In this document: positions 1-64,000 of the stretch, one piece after another
Layout: each line of letters starts with the position of its first letter
How positions within the stretch are numbered: the stretch's first letter is position 1
Source of the DNA: Norana najaformis
Lineage: Eukaryota > Annelida > Clitellata > Crassiclitellata > Hormogastridae
Length of the DNA stretch: 64,000 nt
Assembly (NCBI GenBank): GCA_964023275.1
Contig: OZ029918.1
Location: 19,696,361-19,760,360, forward strand
Direction: 5' to 3'
Translations under genes and position numbers: made by a program
Notes under the pieces: generated by a model
What the model was told of the DNA's origin: nothing
Seen by the model: the letters and a program-made list of their open reading frames with translations, nothing else
The model's database searches: none

Positions 1-389
1 GTGTTGACTTTGTTTGCGCAGTCAATAAACTATTTTTGAGGTACAAATACTTTGAATTTAATCTGTCAATCTTAACAACTGCCAGTTTAAAAACGACTGT
101 GGCCAGATTATTTTTAGTAAAGTAAGTTTGATAATGGTCTAGTTTGTCAGCAAGTTCAGTGGGCAATAACCATGGGATGCTGATGACTTCTCGGCCGCTG
201 ACCTTATTTATGACACATAACCACCAAAATCGTAAAGACGCATAGCAGTGTTTACCTTATAAAATGTCCTCATTCAAAGTTCATTTTTATGTCTAAAAAT
301 TGTTCAAAAGTGCAAATTTTTTTATAATTAAATGGTTTAACATGTTTTTTCTGACCACACACCAAAAGATATCATCTGATGAAACATAC

Positions 390-534
390 TAGTAATCGAA
401 CAAATGCTTTGTATCAATCCGGTGTTTTCCAGCATTTTTCCTTATTGACTACAGAGTCAATCCGGTGAAATCGGGTAACAGACTCCAGCAACTACCTGGT
501 GAAATCTGGTAATGGACTTTAGAGGTCTAATAGT
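390..534. mobile_element. piggyBac-like terminal fragment
   Basis: The last ~110 bases (ending TGGACTTTAGAGGTCTAA) resemble the right end of the piggyBac element at 42120-44746, including the blocks TTTTCCAG and CCGGTGAAATC. The TTAA expected outside the end has decayed to CTAA, and no partner end or transposase reading frame is visible in 1-390. I infer a solo, old end of the same family. The first 390 bases and 535-608 show nothing else I can name. Confidence 0.45.
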
Positions 535-608
535 TAAGAATGTCTTTTTATCATTCAGTATATTATCCTTGGATGCCTCCTACTCGCTGGATTTACTTAT
601 AGTATCAT

Positions 609-2540
609 ATGAATGAATGAATGAATGAATATTAAGAGATTAACGTACCAGACATAAAAAATAATTTGAATCAGAGGCACGATCAGTCGCTCGGGGGGGG
701 GGCAGCCAGTAGCAAACGAGGGAAAACTAGGTGATACCTAGTTATCAACTAGTTATCAAAATAAAAGATTTTAAGTTGCTGCTTGAAGCATGAGACTGAT
801 GGAGTGGAACGGATTGAGAAAGGAATGTTGTTCCAGATCACAGGCTAGGCCGAACAGAAAGCACGTTCCCCAATAACTTTGCCCAAATAAGGTTGTCGCA
901 GCTTCAGAGGGTCACTAGATCGTGTGCTACGAACAGGAACATGAAAATCAATTAAAGATCGGAGATAGGCAGGTTGCTGGTTATGGAGAAGTTGATAGGT
1001 GATTGTAGCTATTTTAAAATCAATGCTTCTTGAAACCGGGAGCCAGTGAAGTTGTGACAGAGTATGCCAGCAGATGAAAGGTTGCACTTAGGATGGACAA
1101 GGTGAGCTGCCAAGTTCTGTACCTGCTGTAATTTTCTGATATTATAAGACGGGGTATGGAAGAGGATAGAATTGGCATAGTCAAGTCTAGATTGGACAAG
1201 AGCAACGGCGATCGCAGCTGCCATACCATCAGTGAGAACCGAACGAATGTGTCTTAAGACTCTAAGATGGAAAAAAACGGTTTTGCAGACGGCTGAAACA
1301 TGTTGCTTAAAGGTAAGGGTAGCATCAAGAATGACTCCAAGGGTTGTAATGTTTTCTGAAAGGCTCACATTTGTACCAGCTAAATTAATTTTGTGAATGG
1401 GAGGAAAGTGACGTAAACGTTGATGGGTGCCAAGGAGAATTGCATCTGACTTGTTGGGATTAAGACAAAGACCATTTTGATAGAACCAGGAATTCAGTGA
1501 AAGCATACACTGTTCAAGCATGCTAATGCCGGTATCAAAGCTGTCAGATGAGAGGACAATATATGATTGAGTGTCATCAGCATACTGCTGATGGGAAATG
1601 CCAAAATAAGATATAAGATGACCAACAGGAGAAATGAAAGCAGAAAAAAGAATTGGGCCAAGCACAGAGCCCTGAGGAACACCAGTGTCCAGAGGAGTAG
1701 GAGTAGAAATTGACTGGCCGATTCGAATGGTTTGAGAGCAGTCTGACAAGTAGGATGAAAGCCAATTGAGGGCAGTTTCAGAACTGCCAAAACTGCTGCT
1801 GAGTCTGGAAATGAGCATCGCATGATCAATGGTGTCAAATGCGGCGCTAAGGTCAAGTGAGACCAGAAGTGTGGGTTGGCCAAGGTCTGCAGCACAGTAA
1901 ATGTTATTTAAGCTGTAAAGTAAGGCAGTTTCCATTGAATGGGATGGTCGGTAGGCAGATTGAAGGGTATTGAAATTTGGTGATCCAGTGATGTGTGGCT
2001 GAAGTCTGGCAAGAAATAACCGTTAAGTATTTTTGAAATATTATTGAGGTTGGATATTGGGCGGTAGTTGGAAGGACAGTCCGGGTCAAGACCAGGTTTC
2101 TTGATAAGTGGGGTGACTGCTGCTGTTTTGAACAACAAAGGAAAGATGCCATCACAAAAGGAGAGATTGGCCAATTTACAGATGAGTCCAGAAAAAATAT
2201 AGGAACATGATTTTAGCAGAGATGCAGGGATAAAATCAACAGATGATGATTTACATTGCATGGAAGTAATAATTTTGTGGACTTCTTGAAGTGTAACAGG
2301 TGCAAAAAAGTGAGTGGGGAACCCGAGCACAGAGGATTGGGGAAAACAAATGCGGTGGCAGAGGCAGCAGTAGAGGCGACTGACCGTTTTAAATTAGCAG
2401 TCTTGTCCATGAAAAATTTTGAAAACAAAGAACAGTCTGTCAAGCTCATTAGTGGTGCGATTATACGCTTTTTGACTGGTAATCTGTGTATGAACTTGCC
2501 CTATATATCAATGCGATGTATGAATTGACTTTTAAAAAAT
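609..2540 (-). mobile_element. LINE-C copy 1 (CR1/L2-like non-LTR retrotransposon, 5'-truncated)
   Basis: The element reads on the minus strand. Its 3' tail of ATTC repeats appears on the + strand as (GAAT)n at 609-631. Upstream of the tail are a C-terminal domain, a reverse transcriptase and a pre-RT region that runs to about 2540. The pre-RT part keeps NYRPISNLNNISKIL (about 2030-2090). A frameshift near 1935 separates it from the RT core. A second, poorer copy of the same family lies at 17604-19500. Truncation is presumed to reflect incomplete reverse transcription. Confidence 0.85.
1009..1935 (-). pseudogene. Reverse transcriptase core of LINE-C
   Basis: The frame is open for 308 codons. 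Motifs in order are LVSLDLSAAFDTIDH (first catalytic Asp block), GVPQGSVLGPILF (fingers-palm block), QYADDT (catalytic YADD), LNPNKSDAILLGT and LGVILDATLTF (thumb). This order and the YADD box are those of CR1/L2-clade retrotransposons. The upstream pre-RT segment (1908-2330) is in another frame, so the protein is broken here. It would have copied the element's own RNA onto nicked chromosomal DNA. It is not a host gene. Confidence 0.85.
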
Positions 2541-2579
2541 TTTGGCATTTGTGCCTCACTGCGCCTGTATTTTGTTCAT

Positions 2580-2920
2580 GTTGCTAATGCTGCTTACCAA
2601 ATCTGGCGGAGACAACAACTTCAAGTACGGGTGAAGTCGTTTGAAGTTAAGATGCTTTTTGGGAAGCATGTTCAGGAGCAGGTTCATCTTCCTGACAGTG
2701 CTGTGCATTGAGCAGTCTATGAAGCAGGCCACATACACCATCTGTTGGCTAAGAAGAGCCAGAATGTGGCAGCCTTTTCAGCGGCAGTGGTTTCACGAAA
2801 ACTGCCTGCTGGCAGTTTGGTGCTAAACCTTCCACTGAATGCTTCACCTCTTTCTGGAATGCACATACGTCTTCCAAGTGATGTACTTTTTGAGGATGAG
2901 GTGTACCTTAACTTCAACTG
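2580..2920 (+). pseudogene. Unidentified reading frame in the Polinton-like block
   Basis: A + strand frame runs from about 2580 to 2920 with a single in-frame stop near 2710. It reads SFEVKMLFGKHVQEQVHLPD, then AGHIHHLLAKKSQNVAAFSA, then HIRLPSDVLFEDEVYLNFN. It directly precedes the ATPase-like relic and has similar decay, so I take it as part of the same element. I do not recognise the family. Confidence 0.4.
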
Positions 2921-2997
2921 ACTTTACCTGTACTTGAAGATATTGGTCCAGGAGAAATACCAATTTCTGCAGGATTGGGCCATAAGCTTTTGAACAG

Positions 2998-3345
2998 GTT
3001 GCTGGGAAGGAGGCGGCATCGTTCCACTATTCGTCTGATGAAATTGTCTCAGTCAAGAATATGAACCCTAATGAGCATAACGTTATGGTCTTTGAGGCCA
3101 CGATGCTCGAGAAGCAGAGGCTGATTGAAAGGTAATGCTGCACCGACAGCGGTATGTATTGCTTCTACCTCACTAAAAACTACTTCCGAATCCCCAGAAA
3201 GACAATTAGAGATAATGCTTATCTTGTTATCCTCTTCAACCAGTACAGCAAGAACCTGTGAGCTGTGCACGATACATTCATGGGCTGAGACTTGCCATTT
3301 GATGACTTTGGAAAGTTCTTTGATGCATGCGTGGTGAATTTATAA
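2998..3345 (+). pseudogene. FtsK/HerA-like packaging ATPase, C-terminal relic
   Basis: The frame reads NPNEHNVMVFEATMLEKQ, then after decay NYFRIPRKTIRDNAYLVILF, then DLPFDDFGKFFDAC. A Walker-B-like hydrophobic strand ending in an acidic residue, followed by a Q/N-Y-x-x-P-x-x-T-I-R block and an ILF strand, is the pattern I know from A32-type genome-packaging ATPases of Polintons and related viruses. Several stops interrupt it, and the Walker A part is not visible. It fits the protease and fibre-like relics downstream. Family assignment is by memory of the motif pattern only. Confidence 0.5.
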
Positions 3346-3970
3346 ATAATTGTTCTGTTGATGAAGCAGATTACCCTCCATGTAAAGAAAGATTGTAATT
3401 AATGTATGTTAGTGGGAATCTTGGCTAGTTACATTAGGATTAGGCAGTTAAATTTAGGACAGAACTTGATTCTGATGGACGAAGTGGTGCTAAGTTGCGT
3501 TGCAAGAGCGTAGTTCTATTTTGGAAAGAAATTTCTGGGTCTGAAAAGTAAACGCTTATTGCATGGAGTCGAGGCTAAATAATTGTGAATGGAGCAGTAG
3601 CTTAGTTTGGTCAGTTAGAGACAATTGTGTGAAATCCTATATGAGTGAATAGAATATGGAATATAATTAATGTATAAATAAACCAGTTAAAAGTGGTAAA
3701 TAGTAATGTCGCAGCAGTGCAGTTTTATTTTTAGAAATAAAATTTTTTTGCATTGTAATCCAATAAGGCTTGTTGGAGTTCAAAGGTCAAAAGCTGCTGT
3801 CTGTCAAGTTAGAACACATATTCGTATTCACATTCTGCATCACACTAATCAACTCAATCTCAATGAAAGTTTGCCAGCAAAAGTTACATACTGACCCCCC
3901 CATCTCAAACCAAAGCACATCAAACACCATACTCCTCACTCATATTACTCCCAAAAAACCACATTACAAT
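3346..3970. other. AT-rich stretch without recognisable content
   Basis: I see no gene, RNA or element end here. It lies inside the presumed Polinton-like block between the ATPase relic and the foldback. Confidence 0.5.
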
Positions 3971-3974
3971 CACC

Positions 3975-4372
3975 CACATCTGAGCTGTAGCCCTTCAAAC
4001 TTCTCATATTAGTGCATTGCACAGTATGGTAGAAACTATTGCAAGTTCACGAGCAGAACTGATGTACTTATCCCCAATGGAAACCAAAGCACTTCACAGA
4101 CTACCACCCCACCCTTGCAACAGTTCTTACCATGCAGTGAAATGCACTGAAATGGAAAGTTTGAAGGCTTCTCGTGGAAATGTTACCAAGTGTAACGGAT
4201 AGCTGGTAGTCATTTTGGATAGCCATAAGGGTGGTCTGTGAATCAATTTGATTTCCACTGGGAAAGAGTATGTCATTTCTGCTCGTGAATTTGCAATAGT
4301 TTCTACCATGCAGTGCAATGAAATGGGAGGTTTGAAGGGGTGGTGTGAAGATGTGTGTTAGTGTAACCACTA
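3975..4372. repeat. Imperfect foldback (inverted repeat, arms ~100-130 bp)
   Basis: The left arm (about 3975-4112, containing GGTAGAAACTATTGCAAGTT) is mirrored by the right arm (about 4228-4372, containing AATTTGCAATAGTTTCTACC). The arms include the shared blocks CACGAGCAGAA/TTCTGCTCGTG and CCTTCAAAC/GTTTGAAGG. A part of the motif recurs inside the loop at 4131-4171 (GCAGTGAAATGCACTG). The structure resembles a foldback or short palindromic MITE. No coding potential is visible in it, nor in the neighbouring bases up to about 4750. Confidence 0.65.
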
Positions 4373-4756
4373 GTTGTCGAACTTTCTGGGTAGGCTTATG
4401 GGCTTTGGGGCTTATGAAGTGCTTTTATGTTCATGAGTGCCAAATGTGTCTTTGACTAACATTTTGATAACCAGTGAGAATTCTGGACATTAGCATGACA
4501 GCGAATCTGGCGAACGTGAACGAGTTCCAACTTGACATACTGTACGTTACATGCTGGGAAATAGGAAAGTGGGTCTGCCGGTGGAATGATTGGTGGACTT
4601 TCACAATTAATTATTTGTTAGAAATGATTTACGCATTACGCGTATGCAGTATCATACCTGGACCATATCAGGCAACGAAGACAAGGCTATGGCGTCTGCT
4701 TTGCTACCTGACATCAAATATCACATGAACCAATCGCACAAGGTTTCGGAAGGAGT

Positions 4757-5101
4757 TTGTCGCTGGAATTTATTTTGCATTATACCTGTACCACAACATT
4801 TTTGGCTTTGAAAGACTTTGTTGACGTGGTAAAGGCAAAGCGTGCAGTGGCATCAAAAAAGTTTCTTCCAACCCCATCTAGAAGGCCCTCAAGGAGCATA
4901 GAGTTTCTGAAACAGCTGGCCACTGGGTTAGCAGGAGCCACCCCCAAGGCCATGCAAGACAAAAACAGCCACATAGCTGGAACCGGCTTTAAGATGCTAC
5001 ATGGGGCCAAAGACGCTACTCGGGCCCAACAGCTCGTTCAAGAACTTTCCAGTCGTGAACATCATCTTGTAGCTTCTCCCGCATGCCATTTTGCCATATA
5101 A
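4757..5101 (+). pseudogene. Unidentified ORF in the Polinton-like block
   Basis: An open frame of about 110 codons contains DVVKAKRAVASKKFLPTPSR and SIEFLKQLATGLAGATPKAM. The Lys/Arg/Ala-rich composition suits a nucleic-acid-binding or virion protein. No ATG with a good context is seen near its start. It lies between the ATPase and minor-virion relics on the same strand. I do not recognise the family and infer membership only from position. Confidence 0.35.
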
Positions 5102-5284
5102 TGCAGGAGCATGGTGACCGTAGAAGTAGCATATGACATGCTAGACATCACTAAGGCATGGCGCCCTCTCATTCATCATCCTGCTGAAGTACCCATTCAG
5201 GGTCTGTGATGACTACACTAAGGTCGTGTATGGCACCACTGAGTGGGCAGGGGGATGCTGGTACCATTGTCAGAAATGATGCAG

Positions 5285-5590
5285 TCCCTAATGGTGACAC
5301 TGGCAAAGGCTGCCCATGATTGTGTTAATGTCACGATAAGGCTGACATCTGGTCAGCTTCATGTGGGACAGACATTCACTGACAAAACGACAGGTTGCCA
5401 ATAACACAAAGAAGAAGGGAGAGGACATGGATGTGAAGCTGAACCTCAGCAAGACATAGCTAAAGGTGATGACCATAAAAGTAAGCCTTCTCCCTTTACC
5501 GTGGCTAATGCCGATGATCCTTGGGAATTTATCAGCGGCAGGCTCTTTAGCTCTCAGGGCTGCCAGCATTGCTAAGGTTGTTTAGGACAA
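5285..5590 (+). pseudogene. Minor virion-like protein relic (Polinton-like)
   Basis: Two adjacent frames read VNVTIRLTSGQLHVG, then LTKRQVANNTKKKGED, MDVKLNLSKT, and an Ala/Leu-rich hydrophobic stretch ending LALRAASIAKV. The series 'Thr-Lys-Arg-Gln ... KLNLSK ... hydrophobic' matches a protein I remember beside Polinton-like genes in cnidarians, where a basic N-terminus precedes a membrane-like segment. At least one frameshift and one stop are present. The order before a protease supports a virion-gene cluster. The name is tentative. Confidence 0.4.
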
Positions 5591-5774
5591 GTAAGCTAGC
5601 AATGCAGCCCATGCCAAGGCAGAATGCCAGAGCTGCAAGGTTGAGGTTTAAGTCAAAGGGTCTAGGTTGTACCTGTGGTGCCAGACTTTGGGTGGGTGCG
5701 CTGCCCGATATGCAAAGGCACCAGGCTATTCTTTTAAGAAAATTAGAACAGCTTTCACATTGAATGAACTAGCT

Positions 5775-6105
5775 TACTTTCACACTTCCATGGTATGTTT
5801 ATGCAGGATGGCTTGACTGGTGTGGTCTAGAAAAAAGAATGCGGCATTGTGAACCTGGACTTCACCAGTGGTGGCGGCACTCACTGGGTCACTTACCACT
5901 AGGGCGGCTCTGCAGCTACTACTTTTGACAGCTATGACCTTGACCCTTGTGGGAACTGACGGATTATTTGTCCACAGCATAAGCAATACAAACACAGACT
6001 TTCCTCCTACAGGAAGCAGATGATGTCATATGCTGCCACCTTTGCTTTCATGCGTTGAGAGAGCTTGCCACTGGTCCTAAGCTCAAGGAAATATATAGTC
6101 TTTGA
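5775..6105 (+). pseudogene. Adenain-like cysteine protease relic (Polinton-like)
   Basis: The translation reads FHGMFMQDGL, then CGIVNLDFTSGGGTHWVTYH, then TFDSYDLDP. After a frameshift it reads EADDVICCHLCFHALREL. This is the domain order of the adenovirus-type protease (C5) found in Polintons: NLD-x(n)-GTHW with the catalytic His, FDS with the acidic residue region, and a late C-x-H-L-C block with the catalytic Cys. Stops and the frameshift show that the gene is dead. In live relatives the enzyme matures virion proteins. This is the clearest marker of the block's origin. Confidence 0.65.
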
Positions 6106-6159
6106 CATGTATGGTTTAGTGGTACAATTAGATTAACACCTCTTTTTTGCTTTACACTA

Positions 6160-6660
6160 AGAAAACATGCTGGTTGACAAATTTGTCGGAAGCAGTGGTG
6201 GGGTGACTGGGAGGGGGATAGTTCAACACTTTTGGGCTTGTCCACATGACTGGGGACGCTATGCTGGGAATTCTTTCGATGGACTGGTACTGGATGACAA
6301 ATGTGGGGGTGCCTGCAGACAACAGATGCTGCAGCAAAGGAGTATGCAGACACCCCTGACCAGGACAGCCTGCCACTGATTGGCGGGACAGTGACTGGCA
6401 ATTTGCCGCTGAGCATGGGCAAAGACTTAACGAGGTCAGTCAGGTGTATTGACCTGACAGCAGGCAATGGCTTCTTCCTACTGCTGGGGAATCTGCAAAA
6501 CCAACTACAGTCTGCGGTTCCTGCAGATCTGGCCCTCAGACGCCAATCACTATGCAGAAATTGGGCAGCTTCCAGGTCAGTGTGGACGATGATGCTGCCT
6601 GCTTGGTCAACGACTTGGTGATTGGTAACCTTGAGGGTATGATGCAAATCAAAGTCATGA
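6160..6660 (+). pseudogene. Fibre-like protein relic with GGTVTGNL motif
   Basis: One frame contains TTDAAAKEYADTPDQDSLPL directly followed by IGGTVTGNLPLSMGKDL. The pattern D-A-A-x-K-x-Y-x-D followed by L-P-L-x-G-G-T-x-T-G is typical of tail-fibre-like receptor-binding proteins of phages and of some Polinton-like virus proteins. A later frame reads FQVSVDDDAACLVNDLVIGN. Shifts and stops break it. It is the last recognisable member of the + strand cluster that starts near 2580. Confidence 0.45.
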
Positions 6661-6689
6661 AGAGTAACGACGTAGAATTGGCCACAGGC

Positions 6690-7326
6690 TTACATGATGA
6701 TCTTAGAAGTTGAAATGTTCTTCAAAGACTAGAGTACTCGAAATTGAAGTTCAGAAATTGTGAATAGATACAGAAATTTTCCAAGGAAGGACCAGTCAAA
6801 GAGCTAGAATTCAAAATCTTTCTCCAATGGTGAGTTGCAAGAAACTGAATGCTTCCTTAAATTCTGCCAGACAGGACGCATTTGCCGAAGCGCATGTAGC
6901 AATGCAAATGATGGTATTGCTGAATTTCCAACCAAAGTAGAAATGCACAAGGTAATTGTTAAGTTGGTTAAAATGGTCTTGGGGGACAAGAAATTTGAAT
7001 TTTGTTCATGTACAGCAGGTGATTTCACTGTCCGGAGTTTTATGCCCCCTGCTGTAAGATAGCAAATGAACTAATGTTTTACTTGCATCTGAAATTTTAT
7101 CTGTTCCATTCTATCTCTGAGTTTAAACTAAATATTTCGGTTTCTGAAAGTCAAAGGGCTTTTCTGGACTATTCTAAGAAAATATTAAAGAAATTCAACT
7201 GTTATCCTAATGTGTGGTAATACTATTAACTACGACTTGCCAATAGTTAGCAACCTTGGGCTGATGATGTTTTGCTTGAAATATCTGCTGTCTTGTGACC
7301 CTTTTTTCAATTTTACTTAATTCTAG
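6690..7326 (+). other. Unassigned stretch with one exon-like frame
   Basis: A frame at about 6835-7062 reads EFPTKVEMHKVIVKLVKMVL and contains a possible GT donor near 7019. I cannot link it to a gene. The rest shows nothing recognisable. Confidence 0.25.
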
Positions 7327-7482
7327 GATTTTCTTTGGTGCTTGGCTAGTCAGAACATGGAGAATTTGTGTACTTACTATGTTAAAGAACTTGTGCCTGC
7401 AGTTGTCCCTAAAGATGCAGGATATTCATCTCTTCAGCAGCAACACTTGAATTGGCAGATGTCTGATGAAAGGCTTGAACTG
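7327..7482 (+). CDS. Candidate internal exon of an unidentified gene
   Basis: The frame opens exactly at an acceptor (TTACTTAATTCTAG, with an in-frame TAG just before) and closes with a donor at 7483 (CTG|GTATTT). It covers 52 codons, phase 0 to phase 0. The product begins DFLWCLASQNMENLCTYYVK and ends QMSDERLEL. It looks like host coding sequence rather than transposon. It may belong to the same + strand gene as 10559-10901, but the phases do not join directly, so a further exon would be needed. I do not recognise the domain. Confidence 0.4.
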
Positions 7483-7512
7483 GTATTTACATCTTTTCTA
7501 CCTATTCAAAAG

Positions 7513-8213
7513 GGCACCCCGTCCTTAGCGCGCACGACAAATGCGCGCCGACAAAAGCGTGCCAACAAATGAGCGCCGTCAATTGCACGATGTAGAATAA
7601 GCCCCCGTCAAATGCACGCCGTCGAAAGCGCGCAGCATAGACTATTATTAACCCTTTGATTGAATAACTTCAAAGGTCAAACGCTTTAACACTTCGATTT
7701 GATTAGAATAAAGACGACAACTTTATATACTGTATGGCAATAAATAATACACAATAATATGATGTGAACATAATAGTTGCCGCCACTTAGAATGTGAAAA
7801 TAATAGTAGAAAGACACTAATAGTTTAAATTATTGCTTTGAGTGCAGAGACTTTAAAGCTCGTATTTGCACAGAATGAACAAAGAAAACTATAAATACCA
7901 AATACATTGTGTAAAATCTTAAAAAATGGAATAATCTTGTTCAACCATGGAGAAGACTGAGTCGCAGAAGGTTAAAGAGCATATAATTGGTGATGGATAT
8001 CGATATAGAAAAGACAGAGAAAACACATCAAATTTTCATTTCGCGTTTGTTTGTCTTCTAAATTAAATAGTAATTTTTTCGTATGGTTCTGTGTCTTCTT
8101 GTATGCACGCTAATGTCGGCACGCATTTGTCTTGCGCGAAAGTAACGGCACTCACTTTTGTCGGCGCCCTTTTGTCAGCGCACATTTGTCCTGCGGGCTT
8201 TTGTCAGGTCACC
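7513..8213. mobile_element. Mutator-like MITE with 9-bp target duplication
   Basis: The 9-bp ATTCAAAAG occurs at 7504-7512 and again at 8214-8222, immediately outside the element. The ends are inverted repeats of about 70 bp (left GGCACC..., right ...GGTCACC). They are built from a ~14-bp repeating motif of the type GACAAATGCGCGCC, in several variants at each end. The interior (~7640-8100) is AT-rich and non-coding. A 9-bp duplication with long ends is the signature of Mutator-like elements. The GC-rich ends stand out sharply from the flanks. Confidence 0.8.
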
Positions 8214-8260
8214 ATTCAAAAGTTTAAAATCTTGTACCTTTTATAACCTGCATAAGGTCA

Positions 8261-8313
8261 CTGATGTCTAAGAACTGACTGAAAACGATAAACTTCCGCA
8301 AAGAGCACATAAA
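8261..8313 (+). repeat. 53-bp perfect inverted repeat, arm 1
   Basis: These 53 bases are the exact reverse complement of 10226-10278. Arm 1 sits at the 5' edge of the truncated RTE-type copy, just upstream of where recognisable retrotransposon protein begins. Confidence 0.95.
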
Positions 8314-9055
8314 AACAGATCTGGTAGAACTGATAAGAAGGCTGAAGAGAGAGAGCGAGAAAGCAGGACTATACTTCAACATAAAGAAAACAAAGATCAT
8401 GACAACAGCTGAGGAGGGCAGTTTTATGGTGGATGGAGAGGAATTAGAGACGGTAACAAGCTTTACATTCTTGGGATCAGTAGTAGAAAGAGAAGGAAAG
8501 TGCGATATGGAAATAAACCGAAGGGTGGCGATTGTAAAAGCCGCAATGAATGGACTAGAAAAAATTTGGAAAGACAAACATGTGAGCACAGACACGAAAA
8601 AAAGATTGGTGAGGGCCTTGATTATACCAACAGTAACATATGGCAGTGAGACGTGGACAATGACCAAGAAAATAGAGAAAAAAATCAATGCTTGTGAAAT
8701 GTGGATATGGAGGAAGATGCTGAGAACATCATGGACGGAGAAAAGGACTAATGAATGGGTACGCAAGGCGATTGGAATTGAGCAAGATGAGACGTTACAA
8801 CAAACAGTGCTAAAATCAAAGCTGAGGTTCTTTGGACATGTTATGAGATCAGATGGATTGGAAAAAGAAATGATGCTGGCTTGTGGAGAGGGAAAGAGAA
8901 AACAAGGGAGACCAAGGAAAAAATGGATGGACAAGATACACGAAGCAACTGGAATGAACTTGGCACAACTAAGGGACGCGACATTGGAAAGAAAGAAATG
9001 GAGAAGATTGATCATGACGGTCGCTAGAGCTCAAAGAGCTGACAGCACAAGGTGA
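8314..9055 (+). pseudogene. RTE-like LINE, 5'-truncated 3' part (RT thumb to C-terminus)
   Basis: The frame is uninterrupted to its stop at 9053. It contains DLVELIRRLKRESEKAGLYF, NIKKTKIMTT, FTFLGSVVEREGKCDMEINR, TYGSETWTMTKK and GRPRKKWMDKI. These match the end of RTE-type polyproteins: the 'LGS' thumb, the YG-x-E-x-W block and the GRPxxxW block near the C-terminus. The catalytic FADD and everything upstream are missing. The undamaged frame suggests a fairly young copy. Confidence 0.8.
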
Positions 9056-9519
9056 AGGTCACTGTCTGTGAGTTAAAAAGTCTGATGTTTCCAGGTAATA
9101 TAAGAAAGGAATTGAGGATGAACCCAAACTGAAGTTTGGACTTGAAACAGAAAATCTGAATTGCACATGGTTCTGATTTAATTTGATCATCTGTGATAGC
9201 ATGCAAAACCAAAACAAGAGTTTGATTTACTGAATTATTTATGTAAATTTTCTTATTATTGATGTATATTTTTGTAATGAAATTGTAAGATAATATTTCT
9301 TTCTTGCAAAATTCAGTACTTGATTCATGCATAGTGTGCTTAGAAGTGATTAAGGTTCATATGAGTGTTCAGGTTGTGGTTAGATGCTGCAGATACAGTG
9401 CAGCCAAGCACACTGAAAGTAAGCAATGCTAAACATGGCTAGTACTTGGATTTGTGACCTTCCATGGAATACCAGATCATTTGGTATTCATTTTATGAGA
9501 AATCCTTTCCATCTGCTTA

Positions 9520-9944
9520 AATGCTCATGCCGTAGTTCATCCTTTGCTAAAGAAACGTTCTCTCGACTCTGGCAACCTGTCTAATTTCAAACCCATCGCA
9601 ACTTTGAATTTTGAACTTTGAGTTTTGAATTCTTGAATGGATAGTTGTGAATCATGTGCAAGCTCACCTGTTTTCCGACTCGCAAACTTCCCTGTTTTGT
9701 GAATCGTGTGCAAGCTCACCTGTTTTCCGACTCGCAAACTTCCCTGTTTCAGTGTGCATACGGCGAATTCCCTGAAATCCGCCCATTTTACTGTTCATAA
9801 CGATGTCATGAGCTCCATGGATGACAGAAGGGTTACAGCACTTGTTCTTCTTGACTTGCCTGCTGATTTCAATACTGTGGACCACTTTTTTCTTTTTATT
9901 GTCTTCAGCACTGGTTTGGGGTTTCTGATCCCACCCTGAGTTAG
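9520..9944 (+). mobile_element. LINE-D fragment (pre-RT and start of RT)
   Basis: The + strand frames give HPLLKKRSLDSGNLSNFKPI and MDDRRVTALVLLDLPADFNT followed by VDH. These are the pre-RT and first catalytic block of the CR1-like family seen complete at 57953-59603. A 52-bp direct duplication (9647-9698 and 9699-9750, both with GCAAGCTCACCTGTTTTCCG) interrupts the reading frame. Confidence 0.65.
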
Positions 9945-10040
9945 CTTGCTACTTATCTTGCTACTTATCTTGCTACTTATCTTGCTACTTATCTTGCTAC
10001 TTATCTTGCTACTTATCTTGCTACTTATCTTGCTACTTAT
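9945..10040 (+). repeat. 12-bp minisatellite, 8 perfect units (CTTGCTACTTAT)
   Basis: Eight identical 12-bp units lie head to tail. They begin exactly where the LINE-D reverse transcriptase frame would encode Leu-Ala-Thr-Tyr. In that frame the array reads (LATY)8. The unit seems to have arisen by expansion of four RT codons. Confidence 0.95.
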
Positions 10041-10225
10041 CACCGGCATGATAGAAGTTACTAAGTAATAAATAATGATAATGTGGGCCAGTATTAGTAG
10101 TCACCTGTCCATTCTTTTGAGGTCAGTAAATGGGTACAGTAAAAGTTGTGACCTTAAAAAGGTCATATTGTGTGCACATAGGCGTGTGACTGCCAGCTGT
10201 TTAGTCTTGTTGGAATACATCTGAA

Positions 10226-10278
10226 TTTATGTGCTCTTTGCGGAAGTTTATCGTTTTCAGTCAGTTCTTAGACATCAG
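10226..10278 (-). repeat. 53-bp perfect inverted repeat, arm 2
   Basis: This is the exact reverse complement of 8261-8313. On the + strand it could be read as FMCSLRKFIVFSQFLDI, but no gene context supports a coding role. The flanks 10041-10225 and 10279-10558 show nothing recognisable. Confidence 0.95.
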
Positions 10279-10558
10279 GCCGGGAGTGCCTTTGATGAGT
10301 TTTATCTTCAAGTGATGCTTTATAAGTTTCTGATTACAGTTACAGTTACAAAAAGGTGTCTAATTGGTGGATTATCTTTTTACCTTTAATTGATAAGCTC
10401 ATGAGGTAGCAGACATCAGGAAATGATGTGATAATTATAATGATGATGTTGATGATTTTCCAAGTAGGTATTAATTTCTGTTTATATATTATTACTTTCT
10501 AGGTAGAGATCTTTTATGATAAAGATTTACTTTAGTTTTTAAAAGAAAAACATTTTAG

Positions 10559-10901
10559 CAATGATACTGAAATCATCGGATTAAATTGGATTAGAAGTTG
10601 TATTGTTGGTAGAAGAGTTAATCCTGATGTGCAGCTGGTTACTTGTGCTCAGCAGTCACAGTTGAATCAGACAGCAGCTAGCGTTGTCTATGGCTCGACT
10701 CAGACAGCACTCATCCTTGCAGAACTGGCGGCTGATGCAGGCACAGAAACCTCCTTTGCTGATGATTTCTTCCAGAAGTCTCTTTCCAGCAACCAGGAAA
10801 TGCAGAAACAACCATTGCCAAGTGCAGCTGATGCAGCTGTTGCTACGGGCTTCTGCATAGCAACTGAAGAGGTATGGCAAGAAAGTGATTTTTCTCTCCA
10901 G
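10559..10901 (+). CDS. Candidate exon upstream of the SLX4 BTB exon
   Basis: An acceptor (AAACATTTTAG) is followed by an open frame reading NDTEIIGLNWIRSCIVGRRV, TALILAELAADAGTETSFAD and ATEEVWQESDFSLQ. It ends at a phase-0 donor at 10902 (CAG|GTTTAT) or at 10872 (GAG|GTATGG). Either donor is in phase with the SLX4 exon at 20571. The Gln/Ala/Ser-rich, unstructured product is what one expects of the region before the SLX4 BTB domain, but no diagnostic motif is present. Membership in SLX4 is an inference from strand, phase and order. Transposon origin cannot be excluded. Confidence 0.45.
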
Positions 10902-12359
10902 GTTTATTTGCAGCAGAAACCCTGCATGTTGTAATTAAGTGAGGAAGCATAATTATATGTGTAATGTTCAATTTCTGCCTTCTGTACAGAGATTGTGTGG
11001 AAAATCATATTGAGACAGCTTACTAGTAACCCTGAGGCAAATTTCCTCCTATCAAAGCAAGTATTTGCTTTAACCCTTTGCATACCAGATAGGTTTAACC
11101 CTTGTTCTGGCCCTGACCTGATATTTTTTGAGGTTTCAGTCCATCTAATGAGGATAAAAACATAATATCTCATCTACCTGTGAAGAGAGAGTTAAAGTGT
11201 AAACATGAAATTTGTTTAGAAATAAATTTTGAACAAGCCTATGCCATTTAATTGTTTGTGATTGTACTTTATAGATGTGAGAATTTGGCAGTGTTATGGT
11301 GTGGTATATGTGTTTCATCATATATTGTTATTTTTACATTCTGCCTACGTTTTAAATAAACACATGTTACTATTTTATAGTATTTCTTTAGTTATTATTA
11401 AGGTCAAAGTTTAAACTTGAGTTTTGGCGACTGTTTTGTCACGGCTGGTTTGGTAGGTAAAACCACTGTTTTTGAATGCACCATTACTTTCTTCATCACT
11501 TGCTTTGCAATCTGGGTGGTACGCAAATTTCCAGTGTTCATTAATATTAGGCAGAAGTGGTCAAATTTTGCTTATGGTTATGTTTTGGATGGGAATTGCC
11601 ATTTAGGTGAAAAACTTCAGAATTATCTCTACCATTTTGTGTGGCATGATAGATCTCAAGCCAGGCATATCCAGATAAAGTTAAGTCATCCAGTAACTAT
11701 TGCAGAGGTATTATAACAAAGCCCTGGAGCAGAAGGAAAATGATAAATTCACATCCAAATCCACTTTTTTACACCTGAGCTTTGCTAGCTTAGCGCTTTG
11801 AATGGTAGGTTGCTGGGCAATTATCAGCATACCGATTAGCTTCAGGGACTATTTAGTCTAGTAATTTTTGTCATAAAATTACAAAAATATATTAGATTTG
11901 ACTAATTTATTGTATTATTAAGCGGGCCAACCCGTTTTCGTAAAATGTTTTGACCAACTTTCATGAAGGGCTGTAGAAAATCTTAGTCTAGGTGACGTTG
12001 CGATGACTAACAGCAATGCTGGTATTGCTTTCATTATTGTTTGAAAAGTTCTATAAATTGTTCCTTTTAACGGTACTTACAGTACTGTTGGTCTTGCTGG
12101 CCATAGATGTGTAAAATCCTTCAAGATTAAGTCTTCATCTGACCCTGAATTATCGAAAATTATACACCTACTTTTGTCTTTGTTCGCCATCACAGTCGTA
12201 TAATAGGATCGAAAAAGAAAACAGATCTCCAACTTTCGGGTCTAATATCTCCACAACTGTTCCATGTTTGAATAAAAAACCAATGGGAAAATTGTAACCT
12301 ATGTATTGCCCTAACTAAAGGTCAACTTCACTGATTTAAAATGCCTGAACAACTGAATA
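10902..12359. other. Mostly unassigned; one ORF at 11417-11713
   Basis: The + strand ORF at 11417-11713 contains CTITFFITCFAIWVVRKFPV, a possible membrane segment, and FAYGYVLDGNCHLGEKLQNY. A possible donor lies near 11707. I do not recognise it. The rest is AT-rich with no feature I can support. Confidence 0.3.
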
Positions 12360-12895
12360 CATATTCCTTTCACATAACTACAACTCACTCCAATTCTCCC
12401 AATCTGCCTGTCCTGGTCAGTTATTTACAACCCAACCACTTCATTCAAGCCCCTTCTCTTCTACCCTTATACTTTGACACCCTCCCATCACCTCATCTTT
12501 AAAATTTTGGAAATCACTTCTTAACCCTTTGCTTCTCTGGAATAACCTCCTGCCAAAATTGTGACATTTACCTGACCCCTTATACAAACTCATCAACACT
12601 GCATCTCTTGCGACCACTGCGCTGGTGTTTCATTCAAAGCTGAAAACACTCCTCTTCCAGCAATCCTGTCCTGATTTCTCCTCTTCCCTTACTTCTTTTG
12701 CTGTTTCTGTTCTAAGCACCATCCACTGTAGTCTGACTGTCTGCCTGCCTGACTCTTGGATCTTGACCTGGACTTGAATCTGACCCTACCTGCCTATCAA
12801 TTTTGGTTTGACAAAGTGCCTGTGAATAGGCTGGTTCCTGCAACTTGGCTTTCTTTGAGTGCTGTAAAAATCTCAAGATTACAATTACAATAATT
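12360..12895 (+). mobile_element. LINE-A 3' fragment
   Basis: The sequence parallels 45780-45950/47830-48010 and 56450-56930: TCAGTTATTTACAACCCAAC, then CTGGAATAACCTCCTGCCA, then CTGCCTGACTCTTGGATCTTGACCTG, then CTGTGAATAGGCTGGTTCC. It ends in a degenerate ATTACAATTACAATAATTA tail. It is the last ~540 bp of an L2-like element with many indels. Confidence 0.75.
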
Positions 12896-12984
12896 ACACT
12901 TTGTCCTTGTTGTTGTTCTCTGCACTGCTCTGGTTGGTACTGATTGTAGTGATTATATCATTGGTGTAGTACAAAGAGGCATTC

Positions 12985-14065
12985 TGATGTCTATTCTAAT
13001 CTAATCCAGAAACTTCTATAGTGATGTTGTTGTAATGAACAAGGCATCAAAATCACAATTCATTGGACAGAGCCATTCAGTTACAATCAGTGAAGTTCCT
13101 GAAACCAGAATTGTAATTGTAATTTGAGATTTATAAAGTGCCCCTTAGAGGATAAACTCAACAGAGGTGCTTCCGACCCGAAGGAGTAAAATCACTGTTA
13201 AACAGTACAGTCTTCAGGCGCCTGCGGAACACTGAGAGGGGGAGAGAAAGGAGCTGAAGTCACAATTCTCGAAGGAGAAGATTCCAGCAAATGGGACCAA
13301 CATAGGCGAATGCTGGGGATAAGCAATAATTATTTGTAAAAGATAAGTTTTCAATCTTGACCCAAACAGCATTACATAGCCCTTGGAGCAGGCATAGCAG
13401 ACAGCATATTCAAGGGCCCTCGGCTGGCAACTGAGAAAGACCGGGGACCAGTACTGCTTTGTTTGGGGGCACAAAAATAGTCAGAGAATCCAATGAACAA
13501 GAGAAGTATTTGTGAACCTGAAGAGTGAGCAAAGACGAATGATAAGTTGTTTGGCCGATATATATTACTTTACAACTAATGAAATAAGTTTTAAGTTGGA
13601 TTGTTTGTTCTGCAGGAAGCCAGTGCAATGATTGCAGTATGGAGGTGATGTGTTGGAGTTAAATTGTAATTTGTGCAGGTTTGTCTGTGTGGCACCATTT
13701 AAAAGTGAGTTGCAGTAACCAAGACACCTAGAATTAGACTGTTGCTAGTGGAGCCAACACATTCCAAAGTACATGAGGTCTTGTTACGCAGATGTCTCAT
13801 GTATTAAAGTGAACAAGTTTGAACAATTGAAGTTTGCAAGTGGCTTGAATATGCTGTGTGAATGACATATTTGATGCAGATTATGTGATGACTTGGTGCA
13901 AATGACAACCGATCCACTCAGATGAATAGAAGTACACCAGTCAGATTTGTACAGCTGCTGGCTTGAGCCCAGAAGAAAGAATTCAGTTTTGTAGGGGTTC
14001 AAAAGATTCTTATTGAATGTCATCCTAGCCTTCAAATCTGCAAAAACAGCTGAGATTAGCTGCAG
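12985..14065 (-). mobile_element. LINE-D fragment (RT thumb to 3' end)
   Basis: The minus strand reads LNPYKTEFFLLGSSQQL (about 13930-13985), then LHWLPAEQTIQLKTYFISCK near 13600, then a C-terminal part. It finishes at a TTAGATTAG-type tail, seen on the + strand as TCTAATCTAATCC at about 12995-13007. Frames change several times. Its 5' side abuts the RTE-type element ending at 14093. Confidence 0.7.
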
Positions 14066-14092
14066 AAAAGGAGCAGAAGTCTTGTCTTGTCT

Positions 14093-16870
14093 TCAGCTGT
14101 CCTTGAGCCAAGATTTGGCTGCACCATGGACATTTTTGTGCCATCTGCTGTTGTCCCTCATCTCTTGTAATAACTGGTTGAATGATAATTCAGTCCACGA
14201 CTTGTTGTCTATCCATGTCATCTTGGGTCTTCCCTGAGCTCAGAGTCAAGGAATTGTGCCTTGGATGACCTCTTTCTCTAGGAAGTCTCCACTCTTTTGT
14301 AGCACATACCCAAAGTATGGCAGCTTCCTCTTTTTTGATTAATCTAAGCAGACTCCTCTTCTCCTGCAATCTCTAGGACCAATTGGGACACTTCATTTTA
14401 AATGCACTGATTCTTCATCTTTATTTATGGTCCAGCTCTCACAGCCATACTGTGCCACTGGCATATAAGAGCTTTTGGAACCTGTGTCTTTGTAGCAAGC
14501 AGTATGCAGTGACTTTTCCATACGTTTTTTTAATGCTGCCCCTACACCTTGTCCTTTTTGCCAGTGTTGACTGAATCTCTTTACTGCATTCACAGTCTTC
14601 TGTAATAGGTGAGCCAAGATATAGAAATGTGTCAACCAGATCCAGTTGATGACCTTGTACTCTGTTGCTGCAGATTATACCATTTCTTATCATAATCTTG
14701 GTTTTGTACACATTAATCAACAGACCCTGGTTACTGCTTGCCCAGTCAAGGCGGTCCATTATCTCCTGCCGCTCTGCTTCCAAGGTTGCCAATAGAACAA
14801 TGTCATCAGCATATCAGAGATTTGTAACTCTTCTCCCTCCTATTTGAATTCCATCATCATAACCGTCCATCGCTTGCCTTGTGACCATCTCTGACAAGAT
14901 GTTGAATAGGTGTGGTGAGATCACGCAGCCCTGTTGAACCCCTTTCTTGACAAGGAACCCTCGTGATAGTGTACTGGCTGTTCTCACTCTAGCTTGCTGT
15001 TTACAGTAGAGTCCAGAAAGCCAGTAGATGATATGAACAGGGTAACCCATGTCTATCATGGCCAGCTGGAGCTTCTCATGTAAGACACAATCAAAAGCCT
15101 TCTTAAATACAGCCAATCACAGGTAGAGGGGCTGCCAATGCTGTCTAGTTTTCTGCATGATGATTCTAAGATTTGTGACTTGATCTCATGTTCCCCTTCC
15201 TCTGAGAAATCCAGCTTGTTCATCTGCCACCTCAGCTTCTGTTTTCATCCTAATCCTTTCCAGGATAATCTTTAGTATGATTTTGCTGGCATGCGAGACC
15301 AAGGCTATGATTCTGTAATTCGTGCATTGTCGCATATCGCCTTTCTTTGGAAGACGAATGAAGATTGAGTTTGTCCAATCTGCTGGCCATTCCCCAGTCT
15401 TCCATAATGCCTCACATATTTGATGCTTCCTTTCCACTGTTGTTTCTCTACCATGCTTGGTAAACTCAGCTGGGACCTCATCTGGACCAGTGCTCTTTCC
15501 ACTAGCTGTCTCACCTATTAAATGAGCAACCTCAGATTTTAGTCCAGTTGGTTCACGTGTAAACTGCCTGTCATTGACTTTCACCTCACAGTCATCACAT
15601 AATGCTTCACCATACTCACTCCAGTGCTCCACAATTTTCAAATTCTCCGTGATCATTTCACCTGATGCTGATTGCATGCAGAACAAGAGACGTTGAAACT
15701 TCCATGTCAGTGTCCTGACTGTTTGGGAAAGATGTTGCATGTTCCCTTGCAAGTTGCTCCCTCCAGCTCCACATAGACCCCTCAAGCGGCACTTGTTTAT
15801 CTGCCCACAGCTTTCTCTGAACATCCCTTTCAACTCATGGTACTGTTTTGGGTCTTTTGTTTTGGGTCTTTTGTTTTGGGTTTTTAGCCTTGAACACAAA
15901 GCTTTCATCAGATATTTGTGGTTTCCGATTCTGACCTTTCTTGTATCTCAGTGTATTTTTGCTACATGAAGTAGAATTGTCTTGGTCTCTTGCCAGAGCT
16001 TCTCTGGTGTTCTCTCCCTTTCATCCAATTCTTATACCTCAAAATGCTTTTTAACTTTCACTGTGTAAACTGCTCCCTTCTCACCCTTTAGCTCCTCCAG
16101 ATTTAACCTTTTTTGCTGTTCCAGCTTCATAATTTTAGCCAATCTAACCTTTATCCTTGCCAGTAACAGATGACGGTCAGAATCACAATCCACCCCTAGG
16201 TACACTCTACAGTTCCTGATGCCAGATCTCCAATGCTATACTGTTGGAATGTAATCAATTTGGTTTTGTGTTTGTCCATCGGGTGACATCCACGTATACA
16301 AGTGCCGTGGGTGATGTTCAAACCACGTGTTGCACAGACTCATTTTTTGGCCACTCTCAAACCACCCAGTTCCAACTACAGTTGCAAATGCATCCGATGC
16401 ATGTTTTCTGACTTTCGCGTTGAAGTCCCCTATTAATGACAGAACATCTCATTTTAGGACTTGTTTCAATGCTTTATCCAGCTCCCAGTGGAACTGATCT
16501 ACGTCTTCCTCAGTAAATGTTGAGCTTGGTGCATACACCTGAATCATAGTGAGGCATCTTTGCTTTGCATTAATCCTTACACCTGGATTCTGTTGTTAAT
16601 TGGCTCATATCCAACGAGGGCTTCAGCTGCTTCCCTGTGTATCCACAGTGCCACTCCATGTTGACCCTGCTCCTTAGCACCTGAGTAGATAAAAGTGCTA
16701 TCATTGCATGTGGCGAAATGTCTCTGCCCTGCCCAAAGAACTTCTGACAGCCTACACAAACCCACTCTGTTTCTTTCTAACTTTCTGCCAAACACCTGTA
16801 CTTTGCCTAGCTGAAACGGACTACTCGCATTCCGTGTTCCAACTTGAATATTTTACACAATGGATTGCTG
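14093..16870 (-). mobile_element. RTE-type LINE, nearly full length, decayed (EN + RT)
   Basis: Reading the minus strand, the endonuclease starts near 16855 with VGTRNASSPFQLGKVQVFGR and then LSEVLWAGQRHF, YEPINNRIQV. The linker and RT follow: TGPDEVPAEF, LPKKGDMRQCTNYRIIALVS, FDCVLHEKLQ, VQQGCVISPHLFNILSEM and INVYKTKIMI. The C-terminal part is LYLGSPITEDCECSKEIQS, YGCESWTINK, GRPKMTWIDN and WHKNVHGAAKSWLKDS, ending in TGA at 14095-14093. The architecture of an apurinic-type endonuclease plus RT without the CR1 PHD region fits the RTE clade. About five frameshifts and stops break it. Confidence 0.85.
15186..15908 (-). pseudogene. RTE-type RT N-terminal half
   Basis: This is the longest open piece of the element above. 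It covers the EN-RT linker (VEHWSEYGEALCDD, the conserved 'W-x-x-Y/H-F' block) and RT block 0-1 (STGPDEVPAEF, WTNSIFIRLPKKGDMRQCTN). The next open piece (14814-15116) holds FDCVLHEKLQ and VQQGCVISPHLFN. The third (14439-14792) holds the thumb. The catalytic D-D pair lies in a decayed stretch near 14810. Confidence 0.75.
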
Positions 16871-16959
16871 CTCCTGTCTGACCAACAGATGCCACCGTCT
16901 TGATTTTGCTTGTATTCCTGGCAGTAAGAAGTGGAACTGTAAAATAAATAAGAAGCTGA

Positions 16960-17600
16960 GAAGTTGTCAGCATATAAATGGTAATTTAGTGAACAGCCAT
17001 TGAGCAGTGCACAAGCATCTTAGTATAAAGGGTGAAAAGTAGAGGACCAAGTACTAAGCCCTGTGGTGCGCCCTAGCCCAAAACCGCTGTTACTGAGGTA
17101 AATTCCTTGTTGTGGACTGACTGTGAGGACTCGACTAAGAAGCAGACCTGCTGAGAGCTGCATCTGAGAGCCCAAGCTAGTGCTCAGGATAGTGAAGAAG
17201 TATGCAGCAATCAACGTTATCATAGGCAGCTGACAAGTGAAGAAGGATGAGAGTGGTGATCTTTCCTTTATCCGTAGAATGGATTATATAATTTGTGGAC
17301 AGCAAGCAGAGCATTTTCAGTGAAATGGTAGTTACAATGGGATGACTGGAAAGAAAGGTTCATGGAGTGAGAAATCAAAAGACAGTTAAGCCTGTCAGCT
17401 AAAGCCCACTGCAGGACCTTGGAAATGAAGTTTAGAGTAGAATTGATATGATAACTTGATAAATTTTTAGGAGAAAGGGTTGGCTTCTTGAAAATGGGTA
17501 AACCAAAATTTGGGCACAGCAGGAAGGAAAGCAACCTTCAATGAGGGAAAGGTTAACATTAGAAAGAATATCAGGGCTCAAAACAGCAAAACATTTCTTG
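16960..17600 (-). mobile_element. LINE-D fragment (pre-RT and RT blocks 1-4)
   Basis: The minus strand frames give FKKPTLSPKNLSSYHINSTL, NFISKVLQWALADRLNC and FTENALLAVHKLYN. After shifts they give DKGKITTLILLHLSAAYDNV and APQGLVLGPLLFTLYTKM. This is the CR1-like D family. It lies between the RTE-type element and the LINE-C tail, so it is probably one of several nested insertions. Confidence 0.7.
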
Positions 17601-17603
17601 AGA

Positions 17604-19500
17604 AGAATGAATGAATGAATATTAAGAGATTAACCTCCCAGGCATCAAAAATAATTTGAATCAGAGGCACAGTCAGTCGCTCAGGGGGAGACAGCCAGTA
17701 GCAAACGAGGGAAAACTAGGTGATAGGTGAGTTAGCAAAATAAAAGATTTTAAGTTGCCGCTTGAAGCATGAGATTGATGGAGCAGATCTGATTGAGAAA
17801 GGAATGTTGTTTCAAGTCATGGGCGAGGCCGAACTAATAGCATGTTCCCTAATGACTTCGCCCACTTAAGGTTGTCGCAGCTTCAGAGGGTCACTAGATC
17901 GTGTATTACAAACGGGAACAGAATCAATTAATGATCGGAGGTCGGCAGGTTGCTGGGTATGGTAGGTGATTGTAGCTATTTTAAAATCTATGCGTCTTGA
18001 AACCAGGAGCCATTGAAGTTGTGAGAGTATGCCAGCAGATGAAAGGTTACATTTAGAACGGACAAGGTGAGCTGCTAAGTTCAGTACCCGCTGTAATTTT
18101 CTGATATTATAAGATGGGGTATGGAAGAGGATAGAATTGGCATAGTCAAGTCTACACTGGACAAGAGCAACGGCGATCGCAGCAGCCATATTATCAGTGA
18201 GAACCGAATTAATGTGTCTTAAGGCTCTAAGATGGAAAAAACGATTTTGCAGATGACAGAAACGTGTTGCTAATAGGTAAGGGTAGCATCAAGAATGACT
18301 CCAAGGGTTGTAATTTTTTCTGAAAGGTTAACATTTGTACTGGCTAAATTGATTTGGTGAATGGGAGGAAAGTGACGTTGATGGGTGCCAAGGAGAATTG
18401 CTTCTGACAAAGACCGTTTTGATAGAACAGGAATGCAGTGAAAGCATGCGCTGTTCAAGCATGCCAGTGTTAGTATCATTGTCAGATGAGAGGGCAAAAA
18501 GAGAATGGTTGAAAACAGGTCCAGAGCAAATAATAATATTGTGAATTTCAGACGACATAATAATATTGTGAATTTCAGACATGGTTGCTGGTTTGAATAA
18601 GCTGAAAATATGTGGAGGAGAATTTGGGATGGAAAAGTGATTGAAGAAAGCATTTTTTTAATAGGGCTACCCTGATTGTGAACAGTTTTTCAGAAAAGAA
18701 GATAAGGAATCTTATTCTTATCATTAAGGGTCGATTTTGAGGAGAAGTTTGGTAAGTGATTATATCTGTCAAGGTACAAGATCTTATTTAGGAGTAGGAG
18801 AAGCAGAATTTTCGGTGATCAGATTACAGAGTTGGGTGGATTTGGTATGGTTCACAAGTTTGCAGATGCTGAGACACTCTCTGCTAAACTTGGCGTGGTA
18901 AAATGGTAGGTGGGAGTGTGACCAGCATCTTTCAAGACAGCTATGCGGCCTCATAGCAGCAGCAGCATTTATACCATGGATGGTGCTTTATGATGGAAAG
19001 ATAATTTAGCAGTAAGGGCAATATGATCTGATGCAGGTGCTTCTGAAGGAGAGAGAGTTACTTAACAGTGGAAGAGGAGGACCTGGTTATTAACAGATCT
19101 GTTGTTTGACCCATATCATGAGTTGGAAAAAAACATGCTGCTGAGAGGAAGTTCTTGCATTTAGTGATTTCTTGTCTGAAGTATCCATTTGCATATTGAA
19201 ATCATCAGCTATTATGAGTTTCAGGGTGGGAGAGGAAGTGGAAAACAGGACAGATTAAGATATGTTCTATGGAGTAAGGCTACCCATCCACCTTGACCCT
19301 CAAACCAAGGCTCATTCTTGGAGAGAAAAAGGTATCTTTTCATAGATGAAAGATGGCATTTCATAAAGCTGGAGCCAGGTTTCATTTAAAGCAAGAATAT
19401 CAGTGATTGATAGATATAATTTAGGAGAGATGGGGATTTGTTATGGTTGGACCCAATGCTTTAATGGCAGAAATCAATGGTGTTAAGACAATGAGGGCCA
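17604..19500 (-). mobile_element. LINE-C copy 2 (decayed, includes endonuclease part)
   Basis: The (GAAT)n tail at 17604-17623 and the sequence up to 18320 parallel copy 1 at 610-1350 almost base by base. The C-terminal frame 17866-18189 reads AAAIAVALVQCRLDYANSIL. RT core motifs are largely deleted (18330-18650). Farther 5' (18900-19460) the minus strand keeps endonuclease traces: WFEGQGGWVALLHRTYLNLS, and HDMGQTTDLLITRSSSS, which resembles the T-H-x-x-G-x-T-x-D-L block. It is older than copy 1. Confidence 0.7.
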
Positions 19501-20570
19501 AAATTCAGCTTAGTGTCACCAGACAAACAGAGCAAGAGGATGGGGACATAGTGCAGTGTAAAGCATGACTGACATCAGCCAAAAAGAGATTTGTATTAAC
19601 TGACATGTATGTGCCTGGCTGATTGCGATATAACGAATATGCATGAAAGGGACTTCAAAATAAGGTGGTTGATTTCGCCCCTGTTGCAACTTAATGTGCT
19701 GGCAGAAGTGTGCATTTTTCTTATATACTGAAGGAATAACAGGTACAGTTAGATTGTATATAGCAAGGCAGAGTGTGTAACAGCATTGTAACATGGTGAC
19801 CCAGCGAGGTGGAAGATGGAGCTTAATTACAGATATGGTAAGTCAATAATTTTCAGCTTTATGAGCCGACTTGCAAGCTCAGCAAAAATACAGAATGGCA
19901 GGTCTATGCTAGATTTGGAGCTACATTAGAGTAATGCTAAAGAAGTGGGAAACTTGCTATGCAGCATGGAATGCCAGGGCTTACAAGCCTAAAGTGGTGA
20001 AATTGGGATGGGTCCTGATATGGCTTAAGTGGCCAGCAAAAATTTACATTAAAAGTGGGGTATCGATCAGTTGAATTAATAAAACACAATACTCTCTTTG
20101 TAAAAGCAACAGCGAAAAGTAAATATTCTAAAATTAAACCAAAAGCTATATTTAAATGAAAAATACAGCCAACTTTACTACAGCAGATTTAAAACGACAA
20201 CTCACAGTGCCTCCTTCCAGTCTAAGTGTGTCAGGTGATGGCTGTGTTGCCTGTTAGTTTAAGTTGCTGCTACATGTTTACAACCTATCAAGGAGAAGAA
20301 GAGGAATAATAATAATAGTGCATTGTACAGTGTGATTATAGTAGCAATCTGTTTGTTTAAAAAAGTGGCTTTACTTTTATTTTTGTGCTCTGAATTACAC
20401 AGTGAGAGGCTGTGGATGATTAGTGCTTGCCCGCTGGGCCTACATGGCCCTTGGAAGAATTTGGGAGATCAGATTTTACCAGAATCTCAGCAGATGAGGT
20501 CCTTAAGAATGAAGCTACATTGGCTGTGTAATAACTCTGCAGTTGCTCTGATGTGTTTTTGATATTTGAG
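19501..20570. other. Intron-like sequence, nothing recognised
   Basis: No exon, repeat tail or RNA gene is supported here. The acceptor of the SLX4 BTB exon closes the stretch. Confidence 0.4.
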
Positions 20571-20723
20571 GTATGTGATAAGACATCCATCGATCTTCTT
20601 AATGCCTGGAGTCAAATGGTTGACAATGCATGTATGAGTGATTTGACACTCAAGTGTCGTGATGGCGAAGTCATTCGACTGCACAGACTTGTCCTCATGG
20701 CTCGTTATCCAAATCTGCTTCAG
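20571..20723 (+). CDS. SLX4: SLX4 exon: first half of BTB domain
   Basis: The exon reads VCDKTSIDLLNAWSQMVDNA, then MSDLTLKCRDGEVIRLHRLV and LMARYPNLLQ. S-D-L-x-L-x-x-x-D-G-x-x-x-x-x-H-x-x-V-L-x-A-R is the classic BTB strand-helix pattern in its SLX4 form. The donor is CAG|GTTAGA, phase 0. An alternative acceptor at 20542 (CTCTGCAG) would add ten residues but needs a different upstream phase. Confidence 0.88.
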
Positions 20724-23700
20724 GTTAGATGAACTCAGTTGATTTCATGTAGTGCACGAATTCTTTTCTGTCTCTCTTGTTGCTGTTCATATTGCAGAGT
20801 ACATGTTGATGTTATGTTGATTTAGTGAATTTTGTTTTTTTTGTTGCATCTCATTCATTCATTCAGTAAATTTGTTTATACCCCCCTCTTCAAAGTGTCT
20901 ACTCAGAAGCACACCCAGGTTGACACTGGAGTACAGTCAGCCCAATAGTTGCTCATAAATTGGCAAAATTTAGTACTTATTTCTTCTGAGGAGAGGAAGC
21001 CAGTGCAGTTCATCCTACATGGAGCCAGAAATATGGCAAAGCTTGGGAGCTGCTCCAATCAACTGAGTAGCAGCATTCAGAATGAATCTGAAGCTGGTCA
21101 GTTTGAAAATAAGGAAAGGCAGTGTATAGTATTGCAGTAGTCAGCCTGGTTGCAGGCAAATGGGTTCACCAGTGTCAAAGCATGACCATCAGATATTTTT
21201 AACACGCACTGCAAAAATTAGTTATGCCGAGATCACACCAAGATCAGGCACAGTGCAGGAGAAGGAAGCTTCTGGGAAATGTGTGCGAGGTGTGGTTTTG
21301 GAAATTGCATCCACCAGTCCCAATGAGCTGGGTCTTGCTGTTTTTAAATCAAAGGCAGTTCAATGTTCTAAGACATTGATGCACAGAGTGCATATGATGC
21401 CCTGAACATAGCAGTGGCTTTGACAGCAACTGGGCCATGAACTTTGGTGTACATTATATTATATTGCAATCTTCTATTTGTTGCCTATCTTGGTTTACTA
21501 TTACATCATCATATGCTATTTGTTAATTGTTGTGATACAGTCTTAGGCTTCTGGTAAATAAACCAATTTGCAGTGGCTGATTGTGGAGCCTTGTAATGCA
21601 AGCCGTTTGTGTTTTCTCTCGGTGCTTGCAAAGAGTTACAATAATCTCTTAATCAACTGTTGATGTGTTTATAGCTGTGTTACTGCTAATATAGTGAAAG
21701 TCCAATAAAACGCAGATGTCGGGAGTCAGAACCGCACATAACTGAGTCACTTGCTACAACAGTAAACTTAAATTTCTTAGCATTTATGTATTAACAGTAT
21801 ATCTAATCCCAAGATTTCTACAGCGCCCAACGAAAGCCACATCACGGGGACTAGCTTATTCACAGGCACTCATTCAAAACAGAATCGATAGATAAAAGTG
21901 TTCAGTTCTCAGTTCCAGGTCAAGATCCAAGAGTCAGGCAGAGACAATATGGCAGCTGCAGTAGGTGATGTTTGGGATTGGAGTGGAAAGAGGGATAAGA
22001 TGAGGAGGGGAGCCTGCATGGCTTTTATGAATGTATGTATTCTTGGCATCATTGTCATAGGCCTGTATGTAAGCTTAGAGTCAAAGTATAATTTTGAATT
22101 TGTAACTAATAAAATACTAAATAAAAGTCATTAAAACTTTTAAAAGTATAATTTTAAATGCTAATGTATTACCATTAAAAGTACATGGCAAAAGAATAGA
22201 ACTTTTCAAGTTAAGTTTCACATGGTGAAGAGCGCAATAACTTGAAGTTTATGTCTGCAGACGATAATGTGTCACAAGAGTCCACAATGGTCGGATTACG
22301 GAGTGATCTGTATAGTGCTTAACATATACAGAATCCACAGAAGTATCGAGGTCTTGGATGAAAAATTGTCTGTCATTTAAAAAGAAACTTAGGACATTGT
22401 TTGTTTGCTGTTGTTTTTGGTTTTCGATGTTTTTCTTTTGTATGAAATATATAATTCTCAGGTTAATTATTTCTATGTGTTTTGTGTCTTGCTTCTCTAA
22501 AATTCATTTGGTCATGTCTGTTCCATTAAGAGTTTTGTGGGTGATATCTTTCCAGTATCATCACAGTCATCATTTAAACCTACACTTGAACTCCTGCTTT
22601 CACCATCTGAAGTAGCTATAAACCAATTTACAAACTCTTGGCCAGCTGAAAATTATGTGTCCCAAGCTAGGTTTCCAAAATTTCATTGCTTGTGCTTGAA
22701 GATTTGGGCCACTTATTGGTGTTCCCATTTGTCTCTCTTGAGAAAACCATGGGCACTTGGCTTATCTGTTTCTGATATTTCAGAAAAACACACACGTTTT
22801 TACTCAAGCCTGATACTAGAATCAAAATCTTTTACACAATTACATTGTTTGGTTTAGTTTTTAAGCCAATGATAGAAGCGTGGATGCATTAACCTTAAGA
22901 TCTTTAGAAATTTTGGCCTGGGTTTCTCCTGTGCGTACACGACCTATAGCAGCTAGTTTTTCTTGCACAGAGTAGGAGCATTAACACTTGCTATCTGCCA
23001 TTTCTAATGTTAGGACTATGCTAATATTATAAAATTTCTAAATGTTATATAAATATAGAAAATAACAATAAAGTGAAGGTACAGTGCAGCCCCATTTATG
23101 CGTGTTAATGAACCATGGGTTAAGACCGCCATGCTGAAATGCAGTAGTGAAAGCTCAAAGGCATAGGCTGTTGGATGTGAAGGCACTTGCACTGTAGCCT
23201 GCTACCAGATGCTTATTTCAATTACTTTGAAAGGCTACATTGGTGTCTTGTTATGGGCACACTGTCTGTGAATTAGTACCAGACGAAAATAATGTTTCTG
23301 GCTACATTAACATCAGCTGTTTCCGGACATTATTTAAAGATGAAGTCTTGTCATTTGAACTGCCAAGCTTATGTATGTATATATGTATGTATATATGTAT
23401 GTATATATGTATGTATGTATGTATCTGGCTATTTATATAGCACCTTTTAAGAAACTGAAAAAAAGAAGATAATGGAGCGTTGGAAAGAACATTTTGAGGA
23501 GTTACTGAATAGAGAAGAGCCCAAAGAAATAGAGAAAATAATAAACGAGATAGAACAGGTCGAGTTCTTAAATGAGGAGGAGGATGATTATGAGGAAGCA
23601 GATGTATCCCTAGAAGAAGTAGAAAGGGCAGTTAACCAAATGAAAAAAGGCAAGGCCCCAGGAGTATGTAAGATAACGGCAGAAATGTTGCAGAATACGG

Positions 23701-26700
23701 GTACATATACAGTAAAATGGCTGCATCGAGTAATAACATCTGTATGGAGAGCAGAGGAAATCCCTATGGACTGGAGAAAAGCAGTCATTATCCCAGTATA
23801 TAAAAAAGGAGACAGACAAGAATGTGGCAACTCCAGGGGAATCAGCCTATTAAGTGTACCAGGCAAAGTTTTCACCAGAATCATCCTGAATAGAATGGCA
23901 GATAGAGTGGATGGCATCCTACGGGAAAATTAAAGTGGATTTCGAAAAGGGAGAGGATGCTCAGATCAGATCTTTGTAATCCGACAAATCATCGAAAAAA
24001 GAATTGAATACAATAAAGAAACAGTTATGTGCTTCATTGACTTTGCCCAGGCCTACGACTCAGTCTGGAGATCAGGAGCATGGAAGATCTTGGAGAAATA
24101 TGGCATTCACGCCAAATTAATCAGACTCATAAGAAAACTATATGGCACAATAATGGCATGCATTCGATTAGAAGGAGACGAAACAGAATGGTTCAAGATA
24201 GAAACAGGTTTCCGACAGGGATGCATCTTGTCACCAATCTTGTTTAATATGGTATTGGACTATATCATGAGACGTCTGGAAAGAACTCATAATTTGGGAG
24301 CACAATCTCAACCAAGAAATACAGAGGATGTCGAATATGCAGATGATGCATGTATGATTGCAGAATGCCTAACAAGAATAATGGAGTTGTTGGAGGCATT
24401 AGCAGAGGAAAGTGGAAAACTTGGACTGAAAATTAACTATAACAAAACTAAAATAATGCCAATAACAAAAAAGGAATACAACGGGCCAATAGTTAAGCTT
24501 AAGGGACAGGAAATTGAGGTAATAAATAAGTTTGTCTGTCTGGGAAGTGAAATGAAAGCAGGGGGAGGATCAGAAACAGAAATCAAAAGGAGAATAGCGC
24601 TTGCAGGGTCAACCTTTAACAGGTTACAAAAGGTCTTCAAACGACATGATATAAAACTGGCGATAAAGCTAAAAATCCTCAACACATGCGTGATCCCAGT
24701 ACTAATCTATGGATGTGAGTCATGGAGTATTACAAGAGCAATGGAGAATAAACTGAATGCAGCAGAAAACAAATGGCTCAGAAGAATACTAAGAGTTAGC
24801 TATAAGGAACATGTAACGAATGAAAGTATTAGACAACGAACACAACAACCATTGATAAGCAATATGATCAAGAAAAGAAGAATGAAGTGGGCAGGACATG
24901 TCCTGAGGATAGGGGAGAATCGTAATCCAAAGAAAATCTTTAAATACAAACCGGACGGAAAGAGAGCAGTGGGAAGACCGAAAAGAAGATGGATAGATTG
25001 CCTTGAAGAGGATCTGAAAGGTGCCGGAGTTACTATCTATGGGAAAACGGAGGGCAGACGGAGAATGACCCTTGAGGAGATGGCCGGGAAACGAGATTTG
25101 TGGAGGGGTGTCATAGAGAAATCAACGACTGGATCCAGTCCAGAGATGATTACATGACATGACATGAAGAACCTGACAATGCACTAAGAACCTCACAAAT
25201 GCACTGTGAGCACATAGGTGTAACCTTGGCTAAGAGAACAGCTAAGCTCTTGCTGGGATGGGGTGTGGTGCAGATCTGGACTGTGCTGTGGTGGGCAAAG
25301 GCACAAGGACCATAATTTATGTCAGCTACAGCTGCTTCTAGGTGTGATCCCTTTGCCAGTTTGGAGAGAGCGACATGTACAGTTATATGAAGTTCACTTG
25401 TTTTGGAACTGTACTGCCAGGGCTTAAAGCCAGCTGTAGTTAGGAACTGTTGCCGTCCATTGAGGCAGCTGTTACAGCTGATACAGGCTGTCTGTATAAT
25501 GATGGTGAGACTGAATATTAGCCAGTGCAGCCTGTTTATTGAGTGTACCATGTGTTAATGCATCTCACGTATTAGGTATCATTGGGTGCCATGGCATGAC
25601 CACGCATTAAGTGGATTTGCGCATAAATGGGACTGTACTGTATGAATATGAGTGATATGACTCACCGGGGTCTGCAATCAAAAGAAAGAGGAAAAGAAAA
25701 AGGAAATGCCTGAACAGGAAAGTTTCACATGTATTGTCCATTCATATGTAAATGAGATTGGAGATTAACATGCGAGAGGTCATTAATAAAGATTACATAC
25801 TAACTAGTCCATGTACCATGCATTAGCAATTTCCATATGTTAAGCCAGCATAACCACAACGCTTGTTACTGGAATTCTACTGTGATAATATTGTACAGTT
25901 AATAAAAAATAAATTACAGTTGGTCTGGTTTTAGATTATAGAATCTGAGTCTTCAAAAGTAGTCTTCAGTCGATTCAGCAAGATGGCAGCGCTGTCTGTT
26001 ATGCGTTTTGTTTACTCAGCTGAAGCAGATGTCCATCATTTGGTTGTGTTTGAAGCAAAGCGACTTGCAGAGAGGTAACAAACAGACAGTGCATTTGTTG
26101 TACTTTGTGAAAGCATTATGACTGCCTGCAGTCTCCAAATGTTAGGACTTGATTGGATAAGAAATTGGCTTCATAGAGTGAAGTTGATTGTATTGTGACC
26201 CTTAATGGTTCCTTGTCAATCACTTTGGAAGGATTTTTGTCTCTGGCTGAATTACGAGGGAGCAAAATATCTCAGACAACTTTTGAAACTAATGGACGAT
26301 TGACAAGGCAGACAAGTTATGATAAGCACTGAGAAACTTACTCCGTAAGGGTTGTAAAAATGATGGTCAGTGTTACTGTTATAGGAGTTAACCTAAAGAG
26401 GGGTGCAAGAGTATGTATTGCTTGATAAATGAGAGCTTTTAAACTGTAAATAATTGGGTGATTGAAGTAATGTGCCCTGAAATTAAGAATTTGGTTTTTT
26501 GTGTGATGCACTAGGAAATTTAGTCCAGAACTTAACAAATCTAATGTGTCTAAAAGCTCTATTGTCATGTTTCGTACTTAATGACAGGGAGTAGGTAGTT
26601 TTATTAGTTCATCTGCTGTGTCCTAAATTTTGGGATTGGATTTTCTATCAACAGAAATTCATTTAGTTAGCATGGAGCAGTGACTGTTTAATAAAATTTG

Positions 26701-28785
26701 AGGTTTGTTAAAAATTTCTTTCGGTCTGTAATCTCCTAGACTAACATCACTGTTCTAAAAAGCTACCTATAATCTTTGGCACGAGATAACATGGCCTATC
26801 TCTAATCAAATTCAAATGCCATTTTCATTTTCAATTTGAAGTAAAATCTTTCTCTTTCAAAGAACAAACATTACCACGTAAATATGTACAGTTTCTGTCT
26901 TAACCAGTCAACAGTCACCACCTCAAAGACCAAACTAATACTGACTAACTTTAAATCTATACACAGTTGGACATATATGCATTGCACTCAAGCCCATAGC
27001 ACTTGCCTGCCTGAACACATAAATGAATGAACTTCTGAGCTGGACATGTGCTCACATGTCCCTCACATCTCAGCCATAATTAATAATGGTACCAATTTTT
27101 GAGTTTTATGAATAATGTTCTTGTAATTTCTTTTGCTGTTACTTGTTGAAGTGAAACTTTAAATGTGTGTTGTTTTCCTTGTAGTTTACAGCTTACTGAT
27201 TTCTGTGAAATCTGTGAAAATGTAATAAAGACTTACGATCTCGTTGAGTCGACGGCACCTGAAGCTTCTGCTGCAACTTTAGAAGACCTTGTCATGTGCG
27301 GCTGGTTTGATGGATTGGATCAGATGCAGAGAGACAAAGAAGACTCATGGGGTGGCAGTGGAAAGGCAGTAGAAAAGGAGGAGGAAGAGAAGGATACAGA
27401 CTTGGATGAGGTTTATACTTTCATGCTGACTCAAAGGAGAAATCAAATGAATGGAGGAGGAATCACTGAGGATGAGGATAATGAAAGAGAGACATCAAAG
27501 AGGAGCACAGAAGATAATGATGAGTTTCAAATGATGAATGGTTTTAAGTTGTGTAATGGATCAGGTGATGAAGATCAAGATGACATGTTGCTTGAGTTGA
27601 GCCCGGCTGCCTCTGTTGGTGAGGAACAGTCTACAATTATTTCATCAGGGAAATCACACAAGGCCAAGAGTTATGCCTCATGTGGCTCAGCAGTGAACAC
27701 ACCAGAAGGTGTATCAGTTGATGCCCAGACATTTCCAGATGAAATTCTGAGTGAGAAGAAGGAATGTAGCAGTGTGCACGTGGAGTTGTTTGGTGAAAAG
27801 GTTCATAAGTCTTCAGATTCATTGCTGATTGATTTTATGAGTGAAAATTCTAACAGAACAAGAGATTTGGTTGCAGTAGAAGATGAAGCACAGAGATGCT
27901 TGTCTGACAAAGGTGATGATGATGATGACAACGATGATGATGAGAAGGGTATTCTTCCTCGCAAGTCTAGTGAGGAATTTGGATGTTCTGCTGCTGCTGC
28001 TGAGTTGAACCATGATAAAGATCACAGAGAAACATCTCGTGTGGTGGATGGATCTTGTCTTTCATTTTGCATTCTCAGAACAGACCCTATTATTGAGCAT
28101 CCATTAGATTTAACTGATTGCTCTCCAGTTGTTAGATTTGACACCAGTAAACAGGGAGAAAAAGAGCCATTGGTATTGTATACGTCAATTGTACCACTGA
28201 AATCAGCCTCCTCCTCCTCCTCCTCCTCCTCCTCCTGGTACTCTGCCAAAGGCCTTGTTCCTTCATCTTGCCATGCCAGCGGATCAAGTGATGTCATTTC
28301 TAAGCATGGCACTGGTCTTGTTTCCTCGTGCATTCTTTCAAGTGACAGCCTGTCTCCTGATCTATTCCCATCTTCCCCATTTTTTGAAAGCATAGTGTCA
28401 CCTGTTGTTTCTGTTCAGGAGTCATGTGTGTTGCTACAAGCAGCCAAGAAACTAAAAAATGTTCTGGATACAGACAAGGTTTTCGGAGAAGAGTTGGAGA
28501 CAAGTGAATCTACGATTGATTGTGCAAGAAACTTGTTAACAGAAGGTTCAGGAAGAGATATTGAAAGACAGAACGAGGTTGAATATGAAAAGCACAGACA
28601 CATTTCAGTGGATATTCAGAAAAATTCAGACAGCTCCATATACCATGAGAAAAGCATTTTGGAAACACCATACCAATCACCGGTGCATGGGTACAGTTTT
28701 AGTCAAGGGAGTCATTTTGATGCAAGGCATCAGTTTCTTTCACAGGTGGCTGAGAAGTTGACAGGTGAGGACTTTTTACCTGACA

Positions 28786-28816
<31 letters not shown>

Positions 28817-31800
28817 TAAGGTGCAGAATCCAACTGAAACAGCTTCTGAGCAGAACATGACTTCAGTTTTTTTAAATTGCAATGAAAATTGTGTGAATAA
28901 AGATAATAAGTCAACCAACAACAATGAAATCAAAGATAGTTCATTCAGTGATGAAGGATTGTTTCCTCATGACATGAAAACTTTGCAGTTGTCTCCAGGT
29001 GTGGAAATTGGTATTAGAATGACCCAAATGTATGAATCCTTTCGAAATGACGTAGCTTTGCACTCAAAATCATTATCATCCTGCAGAATAAATTCACCTG
29101 TTATGACTTATAAACTAGAAGATATCTGTCAGATGCCAGACAGCAAAACTTCAGGGGATATTTTGAATGCAGAGACAAAATATGAGGAATATAGTGAGAA
29201 GAAGAGACAGAGCAGTTTTGACGATGCTCCTGACTCTGCAGCCTGTGATGGTCACCATGATGTTGATGATGATCATGATAACGAGAATACTGCTCAACAC
29301 GTTTCCATTCAGTGTGATTATGAAGTATCAGCTGCTGTGTTGGATTCTAACGAGAGAATTTGTGATGAGAAGAAAATTTGGGAGAATTTTCCTGAGAAGG
29401 AATTTGCTCCTCATGTGTTCTTTGAAAATGACAAAAATGTTTCACATGTATGTAGTATGAGTATTTTGATTACTTTACAAATACACATCACTAGCTTATA
29501 CACATTTTGCTCAGTCAAGATTAGTTTTTGGGTATTCTTAATTTAGGAGAATATTGCCTTATTATGTTTAGACATCTTAACACTCAAAAAAGATATTTTC
29601 TGATAAGGCAGACTTCAAAGAACTTTTGTTCTTCCATATCACAGATTTGAGTTAATTGAAGCAGCCACATTTTCTCAGATTGCATCAGAATCATTCTAAA
29701 GTTGCAATGCAAGAGGTATCTGTATGGTTAGTGGAAGTGTGAAACATTTAATAAATATACATACATTATAAACCCTAAGATCATTATAAAACAAAGATGT
29801 GCTGTGCCAAATGTGATTAGTCTTATTTTGTAAAGGGTTTACTGTCTGCTGTAATCCTTTGGCTTTTCTGGTCTTATGAACCTGTTGTCTTTAGATGCAG
29901 TTGGCCTTAACTCCTAAGTCAATGAAAATGCAAGGACACTATACTGCAGGTAGACTTAGGTTTAGTCCTCCTACAGACATGGAGACTGATGTGAGTGCTG
30001 TGATGGAGGACATTGTTGCCAACTCAAGTCTTCTCAACTCGGATGTTTCATTTGAGACCAGCAGCGTTAGTGTTCTGCTCACCTTTGCATCTCTCTTAAG
30101 ATGTTTTGAGCAATATACTGTGTTGACTGGTGATCTAGTTTCTTTGCTCTAACATGTTCTTTACCCAACAGTCATTATCAGCAACCTGAAATTACAACCC
30201 TGGGGTTGGAATTGCAATTGTTGGGTGGGAGTGCATCATAGGCTAGTGGTTAGAATGTAAGACTGTCAACCCAGAGGCAGGAAGTTCAAATCTCCACCAG
30301 GTCTGAAAGATAGTTTAAGATTTCTGTTCCAGTAGCAACCCTTAGTGAACTCATTACAGTGTATATAAAATCAGTACATCAACCGTGCACTGTCGGTAAA
30401 AAATCAGTAGGTAAAGAGGACTGACCACTTGCCTTCATATGCTGAGGCTAAGAAAATGAAGTCTTTAATATTTCATGTCCATTGGTGTGTATCAGTGTTG
30501 GCTGAAGGATCTGCTGTTCTTTTTCTTGGCACACAGGTCACAAATGGGTTTTGCTTTTTGTTTGCTTTGATAAAGTACACTGTTTGGCTCTGATATTGTA
30601 CAATTGCTGAATTATACCTCTGGTGAATGCAACACTTGACCATTTTTCTTGCCTTACTTATTTTTATCAAATGAAATGCCTGTAACCTGATGTTCATATT
30701 ACATGCAGGATACGAGGTGTGCTTCGTGCATTTAAGTTTGCCTTGTTGCTTTCAAAACACAGGATACTGCTAGGACAATGGTCAATGCTAAATCGCCCAT
30801 GGTCAACACTGTCCAACAGATCGATCGATCGGATATTGCTGGCACTTCAGTTCTAAATGTGACACCACTACCCAGTTATGGGCAGATGAACACTCCTGCT
30901 TTACAGGTGAGTATAATTTGTTCAATGCTCTTCAAGTAACTAGGTTGAGGTCTATCTGTGCATATGTGCTTCTTCATGTTTATGTTGCATCTCTTTTGGA
31001 CTTCTCGAGGCTCTTAAGCAGGACATTTCAACTGATGTGGAAAGGCAAGTTTTAGGGTTGGTTGAAAATGTTTCTTGAGGTATATCTGATGGAACAGCCT
31101 AAATTTCCATGGTAGATTGTTTCAGCAGGACGTTTCAATGCATGAGAAAGTGTGATTGGGTCAAATCATAGTACTAAAATGCAAACAAAGAGGTACTTGA
31201 GGGTTGCAGAAAGTACTGCATTGATTTTTAAATGGCTGGCTTGCGACAAGAACATGGGTCCCTGCTGTATTCTTGGGCTGCTCTGGTATCGAAGCATTCT
31301 TCTTGGGGAAGAGCTTGATGCATTTTATTGCATACCCTCAACAACGATAGATCTTGAATGAACTGTCTTGGGTTGTATGATGTACATATGTATGCTTGTA
31401 TGCATGCATGTATGTATGTATGTATGCATGCATGTATCTGAACTTGTATATCACATTTTAAGGAGTTCGCAGAGGCATTGGTTGTGGAAATTTTTGGTAA
31501 AAGGACAAACACAATAAAAGTGTAAGATTGTGGGCAGTTAATTTATCAATGTGATTTAGTACATTTGAGCCATTGATTCAGTGTGATTAGTGCTTGGCCA
31601 TCCAGATAGCCTGTGATGGATTTAAATCTATGAGAAATGAAGCTTGACAGATCTTTTCCACTGAAAAGTAGAAGAAAAACAGAGGATAGGTGATTGTTAG
31701 TTGAGACAAGTCTGAATCAAAACAGAGTCAATGAAGGAAGTTTGTTAATTCAAAACAGTCAGTCCTCGGTCATATGAGGATGTTATGGGAAGAGGAGAGT

Positions 31801-34800
31801 GCAGTAGCTTAAAATGGGAAGTATGAAAATATGAGGTCAGATAGTTAGACAGTTAATTAGTTAGTTAGTCAGACACTGGATATAGCACATTGTAAGTACC
31901 TACAGTATGCTAGACCTAACTAATGTTAAAGTCATTAGGAATAAAATGTTCATTAAATAAACAACAGTCACTACTGGTGACCTCTGAACATACAATGAAC
32001 CCAGTCAATGAAGCCCCATCCAGAGTTAAAAGCTGACACAGTCTTCCAAGTTCTTGGACCAAGCTGCATCGAAGATGACAAGAGAGGATGGGAAATAATG
32101 TTTGCAGTACATGGTAACATCACCATCCAGCAGGCACTTGTAGATGGAGTGTCTGGAAATCTCCTGAGCAAAATGGGCATTCGCTGCCACTTGCAGAACG
32201 TTCCTCTTGATGGTTGATGGTCGACGATGTTCCAGAGACTTTCTGCCTTTCCATCATCGAATCCAAGATTTCCTGGTCACACATGGTGTAAGTAGTCTGC
32301 AAGTCTGAGGCTCGAATGTCAGGCTGAGAACCCATTCACCCCTTGAAAGGTGTACTGGTCCAAGTTTGACGAAGCTTTGATGACACACAACCGGAATCAA
32401 GAGATAAATCCAAAATGCTAACTTGGTAACAGTAGTGGTCTGAACATATAAGAATTATCTAGCACAATTTATGTTGAGACAAACAATCTGCCGAAATTAC
32501 AGAGCTGGCAAACGTGGAGCAACGTGGCTGCATAAATTCATTTTCATATAATAAATTCGTTTGCCATTAGTTTCCAGAGATCAGAGTTACATGCATAGAA
32601 TTATTTGCTTGAGATGGTCTCCGATTTTACAGACATAAAAGTAGAACACTGGAGTTATAAAGGTATATGACAGAAAATTGAAACCATTGTCTGAATAACA
32701 TGGCAGGTAAAACATTATCTGGTAAACTGGTAATGAACGATGTCAGCTGACCTTTGGTCTTGACTTTGGGAAATTCCTATGTCTGGTTAGTTTTAAAGGT
32801 TTTTTCTTGTTTATTGCACTTGAATTTAGTCAGTAGAATGTGGAATGTCATTGCTTTCCATTCTTCTTCTTCAAGCAACATGTCATGATTTTCTTCTTCT
32901 TCAGCAACACTGTCATGATTATGGAATTCGTCATCTGCCAAAGAAACAGATGGTCAGAGTATTGGAGAACATCTATTTTGACCTGCATCCAGGTAATTCA
33001 TTGAGCCTAGTTGCTTCATTACTTACCAGTGGTTTTGTGAGGTACTTAAATACATTATATATATTAAATGTCCTGATAATACATACATGCCATATTTTCC
33101 GGACTATAAGTCACTCCTTAACATAAGTTGAAGTGAGGCAAAAATGGCTAAATTTTTTTAAAGTCCATACATAGGTCACACTGGTATATAGGGCACACCC
33201 ATACAAAGATTTCTGGTCAGACCGCATATAAGTGCATTTGCTAACAACGACCGTAAATATGTGGCCATCATTAGCAAATACAGTGAAACTCTGTTAACAC
33301 GCGGTCAGTGGGAGGCACGCCGTCGAAACCGCGCATTACGCGTGCGCGGCCTAACGAGTCTACCGTCTAGGTATAGCAATAATATACACGTATGGCCTAC
33401 CTTTGCACGAATGCACAGTCGGCGAATCTCGAACTCCAATATTAGCTAAAAATCACCTTTTGCTCCGCTAAAGTACCAATATATGTTTATTGATTTCAAA
33501 TGCAGAAAGAAGCAGAAAGAAACAGTAATTATTTGAAATATATGAAAAGATAAAGCCTAAAATAAAAGTCCACGGTTAGCGGTTTCAACGTTTTATTTAC
33601 AAAGACTATATATCACGCTCAGAGGTCCATTCACTGTTCTGAAAAAGGCAGTAAGTCGGTTATATGTAAGTGGGTACATAAACTCAGTTATTTTGCCTTG
33701 TTTCATACTTTCAATCTTTTTCTTTTTAACAAAATCGGCAAGTCGTCGTAGATAGGTCATACATAGGTCATACATAGGTCACACTGGTATATAGGGCACA
33801 CCCATACAAAGATTTCTGGTCAGACCGCATATAAGTGCATTTGCTAACAACGACCGTAAATATGTGGCCATCATTAGCAAATACAGTGAAACTCCGTTAA
33901 CACGCGGTCAGTGGGAGGCACGCCGTCAAAACCGCGCATTACGCGTGCGCGGCCTAACGAGTCTACCGTCTAGGTATAGCAATAATATACACATATGGCC
34001 TACCTTTGCACGAATGCACAGTTGGCGAATCTCGAACTCCAATATTAGCTAAAAATCACCTTTTGCTCTGCTAAAGTACCAATATATGTTTATTGATTTC
34101 AAATGCAGAAAGAAGCAGAAAGAAACAGTAATTATTTGAAATATATGAAAAGATAAATAAAAGCTTGATGTATTCAGCACCTTGTTCCTCGAGATACTGA
34201 GTCAGCGTCTGCCGCATTGAGAGCATCTGTATGTGAAACTCGGTGGCGGTTTTCAGCAGCAATCAACGTCATCATCGGTCGGTACATTAGCCTCATTATC
34301 GCTATCATCATCGTTATTTGTAGTACCTTCGCAAGACGCAGTTATTTCTACTTCAGTTAATATTTCAACCATTCTTCTATGAGTTTTGGAGTAGTGTCTA
34401 AATTAAAAGTTTGAACCATATTATAAAGAAGCTTACGTTTTTCTTCCTTTGTGTTACCCTTTAGAATGACTTCTTCAGAGAAGCCGTCGAAATCAGGGTC
34501 AGAGTCGCTTCCGCGAAGAGATCTTTCAGAGGAAGGGGAGTTGTCTTGATCATCAGAATTTTCAGAGTCAGAGCTGGACGAGTCGTTGGATTTCTCTTTT
34601 GGAGCAAAGGCATCTCCAAGACTTTTCAACCAGCAATTCTCTATTGACTTTAGTTTAACCTGATCCCACGCTTTTAGAATTAAATAAATGATTTCCTTCA
34701 AATTTGTTACAGCAAAAAAGCAGAGTCAGTCTGTCTTTCACTTTTTTAAAGCCAGCTGTTTTTTGCAGTTCACAATTAAATGCTAAAGTTTTGTCAGGTA

Positions 34801-36819
34801 ATAACTTTGAAAATAAAGCAGTTTCATCACAATTATAAATCTGCTCATCGTTATAGTTTTCAGACTGTATAATCAGTTTCAATTCAGATGGAAATGCGCT
34901 CGGGGCCGAATTCGTCAGCAGATCGACTTTCGCCTGAAATCGACACCTGAGAAATGCCATGGCGTCTCTTGAATCTATTAATAAAACCTCTGCTTGCTTG
35001 GAAATTCTCCTCGCCCATTAGATTTCCACGAAGAGTGGACTCATTAACTAAGATATCTTTGGAAACTGCGGCCTGACTTTTACCGCTACGTACGCGATCA
35101 ACAGCCGCCAATTTTTCTTCTACCGTGTAAGAACGTTGGCGCTTTCCAGTTTGTAACATTTCAGCAATAATTAAACACTACAGCACGTTGTATTCGTTAA
35201 ACTATGCAACTCACCACCGTCGAATCTAAATGGAAAAGGAAGTTCAACAGAGCGGAAACGCTACATAAAATCAGTGCTTCCGCTTCACGTAAGGAGCAAT
35301 TTCTTCCGCATGTGTAGTGTAATCTCTTACTATTAATCTACCGTGTGGTAACGATTCCCACGCGTTAATCGCAAGGCGTCGGGAGGCATGGTGGCACCGC
35401 GTGCAAACCGGACTCGCGGGTTAATGGTGCGTGCGTTAACGGAGTTTCACTGTACTTGCTCAAAAATAGCTTTATTAAAATTAAATTGTGTTTGCACTTT
35501 TGAAATTAAAGATTTCCAACATTTGTTGTTAGTGTGATTTAATAGTAATTACTTGATCTTATAAGTAAATCCAGCCACCTGGAGCCATCAAAAAATAATA
35601 TATTAAAATGACAGAAGGCATAGTTAACTATTAAACGAGTAAATGTTAATAAGTTCCGAGTTTTCAAGTTGTTTGTAACAGAAAAATCAATTAAATTGTC
35701 CAGAATTGCGCATTCATCTTTGATCGTCTCTTTTTCTTCTGCATTGTTTTAAACAGTCTCGCTAGGGCTTGTGGTAAATCTTATGTGGGGTCTTCATTTT
35801 CTTCATATGTGTTGTCAGCATCTTCTGTTATCTTTTATTTACATGTTTTTAAAACCTGCCATAATTGCTCAGGATTAGTGCTTGTATTGACACTTCATAC
35901 GGTCTGATAGCAGGCAGCACCATGCTAAGGTGTTCTAAGCCCTGATTTCTGGCCCCCTTGTAGCTTTGAGAGACCAGTAGGTCAGCCCAAGTACACTTGG
36001 ACTCGGTGGAGAATGATCTTTGCCCACTACGTTTCGGGCAACACAGTCTGGAGACAAGCCTAAGACCGGAACGGTTAGCACAGTCGAAATTAAAGATGGG
36101 CTTACATTTTAGTATTGCAGCCTTGTGCAGCATATCAATAATGGCAGACAGTTTAATACTTTCTGCAAAGGGAGCAGTGCTCTAATTTCTTTTGCAATCT
36201 ATTGATGAGGTAGCGGCTGCAAGCTGCCATTTCCAGTGGCTATCAAATTTATAATGCAAAAGTTACTGCGCATTTTGTCTTCTCTGGAAAAGTTAAAAGC
36301 AAACATTAGTCTGAAATTATTTATTTTACTAAGTAGTTGAAGGTTTGATAGGTGTTAAGTTGAAAATGGGCATAGAAGAAGACAATTTTAATGTGCGTTT
36401 CATGCCGATATTATTGGGTGTGTTTTTAGCGCTTACACTGCTGTTGCACCAGCTTAAGCCTTGTTGACTAATGATACCAAATCAATATTATTCAAATAAA
36501 ACATTAAATATATATATTAAACACATATAATTTGTAAACTTATTTGGAAACAGAACAGAAATTTAGTGTGCAGTTGGTAATGTATGAAATATGCCTGTGC
36601 CTTGGCAACATAAAATCTGATTGGATTTTGCAGGATAGCATACTTGAAACTATAACATGGAGATTGACAAGTGTAATTTTTTTATCAGGTTATTAATCCA
36701 TTGGTTGCTTGTTGCTATTTGTAAAATAGCCATGGATGTTTGTTGCTGTTATATTTGTAGTTATCTTTGCTCCTTAGACTCTGCCTGCCTGACTGCCTGC
36801 CTGTCTGCCTGCCTGTTTG

Positions 36820-36888
<69 letters not shown>

Positions 36889-39800
36889 GAAAATTGTGTG
36901 CTGCATTAGATTTACTTGGCATTATGTTAACTCTGAATCAGGTATTCCTAAGCCAGACACAGTCAGACCGAAGCAGAATGTCAAAAAGAGGACAAAAACC
37001 AAGGTAAACAAAGGACATCTGGCATCATTTGTGACAAATAAAAGACGTGGTGGAAATATTGCAACTCAGCAGAACAATCAAACGACTGGGCAGTCAGCAA
37101 CAGTGACGTCTAGCGAACTTCGTCAGGGAAAATCTTCTTACCTTGCTAAGCAGATAGCGACTGAAATCTCAATATGCAGTGACAGTGAATCAGATGACTG
37201 TTTAGAGTAAGATATGTTCGGTGAACTGTTTGTCTATGTTAGAGATGCATTTGATTTTTTGGCTGTTATCCTAATAAGTTGTATTTTCTGATGTCTAAGT
37301 GCAGTGGATTTAATGTTAATCTTTCTGTCAACTGGCTCAAGAACCTAATTAGGTGTAAATAACGAGTTAATGAAGTTTAATTGTGGAACATAAATTTTTA
37401 GCAATTTTAATGCTTAGAAAGTGAGCATCATAAAATTCTGGTTTCTGGTTTTTGTAATTGTATCAGTGTAGTCTTGTCGTAGTCCTACTTGAGGTCATAT
37501 TTGTTTTGATCTTGATCAACTTCCTTGGGTTCAGTTAAGGTGGATATTATTTCATTGGGTGGTCATTTGTAGGATGAACTTTGATCACAGTGTTGTACAT
37601 ATCTATGCCATCTTCTAGCCCAGAGGTAAGGACAATGCAGTTCCTCTAGTGGCAAGTACAGGGACTCTGGGATGCTATCAGTGACCACTTGGCCAAGGCC
37701 ATCAGTGAATTATTGCATCAGCACAGTCCTGGAAGAGGGACGTTTGAATGCAGTTCGTTTGAACCTTCAATCTGAGGATGATCAGATGGTGTCTGGAAAG
37801 CAGCTGACAGTTTCCTCCATCTGCCATACAGTCACAGACAAAGGAGTTAATGGTAGCATCAGTCAATCTTGGATGGACTTGCTGTAGTCAGTGTTCTCTT
37901 ATCAGCAACTGCTTACCAGTGGAGGAGCACTGTTTAGTTATGAATGAACTTGATAATCATCTTGGACTTTAGCATTCCAGTAAAGTATCTGAATCACGGG
38001 TGGCAGCTAGGTGGGCCTTTTTAGACCTTTTCTGTTGAACTTTGGCAACATAATGGGCTGCTGGTGACAGTAGCTGTAAGTGATGCATAGGAAAACCATT
38101 GCGTTATTAACACAATGTCTCTGTACTAAGAAGGTGCTGCATTCCAATCTCTGTAGAGAGATCGAAAGATCCAGCAGTGAAATCTTAAGAAGTATAAAGA
38201 GATGAATATGGTGGTACAAAAGCCTATGACATTGAAATTTGTCTGAAACCTTTAAATTCTTGCCTCTTTCAAGTTGGCATCTGATATCCTCTGGATATTT
38301 TCTTCAGATTGGTATGTCCAAAGCAAGATTCCATCGATGATGAAGATGAGGATGACAACAGCCTCAAATGTATTCCAGAAGAAAGTGTTCTGATTCAGAA
38401 AAAGAAAAAAACCAAATCAGACTTGCAGTCAGAACAAGATGACTCTGTCAAGAAAGAAATTGTAAGCAGTGCACTTGAATAAATAAATCCTTCTGGGTTC
38501 ATTCTTTGACATCTATTCATCATTGTATCATATTATAATGTGTCCTACATTTTTAGGTGATGAATGAAGTATCCAAAACTAAACTGAAAGGCACACACTC
38601 TTCTTGCATAACAGGACTTAACAGTTTTTCCCAGAGACCTGCAAATCAATAATTCTGTGTCTAATCAGATCTCGAACTGGCACTCTGATTCAAATTTTAA
38701 TTGAATCTCATATGTTTTAAAACAGCTGTCTTAATTTCGTTCTAAATTTCAATTGGATTATGCTGAGGCTTTTATCAGATGTAATACTTTAGCAGTCACA
38801 GAACTGTCACACACAAATATACATGTCTCTTATTCAGGACATTTGTGTATCTGGATAGGTGTATGACACCTTTTAAATAAATTTCTAAAATGCTCTGTAA
38901 ATTGACTGCCTTATATAACAGATCTAAAAGTGTGCTTTCAAAACTTGAAATCAGTGTTTTATTTGGGATTTTCTATGGACACAAGTAAACAGATTAAAAA
39001 TTGTTACAAACTAGATATTAATTAATTTGCATGCATATGTTTTAGCTTATGAGTTTCTTTTCCAAAAACACTGATCTCTACCAAAGAATTCTCAATTATG
39101 AGGTGGGTGCATAACCAGTAGTTGATTTTCCATAGGTGTATATAGAGCCACTAAGTCTCTGAAAGGTCAGTTACAATGAACTGCTGGATTATCTCGAATG
39201 GCTGCAAGTGATGTGTGGCAGCTGATTTGGTATTGAACAATGTAAGCTCTTCTGTCATTGAGAGTTGATGTGGCATTCAGAGTTCCAGTTACTGAGATGT
39301 ATGTGTGTACGTGTGCATGCCCATATGTAGTCTAACATTTATGTAGCACATTTTAGGTACCCACTGAGGTGTTGAAACATGGCTAACAGTTCTATAAAGG
39401 TGCATCTTATAATAAGCCAGAAATGTTTCTTGAGCTTTTCTGGCAGTAAAGTTCTTATTTTGAATGGAAGATTGTCCCATGAGGATGGACCAGTGCATAG
39501 ATGAGCAGTAGTGACTGGCACAAATGAAACATTTCAAACATTTTGGAGCATCATCTGCAAGTACATTTTCTTCAGGCAAATTAAAAGTGATTTTAATTGC
39601 AGTTGACCTGGCATTTTTTATTAAGGAACCCTGTCAATCTGCCTTACTGATAGCTGTTTGCACAAGATGGTGCACAAAAGCCAGGGACCATAGATCTTGT
39701 TGAGCAGAAGAGCACAGCAGTTGACCTCTCTCCTGGCTCTAAAGTGGCACTGACAGCCCCTTTATGTATGCCGTGGCAGAGCCAGCCAATGAGGCTTGCC

Positions 39801-40276
39801 TTTGGGGAGGATATTGAATGTTATTCTTTCCTTGATAGGAAATGCTGCATTGGCTGGTGGCCAACAGAATTCGTCTCTTGTGTAATCTGTATATCTCATA
39901 TGAAGTATCTGTGTGGGTAGCTTATGTGTGTGCAACTTTGTGCTTCCAGATTGTGTGGAATGGAGGGGAAGCATTGTGATGACCATGTAGTATGATGTAC
40001 TTATGTATGATGTAGTATGATTTGTGTACTTCACTTAGCAGTCTGTTGACAAATTGTAGCCTCTAGAACTTGACTACTTGAAGAAACTATTGAAGGAAAA
40101 TGAAATCAAAGTTACTTCACATTTCTTAATAGATTTTCTCGATGAGCAGGTAATTACTAGACTAACGGTGATGATTTATTATTATTTGGTTATGTTTTGC
40201 TCTTAATTCCAAGTTCTTTTTGCTGCAGAGTTTGTTAAATGTTTTCTCTCTAGGCTTGACATTCGAGATGCCTTAA
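20571..40276 (+). CDS. SLX4: SLX4 structure-specific endonuclease scaffold (11 exons, C-terminal part of gene)
   Basis: SLX4 is the nuclear scaffold that binds SLX1, MUS81-EME1 and XPF-ERCC1 and directs them to Holliday junctions and crosslinks. Exons: 20571-20723, 25935-26074, 27185-29447, 29895-29990, 30763-30906, 32905-32992, 36942-37206, 38308-38461, 39046-39102, 40060-40149, 40229-40276. All junctions are GT-AG and all phases agree, giving 1165 codons plus stop. Domains in order: BTB (residues 1-~110), long acidic low-complexity region, SAP-like MUS81-binding helices (VTPLPSYGQMNTPALQ, YGIRHLPKKQMVRVLENIY) and the SLX1-binding C-terminal domain (DLYQRILNYE/PLELDYLKKLLKENEIK/FLIDFLDEQ). 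The N-terminal UBZ region is not found. It may lie upstream, possibly via 10559-10901. Assigned by motif order, with high confidence. Confidence 0.92.
20830..21420 (-). mobile_element. CR1/L2-like LINE 3' fragment
   Basis: On the + strand an ATTC-repeat tail (about 20850-20864) is followed by the reverse complement of a LINE C-terminal region. The minus strand reads FRFILNAATQLIGAAPKLCH, matching the 'RLDYCN...NAAARLI' part of CR1-like polyproteins. The 21160-21410 part is probably the same insertion but is too decayed to align by eye. Confidence 0.5.
21815..21965 (-). mobile_element. LINE-A 3' end fragment
   Basis: AATCCCAAGATTTCTACAGC, GCCCAACGAAAGCC and the shared block with CCAGGTCAAGATCCAAGAG are the reverse complement of the LINE-A 3' end. 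The same block occurs at 57415-57560. About 150 bp remain. Confidence 0.8.
21966..22530. other. Intron sequence without recognised content
   Basis: A short ORF crosses 21898-22131, but half of it is LINE-A tail. I see nothing else. Confidence 0.4.
22540..23010 (-). pseudogene. Tigger/jerky-like transposase N-terminal fragment
   Basis: The minus strand begins near 23005 with MADSKC, then CSYSVQEKLAAIGRVRTGET and QAKISKDLKVNAST. It continues near 22760 with WFSQERQMGTPISGPNLQAQ and AMKFW. This is the tandem helix-turn-helix (CENP-B type) DNA-binding part of Tigger/jerky transposases. The first helix resembles that at 35159 (YTVEEKLAAVDRVRSGKSQA). Stops interrupt it and the DDE domain is absent. 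Confidence 0.7.
23365..23462 (-). repeat. (TATG)n microsatellite and LINE 3'-end sequence
   Basis: An ATGT/ATAT tetranucleotide run (about 23370-23422) is followed by TATTTATATAGCACCTTTTA. The same 'microsatellite plus AAAGGTGCTATATAAAT' arrangement occurs reversed at 31380-31465 and 39300-39360. It is the 3' terminus of a CR1-like family. Confidence 0.6.
23463..25166 (+). mobile_element. RTE-like LINE, young 5'-truncated copy
   Basis: The copy begins just after a LINE tail, runs through two long open frames (23472-23933 and 24027-25157) and ends in a CATGA-repeat tail (25150-25166). The frames would be continuous but for one TAA at 23931-23933. No endonuclease is present, so the copy is 5'-truncated. 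It lies in the SLX4 intron between the two BTB exons, in the sense orientation. Confidence 0.85.
23472..25157 (+). pseudogene. RTE-type reverse transcriptase, one stop codon
   Basis: Motifs in order: MERWKEHFEELLNREEP (linker), VNQMKKGKAPGVCKITAEML, PMDWRKAVIIPVYKKGDRQE, [stop] SGFRKGRGCSDQIFVIRQ, MCFIDFAQAYDSVWR (first Asp), GFRQGCILSPILFNMVLDYI, EYADDACMIA (catalytic YADD), INYNKTKIM, FVCLGSEMKAGGGSETEIK, IYGCESWSI and GRPKRRWIDCLEEDL. All catalytic residues are present and only one nonsense mutation is seen over about 560 codons. This is the best-preserved transposon gene in the window. The RT would act in target-primed reverse transcription. Confidence 0.88.
25638..25934. other. SLX4 intron end, nothing recognised
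   Basis: No element is recognised between the Tigger-type end and the acceptor TCTGGTTTTAG at 25924-25934. Confidence 0.4.
25935..26074 (+). CDS. SLX4: SLX4 exon: second half of BTB domain
   Basis: The frame opens exactly after TAG (an in-frame stop ends at the acceptor). It reads IIESESSKVVFSRFSKMAAL, then SVMRFVYSAEADVHHL and FEAKRLAER. The A-x-x-x-x-L-x-F-x-Y-S/T pattern is the BTB helix after the dimer strand. The donor GAG|GTAACA leaves phase 2, which the next exon completes. Confidence 0.88.
26075..27184. other. SLX4 intron, unassigned
   Basis: An open minus-strand frame at 26338-26568 is without motifs. No transposon is recognised in the rest. Confidence 0.4.
27185..29447 (+). CDS. 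SLX4: SLX4 long acidic exon
   Basis: The 2263-base exon begins with LQLTDFCEICENVIKTYDLV, closing the BTB fold. It continues with about 700 residues of acidic, Ser-rich, unstructured sequence. Landmarks are EEEEKDTDLDEVYTFMLTQR (residues ~65-85 of the exon), a run of 9-10 Ser encoded by TCC repeats at 28210-28237, and a run of ten Asp encoded by GAT/GAC at 28786-28815. A long disordered linker between BTB and SAP is normal for SLX4. The donor is CAT|GTATGT, phase 0. The reading frame runs on for about 30 codons past the donor, but these match nothing. Confidence 0.88.
29895..29990 (+). CDS. SLX4: SLX4 exon, linker
   Basis: The 32 codons are phase 0 at both ends and read LTPKSMKMQGHYTAGRLRFS to DMETD. 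The acceptor is GTTGTCTTTAG and the donor GAT|GTGAGT is strong. An alternative reading through to 30152 is open but would ignore that donor. Confidence 0.75.
30215..30445 (+). mobile_element. tRNA-derived SINE in SLX4 intron
   Basis: GGCTAGTGGTTAGAATG resembles a polymerase III A box. AGGAAGTTCAAATCTCCACC, about 40 bases later, resembles a B box followed by the T-arm of a tRNA. The spacing is that of a tRNA gene, but the body does not fold as a tRNA and is followed by ~150 bp of unrelated tail. I infer a tRNA-derived SINE head. Confidence 0.55.
30763..30906 (+). CDS. SLX4: SLX4 exon: start of MUS81-binding/SAP region
   Basis: The 48 codons end in VTPLPSYGQMNTPALQ, the conserved 'TP-x-P-x-Y-x-x-M-x-T-P-x-L' entry of the SLX4 SAP-like region. 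The acceptor is AAAACACAG and the donor is CAG|GTGAGT, both phase 0. Confidence 0.92.
31370..31570 (-). mobile_element. CR1-like LINE 3' end with ATGT microsatellite
   Basis: A tetranucleotide run (ATGT/GCATGC, about 31382-31436) is followed by ATATCACATTTTAAGGAGTT, the same terminal arrangement as at 23365 and 39300. Only about 150 bp of LINE follow. The flanking 31570-32860 part of the intron contains open minus-strand frames at 31971-32335 that I cannot identify. Confidence 0.45.
32861..32920 (+). repeat. 30-bp tandem duplication of a 3' splice site
   Basis: TTCTTCTTCTTCAAGCAACA (from 32861) and TTCTTCTTCTTCAGCAACAC (from 32891) begin two 30-bp copies that both end in TGTCATGATT. Each contains a pyrimidine tract, an AG and the first bases of the SLX4 SAP exon. 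The downstream copy is in phase with the exon. Confidence 0.95.
32905..32992 (+). CDS. SLX4: SLX4 exon: SAP-like domain
   Basis: The product is QQHCHDYGIRHLPKKQMVRV then LENIYFDLHP. G-x-R-x-L-x-K-x-x-M-V-x-x-L-x-x-I-Y is the second half of the SLX4 SAP fold that contacts MUS81. The donor is CCAG|GTAATT, phase 1, completed by the next exon. Confidence 0.93.
33089..33280 (+). mobile_element. MITE with 'TTTTCCGGACTATAAGTC' end
   Basis: CATATTTTCCGGACTATAAG is an end I know from small hAT-like MITEs common in animal genomes. The 33160-33280 part (ending ATTAGCAAATA) is repeated at 33762-33883 in front of a second Tigger end. No opposite end is seen, so this is one arm only. Confidence 0.5.
33281..33761 (-). 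mobile_element. Partial Tigger left end (duplicated)
   Basis: CAGTGAAACTCTGTTAACAC after TA begins a copy of the Tigger left end. It matches 33884-34155 nearly perfectly for about 275 bases, up to TATGAAAAGATAAA. From 33557 it continues into ~200 bp that are absent from the second copy, before the flanking MITE sequence recurs (three TACATAGGTCA units at 33754-33775). It is a tandem segmental duplication involving the MITE and the Tigger end. Confidence 0.75.
33884..35452 (-). mobile_element. Tigger/pogo element, internally deleted
   Basis: The ends are inverted (CAGTGAAACTCCGTTAAC at left; its complement GTTAACGGAGTTTCACTG at right) and flanked by TA (33882-33883, 35453-35454). The 1569-bp element reads on the minus strand and carries a shortened transposase. 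It lies in the SLX4 intron before exon 36942. Confidence 0.9.
34357..35159 (-). pseudogene. Tigger/jerky-like transposase, central deletion and frameshifts
   Basis: The N-terminus (34884-35159) is a CENP-B-type helix-turn-helix: MLQTGKRQRSYTVEEKLAAV, RSGKSQAAVSKD and FKRRHGISQVS. The next frame gives YNCDETALFSKLLPDKTLAF, the first DDE aspartate block, and VKDRLTLLFCCN. It then jumps directly to ILKAWDQVKLKSIENCW, the block after the last catalytic residue, and ends in an acidic tail with NLDTTPKLIEEWLKY. The central catalytic part is therefore deleted. Two frameshifts separate the pieces. It cannot be active. Confidence 0.85.
35455..36779. other. SLX4 intron, unassigned
   Basis: No element with support. 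A minus frame at 35849-36133 (CSKRSG-type text) shows no recognisable motif. Confidence 0.4.
36780..36887 (+). repeat. (CCTG)n tetranucleotide repeat
   Basis: About 27 CCTG-type units lie here, with the last ~17 uninterrupted (from about 36816). The array ends 54 bases before an SLX4 exon. It produces spurious long reading frames on both strands (CLPACLPA..., GRQAGRQA...). Confidence 0.97.
36942..37206 (+). CDS. SLX4: SLX4 exon, basic linker
   Basis: The exon completes the Gly codon of the SAP exon and reads IPKPDTVRPKQNVKKRTKTK, then SSYLAKQIATEISICSDSES and DDCL. It is basic then acidic, as usual between SAP and the C-terminal domain. The acceptor is TGAATCAG and the donor GA|GTAAGA leaves phase 2. 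Confidence 0.85.
37207..38307. other. SLX4 intron, unassigned
   Basis: Nothing recognisable beyond a weak tRNA-like stretch near 38090-38150, which I do not call. Confidence 0.4.
38308..38461 (+). CDS. SLX4: SLX4 exon, acidic/basic linker
   Basis: The exon reads ELVCPKQDSIDDEDEDDNSL then ESVLIQKKKKTKSDLQSEQD and ends KKEI|GTAAGC, phase 0. The first base completes the phase-2 codon of the previous exon. Confidence 0.87.
39046..39102 (+). CDS. SLX4: SLX4 exon: start of SLX1-binding domain
   Basis: The 19 codons read LMSFFSKNTDLYQRILNYE. The conserved 'I/F-x-x-x-x-x-L-Y-x-x-I-L-x-Y-x-P-L' helix of the SLX4 C-terminal domain is split here exactly before PL. Phase 0 at both ends. Confidence 0.92.
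39290..39600 (-). mobile_element. CR1-like LINE 3' fragment in SLX4 intron
   Basis: The minus strand reads LCTGPSSWDNLPFKIRTLLP then EKLKKHF, the 'W-N-x-L-P' C-terminal block of CR1-like polyproteins. The 3' end at 39300-39360 shows the same TGTGCTACATAAATG-type terminus as 23365 and 31440. Confidence 0.65.
40060..40149 (+). CDS. SLX4: SLX4 exon: core of SLX1-binding domain
   Basis: The 30 codons read PLELDYLKKLLKENEIKVTS then HFLIDFLDEQ. This is the SLX4 C-terminal domain signature P-L-E-L-x-x-x-x-x-x-L-K-x-x-x-I-K/x...L-x-D-F-L-D. The acceptor is AAATTGTAG and the donor CAG|GTAATT, phase 0. Confidence 0.95.
40229..40276 (+). CDS. SLX4: SLX4 terminal exon
   Basis: After the acceptor TTTTTGCTGCAG, 15 codons read SLLNVFSLGLTFEMP and then stop (TAA 40274-40276), in phase with the preceding exon. 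The G-L-T-F near the end matches the 'G/C-I-T-F' that closes the SLX4 C-terminal domain. A nearer AG at 40253 would put GCT TGA after DEQ. I prefer 40229 because it keeps LTF in frame. No polyadenylation signal is obvious just after it. Confidence 0.7.
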   Translation, partial: SLLNVFSLGLTFEMP

Positions 40277-42115
40277 ATGATTCTGTGAACTTGATCATGT
40301 GAATGGTGCTTCTTTCCTACTTGGTCTTACTTTCCTTTGGCCAACTCAGCTGAGCATCTTGTTTTTTCTCTGATGAGTTCATTCCAATTTATTTCAACCT
40401 TTAATCAACTTTAGACTCTCCTAATTTTGTCCCCTTCATGCACCCATTGGTCTCCTTGTGTCTCTAACTTCTGCCATTTTATCTTCATCAAATGCTCATG
40501 CCATCTTAGATCTTACATTTTTCTCACATAATTTATCTATCACTCATTCTTATTTTTGGCCTGTGCTGCATGATCGCCTTCCTATCAGTTGCCAGCCCTC
40601 CCACGATAGCTTGCCCTACATAATTCCAGCAGCCAAACATTTAAACTGTGCCTAATTTGGCACTGTGACAATGCAATATGGACATGTTGTTTTTTTATTC
40701 CTTTATCATTCTTCCTAACTTCATCTCTCAGAGGTGGACCACTGCAGTACATCACCCGCCATAACATCTTCAACATGCTGGTCCTACTTTCTGGGGACAT
40801 CCACCCAAATCCTGACCCACTGGATCTTCTTTCATGTCCTCCCTCACCTCCTTCTACCTATCCTGCTCCTCCATCTAAAATTTCATTCTCCAGCATTCTC
40901 GACAATATTCTGGATAAAGACAACAGCCGCTTCTTAACTTGCACGCTAAATGTTCACTCATTACTGCATCCTGCACACTCCCAAGAAATTAATGATATAA
41001 CCTCTCCTCTCACTTGCCTGACAATTTTGAATTGTTTGAAGCCTGGCTCAAGTTAAATACAACTCTTGCTCAATATCAAGACTGTATTCCTCGTGGCTGC
41101 CATCTTTACGGTACACCTCATCATTGTGAATCATCTATGTCTTCCAACATAGGCCTAACTGGTGGTGATTTTGCCTTTCTTACCTGGGAACCTGCCACAG
41201 TTCTAGACTCACCTGGTTACTGCTTTCACTCATTTAAATGTGCATCAGTTAAATTTAAACTTCCTGACACAAATCTTCTTCTCTGTTCCTACAACACCAC
41301 TCTTACCACTATCCTTGACAAACAAACACCTATTATTACAAAATCCAGCTCTCACTCCAACAATCCTTGGCATAATACCTATCTGCAGGCCTTCAAATCT
41401 TTCCAGCGACACCATGAACGCGCTTACAAACACACCAGTGATCCTCAACTTCTCTCTGCCCTTAAATCTGCCACAAACAAATATAATCACCTCCTTGCTG
41501 CTGCTAAAAAGAGATTTTACTCTTCATTAAGTTCGCTTCCGATCCTCTAACCCCGCCTTCTTTGGAAAACCATAAGCCAACTCCTCCATCAGAACTCATC
41601 TAGCCCACTTCCAAATTCTCTTCCATCTTCTTCAGTAGCTGACTGCTTTTGTTCTTTCTTTTCTGACAAAGTTAGTACCATCTGTCTTTCTCTACAATCT
41701 CTCCTTTCCGAAACCACGAATTGCCCACCTGCTGATGCTTTCTTTCCTACTCATGGCTGCCCACCAACCTCACCTTGATTCTCTTTCCTTGCTAACTTTC
41801 TTTCAACCCACATCAAAGACTGAAAAGCTACATTTGCTAAAATCTCCTTATTGAAAGACTGTCCTTGTCTGTCCTTGTCCCAGTCATTACCAAAATAGTT
41901 AATTTCTCCTTATCTATGGGTAATTTCCCCCTTCTTGTCAAACGCTATCTTGTTACCCCTCTTCTCAAGAAATCATCACTTGATAAAGATATCCTTTTGA
42001 ACTACTGGTCTGTTTCTAACCTGTCTTTCATCTCCAGGTTAACTGAGCAGATTGTCCTCTCTCGGATCAATGACTATTAGCTTCAAATTCACTCCTTAAC
42101 CCACACCAGTCTGGT

Positions 42116-44750
42116 TTAACCCTATTGAGTTTGAATTAATTTTAAAGCCCAGCCTGTAAAGTCCAGCTTAATTTTAAGTCATGACGTCAAAAGTCTGAAT
42201 TATTTTACGTTTTTACAAGAAATCTTCAAAATTTTGTACAAGTCATTACTCATTCATTACTGAAGATAGAAAGGTGCTTCTTAAATCAAAATTTTCATAA
42301 ATGTGTCCTGTTTCTTGTGGCCATATTGGTTTTGTAAAATAACAAATTGGAGTGCCTACAGTCACCCTGGAACTGAAAGCACCCAAAGTTTTTCATTTGG
42401 ACAAAAATGTTGTGTGGTGAAGTTTTAAAAATTAAAAAATAACAAAAACTGCCTTATTCAGAATTAAGTCCTGAATAAAATGCTGATAAATGTAGACCAT
42501 AATGCCCTCTACTGAAGGTCAGGTGCACAATGTGAGACTACAAAAAAGAGGCCAACTTTCTTACTTAGTTAATGGCCATGGATAAATTATGGATTGAAAT
42601 CATAATTTTGTTATTTCATTTCAAGTTGTATTCTTTATGCCATTCCTGGAAGCATCTTGCTTACAAAGGGGTACTTCACAGAGACTGCACATAAAGGTGC
42701 TGGTTCTGTATTTGCCGCCTGCTCTCCGTTTACCCTTTTTTGAGCAGTTATGACAATTTTTTTCATTTATTTTAACCAGCTTGTGACCCTCAACTCCAGA
42801 ATTGAGAGCAGCGCTAAAGGTGGATGTTTCTTGGGGTGAATTCCCTTGAATCTTAGAAGGGTGTCCTCGAGTGTGAGCTGGTTGAAATCTGTCACAAAGT
42901 TGATACACAAGGTCATGACAAAATTTCAGATGACTATGACGCCTGCCCTCTTTTGTATCATCCTGACTCTTCACCCAGAGAATGTAGGCATTGATTATGC
43001 TACATTCACCATCCACCACAATGAACATCTGCACCATTTCTGTCCATCTTGTCCAGGCTCATAATGTGAGCACAGTTGGCTTAATTTATCGACTCCACCC
43101 ATAAACCGGTTATACTCCAGATTTACAAGTGGCTTTCCTTGTTCAGAAATGCCGGAACCATGACAGGTGGAAAGAAAAGAAATTGTTCTTTTGTCTCAAA
43201 ATATTGTTAGGATAACAGGTCCTTTCTGATATTTAGCCACATCACCTCTTTACTTCAGTTTAGTCTGGCAAGCCTTTTGTGGAAGGCCTCTCCAATTCAA
43301 CTTTATAGTAAAGTTGAATTGGTCTTGTCATTGAAAAGGCTTGTTGCTAAATCCAAGGAACTAAGTACTGATCATAGTACAAATGATGGCTCTAGCCAAG
43401 AAACCCCAAACTCCACTTTTAGAGTAAAGGGTTCTGACAGCATCATAACCCGGATCATGCTGTCTTCTTATTGCATCATAGTTTGGGTTAGCTTTTCCAG
43501 TGTAAACATTGAAACTCAAACAGTAACTGGATTGTGCTTCAGCCAAAATCCAGGCTTTTAAGCCCCATTTTGTTGCTTTACACGGCATGTACTGCCGGAA
43601 AGAAACCCTTTAAAATAACCATGGCTTCATCAACACTCAGTTCCCTATTTGGAATGAATGTTTTTGAAAAGCAAGCATTCAAGAGATCAACTATGCTGCT
43701 GACTTTGTACAAGGGATCGAATCCTGGTGTGCCACGAGGAACAGCCTTTGAGGCATCGCGGAGATGCAAGTACTTATTCAGAAACCGGAATCAGTCTCTT
43801 GAAAATGCCTTGGCAATTGTGTTGCTTATGAAGCAGCCACAAGTTCCACTTCAAAACAACTGTATTATCGGTGCAGGACACATGCCTGTCAAGATGTTCA
43901 TGGCAAAATAAGCCATCATTTCCTCAAGGTAAGTTGGAGACCATTTCCACTGATGGGGTTTCCCATCCATCTGTGCTGCAGACCTGGTCTGCTCTGCATA
44001 GAGGTTAGTCTGCTGGACAACCTCAATAAACCAGGAGACAGGCAACAGTAAATTTAAAAAATCATAGGCCCGGGCATCAACTTGAAGTTGATGCACCAGC
44101 CCAGAAATCTTTTCATATGGTCTCACTTGGGGTGGTCAAACAGAGTGGGACGATTCTTCCTGAATCTCATCAGATTTCATGCCATCATTCATATATTATA
44201 TAATTCTCACCCTTTCATCGCCTAATTAGGCAGCAATCGGACAACAGCTAATCGAACTAGGCGGTGGCCTTGCTTAGCTGCATCCAGTTAAAGCCATTTA
44301 CTCTCGCACGTTATACCTTGTTTGCATGCCTAGGGCTGCCTCTCGTATAGCTATACATAGCATTTATTTATATCCAAGCCAGAGCTTGAAATCTTTTTAA
44401 TATTGCCAGTATTATTCTCTAATAAATATTCATGGAAACGTGACACTAAATCTTATTGGAAACGACCCACATGATGTAAATTGGTGCCTTAGATTATGTA
44501 AACAATCATCTGTCGAGTGCAACATTTGGCTGTTTTAAAAGTTTTTCTCAGTTAAAATCTGCTTCCTGATTAAAAGCAGCCTTTATTTCCATGGATTAAC
44601 ATCTCTTACCGCCCACCTATAGAAATCTACAATGGACACATTTTATTTAGCAAACAAATACTTTAAAACAATCCGTTGTTTTCCAGACATTTTCGTTATC
44701 GACTCCAGCGCTTACCCAGTAAAATCCGGTAATGGACTTTAGAGGTTTAA
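42116..44750 (-). mobile_element. piggyBac element with TTAA target duplication
   Basis: The element proper is 42120-44746 (2627 bp), flanked by TTAA at 42116-42119 and 44747-44750. Left end CCCTATTGAG and right end CTTTAGAGGT are weakly inverted. The host LINE reading frame is interrupted within its QSG block: TCTGGTTTAA before the element and TTAACTAAATGCCAC after it rejoin to the LINE motif 'HQSG..K.H.TET'. The minus strand carries the transposase relic. Confidence 0.9.
42621..44126 (-). pseudogene. piggyBac transposase, broken into four or more pieces
   Basis: In order on the minus strand: LVHQLQVDARAYDFLNLLLP and TNLYAEQTRSA (44126-43851); FLNKYLHLRDASKAVPRGTP and NRELSVDEAMVILKGFFPAV, the block with the first catalytic Asp (43790-43578); MPCKATKWGLKAWILAEAQS and SFNVYTGKANPNYD (43588-43361); FMGGVDKLSQLCSHYEPGQD near 43090, the last catalytic Asp block; INAYILWVKSQ; and a Cys-rich C-terminus CHNCSKKGKRR ... 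FMCSLCEVPLC (42720-42660). The order and the C-terminal Cys-rich domain are those of piggyBac. Several stops and shifts inactivate it. Confidence 0.88.
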
Positions 44751-44825
44751 CTAAATGCCACTAAACTGAAACTCTGATCACATCTCTCTACAACAATCTT
44801 GTTTCTGCCATCTCTCATCAACAGA

Positions 44826-44897
44826 CTTCTTGCCTCTCTCTCTCTGTCTCTCTCTGTCTCTCTGTCTCTCTCTGTCTATCTCTCTATCTCTCTCTAT
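44826..44897 (+). repeat. CT-rich simple repeat
   Basis: A TCTCTCTGTCTC-type run lies within the LINE-A reverse transcriptase where about 20 codons would normally encode the residues just before the first catalytic block. It is a local expansion. Confidence 0.85.
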
Positions 44898-46207
44898 TCT
44901 CTCCTTGATATCTCAGCAGCCTTTGACACCATTGATCACAATATCTTAATCCAATGACTTTCAACCTGGTTTGGTTTTACTGACAGTGCTCTCCTCTGGA
45001 TACAGTGCTATCTCTCCTCCCGCTCTTTCTCCAGTAAAACTTTGGAGCCTCTTCTCAATCATGTCCTCTTGATTGCGGAGTTCAGCAGGGCTCTGTTCTT
45101 GGACCTCTTCTGTTTATCATATACACTACCCCACTTAGTTCACTCATTAAAGCATCCTCAGTTGACTATCACCTGTATAATGATGACACTTAGTTATTCA
45201 TCTCTTTTTCTCTTAATTGTTTTATCGAGTCTATAGATCATGTTCTTCGTGTGGTTAAACAAATCTCCTCCTGGATGATATCTAATCTCTTGTTCCTGAA
45301 CCCATCTAACACTGAATTCATACTTATTAGCATATATGAAAAGCTGAAGAAAATTCCTGAACCTTCTATCTATCTAAGCCTGGACTCTGCCTCCACCCAC
45401 ACCTTTAATACCCCCAAACACACCTTTAATCTGCAATTTAGGTGTAATATTCTATCAAAACCTCACTTTTCTGATCATATCACCCATCTTCCCACTGATG
45501 CATATCTGCAGTCTTAGCAGAATCCACCCTATGCTTGACTTCAAAACTGCATCTACCATTGCCACATCCATAATCCATGCAAAAATAGACTACTGCAATT
45601 CACTTTTCCTGAATATAAATACCACTCAAATAAACTGCCTTCAGGCCATACAGAATGCTGTCGCTTGTGTTGTCACCAAAACCTCCGAACATCTGTTCTC
45701 AAGTCATGCCACTGGCTTAAAATACCTGAGCACATAGAGTAAAATGTTCTTTCGCTTACCTATAACACACTTCAATCCTTCCAACCCTCTTATCTTCATC
45801 AGTTATTTACAATCCAACCACTCTGTTCAACCCGATCCTCTTCTGTCCTAACACTTCTTCGCTGTCCTGTCACCTCATCCTTAAAATTTGGAAATCACTT
45901 CATAGCCAACCCTCTGGAATAAACCCCTGCCAGAATTACAACAATTATTAAGTAACACAATTTTGTGCCTGGGTAGTAAGTGTTAGTTCTTACTTGCTTA
46001 TGCTTCAAAAGTAAAGAAAATGGCTGTTTTTCCCTTCAAACTTTGCTTTTGTGACCAGGACAATGATATTTCAAAATTTACCTATTTCCAATGAAGAAAC
46101 GGGCGAATTTGCGTGTTTTCTTGCAAATAAAGTAAAAAAAACAACATGTCAATAAATAATAACATGTATTTACACTACAGTTATACAAATAAATGACCAA
46201 AAAAGAT

Positions 46208-47499
46208 TTAGAAGTGAGTAGTTTTTTTAGATTTATGATTATACTGTAAATCACTTTCACAAATCAGCCCCCAGATGTAGTCTCCCATCCTGTTCTCGTT
46301 ATATGTCCTTGGTAGCAACGTTCAGAGTCCAGTATATCCTGGTGGAAGCGCTTGACTTGCTCCTATGAATATGCTCCCATGTTCTCCTTGAAGTTATCAA
46401 GGTGAGCATCAAGGATATGAACTTTGAGGGACATACTGCAGCCCATTTTGCTGTAGTTCTTCACCAGAGTCTCAACCAGCTTCACAGTGTTCAGCTTTGT
46501 GACTGCCCAGGAAGCCCCTAACCACTGCGACAAAGCTGTTCCAAGCTGCTTTCTTCTTCCTAGTGAGCTTCTTGGGGAATTCTTTGCTCTCCAGGATCTT
46601 CTTTATCTGTGGTCTGACTAAGACACAGGGGCTGTGACCTTTGCCTCATACAGCTTAGGGAAGAAGTCTTAAAGGTACTTGAAGGCTGCTGACTCCTTAT
46701 CTAGAGCTGTAACAAATTGTCTCTTAAGGCCCAATTTGATGTACATTGGTGGCATCAGCACCTTCTGGGTATCCACCAGTGGCTCCCACTTAACATTGTT
46801 CCTCCCCACAGAGAACTTTGTCCGCTGTGGCCAGTCCCGCCTGTGGTAGTGCATCTTGTTGTCCTTGCTGTCCCAAAGGCAAAAGTAACAATGTGTCACC
46901 AGAGCGATGGATGAATGAAGGTCCGGATATGTGATAGCAGGTGCATTCATGCCAGTCCGATGTTTGGAAGAATCCACCATGCAAAAGTAGCAATTGCTTG
47001 AGTGGTCAGTGGGTTCATGCTACATTTTTGGCATAGCAAACTCCATGGCTCTCTTTTCCCTCTGTACCATACTGCAAAAGAATTAAATAAAATTGTGATC
47101 TTAACAAAATAAACGTATTTCACACATGACTAATATGTAAGACATTCTTGCAACATATTTCATATATTGTATATTTGTTCAATAACATTGGAAATTTTAA
47201 AAAATTTTGAAATTACAACATTTCACACTGTTAAAACTTTTATAACTTAAAATGTTGCCATCTAATCGAGTATCAGTTGTCCATCTTACCCTCCAGCATT
47301 TTTTTGCAGTGCTCACAGGTGAAATGAGGTGCCCAGGGTTTTTGTCTTGATCCCCAACAGGCGTTCCAAAATATGCCATGTGGGCTTCACACATCTTAGC
47401 AAATGCTTCCTCGGAGTACTTTTTTGCTGTTGTCTTGATAAATTGGCCGCAGACATAGCTAAATGCCTCTGCTGGATGCTTGCAGCCTCTTGATGCCAT
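46208..47499 (-). pseudogene. Uncharacterised 'PVGDQDK-PWAPH' family protein, two exons, decayed
   Basis: Exon 1 (47499-47290) starts MASRGCKHPAEAFSYVCGQF and reaches MAYFGTPVGDQDK. After a one-base shift it reads PWAPHFTCEHCKKMLE. The intron is 47289-47072 (GTAAGA...TTTTGCAG). Exon 2 reads WYRGKR, a 2-base insertion, AMEFAMPKM, stop, HEPTDHSSNCYFCMV, then GPQIRKILESKEFPKKLTRK, SLKVHILDAHLDNFKENMGA, SEEQGEHFHQDI and a C-terminus MGDYIWGLICESDLQYNHK ending at TAA 46210-46208. I remember this family from repeated, unnamed proteins of Hydra and arthropods. Its function is unknown. Cys pairs (CEHC, CYFC) suggest zinc binding. It is lightly damaged. Confidence 0.75.
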
Positions 47500-47530
47500 C
47501 TCAGATATGTATCCTCTTAGACAGGTACAA

Positions 47531-47582
47531 CTAAACTGAACTGGTGGGCTTAAGGCCACTGTATTTATACTGCTATTTATAT
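47531..47582 (-). promoter_or_regulatory. TATA boxes and initiator of the TIR-element gene
   Basis: On the minus strand TATAAATAG (47581-47573) and TATAAATA (47569-47562) are followed by TTCAGTTTAG (47540-47531). That sequence contains the arthropod-type initiator TCAGTT about 32 bases after the second TATA box. The start codon at 47499 is ~38 bases farther. The geometry is that of a complete core promoter. Confidence 0.75.
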
Positions 47583-47650
47583 TTCTGGAAAGTTCCAGAA
47601 GGTTCTCAGACGTTCTAGATTATTCTAGAAAGTTCTAGAAAGTTCTAGCA
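47583..47650 (-). promoter_or_regulatory. Heat-shock element array, 13 units
   Basis: TTC and GAA alternate every 5 bases. TTC lies at 47583, 47593, 47603, 47613, 47623, 47633 and 47643. GAA lies at 47588, 47598, 47628 and 47638. One-base variants occur at 47608 (AGA) and 47618 (GAT). Eleven of thirteen pentamer units are perfect. Three alternating units already make a functional binding site for trimeric HSF. The array touches the distal TATA box. Confidence 0.85.
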
Positions 47651-48060
47651 GTTACTCCAAGTTTACTCAGCACTGAATTCATCTTGAATGTTCTGGTTAC
47701 AGAAGCAAAGTTTGCGGGGAATAATAGCCATTTTCCATACTTTTGAGGTATAGGATATTAGGAAATAACTCTTACTTCCCAGGAACAAAAAATAAATAAA
47801 CACTTGTTACACGGTGATTTATCTGAACTCACTAACACCCATTCTAATCTCTGTGCTGGTCTTTCACTCAAAACTGGAAAAATTACTTTTTCAAAAATTT
47901 TATCCTTATTCTTCCTCCTCCCCTCATCTCTCTTCCCACTCCAATTTCAAACACCATTCACTGTAGCCATCCAGCTCTCTGTCTGCCTGACTCCTGGATT
48001 GTGACCTGGAACTGAATACTTTCTACTAGTAAATAAAATTTAACATGAAAATGTTACGAA

Positions 48061-48795
48061 ATCAGTGAAATCACCATTCAAAGTGATCCTTGTGCTAATA
48101 TGTACATTCAAAATCACATATTCAGAACCATTAAAAATTTTATTACAATGATTCAAAATCATTGAGATAATTTTACTCCCAGGTTGACCTCAGAATGTGA
48201 ATGAGACCTTTCTTATGAAGTGGTTTTCTTTTAAATCGTTCTTGCATGAATTTAGCATTTTCTAGAATGGCCTCAACTGAGCAGATATTTTTTAGTAATG
48301 TTGTCAAATTTTTGTATATAAAACAGTGGATTTGTTTTAGCAGCTATTGATTGACGTCATGGACCAGTGCTACAGAAGAAGTCCAGATTAGATAAGATGG
48401 CTTAATGTGCTTGTTGTGAATATGTTGAGGTTTTGCAGACATGGTAGTTAGTAGTATTGACAAATAACAAGCTGCCAGTATAAAGCAGTTTAATGTTAAC
48501 AGTGACATGTAGGCTAGTGTAAACTTGAAGGCCCTGAACAGTTGACTTTATATTTCAGAGATGAATAAAAGCAGACAAGTGCAGTGTCACAGAACCCATG
48601 CCAGTGGATAGGCTATAGAGCAGCATAAAATATGCTCAAATGCAGACAAAATATTGAGGACAGGGAGGCAAGAGATTTGGTGAAGAATAATGGCAGAAAC
48701 AAGGTTATGGTAGAGAGAAGTGAAGAGAGGGTTGATTAAATGGTGTTTCATGATTCTAGAATGATGTGGATAAGGAACAAGTTGGAAGTCATCTA
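48061..48795. other. Intergenic stretch, nothing recognised
   Basis: AT-rich sequence between LINE-A and a CR1-like fragment; no feature supported. Confidence 0.4.
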
Positions 48796-49520
48796 ATCAT
48801 AATCATAAACTCGAAATGTCTAAAGTGCTACTTAAAAGCAAAGCACAGGGCACCAGCTTATTCACGAGTGCTGTGTCAAATCAGTGGGTTGTCCAAACAT
48901 GCCATGTAAAGAACCAAGTCCATTTGCCAGAAGACCAGAAAGAGAAGGGGGAGAGTAGTTTTTAGGGTGAGTTGTGTTTAAGCTGAGAGAAATGGTGCAT
49001 TCAATGGATCAGGGTGGGATTTCTTGAATGGAATACCTGAGGAATAATCGATAGATGTGCTTTAGATGGATGATGATGGGTGAATGATGAAAGGAACAGA
49101 AGAACAGAATTTGTGAAATTCAATAGGGAGATCAATCCAGAGTTGAGGTGCAGTGTAGCATATGGATTGGTTAGAGAACTCAAGATGAGTTGTTACAGAG
49201 GGACAGGCAAGAGTAAGGTAAGAGGATGACCGAGTAGAGCAGTCTGATTGGATAGTAAAATGTTTGCAAAGATAAGTAGGTTGGGAAAATTGGAGAGAGT
49301 TGTAGGCTAGGGAAAGAACTTTGAAATGAATGCATTCAGGGATTTGCAGCCAGTGGAGCGACTTCAGAACAGGAGTGATATGGTGGTATCCTGGTGACAG
49401 CTCTGGCAAGTGAATTTTTGAATTTGAGTGGATTCAAGGTAAAGAAAAAGAAAATTACAGTAGTCAAGCTTGGAGTGTACAGTAGAGGTAGCAATGGTAG
49501 AGGCAGTTTTAAGAAAGTAA
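48796..49520 (-). mobile_element. L2/CR1-like LINE 3' fragment
   Basis: The minus strand frame 49409-49062 reads ITPVLKSLHWLQIPECIHFK, then CSTRSSSYLTLACP and QLWIDLPIEFH: the C-terminal 'LHWLP...I-x-F-K...R-S-S/R-S...W-x-x-L-P' series. The 3' tail is a short ATGATT/ATTATG repeat (CTAATCATAATCATAAACTC at about 48796 on the + strand). It is related to LINE-A. Confidence 0.75.
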
Positions 49521-49779
49521 GTAATCTTTTATTAGCTTAAGACAAATGCCCACACTTTACAACAAAAATGCATACACAGAAACATAATACAAGGTCATAC
49601 TACATTGTAATATACAGTCGTAAAATTGAGCTGTACAATTTAGCTGTAGTGAAATAATGTATTCAGTCAGCTTAGATATAAAAGGGCAGGAATTAAAAAG
49701 TATTTACTTATCAAGGTGTAGTTTCTTGAGAAGATGAGTAGCTACAGAGTGTTGGTAGAGAAATTAACAGTGGATAAGG

Positions 49780-50030
49780 TTATGGTGTGGCACAGTGGTC
49801 TGTTGAATAGTGTAATCCAACAGTTGCAGGTTTGAGCCTGCTGAACAGGCTCCTTGCACATTGTTAGCACACACTTGTATCTATTGTCAAGCAATAAAAT
49901 TTGCACTGGTTCCACATCCAGGACCTCAGAATTTGTCCAGTACCAGCTCAAGGGTCTAAGAAAAGGAATTGAACCCTTTTCCTATGTCTTGCTATGGGAT
50001 ATGGGAGCTTTACTTTACTCAGTTGGACAT
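49780..50030 (+). mobile_element. tRNA-derived SINE
   Basis: GTGTGGCACAGTGGTCTGTT (A-box-like) and TTGCAGGTTTGAGCCTGCTG (B-box-like) are ~35 bases apart, as in a tRNA. They are followed by a ~190-bp body with CAATAAAATTTGCACTGGTT and TTGCTATGGGATATGGGAGC. No tRNA fold is intact. It differs from the SINE at 30215. Confidence 0.55.
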
Positions 50031-50084
50031 TGCTGAAACATCTAAAGACTGATGGAGCATCATAAAGAAGCTGCTTCACTCCTC

Positions 50085-51917
50085 GAACAGTTCTTCCAAT
50101 TTATCTAGTGACCTTGAAGACAAAACGCTCTGCCTAGGTTTTTCAAATTTTTTGCTGCTAAAATATCTAACTTAAAGTCTGCCAAATCAAAGCCTAGGTC
50201 TGGGTTAGACAGGGCGAAACTGTTTCCTGATGTTAGACATCCTGATAATGAGTTTTGTACCTTACCTCCTGTTACAGTACAGGAAGTTGCTAGGTTCATC
50301 GGAAATGTTCCATCTAAATCGTCACAACTGGACTTTATTCCAACTTCCCTTATTAAATCCTGTTCAAATGTGTTTTCTATCCTCACTGCTTATCTGGCTA
50401 ATCTCTCCTTTTGTAAAGGTCGCTTTCCCTCTGCTTTTAAAACTACTCTTCTAACACATCTACTAAAAAAAACCTGATCTTGATAAGGACTGCCTGGCTA
50501 ATTATAGGCCTATTTCCAATCTGAATAATATCTCCAAACTGCTTGAACGCCTATTTCTCATACGTCTTCATGGGCATGTAACATATTCTGTGAACTTTAG
50601 TACTTTTCAGTCGGCTTATTGTAAACATTATTCAACTGAGACTTCTCTTACTGGCACGGTTAGCAATATATTTAATTCAATGGCTTCTGGCAAAGCATCT
50701 CTTCTTATATCTCTTGATTTGAGTGTGCATTTGATACTGTAGATCATGGTATTTTGCTGTCTCGACTCTACACATCTTTTGGAATTACTGGTCCTGCTCT
50801 TCACTGGATATCTTCTTATCTCAATGATCATTCTCAACGAGTGGCAATAAATTCATCTCGCTGTGATCCTACTGCCTGTCATTTAGGTGTACCTCAGGGT
50901 TCTGTCCTTGGGCCTTTCCTATTTTCTATTTTTATTTCGCCCATTTGTCAAATTGCATGCATGCATTATACATTGGTCCTGCAATATGCTGATGATACTC
51001 AACTCTACGTTGCTCTCTCTGCAACAGATCCCTGAGCTAAAACTGAACTTGAACACTGTTTGTCCTCTCTTCACACTTGGTTCTGCTTTAATGATCTTGC
51101 AATCAATCCAGATAAGTCAGAGGCAATTCTTGTCACAACTCGCCAGCATATGCAGTCTTTCACTTCGCATTCTTCTATTGACCTTGCAGGAACCAAAATC
51201 CCACTATCAGACAAAATCAAAACTCTCGGTGTCACCCTTGATAACTTGCTCGCTATGACTTCACACGTATCTTTGATTTGCAGGTCTTGTTTCTCCCATA
51301 TCAAGGCATTTCGTCACATCAGACATTCTCTGACTAATGACATGGCCAAAACAGTCGCATGTGCACTTGCTAGTTTTCGATTAGACTATGCAAACACAGT
51401 GTTATACAGCTTTTAATGTAAAAAAGCTCCAGAGGGTTCAAAACTCTCTTTCTAGGGTTGTTACATGTTCTTCTTCATCAAATGCATTAGATCGCCTTCA
51501 TGAACTTCACTGGCTTCCTATCGAGTGGCGTATTAAGTTTAAAATTGCATGCTTGACCTTTAAGGCCTAGAACACTGGCCTTCCATCATATCTTAATACT
51601 TTGCTGACTCCATATCGCCCTTCCAGATTCTTGCGTTCTTCTGATACTGGTTTGTTGCAAGAACCTAGGTTCAGGACAATTGTAGGATTACGTGCCTTTA
51701 GCTGCTTTGGAATCGTCTATCCCAAAAGGCCCGACTTGCAAACTCACTATCATCTTTTAAATCACTTGTTAAGACTCGCTACTTCATCTTGGTTTTTGCA
51801 TGATTCCATCTTGGCCTCTAGCGAACATACATCCATGCCTCAGATTCAGGTGTACTGACATTGCGCGTGTTACAAGTGCTTTAATAAATAAAAATAAATA
51901 AATAAATAAAATAAATA
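50085..51917 (+). mobile_element. CR1/L2-like LINE, 5'-truncated, related to LINE-C
   Basis: The + strand holds pre-RT, RT and C-terminal parts and ends in an AATAAATA-repeat tail (51879-51917). RT core 50754-51035 reads MLSRLYTSFGITGPALHWIS, HLGVPQGSVLGPFLFSIFIS and LQYADDTQLYVAL. The thumb 51060-51416 reads INPDKSEAILVTTRQHMQSF, LGVTLDNLLAM and RLDYANTVLYSF. The C-terminal part follows after a shift (LHELHWLPIEWRIKFKIACL). Frameshifts occur near 50735, 51035 and 51415. The sequence is most like LINE-C but with a different tail. Confidence 0.85.
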
Positions 51918-52645
51918 AACAGTGAGATTGAGATGCATGAAGCTGTGCTGTAGCAGTCGGCCACCTTGGTCGTTTTTGTCCATTTTACATTTGTCACTTG
52001 TCATTTGTCTCTGTTAACGTCCATTTTTGAATTGTTTTTTGCATCAATATCAAAATGATGTTCATATCATTATTGATAAATTCATTGGATTTTACCATAT
52101 GCTAAATTGGATAGGTTACTTTTATCTATCTTTGTTGTGTTCATTTTGAAAAACATGTTTGTTGTTTTATTCTTGAAGAACATGCTATTTACAACGAGAA
52201 ATTGTCGAGTTGGGTGGAACAGTCATCGATTGCTGGCCAAAGGAAAGGTCATCAATTGGCCATCTCCTCAGAACAATGTCTTTAGCACTGGATAGGATTA
52301 CAGTACTCAGCTTTTGACTAATAAAATTGTTGGTGTGGCTTGTTTCTGCAAATGTGTATTAACTGATGCCATTACAGCTTTGTTGTCCTCTATGATCTTG
52401 ATCAGTGTGCCATTTTCTTAGATTTAACCTCCCCCCACCACCACCACCATCATCATCATTATCCACAATTCTCACCATTGGCCTTCCTCATCATCGCCAT
52501 CATCACAACTGCTAGAAATTCACTTGCTACTGTTCGCTTAAATTATTAAAATTAAATTAGTTTCTTGAACCATTTTCCTGAATTATTTTCTTCTTTAGCA
52601 TACTATTTAACATCTGTTAAACCTACATTTTAACATCTATATTGA
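51918..52645. other. Intergenic stretch, nothing recognised
   Basis: Short ACC/ATC simple repeats (52432-52460) are the only structure seen. Confidence 0.4.
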
Positions 52646-53482
52646 AGAACTTATATGAGAGGCAATAGAAAATATAGAAGAGGGAATAAAAGTAGGAGGA
52701 AGACTGGTGAAGGCGCTGAGATTTGCAGACGACCAGGCAATTCTGGCAAATAGACAAGAATGTCTACAAAGCACGATGGATCGCCTGAACCTGATTTCAA
52801 TAAATATGGTATGAAAAGAAATATAAAAAAGACAAAGGTTATGAAGATAAGCAGAAAAGAAGAAACAACAGTAAGAGTAATAGTAAATGATGAAGAGTTG
52901 GAACAGGTCAGGCAGTTCTGCTACTTAGGAAGTATGATTACAACAGTTGCAAAATGTCATAATGAAATAAAAAGGATAGCGATGGGAAAAGATGCCTTTA
53001 TGAAGAGGAAAGAACTAACGAGAGGAGGACTGAATTGGAACCTAAAGAAAAGAATGGTCAAAACATTGATATGGAGCGTGGTCTTATATGGATCGGAAAC
53101 ATGGACCATCAGAAAGAAGAAAACAGAAGACTGGAGGCTTTAGAGTTATGGGTATGATGCAGGATGGAGAAGGTTGGGTGGACAGAGCACAAAACAAATG
53201 AAGAGGTGCTTCAACAGGTGGAAGAGAAAAGATCTCTGCTGGCTACATTAAGAACAAGACAGAGGAAATGGATTGAACACACACTGAGAGGCAATTCCCT
53301 CCTGAGAAATATCATAGAGGGAAGAATGGAAGGAAAGAAAACACAAGAAAGACTGAGACAAATGCTGCTAGACTGAATGATGGAGGATGGATACGGTAAA
53401 CTGAAGGAGGAGGCCCAGCAATGTCAGGAATGGCACCATTGGACATTCGAACCTTCCTGGGAACTTGAAGAAGCATACTAGG
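52646..53482 (+). mobile_element. RTE-like LINE fragment (FADD to C-terminus)
   Basis: The frames read IKVGGRLVKALRFADDQAIL (catalytic FADD at about 52720), KYGMKRNIKKTKVMKI, RQFCYLGSMITTVAKCHNEI, LYGSETWTIRKK and WTEHKTNEEVLQQV, ending WTFEPSWELEEAY and TAG at 53479. One frameshift and two stops occur. A scrap of the same 3' region (KLKEDAQQHWEWSSW-like) recurs at 54186-54262. Confidence 0.8.
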
Positions 53483-54379
53483 AGTTCTATGATTTCTGGA
53501 ATACAGTAACACAGCACAAGCTTTCACCTAGTTTTACACTGTATAACTAAGCATACAAGTTGTTTAGTGTAATGTTTTAAAAATATCACCAGACATGAAG
53601 TTTTTATCTAGTAAGAAATTCAGTGGAAATTGAACACGAAGTGATCATACTGTATTATAGTACAGTAAAGCAACTGAATTGAAATTGAATTTTTGATATC
53701 CTATAGTGGGACATAGGGAGGTGCTCCTTTCCTTTTTAGGCCCTTTAACCCAGGGATGTTGATGTGGTTTTGAGACTGAAGGGCAAGGAACCAAAGCCCT
53801 AGTGGGGTTCAAAGGGAAACTCTGCTATGGGGTTTTAGATATAAGCTGAATGTTTTTTCAACAATCTTGGGAAACTTATACAATTATTACTAACTGGTTT
53901 TAAAGTTTACATAGCTGCCTACAGTGTTGAGTTGTCCACTTTGTGTCATGTGTTACAATGTCACTAGAATTTAGTGAAAATCCTTGCTGAATATCACTTT
54001 ATGGAAATGGGGACACCAAGCATCTCAGAAAGTCTCTGCTACCCAAATACCCTCCATGCAACCTTCACGAGGTCCCTCTGTTAGAAACGCAGGAGATACT
54101 GTCTCAATAAAAACACCGGGAGGAAGGCAACGGGAAACGACTTCTCTAAAACTTCCTGAGTATATTGACAATGGCAAAAGTTAAGATGTAAACTGAAGGA
54201 GGATGCCCAACAACATTGGGAGTGGAGCAGCTGGATGAACCTGCTCGGGGGCAGACTACTTGAAGAGGAATAATATTTTCAACATATTCATATTCTCGTT
54301 TTCAAACACTCAGAGAAGTACAAGTGCTTGAGTAGTAAGTATGAGTACTACTACTTTGATGCCAATTAAAAGTGCAATC
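53483..54379. other. Intergenic stretch with an RTE 3' scrap at 54186-54262
   Basis: AAACTGAAGGAGGATGCCCA at 54189 matches 53398-53417 (AAACTGAAGGAGGAGGCCCA), so a second RTE 3' end lies here. The remainder is unassigned. Confidence 0.5.
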
Positions 54380-55330
54380 AGAAGTTGGTTGCATTCCTGC
54401 ATTGTAAATACCAAAAATAATAGAATGTATGTTTAGTTCAGTGTCCTTTGGCACGCTTACCTTGATTAAAATGGATGTAAGTTGAAATACATGTGCCATT
54501 AACAAGAAAAGTTAGTGCAATGTACTTACTGCACTCTGCATTATGCCAACACGTAGTATTTGACACTACACAAACATAGGGCCAACATTCGAGATTTTTG
54601 TGACATTAGATATATATTGGCTCAGTGTGGTATGCTGCATGGGATCGGCATGGCCCAACATTGACTCCATGTACATGTGTATGTTCGTGCAGTGTCAAAT
54701 ACTATGTGTTGGCATAATGCAGGGTGGACATTCAGTGTATCAACATATGTTAACTCGACATTCAGTGTCCAATGGACACTGAACTATACATATGTTGATG
54801 CCTTTATTCTATTAATTCTGGTATTTATGATTCAGAAATGCAACCAACATATAAGTATCAAAATATGTTCAGTTCCATGCCCCTGAGCACACTTTACTAG
54901 ATGAATGAATGAATGAATTAATGAAAAATGGAAATAAGTTATTACATACATAAATCATTAACAAGAAAAAGTAAATGTATACATATGTATGTTGTACATT
55001 CTGCATTAAGTCGATGTGGCATTCAACACAGGACCAACATTTGTGGTTTTTTGACACTGGATGTTTTCTTGGCCCAAGGATAGTATAGTGGGTGAGATCT
55101 GACATTGGTCCAACATTGGTTTAATATATGAAACATGACAATATTGACGTCATTAATACAAATATATAAGTATCAACATTGTGAGCCTCTGGTACACAAG
55201 TAGACAAAAACGGAATTAAGTTAATATACAGGTGCCTTTACTAAGAAAAGGCATATGTGGAATATATGTTGTACATTGGATATATACATTAGCCCCATGC
55301 TGGTGTGCTGGTTGGGAAGTTGTAAGGGCC
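54380..55330 (+). repeat. Degenerate tandem repeat, three copies of ~280-450 bp
   Basis: The landmark CATTAACAAGAAAA recurs at about 54497, 54946 and (as CTTTACTAAGAAAA) 55222. Each is preceded by a CAGT-CC-GGCAC/GAGCAC block and followed by ATGTTGTACATTCTGCATTA-like text and ACCAACATT. The copies are heavily diverged. No coding potential. Confidence 0.55.
54536..54722. repeat. Palindrome with 43-bp inverted arms
   Basis: Arm 1 (54536-54578, CTGCATTATGCCAACACGTA...) and arm 2 (54680-54722, ...TGTGTTGGCATAATGCAG) are inverted with only three mismatches. The 101-bp spacer contains GGCCCAACATTG. The size and shape fit a very small MITE inside the tandem array. Confidence 0.85.
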
Positions 55331-55975
55331 GTGAAACTAAAGTGCCTATGTTTATAATAATGTATGCCATTTAAACACAAGCATTATCTGAACCTCATTT
55401 TCACAGTGCAGTGTAATGAAATGTTACTACAATGCAGGAAAATCCATGCACTTGTTGGAAGGCAGTTTAGTGCACCTGTTTCCTGTGAACCATGGCATAA
55501 ACAGATATAGAATCAACTTTGAATTTATACCGTGCGATGAATTAAAATACAATTTTTTACAGTTACTTTTGTACTTGAGTTGCAAGTACAAAACCTTGAA
55601 ATGGTACTTGCACGCAGGGCGCCGCCAGCCGATCACACCACCCGCACCACCTGTTCGATGCATGCCAGCCAAGATGTGATCCATGCACGCACAAACAAAT
55701 CAACAGTGGCATGTGTATCCAGCTTATTGTTTTGAAATGCTTTCTCCCTGTGTGTCAAAGTTGGACATTTTAATAGATGCATACAATCATCTTGTATGTT
55801 GAATGTTAAAGAGTGTTCCATAAAGCAACTCAGTTCCCATCTTATGGCATGAGCAAAAGTATCTCCAAAAGGAATTCTAAAGTAGTTCAGTAACTATTTT
55901 TCTAAAGCTATTTAACAACAACTAGTTAAACTGCTTCTCAAGAAGTTAAACGGTAGTTAATGCCCATCACTGATC
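55331..55975. other. Intergenic stretch, nothing recognised
   Basis: No exon or element supported. Confidence 0.4.
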
Positions 55976-56080
55976 CACTTTGATCTAATCTAATCGAATG
56001 ACTTCTATAGTGCCGTCATAATTCCCAAGGCATCAATCAGTGGTCACTTCAAGTGAAATCGTAATCAAAATCATAATCTG
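55976..56080 (-). mobile_element. LINE-D 3' end fragment
   Basis: GATCTAATCTAATCGAATGA, CTTCTATAGTGCCGTCATAA and GGCATCAATCAGTGGTC match the LINE-D 3' end at 57960-58022. About 100 bp remain. Confidence 0.75.
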
Positions 56081-56164
56081 TTGGAATAGCAGGTCGAAGT
56101 TTGAACTTCAATAGCTTGGAGATACCAAAAGTTAGGCTACTGTGGGTATGCAAGTGCAAAACAG

Positions 56165-56935
56165 ATCAGTCTTAAGTTTAGACCTAAGACTTCAAAACTG
56201 CACCTACCACTGCCACATCCATAGGCCATGCAAAACTAGACTAATGCAGTTAACTTTTTCTCAATGTAAATACCACTCAAATAAACTGCCTTCAAGCTAT
56301 CCAAAATGCTCTTGCTCGTGCTGTCACCAAAACTCCCAAACACCATCGCATAACTCCTATTCTCAAATCACTTCACTGGCTTATAATACCTGAACGAATA
56401 GAGTACAAAGTCCTATCCATTACCTATAACACACCAATCCTCCCAACCCTCCTATCTTCGTCATTTATTTACAATCCAACCACTCCGTTCAACCCGATCC
56501 TCTTCTGTCCCAACTCTTCTTCGCCCTCCCATCACCTTGAGCATCCTTAAAATTTGGAAATCGTTTCATGGTCATAGCTACTCTACCCCTCTGGAATAAA
56601 CTCCAGCCAGAATTATGACAATTGTTTGATTCATCATACAAATTCGGCAGCACTTCGCCTCTTGCAATTTCTACACTGGTCTTTCACTCAAGACTGAAAA
56701 CTACTTTTTGCAAAAGTCTTATATTAATTCTTTGTTCCCCTTATCTCTCTTGTCACTTCAGTTTCAAGCACCATCCACTGTAGCCATCCTACTGTCTGCC
56801 TGCCTGACTTCTGGATCTTGACCTGGAGCCGAACCCTTTTGCCTATCGATTTTGATTTGACTGAGGGCCTGTGAATAAGCTGGTTATTTTTCGTTGGGCG
56901 CTGTAGAAATCTCTAGATTACGATTACGATTAAAT
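56165..56935 (+). mobile_element. LINE-A 3' fragment with GATTACG tail
   Basis: The fragment covers the last ~770 bp of LINE-A. TCCTCCCAACCCTCCTATCT, CCCTCTGGAATAAACTCCAG and GCCTGACTTCTGGATCTTGA are shared with 12400-12800 and with 45780-48010. The terminus is GCGCTGTAGAAATCTCTAGA followed by (TTACGA)n. It ends 255 bases before the calpain start codon. Confidence 0.8.
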
Positions 56936-57049
56936 GGCATTGCGCTTATTCAAACGGGCAGCGGTGGTGAAAGCACACGACTGATTAATTCATTGAAAAA
57001 TTAGCAGGGTGTAGGTCATACTGTCTCTATTGAAAAACGTGTACATTTA

Positions 57050-57190
57050 CATTTAGAGATAACGATTATCCCACGCTCCGCTAGCGCTACTCGCCTGGGT
57101 TCGTTAAGCCGCACAAAGTGTATTTATTCTATTCATTCTCGGGGCGTGTTCGGTGTCAACTTGAAACGCAGCCATGTCAGATGGCCTCTA
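57050..57190 (+). promoter_or_regulatory. CpG-rich 5' flank of calpain
   Basis: CpG pairs are dense here (CCACGCTCCGCTAGCGCTAC, CGTTAAGCCGCAC, TCGGGGCGTGTTCGG), unlike the surrounding AT-rich sequence. No TATA box is seen. I infer the 5' UTR and a TATA-less promoter between two LINE-A tails. Confidence 0.35.
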
Positions 57191-60100
57191 ATGGCGCAGA
57201 ACGACGAAAGGTTCGAGTCTTTGAGAGCGAAGTGCTTGAAATCTGGACGGCTGTACGAAGATCCGTCATTTCCAGCAGAAAATAAATCTATTTACTTCAG
57301 CAGGGACGATCCTTCGATTGTCTGGCGAAGACCGCCAGTACGTTTCTAATGAATCTAATATTTGAGAAGTCTGTAGTACCATCGTTGCTTTACTTTACGT
57401 TAATCATTAATCGTATCGTAATCGTAATCCCAAGATTTCTACAGCGCCCAACGAAAGCCGCGTCATAGCAACCAGCTTATTCACAGGCGCTCAGTCAAAA
57501 ACAAATTCGATAGGCAAAAGGGTTCGGTTCCAGGTCAAGATCCAAAAGTCTCGCGCATTGAAGTCTGATCCAATCTAAAAACTTCTATAGTGCCATTGTA
57601 ATAATGCTCGAGGCATCAGTCGATGGTCGCCGCAAAACAAAATCATTGTCCAAGCCAAAGTCCATGGTGAGTCCGGGTCAAAAAGCCGGAGAGGAGTCCA
57701 GAAGTCACAGAGACAGCCTACGGAAGAAATGAGTTTTCAGTTGAAATCTGAAGGCAGAAACAGACTTTGCTGAGCGAACATTTGCCGGAAGAGAGTTCCA
57801 GAGTCTAGGGCCAGCGACAGAGAAGGCACGCCTGCCAAGAGCTGTTCTCATCCACGGAATAGTCAGATTAAACAGCTAGAGTGGAGGTAAGTCTTGGGAG
57901 GCAGTACAGAGTGAAGATAGTGAGGTTGGTTGAAATGTAGAGTCTTCTAATCTAATCTAATCTAATCTAATCTAAAAACTTCTATAGCGCCACTGTAATA
58001 ATGCTCAAGGCATCAGTCGATGGTCGCTACTAAACAAAATCATTGTCCAAGCCAAAGTCCATGGTGAGTCCGGGTCGAAAAGCCAGACAGGAGTCCAGAA
58101 GTCACAGAGACAGCCTACAGAGGAAATGAGTTCAGGAAGAGGTGAATTTTTAGTCGAGATCTGAAGGCCAAAACAGACTTTGCCGAGCGAATATTTGCCG
58201 GAAGAGAGTTCCAGAGTCTAGGGCCAGAAACAGAGAAGGCATGCCTGCCAAGAGCTGTTCTTGTCCAAGGAATAGTCAGATTTAAACAGCTAGAAGACCT
58301 GGTCGAGTGGAGGTAAGTCTTGAGAGTCAGTAGAGAGTGAAGATAGTGAGGTTGGTTGAAATGTAGAGTCTTGTATACAATTAATCCAGTCTTGAACATT
58401 ATGCGCTTTTCTGTGGGCTACCAGTGCAGTGATTCTAGGATTGGTGATATGTGATCATATTTCAGAGTTTTAATGATAGCTTTCACCAATGTATTTTTAA
58501 CTCTTTGAAGCTTCATCAAATTAGTTTTAGAAATGCCAGTAAGAAGCGAGTTGCAGTAGTCGAGACGGCTGGAGACAAGGGCATTAGCCAAACAAACCAA
58601 GGCAGAGAAGGGAATGTGGCCCCTAATCCTACAGATATCATGAATGTGGTAGTGGACAGACCTACATACAGAATTGATATGTTCATTGAAAGTCAGATTG
58701 GAGTCAAATACAACACCCAAATTGCGGGATGAACTGTTGCATTTCACGACAGAGATGCCTAGATGGACGGAATTCAAAGAATTAAATTTAGTCAGTTGTT
58801 GTGAGGTTCCAAAAAGGAGAAACTCAGTTTTCGATGGGTTGAGGAGCAGTCCATTTTCTGCCATCCATGACTGAACTTGATTAAAAACGTCAGATAATAG
58901 AATGAGAGAGCTGGAAGAAGAGGAATTATCAAAGGAAATGTAGAGTTGAGTATCATCAGCATAAAGATGGTGCTTCAGAGCACTTTGACTAAGTAAAATG
59001 CCTAGTGGAGTAGCGTACAAGGAGAAAAGCACGGGGCCAAGAACAGAGCCTTGAGGGACACCACAGGTGAGTGGTATCTGGTCCAACATTGCACCACTGA
59101 TGTAGACAGATTGAGTACGAAAGGCAAGATATGATTTGAACCAGTTAAGGGCCAGACTTGATATACCAAACCAGTGCTCAAGGCAATGAAGCAGTATAGC
59201 ATGATCGACAGTGTCGAAAGTGGCAGACAGGTCAAGAAGAGCAAGTGCAGTTACTTTGCCATTGTCCATGGAGCAGATTATGTCATTGTGGACAGAGAGA
59301 TGAGCTGTCTCAGTGGAGTGGAATTTGCAATATGCTGACTGGAAAGGGAGGAGTAAGGAATTTGAAGACAGATGTGCCTCCAATCGACATTTAACAACGT
59401 GTTCTAGAAGTTTAGAGATAAAGTTCAAGTTTGAGATTGTTTGGTAGTTTGACATAGTTTCAGCATCCAAAGATGGTTTCTTCAGCAAAAGATGGACAAT
59501 CGCATGAGAGAAACATGTTGGGAAGGAGCCGTCAGCAAGTGACCGATTGATTAATGTCAAGATTGTAGTTCCAAGCACATCAAAGCAGCTTTTGAGAAGG
59601 TAGTTTGATGTGCTTGGAACTACAATCTTGAAGTGAATTCAGTCAGTAATTATAATCCAGTGCAGAGGTGCAGTAGGGCTGCCAACCGTCCCATATTCAC
59701 CTGGACAGTCCCGGAATCAGCTTTGTGTGTCCCGTGTCCCGGATTCTTTCCAAATTGTCCTGGAACTTAGTGTAAATATCTACCAAATTTTGTTCTTCTT
59801 TTCGCACACTAAACTCGAACAGTCGGCTGTACATAAGTTTTACAGAGTGACCATAGAATAGAGAGAGGGTAGTTAGGTTAGTAGACCCAATAAATGACAT
59901 CAGCAAATTGCATACATCATGCATGTATATGTGAACTTCGCTCGTGGTAGACCCTGAAGCCTGGTAGGTTACTGGAATTTAATAAACGTTTTGCTCTTGA
60001 AGTTGATTCAAATTTTATATATAGGCCACTTGCCTCTGTTGTGCTCCATGGATAAGGGTAAGGTGACAGCTCTTGTTCTCCTTGATTTGTCTGCTGCCTT

Positions 60101-63100
60101 TGACACTGTGGACCATTCTCTCCTTTTGCATCGTCTCCAGCATTGGTTTGGGGTTTCTGGTCCTGCCCTACATTGGTTTGCTACTCATTTCAGCCCACAT
60201 AGTGTCCGCTCTTGTTTACATTATACAGCGCACCTTTAGGTACTCTGCTGGACAATCATTTATTAGGATATCATTTTTATGCAGATGATACCCAAATCTA
60301 CATTTCATTTGACAGTTCATCTTGTCACTTATCTACACAGCTGTTGGCTGATGCCTTTGAGGAGCTACAGTCTTGGATGGCAGCAAATAAACTCCTTAAC
60401 CCATCTAAGACTGCATTTCTACTATGGGGCACTCTACAGCAACTTAAGAAGTTTGAATGGCTTAAATTCTTAAAGCTGGGTGACTCATTTGTTGAGTTGA
60501 CTGATACTGCTCGTGATTTGGGGGTTGTTTGTGATTCTGCCATATCTCTCACAGACTATGTAAATGGTATTTGTAAATCATCATACATGTATATTCGTGA
60601 CATACGCAGAATTAGGCATTATGTCTCCATGTCTTCTAGAATATTATTGGCTATTGCACTGGTCTCTAGTCGCCTTGACTGCTTTAACTCAATCCTTGTT
60701 GGTATCACAAAGTCAAATATGCAGAAACTCCAAAGAGTTCAGAACTCCTTGGGTAGAGCCATAACAAATATTTCAAAATATGAGCACCTTACCCCTGTGC
60801 TTAAATCTGTATTGGCTTCCTGTTCAGCAAAGGATTTGTTTCAAATTGGGACTTACAGTTTATAAAACATCGAACTACAGCCTACCACAATATTTAAAAT
60901 CAGTCCTTATTCCCAAGACTTATCATTATTCTGCAAGGTCATCTGATTGTCTTTCTCTCATCATACCTCGGTCTATAACTGTTCTGGGTAAACGGAATTT
61001 TTTGGTTGCTGAACCTAAATTTTGGAACTCCCTCCCTGTGTCTGTTCGGTTTGCTCAGTCGCTTCTGTCATTCGTTCTCAACTTAAAACTTACCTTTTTC
61101 AAATTGCTTATTCACCTTGGCTGCCTCTCTGTCCTGTGGACTGACCTTCTGGATATTGACCTGATTTTGGCTAGGCTTTGGTGCGCCATTGGTTGATACC
61201 TTGTGCTTTAGACACCAGTGCAGAAGTTTCTAATTATTATTATTATTATTATTATTATCATCATCATCATCATCATCATTGTCTCTTGATGATTTGAGTC
61301 AAATCATTTGACTGTAATTTTTTAGCGGCTATTTGCCGTAGATCCTACATTAGGGTGACGTAGCATTCATTATATACAGTGATGTGGACAGGGTAAATTG
61401 GTACTGACATATCGAGTGACTGTGGATGTCTCGGATTGGCAGAATCAACAGTTGGCAGCCCTAAGGTGCAGTCAAGATCTAAAAGGTCAGGGAAATCGAA
61501 AGCAGGTTAAGGTTGGTAAATTGGAGGGATGATCGTAATTTTGGATATATATATATATATATTTATATATGTGGATACCCATTTTGACTCTTAGTCAGGA
61601 AAGTTTATACAATACAGAGGCCATACAAAGGAAACGAACACAGGTTGAGGCACGCGGGACCAGATTCTACGTATAACCTGTATGTGAACTGAGCTGATTT
61701 GCATACGGGCTGAATGTTATTTGCTGCAAGAAGCACATATTGAAATAGAAGTTTATATAATTGGCAGCTTCTCTGCTAGACTGTTATGAGTGCGTCTAAG
61801 TAAGCACAGTTTCAGAGTGCCAAATTATGTGGAGAACTTGCAAGGTTTAATTAATCCTGCAGGCTGTCCATACATTCTAATCATCTCAGTCAGTTCATTG
61901 GCTTCCAAGATATGTGAAGGATTCCAAGACCTCCACCAGTCCCCTGGTGTGGTCTGTTTCAGTGTGCAGTGTTGTAGATGGGAGCAAAGTTGCTCCACTC
62001 CAGTTAGTAGGGTTGCCAGGTTTGAAGAAACCAATTCCAGGAGAAACTTCACTAATCACTGTCCTAGCCAAACCATTGAAATCCAGCTTGGAGTCAGGGA
62101 GTGCAATGCTCTCCAGACTGCTAGCCCAAGTTTCAACTGATTCTCTCTTATGACATCAGGTTTGCCCCACTCTAAAGATGAAGACAAATGTGAATTGTCA
62201 AACATTGTTCAAATTTAATTTGCAAAAAACTAACACCATTTGACTAAACTTAATGTATAAACTAAAGAAATTACTGTAACCTTGTTGTTTTATAGGATTT
62301 CTTTTAACAAATATTTGATTACTTGTGAAACAATAAGCTCGATCGTGTTTTTCAGATTTATAGTGTCTGTTAGACTGTGAAAGGTATTTAATCAAATTGG
62401 GTTGTGGTGAATTGTATAAGGTTTGTTTATTCCAAAAAGGGTACTTTTTCTGATGAAGCTGTAATTAAGCTTTATAATCATAATTAATTTATCCAGTGAC
62501 CTCTAACTTTCATATTTGGAAAAGATTTTATGATGTTATTTTTGTTTGTTTTAAAAATTGTGGTTTCTTGTCGTTGGGCAGACTTCAGCAGTTTCGGAGA
62601 TTTTAGTGGATGTGCATTAAATACCCACTGGATAATTGGAAATTATTATTGACTTGTAGTTCGGCGTTCACTAATTCGGTGCTTGGGAGATTCCTCTTTT
62701 GTCCACAGCTGGCCCGTATATGTTGCTGAAAGTTCTGTCACAAACTGCAGTGAAAATAGCTATTGACAATACAAATGAAACTAACTTTAATATTTTTTCC
62801 ACAGTTTTTCTCTCTTCCTTTGTAAAAAAATTCTAACTACATCACATCAACTGTCACTTGAAGTTAGCTGTCCTTGTGCTTCTTGGAAAATACAGAAATT
62901 TTCGTAAAACTTGTCTGTATCGAAATTCAAATTAAATTTCTGTAATGCTGCATTTGCTTATAGTTTTTAATCTTGTTTTTTTATAAGAAGAAAATTCGAC
63001 AGAATAAGGTAAACTTTTTAAAAGAGTTTATCTTTACAATTTAAAAATTAACAAAAGTTGTAAAAAACACAGGGAATGGAGAAACAGGAGATTTCTGTCT

Positions 63101-64000
63101 GTAGGGTAATGGAACCCGAGAAATGGGAGGCAAAAGCTGATTCCAAGAGACTCCCAGGGAAAATGGGATAGTTGACAATGCTACCAGTCGGGTGTACAAC
63201 AGACAGAATATGTAGCCAGTATACCCTCATCCAGACTAACACGGGTAACACCTCGACCTGAAGGCCATTGTTGGCTCAATAGATAGAGGTGCTGGGAGTT
63301 GATGTTGGTGCACAAGGGTTCTCACCAGAGGTAGTTGATCTTAATGCATGCTGTCTATATGGACTCCCAAAGTGGCATATGTTTGGATGGAGAAATGGTT
63401 TGTAACTGACAGCAGTGTGAGACTGGACTGATGCATAGCCACAAATTTATCTCTTCACAGTACTGTAGGCAAAATTGTACTGGATGTGTCCTTGGGAGAT
63501 GAGGTGTTTGCTGGCCTACGCTGAGCTTGCGGATGCTTGTTAGTGCTGCCGATCATGTCCTTTGAACTAAAACGGAACTTGGATGAAAACAAGATGCAGA
63601 TTGATGCAGTTCTGGCATGATTTGGTTATAAACAGAAATGTTCTGGTGCCTTGACATCTCAATGAAATGAAGCCACAACCAACTGCATTTCAAATATTCA
63701 GTTTCTAAATTGTATTCTGTGTGCTTAGCATAGGCTGCCACAGTTCAGTGTTAACACTGGCAATGTGACCTATGTACAGGAAATGACCCTTTTTGTTTAT
63801 CATAAATGCATCTGTAGCTCTTCTTGTTTGATAGTCATTTTGTTTTGTTGTGTCACAATTAACCTAGCTGCCTGAAAATCATTTTATTTGCTTAACTATT
63901 AAGCAGTCACTTTGTCCCAGTTTAATTACATCTAATAACATTTGCTTTGCTTTTGATCTGTTAGGAAATTTGTAGTAATCCACAGTTTCTTGTTGATGGC
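57191..64000 (+). CDS. Calpain-family cysteine protease, first two exons (gene continues past the window)
   Basis: Calpains are calcium-activated cytosolic cysteine proteases. Exon 1 (57191-57337) encodes MAQNDERFESLRAKCLKSGR, LYEDPSFPAENKSIYFSRD and IVWRRPP: the calpain N-terminal 'L-Y/F-E-D-P-x-F-P-A ... I-x-W-x-R-P' block just before the protease core. Exon 2 begins at 63965 after TTTTGATCTGTTAG with EICSNPQFLVDG, the 'E-I-C-x-N-P-x-F' start of the core. Both junctions are phase 0. I chose ATG 57191; upstream in-frame codons lack another ATG. The catalytic residues lie beyond the window. Which calpain subtype this is cannot be told. Confidence 0.9.
57405..57565 (-). mobile_element. LINE-A 3' end fragment in calpain intron 1
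   Basis: (CGTAAT)n then CCCAAGATTTCTACAGCGCC, CAACGAAAGCC and CCAGGTCAAGATCCAAAAG are the reverse complement of the LINE-A terminus. It begins 70 bases into the intron. Confidence 0.8.
57570..57952 (-). mobile_element. LINE-D copy, 3' end only
   Basis: About 380 bp nearly identical to 57965-58370, including ACTTCTATAGTGCCATTGTA, CCGGGTCAAAAAGCCGGAGA and GTTCCAGAGTCTAGGGCCAG. It stops directly at the TCTAA-repeat tail of the next copy, so the two are arranged head to tail. Confidence 0.9.
57953..59603 (-). mobile_element. LINE-D copy (CR1-like), best preserved
   Basis: The copy has a (TCTAA)n tail on the + strand at 57953-57976. On the minus strand the reverse transcriptase frame starts at the truncated 5' end. 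The end is marked by a hairpin (59558-59630), and the element sequence itself stops in the hairpin loop (YLLKSCFDVLGTTIL read through 59603-59560). Confidence 0.9.
58115..59600 (-). pseudogene. LINE-D reverse transcriptase, nearly open
   Basis: A 386-codon frame (59578-58418) contains LLKKPSLDAETMSNYQTISN, STETAHLSVHNDIICSMDNG, LALLDLSATFDTVDH, LTCGVPQGSVLGPVLFSLYA, HHLYADDTQLYIS, LLNPSKTEFLLFGTSQQLTK, NLGVVFDSNLTF and SSRLDYCNSLLTGI. After one shift at ~58410 the C-terminus (58399-58115) reads STRSSSCLNLTIPWTRTALG and FSVSGPRLWNSLPANIRSAK. All catalytic motifs are intact. The endonuclease is missing by 5' truncation. Confidence 0.9.
59558..59630. repeat. 27-bp perfect hairpin at LINE-D 5' end
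   Basis: The arms 59558-59584 (CAAGATTGTAGTTCCAAGCA...) and 59604-59630 (...TGCTTGGAACTACAATCTTG) are perfectly complementary, with a 19-base loop that still belongs to the LINE. The right arm is an inverted copy of the LINE's own end. Confidence 0.95.
60010..61289 (+). mobile_element. LINE-D copy inside the hAT MITE
   Basis: The + strand reads MDKGKVTALVLLDLSAAFDT (60050), a frameshift with loss of the PQG block (HSPHSVR to APLGTLLDNHL), FYADDTQIYISFDSS (60260-60310), LLNPSKTAFLLWGTLQQLKK, RDLGVVCDSAI and SRLDCFNSILVGITKSNMQK. After a shift the C-terminus is LYWLPVQQRICFKLGLTVYK and FLVAEPKFWNSLPVSVRFAQ. The 3' end carries an ATT/ATC repeat (61233-61280) instead of TCTAA. It is younger than the MITE. 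Confidence 0.88.
61233..61280 (+). repeat. (ATT)n(ATC)n microsatellite, LINE-D tail
   Basis: About eight ATT units are followed by about eight ATC units, directly after AGAAGTTTCTA at the LINE-D 3' end. Confidence 0.95.
61472..63964 (+). other. Rest of calpain intron 1
   Basis: An AT dinucleotide run occurs at 61547-61564. TAGGGTTGCCAGGTTTG at about 62008 resembles hAT-type MITE ends. CTGATTCCAAGAGACTCCCA near 63137 recalls the hAT MITE interior in inverse, but I cannot pair them. A tRNA-like stretch near 63270-63330 is too weak to call. No coding sequence is supported until exon 2. Confidence 0.4.

Follow-up and report, generated by a model that had tools for sequence, protein, structure and literature searches.

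The 64-kb window, that is, the whole stretch of DNA analysed here, contains a dead copy of a Chapaev3 transposon whose ancestor, in all likelihood, carried a heat-shock-type promoter of its own. This promoter would have been bound by HSF and would have coupled transposition to stress, and the array of heat-shock elements on which it was based would have been spread by the transposon family. Most of the examined copies that keep the 5' end share this array, so that the transposon was probably designed for activation by heat or protein stress.

The promoter block in the window copy

The array, the TATA boxes and the initiator form a single promoter-like block (Table 1). Read on the plus strand from 47583, the units of the array are TTC GAA TTC GAA TTC AGA TTC GAT TTC GAA TTC GAA TTC, the two inexact ones being AGA and GAT. 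The preliminary description had counted thirteen alternating TTC/GAA units, eleven of them perfect, and had held such a run to be beyond chance. The count proved to be exact, and chance is a poor explanation for it: the best site elsewhere in the window reaches 4 of 13 exact units and a maximum of 5 was observed in 20 dinucleotide-preserving shuffles. The block has what an hsp-type promoter requires, a TATA box preceded by three or more nGAAn units that alternate without a gap. In the same way, the two minus-strand TATA boxes beside the array, the TCAGTT that follows them and the start codon about 38 bases further on were all located where they had been described. The transposase ATG of the window copy lies at 47499 on the minus strand, with 32 bp between the first T of TATA box 2 and the initiator A, and 38 bp between this A and the ATG. 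A functional core promoter has spacings of this kind.

Elsewhere in the window, the three LINE-like ORFs matched RVT_1 with E values from 2e-26 to 1e-31, and other broken pieces were similar by eye. The ORF that ends in a DDE_Tnp_1-like zinc finger is presumably the tail of a piggyBac-type transposase. Finally, a 733-aa piece of the 798-aa open frame returned only two homologues, both unnamed proteins, with 57% and 50% identity.

Table 1. Positions of the transposon, its promoter and other features of the window
Feature	Position	Strand	Basis
Chapaev3 element, internally deleted copy	45950..47816	-	alignment of genome copies, 45950-47815
5' terminal inverted repeat (aligned part)	47689..47790	-	102 nt, 80% complementary to the 3' repeat
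Heat-shock-element array, 13 units (11 exact)	47583..47647	-	every 5 bp; unit scan and other copies
TATA box 1 (TATAAATA), adjoins array	47574..47581	-	sequence; TATAAA in 18 of 19 array copies
TATA box 2 (TATAAATA)	47562..47569	-	sequence; TATAAA in 15 of 19 array copies
Initiator-like TCAGTT	47534..47539	-	12 exact among 19 array copies; 3 lack the region
Transposase exon 1, frameshifted, splice donor inferred	47290..47499	-	sequence, comparison with relatives
Intron, inferred (GT...AG)	47072..47289	-	sequence; relatives read continuously across
Transposase exon 2 remains, with stops and frameshifts	46208..47071	-	stop codon 46210-46208
Internal deletion junction	46885..46893	-	P0002 residue ~132 joined to 336
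3' terminal inverted repeat (aligned part)	45961..46062	-	102 nt, 80% complementary to the 5' repeat
Reverse-transcriptase ORF, LINE-like	23934-25157	+	Pfam RVT_1
Reverse-transcriptase ORF, LINE-like	58418-59638	-	Pfam RVT_1
Reverse-transcriptase ORF, LINE-like	1009-2022	-	Pfam RVT_1
ORF ending in DDE_Tnp_1-like zinc finger	42621-43058	-	PF13842
798-aa open frame, no Pfam match	27150-29546	+	Pfam search
Tandem array, 12-bp unit TTATCTTGCTAC, 8.4 copies, 98% matches	9941-10041		Tandem Repeats Finder

A Chapaev3 element with a broken transposase

The element is a cut-and-paste DNA transposon of the Chapaev3 family and belongs to its Merrow/Garfield clade. The defining trait of Chapaev3 is a DDE transposase that carries the motifs C(2)C, LH and H(4)H (PMC4079192). 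All of these were found in the aligned relatives, the window copy itself being without residues 133-335: D263, D317, E515, C336, C339, L384, H385, H493 and H498 are invariant across 31 aligned relatives. The two-exon organization of 78 + 484 = 562 aa was also observed, the relative P0002 having 562 aa with M79 opening its second part, and another relative, P0014, having 484 aa and beginning at the position that matches M79 of P0002. In protein comparisons the highest identity was 82%, covering 63% of the query (P0002); Merrow proper is delimited at the DNA level, by 80% or more identity to Merrow. In addition, the transposase is predicted to adopt a RAG1/Transib-like fold, with matches to the chains 6xny_A and 6pqx_A at 12% and 16% identity, respectively, in the aligned part.

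A new transposon superfamily had been considered on account of weak Pfam and PDB matches and was dropped once the published description of Chapaev3 (PMC4079192) fitted. Pfam matches were below cut-off or had E values no better than 0.0019, and PDB sequence searches gave no match better than E 0.19. Identity with a heat-shock-element-bearing Helitron was ruled out by the inverted repeats together with the DDE-type transposase. In parallel, Rfam contained no match at the gathering threshold and no relatives of the element were confirmed in IMG/VR viral contigs or in GTDB genome contigs.

The 5' end of the element, CACCGTG..., was placed at 47816 by comparison with other copies and the 3' end is approximate, near 45950. 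The terminal inverted repeats align over 102 nt and are 80% complementary. The view of a TIR-bounded animal transposon is supported. The more detailed claim of a gene lying between repeats of about 120 bp is to be kept for the repeats, which are real, and corrected for the gene, which is a broken, internally deleted transposase. Chapaev3 elements have 5'-CAC and GTG-3' termini and a TWA target-site duplication, with insertion between A and T (PMC4079192). At the 5' end, CACNNTGTAA was found in 8 of the 22 fetched copies that show this end, and two copies, L042 and L049, show GTG on the 3' side, most ends being decayed or unresolved by pattern. TWA precedes five of the eight resolved 5' ends, in four of these five with an A before it, and these are single sides of insertions only. 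In L042 and L049, GTG is followed by TAA and T, as expected for Chapaev3 insertions. The 5' flank of the window copy did not fit the TWA pattern.

Compared with P0002, the window copy retains residues ~1-132 and 336-562 and is missing 133-335. Both catalytic aspartates, D263 and D317, fall inside the deleted part and the position of E515 reads K, so that, with its stops and frameshifts, this copy cannot make an active transposase. The deletion junction was absent from the other scored copies that reach the site (L041, L043 and L047 do not span it).

Ancestry of the array and other readings of it

Copies were searched in the 608,420,607-bp, 17-contig assembly, in which the window lies on contig C6. 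Forty of 435 candidates were scored and 39 were fetched besides the window. The 5' end is visible in 22 fetched copies (L012-L033) and not in the 17 others (L034-L050), among which the stretch of L048, and probably that of L047, starts inside the element, leaving the 5' end outside the fetched sequence. With the window copy, the 5'-end set amounts to 23 copies. These represent 20 separate insertions because L019 and L032 on contig C12, and L020, L021 and L033 on contig C2, share flanks. The flanks are 94-98% identical within the pair and the trio and therefore genomic duplications carried the transposon along.

The array was present in 19 of the 23 examined 5'-end copies and in 18 of the 20 separate insertions, and TATAAA was found at one box or the other in all 19. 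The conservation across copies that the preliminary description had proposed to check was observed in most of them, and two of the findings that it had named against its own claim, other copies without the array and an array private to this copy as a microsatellite, failed to hold. Thirteen units were counted in 12 copies and 12 units in three; L014 has 11, L016 has 9 and L031 has 15, and L012, owing to an indel, retains 6 in-phase units, 5 of them exact. The array of L018 was lost through deletion. The trio on contig C2 keeps 5 units, as its sequence diverges partway through the array, and has lost TATA and ATG. TCAGTT is altered in four of the 19 array copies (L014, L015, L017, L025) and its region is absent in three (L019, L030, L032). 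In each of the 39 fetched copies the P0002 reading is broken by a stop, frame change, deletion or truncation, and present-day transposase from these copies is therefore unlikely. Should anything respond today, remnants would be transcribed, or else copies outside the 40 scored.

At the level of the whole genome, perfect 6-unit arrays were found at 71 positions, against one for the reversed pattern that served as a composition control. Fifty of the 71 positions were listed, corresponding to 43 loci on contigs C1-C9. Among those listed, 47 of the 50 positions and 41 of the 43 loci agree with the transposon at 7 or more of the 10 free spacer bases, a degree of matching that random equal-base spacers reach in about 3%. 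Five of the 43 listed loci lie inside fetched copies (L014, L015, L023, L026, L031); the spacers of the 36 other family-like loci listed suggest that these belong to the family as well. Most of the long heat-shock-element arrays in this genome probably stem from it. Shared by most of the examined copies, and with the family spacers occurring genome-wide, the promoter is a trait of the family's ancestor and not a private microsatellite.

Two further loci, C8:33405632 and C9:331756, carry perfect 6-unit arrays with spacers unlike those of the transposon and are candidate host heat-shock promoters. Searches of viral contigs with the promoter DNA patterns gave 0 matches. A perfect 8-unit GAA/TTC array was seen in three IMG/VR contigs (L001, L002, L003).

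The majority array of the 19 copies reads GAACT TTCTA GAACT TTCGA GAATA TTCTA GAACG TCCGA GAACC TTCTG GAACT TTCCA GAAAT, with 12 of its 13 cores exact. Unit 8, which is TCC in the majority, is exact in none of the 19 array copies. In this majority array 38 of 39 core bases are exact, and spacer bases match their own consensus at 16 of 24 places (Fisher p = 0.0013, which is only a guide since the bases are assumed independent and the spacer consensus comes from the same data). This contrast suggests that the bases contacted by HSF were constrained, with spacers drifting, before the family spread. After insertion, decay was equal, majority bases being kept at 688 of 725 core and 451 of 485 spacer places. 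As core and spacer decayed alike within copies, there is no sign of selection today, which is as expected of dead copies.

Among the competing explanations, the one that fares best supposes that the transposon captured the promoter of a host heat-shock gene recently and in this lineage alone, so that the array would be an accident and not an old Chapaev3 trait. The block does have the anatomy of an hsp promoter. Moreover, a survey of those UCSC metazoan genomes in which Helitrons are annotated describes dense heat-shock-element clusters only in Caenorhabditis (PMC6927752), a result that may count against the array as an old Merrow trait if the Merrow-bearing lamprey was among the genomes surveyed. 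Yet the examined insertions share the array, which therefore precedes their spread, and we regard the capture as rather improbable.

It is unlikely, to a further degree, that the block is a real promoter served by a factor other than HSF, or by HSF in a developmental or germ-line role without heat. TTCnnGAA half-site pairs resemble the sites of other factors, for example STAT, and HSFs act also without heat in germ cells. Nevertheless, thirteen contiguous alternating units fit cooperating HSF trimers and not single palindromes of the STAT type.

There is still less reason to see in the array a subterminal cis-element bound by the transposase instead of a promoter, and we give this idea very little credit. 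It draws on the position of the array directly inside the 5' inverted repeat and on the membership of the element in the CMC group, to which CACTA elements with their subterminal repeats also belong. Repeats of the CACTA type stand at both ends, whereas the GAA/TTC array of the window copy was found at the 5' end only: there is no run of at least three exact units in 45950-47500 and so the other end is without an array. In addition, the GAAnnTTCnn phasing is that of heat-shock elements, the array adjoins TATA, initiator and ATG at standard distances, and three duplicated copies retain just 5 units.

Finally, a simple tandem repeat of 10-bp period, grown by slippage and merely resembling heat-shock elements, can be set aside as highly improbable: Tandem Repeats Finder does report a 10-bp period with 6.6 copies and 74% matches, changes of array length do occur, as L031 and L016 attest, and the contrast between cores (36/39) and spacers (19/26) is not significant in the window copy alone (p = 0.075), but the same units with unit-specific spacers recur in separate insertions, family-majority cores agree better than spacers (38/39 against 16/24) and the array stops at a conserved TATA box. 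Microsatellite expansion, largely refuted by the copies, was rejected because the array is common to separate insertions.

Proposed mechanism and known systems

On the reading of an HSF-bound promoter, the ancestor would have carried the 13-unit array, the TATA boxes, the initiator and a short leader before the ATG, just inside its 5' inverted repeat. Under heat or other protein stress, host HSF trimers would have bound the array, Pol II would have started at TCAGTT and the two-exon transposase would have been made. Its induction would have coupled transposition to stress, and multiplication of the family would have carried the array through the genome. We infer that selection favoured the promoter while the ancestor was active. 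A wider scenario is put forward only tentatively, and we lean against it: a RAG1-like family with a self-contained heat-shock promoter would have amplified in stress bursts, provided nearly all long arrays and placed some host genes under HSF.

Transposition induced by stress has long been proposed, and animal elements whose own promoter contains the sensor are few. In the present case a known and horizontally spreading family carries a putative stress-sensor promoter that is shared across insertions. Two questions become directly testable: does heat activate a DNA transposase in an animal, and have such copies brought further genes into the heat-shock regulon, as is reported for Caenorhabditis Helitrons (PMC6927752)?

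The relation to Transib and to RAG1, the enzyme that cuts antibody genes, concerns the transposase and not the promoter. It lies in the predicted fold and in a combination of DDE with C(2)C and H(4)H that RAG1 residues share. As for heat-responsive elements, DIRS-1 responds to heat in its transcription. Like ONSEN, it shares heat responsiveness with the proposed ancestor but is a retroelement with other replication machinery. ONSEN is a copia retrotransposon of Arabidopsis (PMC6927752). A CMC element moves in Cryptococcus too, and the heat-shock elements proposed there were in LTR retrotransposons, as described in PMC12810828.

The closest likeness is to Merrow/Garfield. As described in PMC4079192, the lamprey Merrow transposase also has 78 + 484 = 562 aa, C(2)C, LH and H(4)H motifs are present, the termini are CAC, as at the 5' ends resolved here, and Merrow_PM measures 2,451 bp, compared with 2,492 bp for copy L013; hosts in common include sturgeon, lamprey and silkmoths. 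The words heat, promoter, TATA and stress do not occur in the main text of that article.

For the promoter, the nearest system is that of Helitron1_CE and its relatives in Caenorhabditis, which according to PMC6927752 contain dense heat-shock-element clusters, are bound by HSF-1 and have up-regulated transposase mRNA. The likeness is that of an animal DNA transposon with heat-shock-element clusters supplying many elements of this kind to the genome (PMC6927752). However, a Helitron is a rolling-circle element with Rep/helicase and the Chapaev3 copy is a TIR-bounded DDE element. The novelty claimed at the outset thus has to be narrowed, as the family was known and a heat-shock-driven Caenorhabditis Helitron had been published. 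It probably stands for the TIR-bounded case, in that the titles and abstract openings listed from one open-access library report no Chapaev3 or TIR-bounded DDE/RAG1-like element with a heat-shock promoter. Within this literature, the Chapaev3 family and the heat-shock-driven animal Helitron are known, and what appears to be new is such a promoter on a TIR-bounded DDE element.
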